A stretch of 32,135 bases of DNA. Source: an uncultured Prochlorococcus sp. GTDB lineage: Bacteria > Cyanobacteriota > Cyanobacteriia > PCC-6307 > Cyanobiaceae. The notes under the pieces were generated by a model. The model worked only from the letters and a program-made list of their open reading frames with translations, was not told where the DNA came from and ran no database searches. The position numbers and the translations under genes are program-made. How positions within the stretch are numbered: the stretch's first letter is position 1; each line of letters opens with the position of its first letter. Below are positions 1 to 32,135 of the stretch, in pieces. The DNA is taken from assembly GCA_902618335.1 (NCBI GenBank), contig CACNAI010000012.1:1-32135 (forward strand). Reading direction: 5' to 3'.

Positions 1-2
1 TG

Positions 3-125
3 CATCAAATGCTTATAAGAGATGATTTATTACCTGATCTTGACGAAGCAAAGGAAGTTCATGCACAATTAGATGCTCTTCTAGATTTGATATCAGACAA
101 GGGGCTAAAAAAAATAAAAAATTAG
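3..125 (+). CDS. C-terminal end of an unidentified protein, cut by the window start
   Basis: Frame 3 is open from the first bases to a TAG at 123-125 and gives 40 residues. They are acidic in the middle (DDLLPDLDEAKEVHAQLDAL) and end in a lysine-rich tail (KGLKKIKN), probably helical. The start lies outside the window. The family is not recognisable from this piece. It points towards a convergent small gene ending at 147, 21 bases away. Confidence 0.55.
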   Translation, partial: HQMLIRDDLLPDLDEAKEVHAQLDALLDLISDKGLKKIKN

Positions 126-146
126 TTAAAAATTTAATGATCTTTA

Positions 147-341
147 TTAAAAATAGTTAGTAGTGGATTCTATTTTTTTACGATTATCATGCATCATTTC
201 TAGTTTGTTATAGATCTCTTTAATTTGGATTTGCAATAGATCAGTCGAGTTAATATTGCTTAAAGATTCCATTGCCGCTAGGAGGCTTTCCTTAGCTTCA
301 ATCAAATGTCTGCATTCTTTGCTGCCAGCTTCGTACGACAT
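147..341 (-). CDS. Small helical hypothetical protein (64 aa)
   Basis: The frame can be extended to 374, but the extra residues (MYIWIINFYHI) are hydrophobic and unlike the rest, so I take the internal ATG at 341, giving a protein that starts MSYEAGSKECRHL. The product is soluble, probably helical and without membrane segments (EAKESLLAAMESL, QIQIKEIYNKLEMM). It looks like one of the short conserved hypotheticals common in Prochlorococcus. No function can be read from the sequence. It stands alone between convergent and divergent neighbours. Confidence 0.55.
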   Translation of the reverse strand: MSYEAGSKECRHLIEAKESLLAAMESLSNINSTDLLQIQIKEIYNKLEMMHDNRKKIESTTNYF

Positions 342-430
342 AATATGGTAAAAGTTTATTATCCAAATATACAAAATTTTGTTCAGTATTGTTTGATACT
401 CTTATTGAATGAAAGTTTATTATTGTTATT

Positions 431-436
431 TATAAT
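431..436 (+). promoter_or_regulatory. Possible -10 element for the 480-662 gene
   Basis: A perfect TATAAT lies 44 bases before the ATG at 480. No well-spaced -35 is visible; the best match, TTGAAT at 405-410, is 20 bases away. The surroundings are so AT-rich that this could arise by chance. Confidence 0.25.
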
Positions 437-479
437 ACAAAATGCCTTTTTATTTTCATTAATATAAAAAAAAAACTAA

Positions 480-662
480 ATGCAAGAAAATTCCAAAGAT
501 TACGAATTCTGCATTAAAGTCGCTTTAGATAATGCAAAAAAAAGAATTAATCTTTTAGATAATTCTGATAAAAAATGTGTTCTAGAAGAATATAAAGAAT
601 GGATCAATGATGGTTTAAATAAGCATACAGTTTTACTACTTAGGGAAGATCCAATTATTTAA
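480..662 (+). CDS. Small hypothetical protein (60 aa)
   Basis: ATG start after an A-rich run. The product is a charged, probably helical 60-residue protein with no signal peptide or membrane segment. Two stretches stand out: YEFCIKVALDNAKKRINLLD, and a C-terminal part around EEYKEWINDGLNKHTVLLLR. Amino acid composition is protein-like, and the frame stays open in very AT-rich DNA where stops are frequent. I do not recognise the family; it resembles the short conserved hypotheticals of marine picocyanobacteria. It converges with the membrane micro-protein that ends at 684. Confidence 0.5.
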   Translation: MQENSKDYEFCIKVALDNAKKRINLLDNSDKKCVLEEYKEWINDGLNKHTVLLLREDPII

Positions 663-683
663 ACAATAATTTGAGAATTATTT

Positions 684-785
684 CTAATTTTTTTCATTAG
701 ATGTAACTCTATATAAAAAAATTAGGCTTAAGACAAACATAATAATTAGAACTACAGTTAAAAAAGAAAAATTATGCATAATCAT
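684..785 (-). CDS. Single-pass membrane micro-protein (33 aa)
   Basis: The reverse strand reads ATG at 785 to TAG at 684 and gives 33 residues: a short polar start, one hydrophobic segment of about 20 residues (roughly 7-26, with FLTVVLIIMFVLSLIFLY) and a charged tail (RVTSNEKN). This is the layout of the very small one-helix thylakoid subunits. It is not PsbI, PsbJ, PsbK, PsbL, PsbM, PsbT, PetG, PetL, PetM or PetN as I know them. Being so short in AT-rich DNA, it could be a chance ORF. Confidence 0.35.
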   Translation of the reverse strand: MIMHNFSFLTVVLIIMFVLSLIFLYRVTSNEKN

Positions 786-835
786 TTCTAGTCATTTTTT
801 TTTATAATAACAAAATACTATATTTTCCTTTAAAG

Positions 836-964
836 TTAATTTTCTTTTAAAAGTGAAAAAATAAATTTCTTCAAGCTTTCTTTTTCTAAAAAAATTTCTT
901 TAGCTTTATAGTTTTTAAATTTTTGATAAATTAAATCTATTAAATATTCAGATTTTTGAGTCAT
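836..964 (-). CDS. Small hypothetical protein (42 aa)
   Basis: The reverse strand reads from ATG at 964 to TAA at 836: 42 residues beginning MTQKSEYLIDLIYQKFKNYK and ending SLLKEN. It is lysine-rich and probably helical, with no membrane segment. It starts 7 bases after the end of the lipoprotein gene read on the same strand, so the two could be co-transcribed. Not recognised. The tight spacing and protein-like composition support it; the short length counts against certainty. Confidence 0.4.
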   Translation of the reverse strand: MTQKSEYLIDLIYQKFKNYKAKEIFLEKESLKKFIFSLLKEN

Positions 965-971
965 AATTAAA

Positions 972-1325
972 TTATTTCTCTAAGAAATAAATTTTCTCTT
1001 CTCCAATTTTATCTGGCTTCGTTATTTTGCAACCTTTGTCTTTTTCCATGTCACAATCTTTTGTTGCAGGCACTGATTTCCAAGTGCAAATCTTTTCTTG
1101 AGAGTCTTCCTTTACGATAATCCATCCATCATCTAAATATTCTGAGATACCATCTTCTCCACATGAAAACTTTAGTTCCATTTTTTTCTTTTCTGAATTT
1201 TTTTTGATCTCATTAGTATTTTCTTCAGAATTGAATAAGGGGTTATCTTCGTTAATTGAAGTTTTACAAGCAGCCAAAAAAGTGACAATAAAAAATATTT
1301 GTAATATTTGCTTGATTTTATTCAT
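972..1325 (-). CDS. Predicted lipoprotein with a Cys-rich C-terminal half (117 aa)
   Basis: The N-terminus is a lipoprotein signal: positive residues, a hydrophobic core (about 8-18) and a lipobox FLAAC with the acylated cysteine at residue 20. After a charged, low-complexity linker (about 25-49), the mature domain has four further cysteines (SCGED, KICTW, KDCDM, KGCKI) that could form disulfides. It would be anchored to the inner or outer membrane facing the periplasm. Function unknown. It reads towards the 42-residue gene 7 bases further on. The preceding gene on the same strand ends at 1360, 34 bases upstream. Confidence 0.65.
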   Translation of the reverse strand: MNKIKQILQIFFIVTFLAACKTSINEDNPLFNSEENTNEIKKNSEKKKMELKFSCGEDGISEYLDDGWIIVKEDSQEKICTWKSVPATKDCDMEKDKGCKITKPDKIGEEKIYFLEK

Positions 1326-1359
1326 TATTTTTTTAATTCTAGGATGTTTTGAATATAGT

Positions 1360-1536
1360 TTATCTTGATTCTATTATTTTTAATAGTTGATCCATTTTTT
1401 TTATCAATGATTTTACATCATCAGGCTGTGGCACGATTAATTCATTTGTAACTGCTAAATGCATTTTTTTTAAGTTTTGCCTTAAATCTTTCAAATGCAT
1501 TTTTACGTTTTCTTTCTTATTTCTTATTTCAGTCAT
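1360..1536 (-). CDS. Small helical hypothetical protein (58 aa)
   Basis: The frame extends to 1560, but the leading residues (MYKFKFKV) look like translated AT-rich spacer, so I prefer the second ATG at 1536, giving MTEIRNKKENVKMHL. The product is basic and probably helical, with a Pro/Asp break near the middle (ELIVPQPDDVKSL), and could form a helical hairpin. No signal peptide or membrane segment. Not recognised. It lies in a run of minus-strand small genes and may be co-transcribed with the lipoprotein gene. Confidence 0.5.
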   Translation of the reverse strand: MTEIRNKKENVKMHLKDLRQNLKKMHLAVTNELIVPQPDDVKSLIKKMDQLLKIIESR

Positions 1537-1612
1537 AACTTTAAATTTAAATTTATACAAACTTAAAAAATTATTATAGTAATTTGTGATCTATTTATAT
1601 GGAATAATTTAA

Positions 1613-2044
1613 TTATAAATTTTTTAATTCATATATTTCTTGACCTCCGTAACAAAAATTTATGGATAACATTTTTAATTCAGTCTTAGTAATTTGGGTT
1701 ATATTTTTATTCTTAATTATGTAGCGTTCAGCAATGGCTTCACAGTCTAGTTTATTTTTTGCATGTTTAATAACTGGATAAAAATATACCAGTGTGACGA
1801 TAAGAAACAAAAATGAAATTAATGATCTTTGGTTGTTTTTGATTAACTCTTTTGATTCCTTTTTGGTTTTTAATATTTTTATTAATAAACTATCTGGCAA
1901 TCCTATTTGAACAAATAACAACTCTACCCACCATGGAAGATTCTTATTACTTTTTCTTTTTGAGTCTCCGTAAGTATTCATTTTCTTAGGTGCGAAGTTT
2001 TGATCTCTAATCTCTTTGGGATTACTTGTTTCTTTTTTATTCAT
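1613..2044 (-). CDS. Membrane protein of unknown function (143 aa)
   Basis: The first 35 residues are polar, followed by an amphipathic stretch (36-58, LPWWVELLFVQIGLPDSLL) that looks like a membrane-surface or re-entrant helix. One clear transmembrane helix follows at about 74-92 (SLISFLFLIVTLVYFYPVI). The C-terminal 50 residues contain two cysteines (101 and 131) that could pair. The PWWVELLFVQIGLPD segment looks conserved rather than random, suggesting a real marine-cyanobacterial family, but I cannot assign a function. Confidence 0.65.
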   Translation of the reverse strand: MNKKETSNPKEIRDQNFAPKKMNTYGDSKRKSNKNLPWWVELLFVQIGLPDSLLIKILKTKKESKELIKNNQRSLISFLFLIVTLVYFYPVIKHAKNKLDCEAIAERYIIKNKNITQITKTELKMLSINFCYGGQEIYELKNL

Positions 2045-2176
2045 ATAATCAAATAACTTATTTGGAATATAGAGCTTTTATTTTGATTTGAAAACTATAT
2101 TTTTATTTTATAAGTTTTATTTAATTTATCTAGGAATTTGAGTATTGTAAATTTGTATTAAAAATAAAATCTATAG

Positions 2177-2446
2177 ATGCCAAAAAAAAGAAGGAAGTTA
2201 AATAAAGATTTCGAGAAAAAAATACATTCATCAAAAAAAAATGTCGAATTAGTTTTAGCCAAAATCTATGACATTGATGATGAAGATATACAAAAAGAAT
2301 ACATGAGCGCATTTAACGAAGTTGTTGTTTTATATGAGGAATTAAAATTAGATTATGAACAAAAAGGATTTCATGATAACTCAGAAGAAATATTTGTGAA
2401 TTACAAAAATGCTTTTAATCTTTTTCAATCAGAATTTGAAATTTAA
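2177..2446 (+). CDS. Small charged hypothetical protein (89 aa)
   Basis: The ATG start gives a strongly basic N-terminus (MPKKRRKLNKDFEKK) followed by an acidic, helical body with DIDDEDIQKEYMSAFNEVVV and a C-terminal YKNAFNLFQSEFEI. No signal peptide or membrane segment. The split between a basic head and an acidic body could suit a nucleic-acid or ribosome-associated protein, but that is speculation. Its stop lies 2 bases from the end of the convergent secreted-peptide gene. Confidence 0.6.
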   Translation: MPKKRRKLNKDFEKKIHSSKKNVELVLAKIYDIDDEDIQKEYMSAFNEVVVLYEELKLDYEQKGFHDNSEEIFVNYKNAFNLFQSEFEI

Positions 2447-2448
2447 AT

Positions 2449-2658
2449 TTATCTCTTATATGGTATGACAGGTATTTCAATTAGATTGCCTTTCTGCAGA
2501 TTAGATTTTTTATTTTGCAAATTTTTTATACAAGTTGATTTATTTTTCTCATTTTTACAAATACTTTTTATTTTGTATTTAGAAAGTGATAATGATTTAT
2601 CACTAAATGTGAATAAAGCAAATAAAAATAAAGATAAATTTAGTGCTAATTTCATCAA
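2449..2658 (-). CDS. Small secreted hypothetical protein (69 aa)
   Basis: A typical signal peptide covers residues 1 to about 23 (MMKLALNLSLFLFALFTFSD). The mature part of about 45 residues is basic, has two cysteines (SICKNE, STCIKN) that could form one disulfide, and ends in IEIPVIPYKR. A plus-strand frame at 2465-2674 is also open here. I prefer the minus strand because it has the signal peptide, protein-like composition and tight packing against the convergent gene at 2446. A second ATG one codon in is possible. Confidence 0.55.
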   Translation of the reverse strand: MMKLALNLSLFLFALFTFSDKSLSLSKYKIKSICKNEKNKSTCIKNLQNKKSNLQKGNLIEIPVIPYKR

Positions 2659-2686
2659 TTCCTTACTGAATTAATTCTCCTCATAA

Positions 2687-2965
2687 TCATTTTGCATTAT
2701 AAATATCTATGATCTGTTTTAGTTCATCTTTATCTAAGTCTGTTGAAATGAAAACTTCTTGAGCTGTTTTCCCCTTTCTTGCTATTGCTTTATATCCGTT
2801 AATAGTTTTTACTGACAATCTAATTATCAATTTAGAAGATCTTCCTCTCACTCTTGATATAGCTGCTGGAGTTATTGTCTTGATATTGACGTTGAGAGCT
2901 AACTTTTGAAGTATTGGAATTAAACCTTCTATATTTGTACTGTGATTTAAAACTAACCTTCCCAA
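2687..2965 (-). CDS. DUF2103 family protein (92 aa)
   Basis: The N-terminus MGRLVLNHSTNIEGLIPIL and the block VKTINGYKAIARKGKTAQEVFI match what I know of DUF2103, a small family conserved in cyanobacteria and described as predicted metal-binding. The basic central segment (ISRVRGRSSKLIIRL) would also suit nucleic-acid contact. Length is normal for the family. It is followed by about 115 bases of spacer and then petN on the opposite strand. The biological role is unknown; family assignment is from memory of the consensus, not a search. Confidence 0.7.
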   Translation of the reverse strand: MGRLVLNHSTNIEGLIPILQKLALNVNIKTITPAAISRVRGRSSKLIIRLSVKTINGYKAIARKGKTAQEVFISTDLDKDELKQIIDIYNAK

Positions 2966-3081
2966 TTTTTATTTTATGTTCATTCTATTGAGAAAACTTT
3001 ATTTCTGAGAAATTAAGTTTGCTTGGAAATGATAAAAAATTTTTGAAGTTCTGTTATATTTATAAAAACCACTTAAATCTA

Positions 3082-3183
3082 ATGATCTTTCAAATAGGCT
3101 GGGCTGCATTAGCTGCAATTTTTACTTTTTCAATTGCCATGGTTGTTTGGGGAAGAAATGGTGATGGCTCAATTGATATATGA
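3082..3183 (+). CDS. petN: Cytochrome b6f complex subunit PetN (33 aa)
   Basis: PetN (subunit VIII) is a one-helix thylakoid protein needed for a stable cytochrome b6f complex, which carries electrons from plastoquinol to plastocyanin. Residues 5-23 form the helix ([19 protein letters not shown]), followed by the family signature VVWGRNG. The usual protein is about 29 residues; this one has a short acidic extension (DGSIDI). The ATG at 3082 is the only sensible start. Its stop codon overlaps the start of a second membrane micro-protein (ATGA at 3180-3183), so the two are probably translated from one message. Confidence 0.92.
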
Positions 3184-3320
3184 TTTTATTTTTAACTTAT
3201 GAAGTCTATATAAGTAAATTTCTTATTTTAACGTCATTCGTTTTACTCATATTCATTACATTTGCTGTAATTTATATTTCTTATGTCTCTTGGAAAGATA
3301 AAAAAAGATTAAAAAAATAG
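3180..3320 (+). CDS. Single-pass membrane micro-protein coupled to petN (46 aa)
   Basis: The ATG at 3180 shares four bases with the petN TGA stop, a typical translational-coupling overlap. The 46-residue product has a short N-terminus ([13 protein letters not shown]), one hydrophobic helix at about 14-36 ([20 protein letters not shown]) and a basic tail (WKDKKRLKK) that should stay in the cytoplasm. It stops 3 bases before the end of convergent psb29. The coupling suggests a role at the b6f complex or another thylakoid complex, but I do not recognise the family. Confidence 0.6.
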
Positions 3321-3323
3321 ATC

Positions 3324-3980
3324 CTAAATTTTATTATTTTTTTTCTTTTCCTTTATTTTTAATTCTTCAATTAATTCTTTTGCTTGTTCCATTTTTGATA
3401 TGCTGCTTTTATAAATACCTATATCTTTCTCTGCTTTATTAGCAGATAAACTCAAATTCTCAAAAATATCTGAAATCATCTTATTCTTTTCAGATTCATT
3501 TTTTTCTATGAAATCTTGCCCCTTGGAAATTAATATATAAATTCCTAAGTTCAATATCCTTGAAGGATAAAGTTTGGAATTGCTTTTATCTTTTAATAAT
3601 TTGATAATATCTTTAGATGATTTTTCCTTAAATTCATTTTGAGATTTTTGAGAAATTTCCTTTATTGCCTTGGCTTCAAAATTTGTAGAACTACATAAAG
3701 AGTCAAAAAGAAGGTCTAAATGATTCTCGGGTTTATATCCTTTCGTTAATTCTTTGAATGTTTCAGTGAGACCAACACAAAAGAGATAATCCTCTGTAAA
3801 TTCATTTTGATGATCTAAAAGATTTAGTTCGACAAGCATTTCATCAACTATTCTTTTATATAAACCTGGAATAACGTATGGGAATTGTTCATGAAATAAC
3901 TTTTTGCTATCTGAAACAGTCAATTTTTCTTTCAATTTTTTATATGTAAACCTTAATAAGGTTAGCGTATGTTGACTCAA
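3324..3980 (-). CDS. psb29: Psb29/Thf1 thylakoid biogenesis and PSII repair protein
   Basis: Psb29 (Thf1, THYLAKOID FORMATION1) is a soluble, thylakoid-associated helical protein. It is reported to bind and stabilise the FtsH2/FtsH3 protease that removes damaged D1 from photosystem II. Family marks are the N-terminal block [13 protein letters not shown] followed by [15 protein letters not shown] and the [15 protein letters not shown] segment. Residues from about 178 form a charged coiled coil ending in a lysine-rich tail ([14 protein letters not shown]). 218 residues is normal for the family. It diverges from clpP with only 35 bases between start codons, and an FtsH2-type gene lies just beyond, matching its known partner. 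Confidence 0.85.
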
Positions 3981-4015
3981 TATCGTTAATATCTAATAAA
4001 CAGATAAATATTATT

Positions 4016-4603
4016 ATGATCCCTTTAGTTTTAGAAGAATCAGGCGGCAGCGAAAGAGTCTTTGATATTTATTCAAGACTATTAAGAGAAAGAATTATCT
4101 TTTTAGGTGAACAAGTTACTAGTGAAACTGCTAATAGAATTGTTGCTCAATTATTATTCCTTGAAGCAGAGGATCCTGAAAAAGATATTTATATGTACAT
4201 AAATTCACCAGGTGGATCTGTTTATGATGGTTTAGGAATCTTTGATACAATGCAACATGTTAAACCTGATATCCATACAGTTTGTGTAGGTTTGGCAGCT
4301 AGTATGGGTGCTTTTTTGTTGGCTGCGGGTACTAAAGGTAAAAGAAGCAGTCTTAGACATTCAAGAATCATGATTCATCAACCACTTGGAGGTGCTAGAG
4401 GCCAAGCAAGTGACATTAGAATCCAAGCAGATGAAATTTTATTTTTAAAAGAACGTCTTAATACCGAATTATCTGAAAGAACAGGTAAGGATTACGAAAC
4501 AATTAAAGAAGATACAGATAGAGATTTTTATATGTCTCCAATGGAAGCAGTTGAATATGGTTTAATAGATCTAGTTTTAGATAAGAAACCAGTGAGAGTT
4601 TAG
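4016..4603 (+). CDS. clpP: ATP-dependent Clp protease proteolytic subunit ClpP
   Basis: ClpP is the serine peptidase that forms the barrel of the Clp protease, fed by ClpC or ClpX. The catalytic triad is complete: Ser96 in GLAASMGAF, His121 in RIMIHQP and Asp170 in TDRDFYMSP. The substrate-channel motif [15 protein letters not shown] is at 61-75. 195 residues is a normal length. Cyanobacteria have several ClpP paralogues. Here clpP is not next to clpX or clpR, which favours the stand-alone ClpP1 type, but that is inference. Its 3' end overlaps convergent ftsH by 4 bases. Confidence 0.93.
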
Positions 4604-6513
4604 CTCAATAATTGAGGTGTCCTTTCTTTCTCAGGTATAGAGGTAAATTCGGAAAGAATGTTAACAAATTCTTCACCATCTAATGTTTCTTTCTCTATGA
4701 GTAAGTCTACTATTTTATCCATTGCTTCTCTATTTTTACTGACTATGGAATAAGTTTCTTTATAACATTCCTTAACCATTACTCTTACACTTTCATCTAT
4801 TTGTTTAGAGATTGAATCAGAAACTTCACTTCTAGTCATCAAATCTCTCCCAACAAAAACTTCTTGATTCCCTCCTTCCAGAGCTATCGGGCCTAAATCA
4901 CTCATGCCAAATCTAGTTACCATTTGACGTGCCATAGATGCGACTTGTTGGAAATCACCTCCTGCGCCTGTTGTGATTTCACCTTTTCCAAAAACAACAT
5001 CCTCAGCAGCTCTACCTCCTAATGCTCCCATTATTCTGGCTTTTAGTTGAGCTCTGCTAACAAGAGTTTGTTCATCATCAGGAGTAAACCAGGTTAATCC
5101 TTTTGCTTGACCTCTTGGGATGACAGTTACTTTTTGAACCGGATCATGAGCTTTCACTAATGACCCAATAAGTGCATGACCTACCTCATGGTAAGCAATT
5201 AATCTTTTGCTTCTGCCATCTGTTAAAGGAGAACCTTCCATTCCAGCAACGATCCTATCTACAGAATCGTCAATTTCTGAGATACTTATTGAATCCTTTC
5301 TTCTCCTGGCAGTTAAAATGGCAGCTTCATTAAGTAAATTTGCTAAATCTGCCCCCGTAAAACCTGGAGTTCTTCTTGCAATACTCTCAAGTGTTAAATC
5401 ATTTTGTAGCTTCTTGTTCCTTGCATGAACTTCAAGAATTGAAAGTCTTCCTTTTATGTCTGGCGCATCTACTGTTACTTGTCTATCAAATCTTCCTGGT
5501 CTCATTAGTGCTGAATCTAAGACGTCAGGTCTATTTGTTGCTGCAATTATTATTATTCCGCTATTACCTTCAAAACCATCCATTTCTGTAAGGAGTTGGT
5601 TGAGAGTTTGTTCTCTCTCATCATTACCGCCTCCAATTCCTGCACCTCTTTGTCTCCCAACAGCATCAATTTCATCAATAAAAATCAAACAAGGACTATT
5701 CTCTTTGGCTCTTTTAAAAAGGTCTCTTACTCTACTAGCACCTACACCAACAAACATTTCAACAAATTCAGAACCTGATAAAGAGAAGAATGGCACACCA
5801 GCTTCTCCTGCAATAGCTTTTGCTAAAAGGGTTTTGCCCGTACCAGGAGGCCCTACCAATAAAACCCCTTTTGGAATTCTTGCTCCGACAGAAGTAAATT
5901 TTTCTGGTTTTTTTAGAAAAGTAACTACTTCTTGTAGATCTTGCTTCGCTTCATTAACTCCTGCGACATCATCGAAAACAACTCCTGTTTCGGCTTCCAT
6001 TGCAAATCTTGCTTTTGTCTTTCCGAATTGCATTGCTTGTCCTGGACCTCCGGGCATACCGTTTGATCTTCTGGCTAATAGGATTAAGCCTCCTATCAAA
6101 ATAGCTGGGAAAAGTAAGTTGCCTAATATTCCTAATGCCGGAGGAGCTGTCTTAATTGGATGTACATCGAAACTTATTCCCTCATTTTTCAAGATATTTA
6201 TCAGTTCTGGTGTTAACCCTGGGAGATCTACTCGTAATCTTTGAACTTTATTATCTAAATCTGAATCTATCGTCTCTATAACTGCATTTCTTCCTCCTTC
6301 AAAAATATCCACTGATGTAACTCTACCTGAATTAATGTAATCTAAAAATCTGCCATAACTTACTCTTGCTACTGCAGAATTTCTTGGGGCAATGGTTGTA
6401 CCATTAGATTTTAATGAATCAACATTGCTAGAAGATAAAAATTGGTAAGATAGCGCAATTACTAAAAGTATAGGTAAAGCCCATAAAATTAATGTTTTAA
6501 ATTTTTGATTCAT
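4600..6513 (-). CDS. ftsH: FtsH AAA+ zinc metalloprotease, FtsH2-like
   Basis: FtsH is a hexameric membrane-anchored protease that pulls damaged proteins from the membrane. The order is TM1 (about 8-26), a lumenal or periplasmic domain, TM2 (about 127-147), AAA+ with Walker A GPPGTGKT (221-228), Walker B LIFIDEID (276-283) and second region of homology around [19 protein letters not shown], then the protease domain with zinc motif HEVGH (442-446). The sequence follows Synechocystis FtsH2 (slr0228), the thylakoid subunit for D1 turnover. Examples are the [21 protein letters not shown] and [14 protein letters not shown]-like stretches. Length 637 is typical. Nearby psb29 supports a role in PSII repair. 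Confidence 0.94.
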
Positions 6514-6564
6514 TAATTCGTAGATAGTTAATTATAAGATTCTAGAATGAATCAATGCATTTCG

Positions 6565-6595
6565 TTGATAATTTCTCTAACTTTATGCTTATACT
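6565..6595 (+). promoter_or_regulatory. Possible sigma70-type promoter for sipA
   Basis: TTGATA at 6565-6570 and TATACT at 6590-6595 are separated by 19 bases, slightly longer than ideal, and lie 27 bases before the sipA ATG. They sit in the 108-base divergent spacer between ftsH and sipA. This is a sequence match only. Confidence 0.3.
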
Positions 6596-6621
6596 ACTCT
6601 TGAATGTATCCAAATTATTAA

Positions 6622-6831
6622 ATGAAATTTGAGATGAACGATAAGGTTAAGTTGATTGCGCCAGTCTCTTATTTAAAGACTTCAGATAATATGCCTATGT
6701 TAAGACCACCTGATCTAGTGGCAATTGATGAAATTGGTGAAATTCTATCAATCAAATCTCCAAATACTGTTGAAGTTAAGTTTAGAAGAGGTTCTTTTTT
6801 AATCGATATTGATAAGATTGAAAAAAAATAA
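6622..6831 (+). CDS. sipA: SipA-like protein (DUF3148), NblS-interacting regulator
   Basis: SipA is a small beta-barrel protein that binds the histidine kinase NblS (Hik33), the sensor for high light and nutrient stress in cyanobacteria. The family signature is clear: VKLIAPVSYLKTSDNMPMLRPPDLV, then GEILSIKSPNTVEVKFRRGSFLIDIDKIE. 69 residues is the family length. An internal ATG at 6634 (MNDKVKL) is an alternative start. It diverges from the FtsH2-like gene, placing a stress-signalling component beside PSII-repair proteolysis genes. It ends 1 base before the convergent M16 gene. Assigned by recognition of the consensus. Confidence 0.8.
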   Translation: MKFEMNDKVKLIAPVSYLKTSDNMPMLRPPDLVAIDEIGEILSIKSPNTVEVKFRRGSFLIDIDKIEKK

Positions 6832-6832
6832 C

Positions 6833-8050
6833 TTAAAAGTTTTTCTCCCACATTTTAGAAATTTCGAAACATATTTTTTCTTTGCCAGAAATACTCAGAA
6901 AAGGTTTTGAAAGATACTTATTAGTTAATTTAAGAATATCTAACGAAGATATTGCATTTATTTTTGAATTTAAAGCGATCCCAGAAATTGGTGATATACC
7001 ATAACTAATTAATTGTATCTTTCTCTGTAAAATTTCATCTAGTGATTGATTTCCTAATAGAAAAGAACCTTTTAGTTTTTCTTTTGCTAAAAATATTTCA
7101 GCATCAGTTAATTGATTAAATAGTAAATCTTGCCATAGTGTTGATAAAAGTTCAAAAGCAAAAAGGGCCTGTTTATTAGATACTGATAAATAAATTAAAA
7201 ATGGTGCATTTCCAATCCTTAGAGGATAATGAACGCCTAAATCGTAAGTAATACCATGTTTTTCTCTGAAAAGTTTAAATAAAGTAGCGCTCATTCCATA
7301 GGATAAGTATGACTCCAAAACCTTAAGAGGTAAATATTCACTACTTCTTCTCGAGCAAGTTTGGTTCCCCATCATTATTATTGTTTGATTTGAATCATTA
7401 TCAATGTAATCAAATCTATCCGTAGGACTTAAATTATGATTTACATGTCCTGATTTTTCTTTTGGGATTTTTTTTTCTAATATTCCAAAATTTTCTCCAT
7501 TTATTTCAGGATTATTTGAAATTAAATACTTTTCTCTATTTTTAAAATTTTTAAACTCTACCAAAACGTCGTTATAGGTGATCTTTGAGACATCATTTAT
7601 ATTTCCAATTGTGTTGAAAGCATAAGGATGACTTGAGTAAACGATTTTTCTCCATTTTTCAAAACATATATTGAATGGATTCTCTTTATCTTTTTTAATG
7701 TGATTAATAGAAGATTTTTTTACTTTTTTAAATTCAGTTTCAGAGAGAATTGGTTTATTAGTTATTAAATCTAATAAAGGGAATAATTTGGTGAAATGTT
7801 CATTCAAAGATTTAATGCTTATTGAAATACCATCTTCAAATATTTCTTGATTTAATTCTCCTCCATAGGACTCAATATAATCACTGAGAGTGTAATTACT
7901 AAAACCTTCACATCCTCTGGTAAGTAATGAACAAAGGATCTTGTTTACCCCTTTTTTGCTCGTACTATCCATATCACTTCCCCCCTTAATCCAAATTGAG
8001 GCAATAGAAAAATTTCTTTTTTTGTTATTTAAAAAATATCTTTTTATCAT
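6833..8050 (-). CDS. M16 peptidase-like protein without the zinc motif (405 aa)
   Basis: The fold is that of M16 (insulinase/processing peptidase) proteins. The N-terminal region has the family layout (IASIWIKGGSDMDSTSKKGV, then LSDYIESYGGEL), but the HxxEH motif is replaced by KILCSLLTRG, so it should not cleave peptides. The C-terminal half keeps the conserved arginine/tyrosine block (FKLFREKHGITYDLGVHYPL) used in substrate binding. Its start overlaps the stop of the active M16 gene by 4 bases. This suggests an obligate pair of one catalytic and one non-catalytic subunit, as in other bacterial and mitochondrial M16 heterodimers. Confidence 0.85.
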   Translation of the reverse strand: MIKRYFLNNKKRNFSIASIWIKGGSDMDSTSKKGVNKILCSLLTRGCEGFSNYTLSDYIESYGGELNQEIFEDGISISIKSLNEHFTKLFPLLDLITNKPILSETEFKKVKKSSINHIKKDKENPFNICFEKWRKIVYSSHPYAFNTIGNINDVSKITYNDVLVEFKNFKNREKYLISNNPEINGENFGILEKKIPKEKSGHVNHNLSPTDRFDYIDNDSNQTIIMMGNQTCSRRSSEYLPLKVLESYLSYGMSATLFKLFREKHGITYDLGVHYPLRIGNAPFLIYLSVSNKQALFAFELLSTLWQDLLFNQLTDAEIFLAKEKLKGSFLLGNQSLDEILQRKIQLISYGISPISGIALNSKINAISSLDILKLTNKYLSKPFLSISGKEKICFEISKMWEKNF

Positions 8051-9312
8051 TTACCAGGGTATGCAACTAAAGTGAATTTATCTCCACCTAAATATTTTAT
8101 AATCTCTTTGAAGTTATCCAAGTCATTCCAGTATTTTAAATGACTTTCTAAATTATTAATTGAAGATTTTCTACCCCAAAGGAGTTCATTACCAAAAAAC
8201 GAAGAGAGCTGTGTCGATGTTTCTAAATTAAAGATGTAATTGCTTTTCACAATATTTACAGATTTATTTATTTCTTCCAAAGTTAAGGCCTTATAATTTA
8301 AAACATCATCTATTATCTCATTAATTTTCTTTTCTACTAAAAAAATATCTTTGGATTCGCAACTTGCTTCTAATATAAATAAACCACCTAATTCCCCGGC
8401 GTTTACATCTACATATACTGATTCAACAAGATTACTATCTTCTTTTAAAAATTTTACTAACCTGCTGTTTCTTCCTACAGAGAGTATTGATGCTAATATT
8501 TCTAGTCCAATAATATTTTTTTGGTCATTGAGGTTTGGGATAAACCAAGCCATAAAAATTCTTGAAAACTCTAAATTATCAAACTTAATTAACTCTCTCC
8601 CATGCCTTATTTTTACTGAGGGTTTATTTTTTTTTATATTTATTAAATTTGAATCTTTATAGTTTAGATTTTTATTTATCTCAGATAGATCACTTTCTTC
8701 AAAAATTTTATAAATTTCTTCAGAGAGATGCCCAGCAATTGCAATACAAATTTTTTCGGTAGTGTAATGTTTACTATGAAATTTTTCAAGGTCATTTATC
8801 TCTAAGTTTTTAATACTTTGTTCAGTTCCCAGAATCGAATTGGCATAAATCGGACTTAGCCAAACCCTTTTCAAAAAATAATTAAATAAACTTTCTTCAG
8901 GCTGATCATTTTGTTGTTTTATTTCATCAATAACTACCCCCTTTTCTTTTATAAATTCATCAGGATTAAAATTTGGAGAAACTATAATATTTGTCAAAAG
9001 AGCTAATGATTCTCTAAAGTTATTTGGTGGAACAAGGACGTGGTAATGTACATCATCGTAACCTGTTGAAGCGTTGCTTAATCCGCCAAGTGATTCAATT
9101 TTATAGTCAAATTCACCTGGCATTATTTTATTAGATCCCTTAAAAATCATATGCTCTAGAAAATGAGCAGTGCCGTTTTTATCAACCTCCTCAAATGAAG
9201 AACCTGCTTTGCACCAAATATCAATGCTTATAAGCGGTAATTCTTTATTATCCACAAACACACATTTAGTTTTGCTTGAATGGGTATAGTAGTGTACGTC
9301 TCCTACATTCAT
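8047..9312 (-). CDS. M16 family zinc peptidase, catalytic subunit (421 aa)
   Basis: This has the inverted zinc motif HFLEH (50-54) with catalytic Glu53, and the third ligand Glu130 in GVVIDEIKQQ, 76 residues further on as the family requires. Preceding residues GTAHFLEHMIFKGS are classic M16B. The C-terminal domain spans about 210-421. The protein has no signal peptide and is probably cytoplasmic. The related partner gene follows with a 4-base overlap and lacks the zinc motif. Substrate unknown; relatives process presequences or degrade small peptides. It diverges from pcyA, with 41 bases between starts. Confidence 0.9.
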   Translation of the reverse strand: MNVGDVHYYTHSSKTKCVFVDNKELPLISIDIWCKAGSSFEEVDKNGTAHFLEHMIFKGSNKIMPGEFDYKIESLGGLSNASTGYDDVHYHVLVPPNNFRESLALLTNIIVSPNFNPDEFIKEKGVVIDEIKQQNDQPEESLFNYFLKRVWLSPIYANSILGTEQSIKNLEINDLEKFHSKHYTTEKICIAIAGHLSEEIYKIFEESDLSEINKNLNYKDSNLINIKKNKPSVKIRHGRELIKFDNLEFSRIFMAWFIPNLNDQKNIIGLEILASILSVGRNSRLVKFLKEDSNLVESVYVDVNAGELGGLFILEASCESKDIFLVEKKINEIIDDVLNYKALTLEEINKSVNIVKSNYIFNLETSTQLSSFFGNELLWGRKSSINNLESHLKYWNDLDNFKEIIKYLGGDKFTLVAYPGK

Positions 9313-9353
9313 TTAAAGCCTCTCTTTAAAATCTATTTTGGTACTTTTTAGCC

Positions 9354-10079
9354 TTGTTGTCTGAATCTTTTACTAAAACAAAATTAAAAGACCCTCTTAT
9401 TTTGGACTTGTTACAAAATATTAGAGATCATAGATCGATGCTTGAGGATCTAGAGATTATAAAAGTCGATCCAAGTCTTATTAATATAATTTCAAACGAA
9501 ATAGGCAGAGAACTCTATATAGAAAATGAATTTCATAAAGCAAAAGGATTTAGAAAGTTGCATATTGAAGTAGCAGAATTTTCAAAGAATCTTAAAATCT
9601 TACACTGCGTTTTTTTCCCTGACCCAAGGTTTGATATCCCAATTTTTGGGATGGATTTAGTAAAAATAAATGAAATTGTTTCTGCTGCTATTGTTGATTT
9701 ATCACCGGCATCTCAAAATCAAGGTGTTAAATACGAAAAAGCTCTTTCTGAAGTTGATAAAAGTTCTTTCACCTCATTGAGAGAAGTTCCTAACTGGGGG
9801 GAAATTTTCTCTAAAAATGTTTTTTTTGCTTCTTTAAAAAGTAATTCTGAAAAAAATGATTTTTGCAGAGTTGTTGATCAATACCTCTCTATTTTGATCA
9901 AATTAAGTAAGGACGCTACACCTGAACTTAATGAGGAAATTATTCAAGAGAGAATAGATTATCAAAAAAATTATTGTGTTCAACAGATGAAAAACGAGAA
10001 GACCAGCATGGTTCTTTTAAAATACTTTAATGAAAAATGGGTCAATAAATATATAAAAACAGTTCTCTTCGATTTTTAA
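9354..10079 (+). CDS. pcyA: Phycocyanobilin:ferredoxin oxidoreductase PcyA
   Basis: PcyA reduces biliverdin IXalpha to phycocyanobilin in two two-electron steps using ferredoxin. The family core is clear: [32 protein letters not shown]. Residues equivalent to the Synechocystis catalytic Glu76, His88 and Asp105 fall at Glu72, His84 and Asp101, with the same spacing (12 and 17). 241 residues is normal. The start is TTG at 9354 (a second TTG follows directly); no ATG fits. The TAA stop overlaps the ATG of the devB-like gene (TAATG), so the two are probably co-transcribed. High-light Prochlorococcus has no phycobilisomes, so the use of the bilin here is unclear. Confidence 0.92.
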
Positions 10080-10993
10080 TGAAATTAAAAACTCTTAAAA
10101 ATTTATTTATTTATTTTTTATTATTTACACCATTATCTCTTGGGATTATTTCCTGTTCTGGCAATAATAAATCTAATTCAAAACTTAAAGAGGAAATAAC
10201 TGCAGATATTACTCCGGCAATCAGAGCTGTTGCAGCACTAGGTCAACTTTCTCCTTCGGGTGAGATTAGGCAATTGGCAGCGCCGATAAGTCAACTTGGC
10301 TCGTCCCCTCGAGTTGTCGAAATTTTAGTGAAAGAGGGAGATTTTGTAAAAAAAGGCGATATCCTCGCAATTTTTGAAAATAGAGAAAAGTTGATTTCTG
10401 ACCTTGAAAGAAATGAAAATCTAATTAATACTATTAACGATGAAATTGTCCTCAAGAAAGATCAAATTCAAAGATATGAATTAGCTTTGAGCAAAGATGC
10501 ATATTCTTTTGTGCAATTTTCGCAGAGAAAAGATGAATTATTAAAATTACAAAAACAAAAAATAAACCTTATCGGAGAACAAAAAAATATCAAGATAGAT
10601 TTATTTAATTCAAAACTAAGGAGTCCAATTGATGGTTTTATCCTTGAAATAAACACGAGAGTTGGTGAAAGGCCTAAGAGTGAAGGGATCTTGGATATTG
10701 GTTCTAGTCAAAAAATGGAAGCTTTGATAGAGGTTTATGAATCTGATATCGATAGAGTCTTTATCTCTCAGAATGTTGAACTAAGCAGTGAGAATGGAGG
10801 TTTTCAGAAAAATCTTAAAGGAAAGGTAGTTAGGATTAGCCCGCAAGTAAAACAAAGAAAAGTTTTATCTACTGATCCAACTGGGGACGCTGATTCGCGA
10901 ATTATTGAGGTACTAGTAAAACTAGATCAAGATTCTATTGATATCGTGCAAAATTATGCAGGAATGAAAGTGATTGCTAAATTTATTCCTTGA
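10079..10993 (+). CDS. devB: HlyD/DevB-type membrane fusion protein
   Basis: This is the periplasmic adaptor of a DevBCA-type efflux system that links an inner-membrane ABC exporter to an outer-membrane TolC-like channel. The N-terminus is a signal anchor with a lipoprotein-like site (LGIISCS, Cys26), weaker than a consensus lipobox. Then come a lipoyl-like half (VKEGDFVKKGDILAIFENRE at about 92-111), a coiled-coil hairpin of charged heptads (about 112-172), the second lipoyl half (LRSPIDGFILEINTRVGE) and a beta-barrel C-terminus. It starts inside the pcyA stop codon and overlaps devC by 4 bases. Length 304 is short for the family, mostly in the coiled coil. Confidence 0.85.
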   Translation: MKLKTLKNLFIYFLLFTPLSLGIISCSGNNKSNSKLKEEITADITPAIRAVAALGQLSPSGEIRQLAAPISQLGSSPRVVEILVKEGDFVKKGDILAIFENREKLISDLERNENLINTINDEIVLKKDQIQRYELALSKDAYSFVQFSQRKDELLKLQKQKINLIGEQKNIKIDLFNSKLRSPIDGFILEINTRVGERPKSEGILDIGSSQKMEALIEVYESDIDRVFISQNVELSSENGGFQKNLKGKVVRISPQVKQRKVLSTDPTGDADSRIIEVLVKLDQDSIDIVQNYAGMKVIAKFIP

Positions 10994-12165
10994 TGAGTTT
11001 TTCTTTTCTTAAATTCAGAAAAATACCATTAGCTTGGTTGTTACTAACTAGGCAACCATTAAGGCTTGCAGTAGCAATAGCTGGTATAAGTTTTGCAGGG
11101 ATTTTGATGTTTATGCAATTAGGTTTCAGAGATGGTTTATTCGATACTAGCGTAACTATTCATAAACTTTTAGATGCGGATCTTGTTTTGATAAGTCCAA
11201 GATCGAAAAGTTCTATTAGCATGAGTGGATTTCCAAAAAGAAGGCTTATTCAAACTCTAGCATTAGAAGATGTTGAAAAAACGGCTCCCGTTAATCTAAA
11301 TTATTTACTTTGGAGAAATCCCGAAAATCTTAAAACCAGATCGATACTTGCATTGGGTTTTAATCCTTCCGACTCACTTCTTTTAGATAATGGATTCTCA
11401 AGTAAAGCTTATAAATTGAGAAATCCATCAAGAGTTCTTTTTGATAGTCTATCTAGACCTGAATTTGGACCAATTGAGGAATGGTTTTTATCAGAAAAAA
11501 AAGTTGAGACTGAGGTTGCTGGTAAAAGAGTAATTGTTGAAGGCCTAGTGGAACTGGGACCATCTTTTGGTGCAGATGGCAATTTGATAACTAGCCGAGA
11601 AACCTTCTTAAGACTTTTTCCTGCTAATCCTCCTGGTAGTATAGAAATTGGTTTGGTAAAGCTAAAAAAAGGATCTGATCCTGATTTAATTTCAAGAATA
11701 TTAAATAACTCTCTCCCAAATGATGTTCGTGTTCTTACAAAAAATCAATTTATAGAATTTGAAAAGGATTATTGGAAAAATAGTACTGCAATAGGTTTTA
11801 TATTTAGTTTGGGAGCATTGATGGGTTTTGTTGTAGGGTGTGTTGTCGTTTATCAAATTCTTTATAGTGACGTTACAGACCATCTGCCAGAGTATGCTAC
11901 CTTATTGGCAATGGGTTATAGACTTAAGTCCCTTTTCTTTGTGGTAGCTAGAGAGGGTTTTTTGTTAGCATTGTTTGGATATTTACCTGCTTATTTCTCT
12001 GGGCAAGTACTTTACTCTGTCATAAGGAAATCTACCAAACTCCCAATAATAATGGATGCAGATAAAACGATTTTAATTTTTGTATTAGTTTTAGTAATGT
12101 GTATGGGTTCCGCTGCAGTTGCGATGCGTAAATTAGTAGACGCTGATCCTGCCGAAATTTTTTAA
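10990..12165 (+). CDS. devC: DevC-type ABC exporter permease (FtsX/MacB fold)
   Basis: The permease partner of a DevBCA exporter. The MacB-like layout has one N-terminal transmembrane helix (about 27-47, AVAIAGISFAGILMFMQLGF), a large periplasmic domain and three C-terminal helices (about 267-292, 318-339 and 356-376). The opening block PLAWLLLTRQPLRLAVAIAG and the DHLPEYATLLAMGYRLKSLF segment after TM2 are typical of cyanobacterial DevC. 391 residues is the usual length. It overlaps devB by 4 bases and is followed 15 bases later by devA, so all three form one operon with pcyA. An in-frame ATG at 10993 is an alternative start one codon later. Confidence 0.88.
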   Translation: MMSFSFLKFRKIPLAWLLLTRQPLRLAVAIAGISFAGILMFMQLGFRDGLFDTSVTIHKLLDADLVLISPRSKSSISMSGFPKRRLIQTLALEDVEKTAPVNLNYLLWRNPENLKTRSILALGFNPSDSLLLDNGFSSKAYKLRNPSRVLFDSLSRPEFGPIEEWFLSEKKVETEVAGKRVIVEGLVELGPSFGADGNLITSRETFLRLFPANPPGSIEIGLVKLKKGSDPDLISRILNNSLPNDVRVLTKNQFIEFEKDYWKNSTAIGFIFSLGALMGFVVGCVVVYQILYSDVTDHLPEYATLLAMGYRLKSLFFVVAREGFLLALFGYLPAYFSGQVLYSVIRKSTKLPIIMDADKTILIFVLVLVMCMGSAAVAMRKLVDADPAEIF

Positions 12166-12180
12166 TAATTAAAAATAAAT

Positions 12181-12909
12181 ATGGTTAAAGCTAATAAATC
12201 AAAAAACAACTTTAAAAACTTCAAAACAGTCTCAATAAACAATTTGAGTCACTTTTATGGAAAAAATGAGAATAAAAAACAAGTTCTTAATGACGTTAAT
12301 TTAAATATTGATGAAGGAGAGTTGGTTCTTTTAAAAGGACCTTCTGGATGCGGTAAAACGACTCTTTTAACCCTAATTGGTGCCTTGAGAACCTGTCAAA
12401 GTGGTGATTTAACTGTATTAAATAATCAGTTAAATGGAGCATCAAGGAAAACGCGTCAGATTCTTAGAAGAAGTATTGGAATGATTTTTCAAGGTCACAA
12501 TCTTCTGAGATGTTTAACTGCTGAACAAAATGTTCAAATGGGCGCCGATTTAATAAAAGGTTTAACATATTTGCAAAGACGTGAAATTGCACGGAATTGG
12601 TTGACTGCAGTAGGATTAGAAGAACATCATAAAAAGTTGCCTAATGACTTATCTGGGGGGCAGAAACAGAGAGTTGCAATTGCTCGAGCTTTATCTGCTA
12701 ACCCAAAGCTTTTATTAGCTGATGAACCCACTTCTGCTTTAGATAGCGTCACAGGAAGAGAAATAGTAACCCTTTTAAGAAAACTAGCAAAAGAGCAAAA
12801 TTGTTCTGTACTTATGGTTACTCATGATCCAAGAATTTCTGATATGGCAGATAGGATATTAAATATGGAAGATGGTAAAATATTTAGTGCTCATAGTGAG
12901 CTAATATAA
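12181..12909 (+). CDS. devA: DevA-type ABC exporter ATPase
   Basis: This powers the DevBC efflux complex. Walker A GPSGCGKT is at 53-60, Q-loop in MIFQGHNLL (about 101-109), signature LSGGQKQR at 157-164, Walker B LLLADEP at 177-183 followed by the D-loop SALD, and the switch histidine in MVTHDPR. This is the LolD/MacB class of ATPases, which drives mechanotransmission exporters. 242 residues is normal. In filamentous cyanobacteria DevBCA exports heterocyst glycolipids; unicellular Prochlorococcus makes no heterocysts, so the cargo here is another lipid or small molecule, not identifiable from sequence. Confidence 0.92.
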   Translation: MVKANKSKNNFKNFKTVSINNLSHFYGKNENKKQVLNDVNLNIDEGELVLLKGPSGCGKTTLLTLIGALRTCQSGDLTVLNNQLNGASRKTRQILRRSIGMIFQGHNLLRCLTAEQNVQMGADLIKGLTYLQRREIARNWLTAVGLEEHHKKLPNDLSGGQKQRVAIARALSANPKLLLADEPTSALDSVTGREIVTLLRKLAKEQNCSVLMVTHDPRISDMADRILNMEDGKIFSAHSELI

Positions 12910-12927
12910 TTAAAAGCTAAAAATTTC

Positions 12928-13077
12928 ATGTCTAAGAGAAGGAATCTAAAAAAAGAAAAGCAGGAACGTAATCGAGCGTATGCTAGAAAATTCAAAAAAA
13001 GGAAATTAAGAACTGATGGAAGACCTGAAGGCGGAAACGTTACAGGTACAGCAAATAATGGCGGTGCAGCTGATTAG
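12928..13077 (+). CDS. Small basic protein of unknown function (49 aa)
   Basis: ATG at 12928, 18 bases after devA, to TAG at 13077. The first 28 residues are extremely basic (MSKRRNLKKEKQERNRAYAR then KFKKRKLR); the rest is a flexible Gly/Asn/Ala tail (DGRPEGGNVTGTANNGGAAD). This looks like a ribosomal-protein-like or nucleic-acid-binding peptide with a disordered tail. The composition is far from what random AT-rich DNA gives (many Arg, Gly and Ala codons), which supports a real gene. A competing frame at 13016-13210 is a shadow. No family known to me. Confidence 0.65.
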   Translation: MSKRRNLKKEKQERNRAYARKFKKRKLRTDGRPEGGNVTGTANNGGAAD

Positions 13078-13139
13078 CGAATACCTTTTATTTTTAACTT
13101 TTTTGAGTCCAGTACATTATGCATATTTAAGTCGTGATT

Positions 13140-14051
13140 ATGAATGTAAGTATTGTTATACCGACTTACAACAGACTACCTATATTAGAGAAATGTCTAG
13201 TTGCGCTTGAGAATCAAAAATTAAATACAAATATCAGTAATTATGAAGTAATAGTAGTTGATGATGGATCCACTGATGGGACAAGCTCATGGATAAATAA
13301 AAATAAAGATAATCTCCCACACGTTATTCTATTTCAGCAAGAACATGGAGGACCCGCACTAGGAAGAAATCTAGGGGTAATTAAATCTAAATATGAAATA
13401 ATTATATTTATTGATAGTGACCTTATTGTTTTAGATGATTTTATAAATTGCCACGTAGAAAAATTACTTACCTCTTGGAGAAAAAATGATAAAAAATGTT
13501 TTACCTATGGCTCGGTAGTCAATACATCTAATTTTCTAAATCCTCAGAGTGAAAAACATAAAATAATAGACTCTTCTTTTGCTTACTTCGCTACTGGAAA
13601 TGTCGCGATATCAAAAGAATTGATTTTAAGCGTTGGCTTATTTGATACTTCTTTTAGTCTTTACGGTTGGGAGGATTTAGAACTTGGGGAAAGATTAAAA
13701 AAAATTGGGACAAAATTAATTAAATGTCCAAATGCTGTAGGTTTTCATTGGCATCCACCATTTAATTGCGAACAAATAGATTCATTAATAGCTCAAGAAA
13801 AAGAAAGGGCAAAAATGGCTTTAGTGTTTTACAAGAAACATCCAAATTTAAGGGTTAGATTTATGATTCAATTAACTCCTCTTCACAATTTACTATGGCA
13901 AATTCTTTGTTTGGGAGGATTAATCAGTATTGATAAAATCACTCCTTTGTTAAAATTTTTAGTAAATAAAAGACGAAATAGACTTGCACTTGAGATACTT
14001 AGGATACCTCTAAATATGATTTACATTAAACAGTTAACCAAATCAAGATAA
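13140..14051 (+). CDS. Family 2 glycosyltransferase
   Basis: GT-A fold transferase. Counting from ATG 13140, the first beta strand is MNVSIVIPTYNRLPILEKCL, the nucleotide-binding VVDDGSTDG is at 39-47, the metal-binding DXD equivalent is IDSD (91-94), and the acceptor-side block is YGWEDLELGERL (175-186), where WED carries the likely catalytic base. The frame also allows GTG at 13134, two codons earlier. No signal peptide; a weakly hydrophobic stretch near 238-258 may bind the membrane. Donor and acceptor unknown; surface polysaccharide or glycolipid synthesis is most likely. It follows the exporter operon and precedes rpsB. Confidence 0.85.
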   Translation: MNVSIVIPTYNRLPILEKCLVALENQKLNTNISNYEVIVVDDGSTDGTSSWINKNKDNLPHVILFQQEHGGPALGRNLGVIKSKYEIIIFIDSDLIVLDDFINCHVEKLLTSWRKNDKKCFTYGSVVNTSNFLNPQSEKHKIIDSSFAYFATGNVAISKELILSVGLFDTSFSLYGWEDLELGERLKKIGTKLIKCPNAVGFHWHPPFNCEQIDSLIAQEKERAKMALVFYKKHPNLRVRFMIQLTPLHNLLWQILCLGGLISIDKITPLLKFLVNKRRNRLALEILRIPLNMIYIKQLTKSR

Positions 14052-14076
14052 AAAACTTTTAGAAATACGCATCACT

Positions 14077-14085
14077 TGCTAGAAT
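14077..14085 (+). promoter_or_regulatory. Extended -10 promoter element for the rpsB leader
   Basis: TTGCTAGAAT contains TGn-TAGAAT, an extended -10 box (TG at 14077-14078, TAGAAT at 14080-14085). No convincing -35 is visible. Transcription would begin near 14092, about a dozen bases before the first arm of the structured leader, which fits a leader starting there. Inferred from sequence only. Confidence 0.4.
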
Positions 14086-14104
14086 TATTAAAATTAAATC
14101 CACA

Positions 14105-14168
14105 CATCTGACAGTTTCGGGTGATTTAATAACATTAATTCCCCGTCAGATGGAGGCTAACCCGAAAC
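14105..14168 (+). promoter_or_regulatory. Structured rpsB leader: two interleaved perfect inverted repeats (pseudoknot or switch)
   Basis: Arm A CATCTGAC (14105-14112) pairs perfectly with A' GTCAGATG (14145-14152). Arm B GTTTCGGGT (14114-14122) pairs perfectly with B' ACCCGAAAC (14160-14168). The order A-B-A'-B' means the helices cannot nest: they form either an H-type pseudoknot (gaps of 1, 22 and 7 bases) or two mutually exclusive hairpins. A GGAGG lies between A' and B' (14152-14156), overlapping A' by one base, and B' ends 11 bases before the rpsB ATG. Folding should therefore control ribosome access. Ribosomal proteins often regulate their own mRNA, and S2 does so in E. coli; S2 binding here is inference. 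Confidence 0.75.
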
Positions 14169-14179
14169 CCTTTTAAATT

Positions 14180-14884
14180 ATGGCTGTTGTATCACTATCT
14201 GAAATGATGGAAGCTGGTGCTCATTTTGGGCATCAAACTAGACGTTGGAATCCAAAAATGTCTAAGTATATATATTGCGCTAGAAATGGTGTTCATATCA
14301 TCGATCTTGTGAAAACAGCATTATGTATGAACAATGCTTATAAATGGACAAGAAACGCAGCAAAAAGTGGTAAACGTTTCCTTTTCGTCGGGACAAAAAA
14401 ACAAGCATCAGATGTTGTAGCCCAAGAAGCTACTAGGTGCGGAGCTGCATACGTAAATCAAAGATGGCTTGGAGGAATGTTGACTAATTGGACAACAATG
14501 AAAGCTAGGATTGAAAGATTAAAGGATCTAGAAAGAATGGAAAGTAGTGGTTCAATAGCGATGAGGCCAAAAAAAGAAGCTGCGGTCTTAAGGAGAGAAC
14601 TTGAAAGATTACAGAAATACTTAGGCGGGCTTAAGGGCATGAGAAGATTACCCGACGTAGTTGTTTTGGTTGACCAGAGAAGAGAGTCTAATGCAGTATT
14701 AGAAGCTAGGAAATTAGACATCTCATTAGTGTCAATGCTGGATACAAACTGCGATCCAGATTTGTGTGAGGTTCCCATTCCATGTAATGATGATGCCGTT
14801 AGATCTGTGCAACTTATTTTAGGAAGACTTGCAGACGCTATAAATGAGGGCAGAAAGGGTTCTAATTCCGAAAGAAAAAATTAA
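14180..14884 (+). CDS. rpsB: 30S ribosomal protein S2
   Basis: S2 binds late in small-subunit assembly, at the head-body junction, and helps recruit S1. The family opening [20 protein letters not shown] and [11 protein letters not shown] is present, followed by [28 protein letters not shown] and the C-terminal [23 protein letters not shown]. 234 residues is normal. An ATG start lies just after the structured leader. It is followed 47 bases later by tsf, the classic rpsB-tsf pair, so control of the leader would affect both genes. Confidence 0.97.
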
Positions 14885-14931
14885 ATTTCAATTTAAAACT
14901 TACTAATTACTATTTATTTTTATTACTTCAA

Positions 14932-15588
14932 ATGGGAAACATTACAGCAAAACTTGTAAAAGATCTTAGAGACAAGACTGGAGCAGGAATGATGGATTGC
15001 AAAAAAGCACTTAATGAAACTGATGGAAATGTTGATAAAGCTTTGGAATGGTTAAGAAAGAAAGGTATAGCTAGTGCTGAAAAGAAATCGGGAAGAGTTG
15101 CGGCTGAAGGTTCAATTGGTAGTTATATTCATACTGGATCAAGAGTTGGAGTTTTACTAGAGTTAAATTGTGAAACTGATTTTGTGGCGAGAGGTGATAT
15201 TTTTCAATCTCTTTTAAAGGATGTCTCAATGCAAGTAGCAGCTTGCCCAAATGTTGAGTATGTCTCAATTGATGAAATCCCAGAAAATGTTGTAGAAAAA
15301 GAAAAGCAAATTGAAATGGGGCGAGATGATTTATCTGGAAAACCAGAGCAAATTAAAGAAAAAATAGTTGAAGGGAGAATTGCGAAAAGACTAAATGAGT
15401 TGGTTTTGCTTTCACAACCTTATATCAAAGATAGTTCACTGACTGTAGAGGATCTCGTTAAGCAAGCAGCTGCAAAAATTGGGGAAAATATCAAAGTAAG
15501 ACGCTTTACAAGATACACATTGGGTGAAGGTATTGAAAAAAATCAGATGGACTTCGCTGAAGAGGTAGCTTCAATGCAATCAAACTAG
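14932..15588 (+). CDS. tsf: Translation elongation factor Ts
   Basis: EF-Ts is the guanine nucleotide exchange factor that recycles EF-Tu. The N-terminal UBA-like domain holds [21 protein letters not shown] (about 9-29) and [19 protein letters not shown]. The core contains [14 protein letters not shown], the TDFV block that contacts EF-Tu. 218 residues matches the short cyanobacterial form with one main dimerisation domain, without the extra domain of E. coli (283 residues). ATG at 14932. Follows rpsB on the same strand. Confidence 0.96.
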
Positions 15589-15592
15589 TAAA

Positions 15593-15766
15593 TTGAATAA
15601 TTTGAATAACTTCAATAATTACTTAGATATAGATAAAATTAATTCTCAAGTAGAGAGAGCAGACATACAAAAAAGACTATTAATTAGAAATATCTACAGG
15701 GAATATGAACTTTATCTTAATCTCGTAAGAGATCTACTTTATATCTCAGTAGAAAAAAGGGCTTAA
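15593..15766 (+). pseudogene. N-terminal piece of a frameshifted unknown gene
   Basis: From TTG 15593, 5 bases after the tsf stop (another TTG is at 15602), the frame runs to TAA at 15764-15766. It gives 57 residues ending NIYREYELYLNLVRDLLYIS then VEKRA. At the A6 run 15753-15758 the coding sense appears to move one frame: dropping one A gives VEKGLNQIFSYPTVKDNFLN and continues without a stop into the frame ending at 16676. The intact protein would have about 362 residues. Causes could be a true mutation, a sequencing or assembly error, or slippage at the A run. Confidence 0.6.
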
Positions 15767-15863
15767 CCAAATATTTAGTTATCCAACAGTTAAAGATAAT
15801 TTCTTAAATGAAGATGAATTTTGTGGCCTCTTTGAAAAAATAAGTAAGCTGATCTATACGAAT

Positions 15864-16676
15864 TTGCCCTTATTAACAGTAGAACAATTAAAAATAAATG
15901 ATATTGAAAAAAACAAAAATAAAGAAATTAATTTTAATAGCTTAGATAGTTCCAAGGAAACAAATGAAGACAAAAAAGAAAAAATTCAATATGTAGATGG
16001 TTTTCAATTAGAAGAACCCATTCAGTTCCAGATTAGTAAAGATATTTCAAATGATTCTGAATATTATCAAGCTGATAATTATGAGAAATTAGCATCACTT
16101 GATTTAGATAATAACGACCATAATAATTATTTACCTAATAAAAATATTATTGAAAATTTAGGAGTTGAAAAACAATTTATTTCCTCCCTACTTGAATTAT
16201 ATGGGGAAGTAAAGGTTGAGAACACAAGTCTTCCAGAAAAAGATAATATCAACCAAATCGATATTTCATCCAAAAATCAGATTCTTAATAATTTTGATTT
16301 AATAGACAAGTCATTGAAAAATTTACTATTGAATCTTTCATATAAGATTAACCAAGTATTATTTAAAGCTAATGTAATAAAGAAGTTGATATCTAAAGAT
16401 TCCTTTGATTACTTAGTAAGTAAAAATTTGATGATAAAACATCCATATCCTTTCGTTATTAATTTCGAATTGAACTTAAACCGTTCATCATTAAAAGCTA
16501 ATAATCTTCCAAGTATTATTTTATTTAATATATCTGCTGTTGAGTTAGAGTTTAAAAATTTAAATCTTTCCATTCAAAGGAATAAAATAAATGAACTAAA
16601 AAATCAATTTCAGCATTTGATTAAAAAAGAGACATACTGGAGGCAAAAACAAACAACTTTGAATAAGATACGTTGA
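15864..16676 (+). CDS. Unknown protein, C-terminal part of the frameshifted gene
   Basis: The frame is open from 15753; TTG at 15864 is the first usable start if the piece is translated alone (270 residues). The sequence just upstream in this frame (IFSYPTVKDNFLNEDEFCGLF, 15771-15833) is also protein-like, so the true start is probably TTG 15593 across the A6 frameshift. The middle is acidic and low-complexity, rich in Asn, Asp, Lys and Glu, and likely disordered. A structured C-terminal domain of about 110 residues follows (from LIDKSLKNLLLNLSYKINQV to FQHLIKKETYWRQKQTTLNK). Not recognised. It lies between tsf and recG. Confidence 0.6.
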   Translation: MPLLTVEQLKINDIEKNKNKEINFNSLDSSKETNEDKKEKIQYVDGFQLEEPIQFQISKDISNDSEYYQADNYEKLASLDLDNNDHNNYLPNKNIIENLGVEKQFISSLLELYGEVKVENTSLPEKDNINQIDISSKNQILNNFDLIDKSLKNLLLNLSYKINQVLFKANVIKKLISKDSFDYLVSKNLMIKHPYPFVINFELNLNRSSLKANNLPSIILFNISAVELEFKNLNLSIQRNKINELKNQFQHLIKKETYWRQKQTTLNKIR

Positions 16677-16697
16677 AAAAACAACTCTTTTTCAAAT

Positions 16698-19157
16698 GTG
16701 ACTATTAGCGGGAATAATAATAATAAATTAATTAAAGATTGGATAAGACCTCTTCAAAAGTCTCTAACTATTGAAACTGAAAACAAATTTATTAATACCA
16801 TAGGAAGAGAAAAGTCTTTTAATGATTATTTGCATGAATCATTGAAAAAAGTAGAAAGTTTAAATCTTTCAGACGAATATTTGAGGATATTTAATGAATT
16901 TTCTAAAAAATACAATGAATATAATAAATTAGATGAAAATCAAAGAAAGAGGTTAATTATAGATACAAGAAAAAATCTTTATAAACTTGGTAAAACTTTA
17001 GAAATAGAAAGTTCTAATAATATTCCTAATAAAGTTTTTCTGAATAAAGCTGATTCAAGTTTGTCTCTTGATTCAGATATTTCGTTAATAAAAAATGTAG
17101 GAAAAATCCATAAAAATAAGCTTAATGAATTAGGTATTTTTCTTATAAAAGATCTAATTAATTATTTCCCGCGAACATATTTAGACTATACCAATAAAGT
17201 TAAGATAATAAATTTAAAACCAGATAATTTATATACTTGCATCGCAAATATTAAAAGATTTTATATTCATAAGAGTAAAAATAATACTAATCTATCAATA
17301 ATGAATTTTGTGGTTTCTGATGAAACGTCTTCAATAAAGGTTTCAAAATTTTTTTTAGGTAGAAGATTTAGATCTTACTCCTTCTTCGCCTCTCAAAAAT
17401 CTTTATATACTCCTGGGACCAAATTAGCAATTTCCGGCAAGGTTAAATTAACAGAGTATGGCAAAACTTTTGTAGATCCGCAGATTGAAATCCTTAATGA
17501 TAATAATGATAATTTTAATTTTTCAGGAAAAATATTACCCTTGTACTCATTAGGTGAAGCATTATCAAATATGAGTTTTATAAAACTTATGAAAAAGGTA
17601 CTAATTTATGCAAAACAATATCCAGAAATTTTAAATAAAAAGCAACTAGATTCATTATCTCTATTATCAAAAGGAGAGTCTTTGATTAATATTCATTTTC
17701 CACCAACTCAACAGGAACTTATTGAGTCAAAAAAACGTTTGGTTTTTGATGAGTTGCTCCTACTGCAAATAAAGTTCCTACTTAGAAAAAGAAAAATGAA
17801 AAAAAAGGTAATTGCCAAACAATTACCTCAAAAAAAATCCCTACTAAAAGAATTTTTAAATACTTTCCCTTTTGAATTAACGAAATCTCAAGTAAATGTT
17901 TTAAATGAAATTAAGAAAGATTTATCTAATCCTTTACCAATGTCTAGATTGCTTCAGGGAGATGTGGGCAGCGGTAAAACTATAATTGCAATATCATCTC
18001 TTTTAATTGTCATTGAAAAAAAAATGCAAGGTGCATTTATGGTCCCAACAGAGGTATTGGCAGAACAACATTATAAAAATTTATTAAAATATTTGAATCC
18101 CCTTTTAGTTTCTGTTGAACTTCTAACTGGTAATACGCCTCAAAAAAAAAGAAAAGAAATTCTTTCTAATTTAAAAAACGGATTAGTTGATATCCTCGTG
18201 GGTACTCATGCATTATTTGAGGATAAAGTTATCTTTAATTCATTAGGCATGGTCGTAATTGATGAACAACATAGGTTTGGAGTTACTCAAAGAAATAGAT
18301 TACTTAATAAAGGAGAAAATACTAATTTGCTATCAATGACTGCAACACCAATTCCAAGAACTCTTGCGCTTTCCATTTATGGTGATTTAGATGTAAGTCA
18401 AATTACAGAACTCCCTCCTGGGAGAGTTCCTATAACAACAAAAGTAATTTCAGAAGGTGATTTAAATAACTTATTCAAGATTGTTGAAGATGAGATCAAT
18501 AAGGGAAAGCAAGCTTATGTGATTTTGCCATTAATAGAAGATTCAGAAAAAATGAATTTAAGCTCTGCAAAGAAAACATTCAAACATTTATCAGAAGAGG
18601 TTTTTTTTAACAAAAAAGTTGGATTATTACATGGCAAATTAAGTTCACAGGAAAAGAATGAAGTGATAAATTCTTTTTTAAAGAATGAAATTAATATATT
18701 AGTCTCAACTACTGTAATTGAGGTTGGCATTGATGTGCCTAATGCCACAATTATGATTATTTATAATTCGGAAAGATTTGGTTTGTCACAGCTACATCAA
18801 TTGAGGGGGAGAGTTGGTAGAGGCTCAACAAAATCTTTTTGTTATCTGGTAACCTCCGATAAAAATGGATTAGAAAACAAGCGACTTTGTGTTTTGCAAA
18901 AATCTAATGATGGCTTTTATATTGCCGAAAAAGACTTGGAGCTTAGAGGTCCAGGCCAGATTTTAGGATATAGACAATCTGGATTGCCTGATTTCGTACT
19001 GGACAATTTACCAAACAATAAACATCTTATTGAAAAGGCTCGTGAAGAGGCTATTAAGATTATTAGTGATGATCCTGATTTAAAAGAAAATATTGTTTTA
19101 AGGAATATTCTTATTGATAATTCTGATAATAAATTTATTCATGATTTCTTGAATTGA
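16698..19157 (+). CDS. recG: ATP-dependent DNA helicase RecG
   Basis: RecG reverses stalled replication forks and processes branched DNA. Motifs are present: wedge OB-fold domain (about 165-270), motif I GDVGSGKT (421-428), motif II DEQH (522-525), motif III SMTATPIPRTLAL, and C-terminal helicase motifs in VIEVGIDVPNATIMIIYNSE and LHQLRGRVGRG, followed by the LRGPGQILGYRQSGLPDF block specific to RecG. The start is GTG at 16698. At 819 residues it is about 125 longer than E. coli RecG; the extra is an N-terminal Asn/Lys-rich helical region, also seen in cyanobacterial and plant RecG. Confidence 0.95.
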   Translation: MTISGNNNNKLIKDWIRPLQKSLTIETENKFINTIGREKSFNDYLHESLKKVESLNLSDEYLRIFNEFSKKYNEYNKLDENQRKRLIIDTRKNLYKLGKTLEIESSNNIPNKVFLNKADSSLSLDSDISLIKNVGKIHKNKLNELGIFLIKDLINYFPRTYLDYTNKVKIINLKPDNLYTCIANIKRFYIHKSKNNTNLSIMNFVVSDETSSIKVSKFFLGRRFRSYSFFASQKSLYTPGTKLAISGKVKLTEYGKTFVDPQIEILNDNNDNFNFSGKILPLYSLGEALSNMSFIKLMKKVLIYAKQYPEILNKKQLDSLSLLSKGESLINIHFPPTQQELIESKKRLVFDELLLLQIKFLLRKRKMKKKVIAKQLPQKKSLLKEFLNTFPFELTKSQVNVLNEIKKDLSNPLPMSRLLQGDVGSGKTIIAISSLLIVIEKKMQGAFMVPTEVLAEQHYKNLLKYLNPLLVSVELLTGNTPQKKRKEILSNLKNGLVDILVGTHALFEDKVIFNSLGMVVIDEQHRFGVTQRNRLLNKGENTNLLSMTATPIPRTLALSIYGDLDVSQITELPPGRVPITTKVISEGDLNNLFKIVEDEINKGKQAYVILPLIEDSEKMNLSSAKKTFKHLSEEVFFNKKVGLLHGKLSSQEKNEVINSFLKNEINILVSTTVIEVGIDVPNATIMIIYNSERFGLSQLHQLRGRVGRGSTKSFCYLVTSDKNGLENKRLCVLQKSNDGFYIAEKDLELRGPGQILGYRQSGLPDFVLDNLPNNKHLIEKAREEAIKIISDDPDLKENIVLRNILIDNSDNKFIHDFLN

Positions 19158-19214
19158 AAAATATCATTGTAAATTTTTATATATATGCCACTATAAATCA
19201 ATTGCAAATTTTAC

Positions 19215-19898
19215 TTGAAAATTTGGAATAGAATACCCATTAAAGATAATGGAGAAAAATTAATAGCTATACCTAGCTACTTAAACTTTTTAGATCCGCA
19301 CCCTTACTCTTATTTAGGAGCACCTTACAAAGATAAAACTTCTATTTGGAAATTAAGAGAGGAGGTCGTAAATAGATTAGTAAAGGTAAATGATTATTTG
19401 ATATTAAAGAGTAATTTTTACCTTTTAATTTATGACAGTTGGCGACCTTTAGAAGTCCAGGAATTTATGTTTAAAAGAGCATTTTTATTAGAGTGTGAAA
19501 AATCTAATATTGAGGCTTCTTTTGAAAATAGAAAATCTTATCCATCCATTCTAAAAAAAGTTGAGAAATTTTGGGCATATCCTTCTTATGACTCTAGGTG
19601 TCCTCCACCTCATTCAACGGGTGGTGCATTGGATGTTTGTTTATCAGATAAAGATGGAAATATTGTTGAAATGGGAAGCACGGTTGATCAAATGGATGAG
19701 ACCTCAAATCCGGATTTTTATTCAAACATAATGAATGAAGAAGCAATTATTTGGAATAGTAGAAGAAATTTATTAAGGGAAATTATGACTAAATTTGGTT
19801 TTGCTCAACATCCTAATGAATGGTGGCATTTTAGTTATGGTGATCAATTATGGGCATGGAAAAACAAAAAAGAAAATGCCATTTATGGGAAAATTTAA
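19215..19898 (+). CDS. VanX-type D-Ala-D-Ala dipeptidase (peptidase M15D)
   Basis: This hydrolyses D-alanyl-D-alanine or related dipeptides. The zinc site is intact: His133 and Asp140 in PPHSTGGALD, and His205 in EWWHFSYGD with Glu202 as general base. DSWRP (74-78) carries the arginine equivalent to Arg71 of VanX. There is no signal peptide, so it is cytoplasmic like VanX. 227 residues is slightly longer than VanX (202). TTG start at 19215. No vanH or vanA is present, so a role in peptidoglycan turnover or dipeptide recycling is more likely than antibiotic resistance. It converges with sir, 3 bases between stops. Confidence 0.85.
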   Translation: MKIWNRIPIKDNGEKLIAIPSYLNFLDPHPYSYLGAPYKDKTSIWKLREEVVNRLVKVNDYLILKSNFYLLIYDSWRPLEVQEFMFKRAFLLECEKSNIEASFENRKSYPSILKKVEKFWAYPSYDSRCPPPHSTGGALDVCLSDKDGNIVEMGSTVDQMDETSNPDFYSNIMNEEAIIWNSRRNLLREIMTKFGFAQHPNEWWHFSYGDQLWAWKNKKENAIYGKI

Positions 19899-19901
19899 AT
19901 T

Positions 19902-21689
19902 CTATTTAATCTCATTCAATAAGTTTATGATGGAACTTTCATCTTGGGTATTTATAAAATCTCCAAAATCTAAATCTGAACTTTTTTTCCAATGATCAAA
20001 TAATGGTTGAAGAGTTTTTTCTAAATCATCAAGTTCCATTCTTTGTAAGAATGGTTTAGCCAACCTTTGTAGATTTTTACTTCCTCCTAACCATAATTGG
20101 TATTTGTTTTGCCCACTCCCTACAAGTGCTAATTCGGCCATATAAGGCCGGGTACATCCATTAGGACATCCTGTCATTCTGAATAAGATTGTTTTTTTTA
20201 TTTTTAGATCTAAAAGTAATTTTTCAATCCTTTTTAATACATCAGGTAAAATTCTTTCAGCTTCAGTCATCGCAAGACCACAAAGTGGTAGAGCTGGACA
20301 AGCCAAGGCATGCCTTTCTATTTCATTGATATCATCTAATTTTTTATATCCAATTTTTGATAGAGCTTTTTGAACTTCAACTTTATTTTTATTGGCAATA
20401 TTACAAAGTAGAATATCTTGATTAGGGGTAAGTCTTAAATCTAGATTATATTTTTTAACGAGAATTGTTATGGTATTCTTCTTCTCACCGGATAATCTCC
20501 CGGATAATAAAGGTAAACCTACGAAATAAGAGGTTTTATTTTGTTTATGCCAGCCTAAATAATCTATAAGAACCTTATTAGGTTCCTTTCTGATTTTTTT
20601 AATTTCTTTTTTGAAATACTTATCTATAAGTAACTTTTTGAACCAATTAATACCTTTTCTATGAAGAAGATACTTCATTCTCGAATTTTTTCTTGATTTT
20701 CTATCACCATAATCTCTTTGGATAGCAACAATGCTTTGTATTAATTCATAAACATCTTGTTCTTCAACATATCCAAGTGGATCGGCAATCCTGGCAAAGG
20801 TTTCTTCATTATTATGTGTGCGGCCCATACCACCTCCAACATAGAAATTGCAACCTTCTAAGTTCCCATCTTTAGAAGTAAAGGCAACTATTCCAATATC
20901 ATTAGTAAGAAGATCAACTGAATTGTCACCAGGGACTGTCACAGCACATTTGAATTTTCTAGGTAAATAAGTTGAACCATAAAGCGGCTCATCTTTTATC
21001 CCACTAAAAACATTATCTTTAAATTGTAGATTCCTAATTGCTTCAATATCTTTGTCAGGTTTTATAGTGTATTCTAAATCTCCATCAGCCCAAAGTTCTA
21101 AAAAAGTACCTTGGCCAGCTAATGGGGTGAGAAGATCTGCAACTTTTTTTGCTAATGCTCTTGCAATATTGTATTCTGGCGAATCAAATGGAGCCGCTGG
21201 GGCCATAACGTTCCTGTTTATGTCTCCACATGCAGCTAACGTTGAGCCCATTGAATTTACTATGGTCTGAATTACTTCCTTTAGATTCTCCTTCCTAATC
21301 CCGTGCATTTGAAAGGCTTGTCTAGTAGTGGCCCTAAGTGTGCCATTGCCGAGTTTGTCAGATAAATTATCTAATGCTAAAAATAATTTTCCAGGGATTT
21401 CACCACCCGGACTTCTTAATCTGAGCATCATTTGCCAATCTTTACTTTTGCCAGGTCTTCTATTTTCCCTATTATCTTGTTGATAACTGCCATGAAATTT
21501 TAATAACTGAACTGCATCATTAGTAAAATGATCGCTCTCATTAACTAATTCTGTAGCGAGTGGTTCCTTGAGGAATTGGCTACTTTTTTTAAAATTCTCA
21601 AATTTAGAGACCTCAAGTCCATTCGCCAAACAAACAGTTTCTTCCTTGGCAGAATCTTTTTTCTTTTTTATTTTCTCAACCTTGATCAA
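19902..21689 (-). CDS. sir: Ferredoxin-dependent sulfite reductase
   Basis: Reduces sulfite to sulfide with six electrons from ferredoxin during cysteine synthesis. Four cysteines bind the 4Fe-4S cluster and siroheme: Cys464 and Cys470 (CPALPLC), Cys508 and Cys512 (GCPNGC). Two ferredoxin-type reductase repeats are visible, with siroheme-contacting ATTRQAFQMHG (120-130) and AACGDINRN (152-160). 595 residues fits ferredoxin-sulfite reductase better than nitrite reductase (about 510). A short basic N-terminus precedes the conserved part. The start is TTG at 21689; no in-frame ATG fits. It diverges from glyS, with 87 bases between starts. Confidence 0.9.
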   Translation of the reverse strand: MIKVEKIKKKKDSAKEETVCLANGLEVSKFENFKKSSQFLKEPLATELVNESDHFTNDAVQLLKFHGSYQQDNRENRRPGKSKDWQMMLRLRSPGGEIPGKLFLALDNLSDKLGNGTLRATTRQAFQMHGIRKENLKEVIQTIVNSMGSTLAACGDINRNVMAPAAPFDSPEYNIARALAKKVADLLTPLAGQGTFLELWADGDLEYTIKPDKDIEAIRNLQFKDNVFSGIKDEPLYGSTYLPRKFKCAVTVPGDNSVDLLTNDIGIVAFTSKDGNLEGCNFYVGGGMGRTHNNEETFARIADPLGYVEEQDVYELIQSIVAIQRDYGDRKSRKNSRMKYLLHRKGINWFKKLLIDKYFKKEIKKIRKEPNKVLIDYLGWHKQNKTSYFVGLPLLSGRLSGEKKNTITILVKKYNLDLRLTPNQDILLCNIANKNKVEVQKALSKIGYKKLDDINEIERHALACPALPLCGLAMTEAERILPDVLKRIEKLLLDLKIKKTILFRMTGCPNGCTRPYMAELALVGSGQNKYQLWLGGSKNLQRLAKPFLQRMELDDLEKTLQPLFDHWKKSSDLDFGDFINTQDESSIINLLNEIK

Positions 21690-21776
21690 AGGACCAAAAC
21701 ATATCTCTTTTTATACATTAGCGAAAAGCTTATTTAACTGGTAGTAAATTATAGTAAGTTTAGTTATATTTTTTTT

Positions 21777-23939
21777 TTGTCTAAATACTTACTTGAGATA
21801 GGAACAGAAGAGTTACCCGCAAAATTTTCTCATTCTGTTCTAAAGCAATTTAAATCTCTAATAGAATTTGAATTAGATAAAAAGTTAATCAAATTCGACA
21901 ATTTATTTGTCACCTCTACACCGAGGAGGATAGTTCTACTTCTCGAAGGTTTGGTTGATTATGCAGAAGATAAGACAATAGTAAGAAAAGGGCCTAAAGC
22001 AAATTCAGCTTATTTAAATGGATCTCCTACCAATGCTGCTTTAGGATTTGCAAACAGTTTAGGTATAGATGTAGGTCAGCTAGAAATAAAAAGTACAGAA
22101 AAGGGTGATTTTATTTTTGGAAAGAAAGTTGAGAAAGGACAATCAACAAGAATTTCTTTGTCACTAATTATTCCTAAAGTAGTGAAGAGTCTTCAAGGGC
22201 CTCGATTTATGAAGTGGGGGGCTGGGGAAGTAAAATTTTCAAGACCTATAAGGTGGATTGCATCTATTTATAATGATAAAATTCTTGATTTCGAATTTGA
22301 TGAATGTGATCCAAAAATTAAAATAAGTAATAAATCAAAAAGTCATAGACTAATAAATAAAGTTTTTGAAATTAAGCATCCTGATAATTTTTTTGAATTA
22401 TTGAAACAAAATAGAGTTTTAGTAAAGCGCCACGAAAGAAAAGAAAAAATTGAAAGTCTTATAACTCAGGCATCTAAAAAACTAAATCTCAATCCTGACC
22501 TCCCTGAAGGACTGATTAATGAATTAAGCGATTTAGTTGAATGGCCAGACTTAATAGTTGGAAAATTCAGTGAAGATTTTCTTGATCTTCCTCTTGAAGT
22601 TCTCTCAACTGTAATGAAAAATCATCAGAGATATGTTCCTCTTTTATTGAAAAATAATGGTTTTTCTAAACTAGATTTAAGTTCTGAAAAAAATATTAGT
22701 ACAACTTTTTTTGTGATATCAAATGGTCTTGAAGAGTCAAATAGAAATATTACTAAAGGTAATGAGAAAGTCTTGAGGGCAAGGTTTTCAGATGCAAAGT
22801 TTTTTGTAGAAAGTGATAAAAAAGTTGCTTCAATTGAAAGAAATGAAAAACTTAAATCTGTTTCTTATTTGAAAGGATTTGGAAATATTTTTCAAAGAGT
22901 AGAGAGAATAGTTGAAGTTACTAAAAAAATTCTTATATTTTTAGATGATAATTCTTTAGAAGATAAAAAAATTGTAGAAGCTGCTAGATACTGTAAAAAT
23001 GACTTATGTAGCGAAATCGTCTACGAATTCCCTGAGTTACAGGGAATAATGGGAGGTAAATATCTCAAAAATGAAGGATTTAGTGAGGATATTTGCTTGG
23101 CTGTAGCTGAACATTATTTGCCTGCTTTTTACAAAGATGCTTTGCCCTCTACAAAATATGGTGCATTAGTTTCTATCGCAGATAAAATTGAAACATTGAT
23201 AAGTATTTTTATTTCTGGTAAGCGTCCAAGTGGATCATCAGATCCTTATGCTTTAAGAAGAAATTTGAATGGAGTGATTAGAATAATTTGGGACTACGAG
23301 TTTGATTTGCCATTAGATAATCTATTCAACGAACTTATTGATTTTTGGAAAATCGTATTCCCTAATTTGAACTTCTCAAAAGAGAAAGTTTCAAAAGATT
23401 TAAATGAATTTTTAGTTCAAAGAATTGAAAGTCATCTTGAAGAAATATCATTAGGTAAAGAATTAATCAAGGCGGTTTGCTCTTGTGATCAATTTTCTCA
23501 AAAAAGAATATTGAATATTGTTGATCTTAAAAATAGAATTAAATCTATCGTCGATTTTAGAGAAAAGGAAACTTTTGTTGAAATCCAGAAGGTAATTACT
23601 AGGGTTAGTAAATTAGCCAATAGCAGTACTCTTTCAACAGAAGCTCTCTCAACAAAAGACTATATAAATACAAAACTTTTTGAAAAAGATTGTGAGTTCA
23701 AAGTTTTTGAATTTATTAGAGAACTAGAAAAACTTTTTTCAAAAGGTTACTGCAATTATCTGGAACTTCTAAATTTGTTCGAGATACATATTAATACTAT
23801 TGAAGATTTATTTGATAATAAAAAAGGTGTACTAGTGATGACAGAGGATATAAAAATTAGAAATAATAGACTTAATTTGTTGGGCTTAATTAGAAATTAT
23901 TCTTTAAAGATAGCTGACTTTACACTTTTGAACTCTTAA
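21777..23939 (+). CDS. glyS: Glycyl-tRNA synthetase beta subunit
   Basis: Beta subunit of the bacterial alpha2beta2 glycyl-tRNA synthetase; it carries tRNA recognition while the alpha subunit (glyQ, not in this window) activates glycine. The opening MSKYLLEIGTEELPAKF and the blocks RFMKWGAGEVKFSRPIRWI, GKRPSGSSDPYALRR and the central HD-like region around YELQGIMG (here EFPELQGIMGGKY) are typical. 720 residues is normal. The start is TTG at 21777, directly after a run of ten T. Its last 20 bases overlap the end of convergent chlP. Confidence 0.95.
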   Translation: MSKYLLEIGTEELPAKFSHSVLKQFKSLIEFELDKKLIKFDNLFVTSTPRRIVLLLEGLVDYAEDKTIVRKGPKANSAYLNGSPTNAALGFANSLGIDVGQLEIKSTEKGDFIFGKKVEKGQSTRISLSLIIPKVVKSLQGPRFMKWGAGEVKFSRPIRWIASIYNDKILDFEFDECDPKIKISNKSKSHRLINKVFEIKHPDNFFELLKQNRVLVKRHERKEKIESLITQASKKLNLNPDLPEGLINELSDLVEWPDLIVGKFSEDFLDLPLEVLSTVMKNHQRYVPLLLKNNGFSKLDLSSEKNISTTFFVISNGLEESNRNITKGNEKVLRARFSDAKFFVESDKKVASIERNEKLKSVSYLKGFGNIFQRVERIVEVTKKILIFLDDNSLEDKKIVEAARYCKNDLCSEIVYEFPELQGIMGGKYLKNEGFSEDICLAVAEHYLPAFYKDALPSTKYGALVSIADKIETLISIFISGKRPSGSSDPYALRRNLNGVIRIIWDYEFDLPLDNLFNELIDFWKIVFPNLNFSKEKVSKDLNEFLVQRIESHLEEISLGKELIKAVCSCDQFSQKRILNIVDLKNRIKSIVDFREKETFVEIQKVITRVSKLANSSTLSTEALSTKDYINTKLFEKDCEFKVFEFIRELEKLFSKGYCNYLELLNLFEIHINTIEDLFDNKKGVLVMTEDIKIRNNRLNLLGLIRNYSLKIADFTLLNS

Positions 23940-25260
23940 CTTTAATGCCTCCCTTTATTGAATAATTTTCTAACATTTTTTCTACTTCTTTATTTTCCCT
24001 AACAGCACTATCAACGGGTTTATATTTTAGAGGTGCTAGGGCTTTTCCTCTTAAAATCGAACCAAGCGTAAGCATGGTTATTTTAAGTTGCTGTAATGGT
24101 TTCATTGAGACAACTCTTTTGTATAAGTAACTATCAAAAGTAAGTCTTTGTACATCCATATCATCACACATCTCAACAAAAGCTTCCCTTGCAGAATCGT
24201 TTCTGTAGAAAATATTTTGAAGAATTTCTAGCACTTTATAAGTTGTGCCATATTTCTTATCCCATTTTTTAAGATAGTTTTTTAAATCTTTTTCAGAGGG
24301 AATTATTTGACCGTTATTTGATGCCTCAACAATTTCTTCAGCACACATTCTCCCACTCTTTGCAGCAAAATAAATACCCTCTCCGGAACTTTTTGTAACA
24401 TAGCCGGCTGCATCTCCAACCAACGCCATTCTCCCAACTACCCTTCTTGGCCTTGGATGCTCTGGAATAGGATGTGCCTCTACCTTTATTACCTCACCAT
24501 TAACAAGTCTTTTCTTTGCTCTATTTCTCACTCCCTCTTGAAGTCCTTTAATTAATGACTGATTTTTTTGCATGGTTCCAGTACCCACAGCAACATGATC
24601 ATATTTGGGAAATACCCACCCATAAAAATCTGGAGAAACATCAGTACCGACGTACATTTCTGCAAGATCTTCGTAGTAACTCATTTCTTCTTTAGGTAAT
24701 TTAATTCTTTCTTGAAATGCGATAGCAACTTTGTAATCTCCTGCATCCATTGCTTTCGCAACTCTACTATTAGCTCCATCCGCACCGATTAAAAGGTCAA
24801 CAGTAAGTTCCTTTAGCTCTCCTTTTTTGTCTCCATTTGTAAAATCCGAATATGATAGTTTGTATGGTCCTTGATTATTATCGCCAGTATCAATTGAAGT
24901 CACTAATCCATTTATTAGTGTAGCCCCAAGATCTGATGCTCTATTGCGCATGAAAGCATCCATAACTTCTCTTCTACACATCCCAATAAATTCATTATCG
25001 CTTTTACCGTAAACTCTATCTAGGCTTATATCTACTTCTCTATTCGATGGAGATATCATTCTCATATGCCTTACTTTTCTGTCAATAATTGACTCAGGTA
25101 AATCAAATTCCTCTACCATGCAAAGTGGAATAGCTCCTCCACATGGTTTAGCATTATCTAATTTCCTCTCGAATAGCCAAGTTTTTATTCCAGCTTTAGC
25201 AAGTATTTCTGCAGCACATGAACCACTTGGACCTCCTCCAATAACAGCTACCCTCAACAT
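23920..25260 (-). CDS. chlP: Geranylgeranyl reductase ChlP
   Basis: ChlP reduces the geranylgeranyl tail of chlorophyll (and free geranylgeranyl diphosphate) to phytyl using NADPH, giving the phytol side chain of chlorophylls and tocopherols. The N-terminal FAD-binding Rossmann motif is IGGGPSGSCAAEILAKAG (7-24), followed by KPCGGAIP (about 39-46). LLIGADGANSRVAKAMDAGD (about 155-174) and the second flavin motif GRMALVGDAAGYVTKSSGEG (about 276-295) complete the fold. 446 residues is the usual length. ATG at 25260. The C-terminal tail overlaps glyS by 20 bases on the other strand. Confidence 0.94.
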   Translation of the reverse strand: MLRVAVIGGGPSGSCAAEILAKAGIKTWLFERKLDNAKPCGGAIPLCMVEEFDLPESIIDRKVRHMRMISPSNREVDISLDRVYGKSDNEFIGMCRREVMDAFMRNRASDLGATLINGLVTSIDTGDNNQGPYKLSYSDFTNGDKKGELKELTVDLLIGADGANSRVAKAMDAGDYKVAIAFQERIKLPKEEMSYYEDLAEMYVGTDVSPDFYGWVFPKYDHVAVGTGTMQKNQSLIKGLQEGVRNRAKKRLVNGEVIKVEAHPIPEHPRPRRVVGRMALVGDAAGYVTKSSGEGIYFAAKSGRMCAEEIVEASNNGQIIPSEKDLKNYLKKWDKKYGTTYKVLEILQNIFYRNDSAREAFVEMCDDMDVQRLTFDSYLYKRVVSMKPLQQLKITMLTLGSILRGKALAPLKYKPVDSAVRENKEVEKMLENYSIKGGIKVKSSKV

Positions 25261-25373
25261 ATGAAAAAAAAATAATACTGTATATAAAAGCTACATCTTT
25301 TTTGCTTATAAAAGTGCATTTCTTAAAATAATAGTTAATATCGAAATATCTTTTCCAAATTCACTTTTAAATA

Positions 25374-26093
25374 TTGGAACAAAACAAAGATATCAATCAA
25401 TTCGATATACCGCTTGCAAAAAGAACATACCTAAAAAATCCCTATTCAATTTTATTAAAAAAATTATTAATATTTTCTCCATTTCTTCTACTTATTTTTT
25501 CTACTGCGGCATTGCGATTGATTAGGAATTTAGAGGCAGGACCTCTTCGCAATTTCGTTTTTCAGGTTGAGAAAAATTATGATCATAGAGTTTTGGGACA
25601 CCTACCTTATAAAGAAATTCCAAGGGAGAAACTAGTTTTCATTGAACCCAATATTGAAGTTCATATTGATATGCGTGATTCTCTACTAAAAATGAGGGAA
25701 GAAGCGAAAAAGGATGGGATATATTTGGTCTTCTTGAGTGGCTTTAGATCAATAAATTTGCAAAAAGATATCTTTTATTCTTTAAAATCGATTAGAAATC
25801 AAGAAGCAGCTGAAAGAGCTAGAGTTTCAGCGCCGCCAGGTTATTCTGAGCATAGTACTGGTTTCGCTATTGATATTGGTGATGCTACCCAAAGAGAAAC
25901 AGACTTTGAAACTGAATTCGAAAAGACTAGAGCATTTAGATGGTTAATAAAGAATGCAGCAAAGTATCACTTTAAGTTATCCTTTGAAAAGGATAATAAA
26001 TACATAGACTACGAACCTTGGCATTGGAGATATGAGGGATCAATCGAAGCTTTGAAAATTTTTGAAACTGCAAATAGAAAATTGCAAATCTAA
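25374..26093 (+). CDS. Membrane-anchored VanY-type D-Ala-D-Ala carboxypeptidase (M15B)
   Basis: A zinc peptidase that trims terminal D-alanine from peptidoglycan stem peptides. One N-terminal transmembrane helix (about 31-48, LLIFSPFLLLIFSTAAL) anchors it with the catalytic domain in the periplasm. The M15 site is complete: SEHSTGFAID with His160 and Asp167, and EPWHWRY with Glu214 and His217. LSGFRS (121-126) gives the conserved arginine. 239 residues is normal. The start is TTG at 25374. Unlike the VanX-like protein at 19215, this one is exported. Likely a wall remodelling enzyme, not a resistance gene, since no regulator or ligase gene is nearby. Confidence 0.86.
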   Translation: MEQNKDINQFDIPLAKRTYLKNPYSILLKKLLIFSPFLLLIFSTAALRLIRNLEAGPLRNFVFQVEKNYDHRVLGHLPYKEIPREKLVFIEPNIEVHIDMRDSLLKMREEAKKDGIYLVFLSGFRSINLQKDIFYSLKSIRNQEAAERARVSAPPGYSEHSTGFAIDIGDATQRETDFETEFEKTRAFRWLIKNAAKYHFKLSFEKDNKYIDYEPWHWRYEGSIEALKIFETANRKLQI

Positions 26094-26213
26094 TTGATTA
26101 ATTAAATTTTCAATATGATTATTTTTCAAAGTCTTGGAGAAAAATTTCTCATAATTAGCATTCTCTGAGTTAGCCTTAATAAATACAATTTTTTATTTAT
26201 ATAGATTTTATAA

Positions 26214-28007
26214 ATGTCATCTTCGATCAAAGAAATTAGGAACGTCGCAATTATTGCCCACGTAGATCATGGGAAGACAACTCTTGTGGATGCATTGTTA
26301 TCTCAATCAGGAATATTTAGAGATAATGAAGTTATTCCTACATGTGTAATGGATTCGAATGATCTTGAAAGAGAAAGAGGAATAACAATACTCTCAAAAA
26401 ATACTGCAGTTAACTACAAGGACACCAGAATTAACATTATAGATACACCTGGGCATGCGGATTTTGGAGGAGAAGTCGAGAGGGTTTTGGGAATGGTTGA
26501 TGGTTGTCTTCTTATTGTCGATGCAAATGAGGGACCAATGCCACAAACAAGATTTGTTTTAAAAAAAGCATTAGAAAAAGGACTTAGGCCTATAGTCTTT
26601 GTAAACAAAATTGATAGACCAAGAGTTGTTCCAGAATTAGCAGTTGATAAGGTACTTGATTTGTTTTTAGAATTAGGAGCTGATGATGATCAATGTGATT
26701 TTCCTTATCTTTTTGGAAGCGGCCTATCTGGATTTGCAAAGGAAGAGATGGAGTCTAATAGTGATAATATGATGCCTCTTTTCGAAGCGATAATAAGACA
26801 TGTTCCACCTCCAGTAGGTGACTCGAATAAGCCTCTTCAACTACAAATAACTACTTTGGATTATTCTGACTTCTTAGGCAGAATTGTAATTGGGAAAATC
26901 CATAATGGTACTATAAAAAATGGTCAACAAGCTAGTTTAATCAAGGAAAATGGAAAAACTATCAAGGGGAAGGTTAGTAAGTTATTAGGGTTCGAAGGTT
27001 TACAAAGAATTGATATTAATGAAGCATTTGCAGGAGATATCGTTGCGGTTTCTGGTTTCGATGATGTCAATATTGGTGAGACCATCGCATGCCCTGATTC
27101 ACCTCATCCTTTACCATTAATCAAAGTTGATGAACCTACATTAAATATGACTTTTGTTGTCAATGATTCTCCATTCGCGGGTAAAGAAGGAAAATTTGTT
27201 ACGAGTAGACAGTTAAAAAATAGATTGGAGAGGGAACTTTTAACTAATGTTGCTCTTAGGGTGGAAGAAACTGATTCTCCTGACAGATTTTCAGTCTCAG
27301 GGAGGGGAGAATTACACTTAGGAATTTTGATTGAAACCATGAGAAGAGAGGGGTTTGAGTTTCAAATCTCACAACCTCAAGTAATATTTAGAGAAATTGA
27401 TAATGTTGAATGCGAACCTATAGAAACCTTAGTTTTAGACGTGCCTGAAGTTTCTGTTGGTTCCTGTATTGAGAAACTTGGATCTAGAAAGGCTGAGATG
27501 AAAAATATGCAGACAAGTTCAGATGGAAGAACACAACTTGAATTTCTCGTTCCCTCAAGAGGATTAATTGGATTCCGCGGGGAATTCGTTCGTATTACTA
27601 GAGGCGAAGGCATTATGAGTCATTCGTTTTATGAATATAAACCTAAAACAGGAGATTTTGAAACCAGGAGAAATGGAGTGCTTATAGCTTTTGAGGAAGG
27701 TGTTGCGACATTTTATGCATTAAAGAATGCTGAAGATAGGGGAGTTTATTTTATTAAACCAGGAGTTAAAGTTTACAAAGGAATGATAATTGGGGAGAAT
27801 AATCGTCCTCAAGATCTTGAGTTAAATATATGTAAAACTAAACAGCTGACTAACATGAGGTCTGCAGGAGCAGAAGAACTTGATACTTTGCAGTCACCTG
27901 TCGATATTACCCTTGAAAGAGCACTTGAATATATTGGCCCAGATGAAATGCTAGAGGTTACACCGGATTCAATAAGAATGAGAAAAATAAACAAAAAGAA
28001 AAAATAA
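26214..28007 (+). CDS. typA: Ribosome-associated GTPase TypA/BipA
   Basis: A translational GTPase of the EF-G/LepA group that binds the 70S ribosome under stress and helps large-subunit assembly. G1 AHVDHGKTT (15-23), switch region ERERGITI, G3 [16 protein letters not shown]4 NKID. Later blocks include [20 protein letters not shown] and [10 protein letters not shown], and the C-terminal TypA domain with [11 protein letters not shown] and [15 protein letters not shown]. 597 residues is normal. ATG at 26214. It leads a cluster with DUF309, lptB and ccsA on the same strand; the next gene starts 11 bases after its stop. Confidence 0.96.
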
Positions 28008-28018
28008 TTATTATTTTT

Positions 28019-28390
28019 ATGAATGAAGAGAGTACAAAAAGTTTTAGAGATTCTCTCTTTAATGCTTCAAGTCTTTTTAACAATCATAAATGGTATGAGG
28101 CTCATGATGCTTTTGAAGAAATTTGGAATTCTGTTGATGGCGACGAAAGACAAGTTATACAGGGAATTTTACAAGTATCTGTTTCGCAGTTTCATTTGAG
28201 TAAGGGTAACTTGAATGGAGCTACTATTTTGCTTGGTGAGGGTTTAGGTAGAATAAAAACTAGAACTAACATTAACTTAGGTATTGATCTCGAATCCTTC
28301 TGCCATTGTTTAGAAGATTTATTGATGAAATTACAATACAATGAGAAATTAAATAATAGCGATAAGCCTTTTTTGAAACTTCTCCAATGA
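28019..28390 (+). CDS. DUF309 family protein (123 aa)
   Basis: A small all-helical protein whose signature is LFNNHKWYEAHDAFEEIWNSVDGDERQVIQGILQVSVSQFH in residues 18-59: the HxWYEAHDxxEExW helix followed by a polar second helix ending in a histidine. The histidines and acidic residues of these helices look like a metal or active site, but the function of DUF309 is unknown. 123 residues is typical. It starts 11 bases after typA. Its TGA stop overlaps the ATG of a 29-residue hydrophobic ORF. Confidence 0.85.
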   Translation: MNEESTKSFRDSLFNASSLFNNHKWYEAHDAFEEIWNSVDGDERQVIQGILQVSVSQFHLSKGNLNGATILLGEGLGRIKTRTNINLGIDLESFCHCLEDLLMKLQYNEKLNNSDKPFLKLLQ

Positions 28391-28476
28391 ATATAAACAT
28401 CTTTTTTTGTTTAATTAAATTTTTGTTTTTTTTCTCATTCTTATTTCAAGAAAATGGGATATTTAATGATTCCTAA
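28387..28476 (+). CDS. Hydrophobic micro-ORF between DUF309 and lptB (29 aa)
   Basis: ATG at 28387 overlaps the DUF309 stop (ATGA), and the TAA at 28474-28476 lies 5 bases before the lptB ATG, so the ORF exactly fills the gap. The product is almost entirely Phe/Leu/Ile (NIFFCLIKFLFFFSFLFQ), like a bare signal peptide or one helix, then ENGIFNDS. In many cyanobacteria an OstA/LptA-like periplasmic protein gene sits just before lptB. This could be its degenerated start, or a leader whose translation couples lptB to DUF309. Chance is not excluded. Confidence 0.35.
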   Translation: MNINIFFCLIKFLFFFSFLFQENGIFNDS

Positions 28477-28481
28477 GAAAG

Positions 28482-29210
28482 ATGAACTTACAAATTCAAA
28501 ATGTATCCCTTTCAATAAAAGGGAGATTAATAGTAAATGATGTTTCCATAACTGTAAATCCAGGAGAAGTTGTTGGCTTAATGGGACCTAATGGTGCAGG
28601 GAAAACTACTACTTTTAATCTTGCAGTTGGGAATATAAAACCTGATAAAGGTAAAGTTTTAATGAATGGAAAAGATATAACCAATTTGCCACTCCCAATT
28701 AGATCAAGACTTGGGTTGGGATATTTAACTCAGGAGGCGAGTATTTTTAGGGATCTTACTGTTAAAGATAATATTGACTTGGCTTTGCAGAATTCATCTT
28801 ATGGTCGAGCAGCAATAAGAAATAGAAGAGAACAATTAATTAATGAATTTACTTTGAATAAATTTGTAGATAAATATGGCTATCAACTTTCAGGAGGAGA
28901 GAGAAGAAGATGTGAAATAGCAAGAGCTCTATCTGTAGGTAGAAAAGGACCAAAATATTTATTATTGGACGAACCATTTGCAGGGATAGATCCTCTAGCT
29001 GTTAATGATTTAGAGAAATTAATTCTTAAATTAAGTACTAGCGGGGTAGGGATTCTTATCACAGACCATAATGTTAGGGAAACTCTATTAATAACAAACA
29101 AGTCATATGTATTAAGTGAAGGAAAAATTTTAGCTTTCGGATCATCAAGTGAATTGGCAGATAATCCAATAGTCAAGAAGTATTATTTGGGAGATAATTT
29201 TAAACTTTGA
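28482..29210 (+). CDS. lptB: LPS export ABC transporter ATPase LptB
   Basis: LptB powers the LptFG transporter that moves lipopolysaccharide out of the inner membrane. Walker A GPNGAGKT (35-42), Q-loop LTQEASIFRDLTV (82-94), signature LSGGERRR (136-143), Walker B LLLDEPFAGIDP (160-171) and H-loop ITDHNVRETL. The LTQEASIFR and LLLDEPFAGIDP stretches separate LptB from LivF-type relatives. 242 residues is normal. The permease genes lptF/lptG are not adjacent downstream: ccsA follows after a 115-base gap in which I see no gene. Confidence 0.92.
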   Translation: MNLQIQNVSLSIKGRLIVNDVSITVNPGEVVGLMGPNGAGKTTTFNLAVGNIKPDKGKVLMNGKDITNLPLPIRSRLGLGYLTQEASIFRDLTVKDNIDLALQNSSYGRAAIRNRREQLINEFTLNKFVDKYGYQLSGGERRRCEIARALSVGRKGPKYLLLDEPFAGIDPLAVNDLEKLILKLSTSGVGILITDHNVRETLLITNKSYVLSEGKILAFGSSSELADNPIVKKYYLGDNFKL

Positions 29211-29325
29211 CATTCTCTTGCATAAGAAATTAAAAATTTAATTATTAAAGATTTACTCATATGAAGATGATTTAAATTATTATTTGATTGTTATTAAACT
29301 TTAAAACTGGATTAAATTTCAATTA

Positions 29326-30255
29326 ATGATGTTATATAATCTTTTTAAAAATTTAATATATGACCCCGTATCAGTATTGGGGCTTTTAGTTTTTTATATT
29401 TTATTAGTTAATTTTCCAATATCTTTGGGTAACTTTTTTACAAAAAAATCTTCTTTTATTGTAAAGTTTCTGACTATTTTAGTAAATTTTATCATCACTT
29501 TACAATTAATTTTTAGGTGGTCAATTTCTGGACATTTCCCAATAAGTAATTTGTATGAATCTCTTTATTTTCTTACTTGGGGGATCACGTTAGGACAATT
29601 ATTACTTGAAAGAGAATATCAAACTCCGATAATACCTTCATTAGCGATACCTATTGAATTGCTTACTGTAGCTTTTGCATGTTTTGTTTTGCCCGATGAG
29701 CTGAAATTATCATCCAACTTGGTCCCAGCTTTAAGATCTAGTTGGTTAGTAATGCACGTTAGTGTAGTAATGCTTAGTTATGCGGCACTAATAATAGGTT
29801 CATTACTTTCGGCCTCTGTTTTGTTTGTTAATAAAAATAAACCGCTTCAAATTAGAAGTAGTTCTACAGGTATAGGTGGACTAAAGATGTCTAAAAACTA
29901 TTCTCTAAATGATTTAGTTAATCCTATTGAATTTTCTCATTCAGAAGAATTAGATACATTAAGTTATCGCTCGATATTAATTGGTTTTGTCCTTTTGACT
30001 CTCGGTTTAATTTCAGGTGCAGTTTGGGCTAATGAGGCATGGGGAACATGGTGGAGTTGGGATCCAAAAGAAACATGGGCATTTATCTCATGGTTGTTTT
30101 ATGCAGCTTATCTGCATATGAGAATAAGTAAAGGTTGGCAAGGAAGAAGACCTGCATTATTAGCAACTACAGGATTCTTAATTGTTTTAATATGTTATTT
30201 AGGAGTTAATTTTTTAGGTATAGGTTTACATAGTTATGGATGGATATTTGGTTGA
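29326..30255 (+). CDS. ccsA: Cytochrome c biogenesis protein CcsA (system II)
   Basis: With CcsB (Ccs1), CcsA moves heme across the thylakoid or plasma membrane and attaches it to apocytochromes such as cytochrome f. A polytopic membrane protein with about eight helices; the heme-handling WWD motif is AWGTWWSWDPKETWAF (238-253). Histidines expected at heme positions include His144 (VMHVSVV), His264 (YLHMRI) and His302 (GLHSYG). 309 residues is the usual length. The start is ATGATG, so 29329 is equally possible. It supports the cytochrome b6f complex whose PetN subunit is encoded at 3082. It converges with rpe. Confidence 0.93.
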   Translation: MMLYNLFKNLIYDPVSVLGLLVFYILLVNFPISLGNFFTKKSSFIVKFLTILVNFIITLQLIFRWSISGHFPISNLYESLYFLTWGITLGQLLLEREYQTPIIPSLAIPIELLTVAFACFVLPDELKLSSNLVPALRSSWLVMHVSVVMLSYAALIIGSLLSASVLFVNKNKPLQIRSSSTGIGGLKMSKNYSLNDLVNPIEFSHSEELDTLSYRSILIGFVLLTLGLISGAVWANEAWGTWWSWDPKETWAFISWLFYAAYLHMRISKGWQGRRPALLATTGFLIVLICYLGVNFLGIGLHSYGWIFG

Positions 30256-30279
30256 TTTCATAATCTTTTATAAAATTTA

Positions 30280-31035
30280 CTAAGGTTCTGAAAGGACCAT
30301 CCCGTTTTGCGCATCTTGAGCAACTTTTCTCAAATCATCACATCCCTCTTTTAATGTTGAGTAAGCAAACATTCCACTTCCTGCAATAAAACAATTAGCT
30401 CCAGCATCTGCACATTGTGAAATTGTCCAATTTGCTTTTATTCCTCCATCAACTTCAATATCAATATTTAAGTTTTTTTCAATAATAAAGTTTCTTATTT
30501 TTCTGATTTTATTAAGCATTGTTGGTATATATGCTTGTCCACCAAAACCGGGATTAACTGTCATAACTAAAACATGATCAACCATATCCATTATATTTTC
30601 GATCATTTCAAATGGAGTATGGGGATTTAATGCGACAGAAGGTGATCCCCCTAGGTCTCTTATTCTTCCAAGAACTCTGTGGAGATGAATATTTGCTTCG
30701 GCATGAGCTATTACTACTCCTGGTTCGCCATTGACTCCTTTTGTAGCATTTACATAAGATTCGAGCATTGTTTCACAATTGTATTGACTCACCATTAATT
30801 GAGTTTCAAAAGGGACATTGCAATATTTCCTGCATGCAGAAATCATTTCAGGGCCGAAAGTAAGATTTGGTACGAAATTCCCATCCATTACATCAAATTG
30901 AATTCTATCTACTCCAGCTTCCTCGAGCTCTTTCACACATGCCCCCATATTTGCCCAATCTGCTGGTAAAACAGAAGGAATTATTTGAATTGGTCTATTA
31001 ACACCAGCAAAATTTTTTTGATTTGACTCAGTCAT
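30280..31035 (-). CDS. rpe: Ribulose-phosphate 3-epimerase
   Basis: Interconverts ribulose 5-phosphate and xylulose 5-phosphate in the Calvin cycle and pentose phosphate pathway. A TIM barrel opening IQIIPSVLPADWANMG, with FDVMDGNFVPNLTFGP (47-62), VMTVNPGFGGQAYIP (157-171), EVDGGIK (194-200) and phosphate site FIAGSGMF. 251 residues is about 30 longer than usual because of N- and C-terminal extensions. Oddity: the two metal-binding histidines expected before FDVMDG and before LMV are Gln46 and Gln79; the two aspartates (Asp48, Asp196) remain. Divergent from glpX, also a Calvin-cycle gene. Confidence 0.9.
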   Translation of the reverse strand: MTESNQKNFAGVNRPIQIIPSVLPADWANMGACVKELEEAGVDRIQFDVMDGNFVPNLTFGPEMISACRKYCNVPFETQLMVSQYNCETMLESYVNATKGVNGEPGVVIAHAEANIHLHRVLGRIRDLGGSPSVALNPHTPFEMIENIMDMVDHVLVMTVNPGFGGQAYIPTMLNKIRKIRNFIIEKNLNIDIEVDGGIKANWTISQCADAGANCFIAGSGMFAYSTLKEGCDDLRKVAQDAQNGMVLSEP

Positions 31036-31152
31036 TTAATTTTTAAAATATTTAATAAAGATACTATATTTAGTTGTTTATTCCTAATTTCAAGTCACGG
31101 CCTGATAAAGTAACAGCTGTAAAGAGTTAAAAAAAGCTTATCAGCATAATAA

Positions 31153-31183
31153 TTCTCATAAAAAGTGTCATTTTTTATGAGAA
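31153..31183. promoter_or_regulatory. Perfect 12-bp inverted repeat between rpe and glpX
   Basis: Arms TTCTCATAAAAA (31153-31164) and TTTTTATGAGAA (31172-31183) are exact inverse complements around a 7-base loop (GTGTCAT). Because rpe and glpX are transcribed away from this spacer, it is not a terminator for either. It may be an operator dyad in the shared control region or a hairpin in the glpX leader, ending 40 bases before its GTG. The inner half is A/T only, but the TTCTCAT/ATGAGAA outer part is not. Confidence 0.45.
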
Positions 31184-31223
31184 CATACTCAAAACCTTTT
31201 AGAAAATCCTCAAAAATTTAATT

Positions 31224-32135
31224 GTGAATCAAACTTTAATTCAAGAAATTCTCGAAGTTGTAGAGCAAGCAGCAATTGCCTCAGCAAAACTTACAGGACT
31301 TGGTCAAAAAGATGAAGCTGATGCTGCAGCCGTCGAAGCAATGAGATTGCGAATGGGCAAAATTGAGATGAAGGGAAAAATTGTTATTGGAGAAGGTGAG
31401 AGAGATGAAGCACCTATGCTTTATATAGGTGAAGAGGTTGGTAGTGGAAGTGGACCAGGGGTTGACTTTGCAGTAGATCCTTGTGAAGGAACAAATCTTT
31501 GTGCGAATAATCAAAGAGGTTCTATGGCGGTTTTAGCTGCCTCTGATACGGGTGGTCTTTTCAATGCGCCTGATTTTTACATGAACAAATTAGCAGCGCC
31601 TCCTGCTGCCAAAGGTAAAGTAGATATTAGAAATTCAGCTACTGAAAACTTGAAGATACTAAGTGATTGCTTGGGTCTTTCTATTGATGAGCTTACTGTA
31701 GTTGTAATGGATAGAACTAGGCATAAAGATTTAATTAAAGAGATTCGTGGATGTGGTGCAAAAGTACAACCGATTTCTGATGGTGATGTTCAAGCTGCGA
31801 TTGCATGTGGTTTTGCAGGTACTGGAACACATTGCTTGATGGGTATAGGTGCAGCTCCAGAGGGTGTTATTTCAGCTGCTGCAATGAGAGCTCTCGGCGG
31901 ACACTTTCAAGGACAACTAGTTTATGATCCCGCGATTGCTCAAACTTCTGAATGGGCTGATTATACAAAAGAAGGAAATATAAAACGTCTCAACGAAATG
32001 GGCATAACAGATATAGATAAAATCTATGAAGCGAATGAATTGGCATCGGGAGAAAATGTTGTTTTCGCTGGAAGTGGAATAACTGATGGATTATTATTTG
32101 ACGGAGTTAAATTTGAAAGGGATTGTGTTAGAACA
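31224..32135 (+). CDS. glpX: GlpX-type fructose-1,6-/sedoheptulose-1,7-bisphosphatase, cut by the window end
   Basis: Class II bisphosphatase which in cyanobacteria hydrolyses both fructose 1,6- and sedoheptulose 1,7-bisphosphate in the Calvin cycle. The start is GTG at 31224 ([17 protein letters not shown]) and 304 residues are present of about 334. Metal and substrate motifs: [12 protein letters not shown] (55-66), VDPCEGTNL (84-92), [39 protein letters not shown] and, near the break, [13 protein letters not shown]. The frame is intact to the last base. Divergent from rpe across a 188-base spacer with a perfect dyad. Confidence 0.93.

Follow-up and report, generated by a model that had tools for sequence, protein, structure and literature searches.

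A pseudoknotted rpsB leader in Prochlorococcus, a probable ribosomal protein S2 autoregulatory element of the rpsB motif family

The leader of rpsB in an uncultured Prochlorococcus sp. is best read as an autoregulatory mRNA leader for ribosomal protein uS2 (the rpsB product), belonging to the rpsB motif already in print and homologous to the Escherichia coli t44 element. Judging from sequence comparison, we put the probability of this reading at about 0.88. The leader lies in the window, the whole 32,135-base stretch of DNA that we analysed, and its features are collected in Table 1.

Table 1. Features of the rpsB leader and its surroundings, in window positions
Feature	Position	Strand	Basis or remark
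Candidate promoter: TTTAGA, 16 nt, extended -10 TGCTAGAAT (14077-14085)	14058..14085	+	9/12 matches
Conserved CACA (CRCA), directly 5' of helix A	14101..14104	+	
Helix A (P1) 5' arm CATCTGAC	14105..14112	+	perfect-repeat search; covariation
Helix B (pseudoknot) 5' arm GTTTCGGGT	14114..14122	+	perfect repeat; 9 bp in 103/103 picocyanobacterial leaders
Loop where the rpsB motif has P3; AU-rich hairpin, ending in CCCC (14141-14144)	14123..14144	+	
Helix A (P1) 3' arm GTCAGATG	14145..14152	+	perfect-repeat search; covariation
Linker GAGGCTA between helices A and B	14153..14159	+	GAGG nearly invariant
Helix B (pseudoknot) 3' arm ACCCGAAAC	14160..14168	+	perfect repeat; conserved pairing
AT-rich spacer without SD-like sequence	14169..14179	+	
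rpsB, ribosomal protein S2, 234 aa	14180..14884	+	ATG at 14180; identical proteins in named Prochlorococcus records
Downstream ORF, presumed tsf (elongation factor Ts)	14932..15588	+	position and sequence

The window belongs to an assembly of about 1.08 Mb in 51 contigs that is 60.56% complete. The open reading frame upstream of the leader stops at 14051, leaving 128 intergenic bases before the rpsB start. In a genome scan, the top 80 loci listed, 78 from Prochlorococcus and two from Synechococcaceae cyanobacterium, encode proteins 98-100% identical to the window S2, and the name rpsB also fits the E. coli gene that stands behind the homologous leader. The downstream frame, which we take to be tsf, probably shares an operon with rpsB. 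Two rpsB matches elsewhere, L042 (genome G092) and L060 (G551), carry one in-frame stop each (TAA, TAG).

We compared 138 cyanobacterial rpsB leaders, of which 64 were from the same genus (the window included), 39 from the same family and 35 from the same class. The genus set was made up of the 30 top matches, 14 further ones and 20 picked for spread; the family set took 39 of the 41 same-family genomes among the matches listed, and the 35 class leaders were hand-chosen among the matches listed. The sample is non-random and holds many related sequences, and the alignment cells reported below count sequences and not independent events. Counts came from anchor-based registers and from an alignment of 50 sequences (10 genus, 8 family and 32 class), drawn from 89 distinct short-loop leaders and omitting, by choice, 39 of the 49 distinct short-loop genus leaders. 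They were not taken from an alignment of 128 leaders (the 138 minus five duplicates and five leaders with loops of more than 70 bases), which sets the class leaders one column off at their pseudoknot 3' arm, since most of them have a linker with one extra base. In L072 (85 bases), L080 (145), L094 (87), L096 (85) and L099 (91), a long loop separates GAGG from the pseudoknot 5' arm, as if insertions were tolerated at this place.

A preliminary description of this DNA had reported two perfect inverted repeats, A/A' of 8 nt and B/B' of 9 nt, interleaved in the order A-B-A'-B', ending 11 nt upstream of the rpsB ATG, with a GGAGG (14152-14156) between A' and B' that has one base in common with A'. 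We recovered each of these features, with both arm pairs matching at 100%. The same architecture was present in every one of the 138 leaders, with no misses, and each leader formed at least seven of the eight P1 pairs and at least six consecutive pseudoknot pairs. Together with the covariation of helix A, this bears out the proposal of a conserved pseudoknotted rpsB leader. The CRCA directly 5' of helix A was found in 64/64 genus, 39/39 family and 34/35 class leaders and reads CACA in E. coli, counts that are partly built in, as the anchor pattern itself required a nearby C[AG]C[AG].

The two helices differ in how far comparison can test them, and the check for compensatory changes in both that had been suggested succeeded for helix A only in full. 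Over the 138 leaders and eight positions of helix A, with the register of each leader taken as the better paired of two offsets (137 rows at one, a single row at the other), 98.1% of cells held standard pairs. Changes on both sides relative to the commonest pair occurred in 190 cells versus 50.7 in shuffles, and none of 500 shuffles reached as many; sliding the partner strand by one or two positions lowered pairing to 22.7-37.0%. All eight pairs were intact in 62/64 genus, 26/39 family and 29/35 class leaders, and in the 50-sequence alignment all seven counted pairs showed two-sided changes, with 99.7% of cells paired. As judged from these alignments, helix A clearly covaries strongly across cyanobacterial leaders. 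The hairpin in the position of P3 had two-sided changes in each of its four aligned pairs in the 50 sequences (85.0% of cells paired), and three of those four pairs form in the window.

Helix B is a full 9 bp long in all 64 genus and all 39 family leaders and 6-9 bp long in the class leaders. Pairing reached 96.5% of cells across the 138 leaders versus 94.2% in shuffles, and 15 cells had changed on both sides versus 3.4 in shuffles (0/500 as high). With the partner slid by +1, however, pairing fell to 53.1% and 12 two-sided cells remained, with an equal number of pair types (11). In the 50-sequence alignment the two-sided changes were confined to the two outermost of the nine pairs. The core of helix B is thus nearly invariant and yields little covariation, so that its pairing is weakly tested within cyanobacteria; one core pair is C-G in the window and G-C in E. 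coli.

The position of the candidate promoter (Table 1) agrees with transcription of the whole element. It carries a TG before its second hexamer, and it is one of four promoter-like sites found in 13900-14300, where 2.0 were expected. The pattern TGnTAnnnT occurred within 50 nt upstream of the motif anchor in 138/138 leaders, against 4.9% (genus), 3.8% (family) and 5.7% (class) in shuffles of the same stretches. Its commonest distance to the anchor was 17 nt in the genus (52/64) and 20 nt in the family (29/39) and the class (20/35). From these sequence patterns we infer a transcription start near 14092, upstream of 14112 and hence on the side compatible with the structure first proposed. A literature search found no mapped Prochlorococcus transcription start.

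Comparison with Rfam placed the leader close to a known family. At the gathering threshold there was no match in the window. At E values up to 10, t44 (RF00127) was the best of 4227 families, matching with its full-length model at 14083-14162 with 29.1 bits (cut-off 44; E 2.5e-4 for 351 bases, 9.8e-5 for 141 bases); the E. coli rpsB leader scores 83.5 bits against the same model. The Rfam search suggested in the preliminary description gave t44 as the best match without reaching its cut-off, and because the score lies below the gathering cut-off we file the leader as a homologue and not as a member of RF00127. Weak matches to SNORD12 and potC were taken as chance. With strict filters, t44 reached its cut-off of 44 in none of 145 class genomes, as in none of 19 cyanobacterial loci, a shortfall that a re-seeded model would mend.

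We built a covariance model from the 50 cyanobacterial leaders alone. In the window's own assembly (61% complete), it gave one match, at 14100-14168, with 71 bits and an E value of 4.5e-18. Among 291 genomes of the phylum, 133 matched at E ≤0.01, every one from the window's class, which accounts for 141 of the genomes; none of the 150 outside the class matched under strict filters, the split into 141 and 150 being derived from the order of a listing in which 138 misses are not shown. Nine distant phylum genomes that were searched more fully gave matches at E 0.155 or worse only. Both places were listed for 108 of the 133 matching genomes, and in every one of these the match sat on the rpsB strand, 7-30 nt upstream of the gene. 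The weakest match within the class was that of G431 (E 0.00126). Class genomes without a match were G433, G459, G210, G281, G285, G370, G372 and G437; G459 is the source of L080, the leader with the 145-base loop. G433, of the same genus and listed as 99% complete, had neither rpsB nor a leader match, possibly owing to an assembly gap. The rpsB gene itself was found in 379 of the 386 genomes of the phylum sample, though the leader model matched none outside the class. In another class genome (G235), L084:350-406 matched the glutamine riboswitch (glnA leader) with 43.3 bits; it lies on the strand opposite rpsB, upstream of that gene by some 290 to 345 bases.

Applied to the E. coli rpsB locus, the only part of that genome searched, the 50-leader model scored 24.1 bits (E 4e-7 for the 501 bases), and P1, GGAGGC and AACCC all aligned in register; the next best match there had 7.1 bits. 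The preliminary description had left open whether the structure was already described. It is: Meyer et al. (2009; PMC2704228) present an rpsB motif that consists of P1, a P2 and a P3 that vary, and a pseudoknot formed with the strand following P1, name Cyanobacteria as carriers in which P2 is absent or very short, and predict five pseudoknot pairs outside the Firmicutes. The window has the corresponding parts 5' of rpsB, with P1, a pseudoknot, a minimal P2 of one base (14113) between P1 and the pseudoknot arm, and a hairpin in the place of the variable P3. On these likenesses, the window leader is very probably the Prochlorococcus copy of the motif of Meyer et al., homologous to the t44/rpsB leader of E. 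coli.

The GGAGG had been proposed as a ribosome entry site that folding could hide or expose, a proposal that the comparison does not support. Its last base is 23 nt upstream of the rpsB AUG, and its first, G14152, is paired in helix A. We scored GGAG, GAGG or AGGA at -18 to -4 as SD-like. A separate sequence of this kind near the rpsB start was present in 34/35 class leaders and in 0/39 family and 0/64 genus leaders (0/103 picocyanobacteria). The GAGG of the motif was kept in 64/64 genus, 37/39 family and 35/35 class leaders, and E. coli has an SD-like GAGG downstream of the motif besides the motif's own. The motif GAGG is equally kept where a separate SD exists and so does not owe its conservation to a role as the sole SD, and we regard GGAGG as unlikely to serve in ribosome entry. 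To judge by this pattern, GAGG is probably a structural element or a protein-binding (recognition) element rather than an SD. We applied this rule to six ORF starts of the window (12181, 13134, 14180, 14932, 15864 and 16698, several of them tool-chosen and uncertain) and found an SD-like sequence at none of them, so the absence of an SD is not special to rpsB.

These counts also bear on a different function for the element, that of a ribosome standby site or a translation enhancer, with the 30S subunit drawn in by GGAGG, the distance to the AUG bridged by helix B, and S2 not the ligand. Such a role would suit the picocyanobacteria, where no other SD-like sequence was found in 103 leaders and 101 of them have the GAGG, but it sits badly with the GAGG of all 35 class leaders, 34 of them with a downstream SD-like sequence, with the like arrangement in E. 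coli, and with the pairing of G14152. We consider it very improbable.

Autoregulation by S2 is favoured by analogy with E. coli, where S2 represses rpsB-tsf through its leader with help from S1, according to a 2024 review (PMC10931766). The same review places the SD and start outside the S2 operator, calls the mechanism unclear, and cites in-cell probing of the E. coli rpsB leader (Mustoe 2019). By this analogy we infer the same S2 control in the window's organism. Surplus S2, unneeded by new 30S subunits, would bind the leader, perhaps with S1, and lock the pseudoknot; initiation would then be blocked and less S2 (and EF-Ts) made. When S2 is scarce, the pseudoknot would open and ribosomes could load. 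The pseudoknot 3' arm stops 11 nt short of the AUG, where it would fall within the footprint of the 30S subunit, so the locked form would be expected to block initiation.

The element might instead act mainly on mRNA stability or be a separate small RNA, and the E. coli record does annotate tff, a putative small RNA T44, overlapping the rpsB leader. However, the position directly before rpsB in each of the 108 genomes compared, the lack of any terminator-like site in 13900-14300, and the review's view that S2 uses the E. coli leader as its operator (PMC10931766) speak against this alternative, which we hold to be highly improbable.

We also weighed the arms against chance. Interleaved perfect arms of 8 and 9 bases within 70 nt occurred at a single site in the 32,135 bases; when the intergenic bases (14052-14179) were shuffled 20,000 times with dinucleotides preserved, 6 of the shuffles held such arms, in line with the earlier argument that such arms are unlikely by chance. 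Shuffling the complete window 60 times gave at least one such pair in 10 cases. Folding energy was uninformative as evidence for structure, the value for the leader region being not unusual (z -0.69; 44 of 200 shuffles equally or more stable). The case for structure rests on conservation, and folding energy adds little. Chance inverted repeats in AT-rich DNA, an origin to which the whole-window shuffles and the folding z value would lend themselves, can be dismissed, being already refuted by the comparative data (138 of 138 leaders conserved, covariation of helix A) and disfavoured by the intergenic shuffles.

Within the S2-operator reading, the picocyanobacterial leaders have a further feature. 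The six bases that precede the 3' arm of P1 contain a CCC in 62/64 genus and 32/39 family leaders (94/103 picocyanobacteria) and in 4/35 class leaders. In the window, CCCC could pair with GGG at 14119-14121 in place of helix B. Nested folding gave -23.5 kcal/mol for P1 with GGG/CCC versus -20.5 kcal/mol for helix B, and paired at least two of the three pseudoknot-arm G residues inside the loop in 59/64 genus, 36/39 family and 16/35 class leaders, a preference that is biased because a nested program is unable to form the pseudoknot together with P1. The picocyanobacterial operator might thus be an SD-free two-state switch between a P3-extended GGG/CCC hairpin and a lengthened 9-bp pseudoknot, with S2 selecting the pseudoknot. 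We offer this idea tentatively and think it unlikely. If it were true, the hairpin made with the lineage-specific CCC and the pseudoknot would exclude each other, and the pseudoknot chosen by S2 would shut an SD-free start. A literature search, conducted mostly without full texts, did not find the missing SD and the CCC competitor of picocyanobacteria described, and the terms Prochlorococcus, rpsB and pseudoknot do not occur in the main text of PMC6847405.

The element is already known and largely ordinary, and the lack of an SD in picocyanobacteria and the possible competitor helix are modest additions to it. A structure kept without an SD in one lineage offers a natural test of how an S2 operator represses when the SD lies outside the operator.

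Among known systems, S15 (rpsO) leaders share with the reading proposed here autoregulation by a ribosomal protein via a pseudoknot near the start, but they concern another gene and protein, and in E. coli both the SD and the start codon lie inside the S15 pseudoknot (PMC10931766). The likeness to the rpsB motif of Meyer et al. (2009) extends to the position before rpsB, P1, a minimal P2, a variable P3, and a pseudoknot that links the junction with the 3' extension after P1; that motif has five predicted pseudoknot pairs outside the Firmicutes, whereas the window has nine, and its P3 is a weak AU-rich hairpin. The E. coli rpsB leader (t44) has CACA, P1, GGGUG, GGAGGC and AACCC in the same order as the window. 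It differs in its longer, interrupted hairpin, its five consecutive pseudoknot pairs and the SD-like GAGG near its start, where the window leader has a shorter hairpin, nine pseudoknot pairs and no SD-like sequence.
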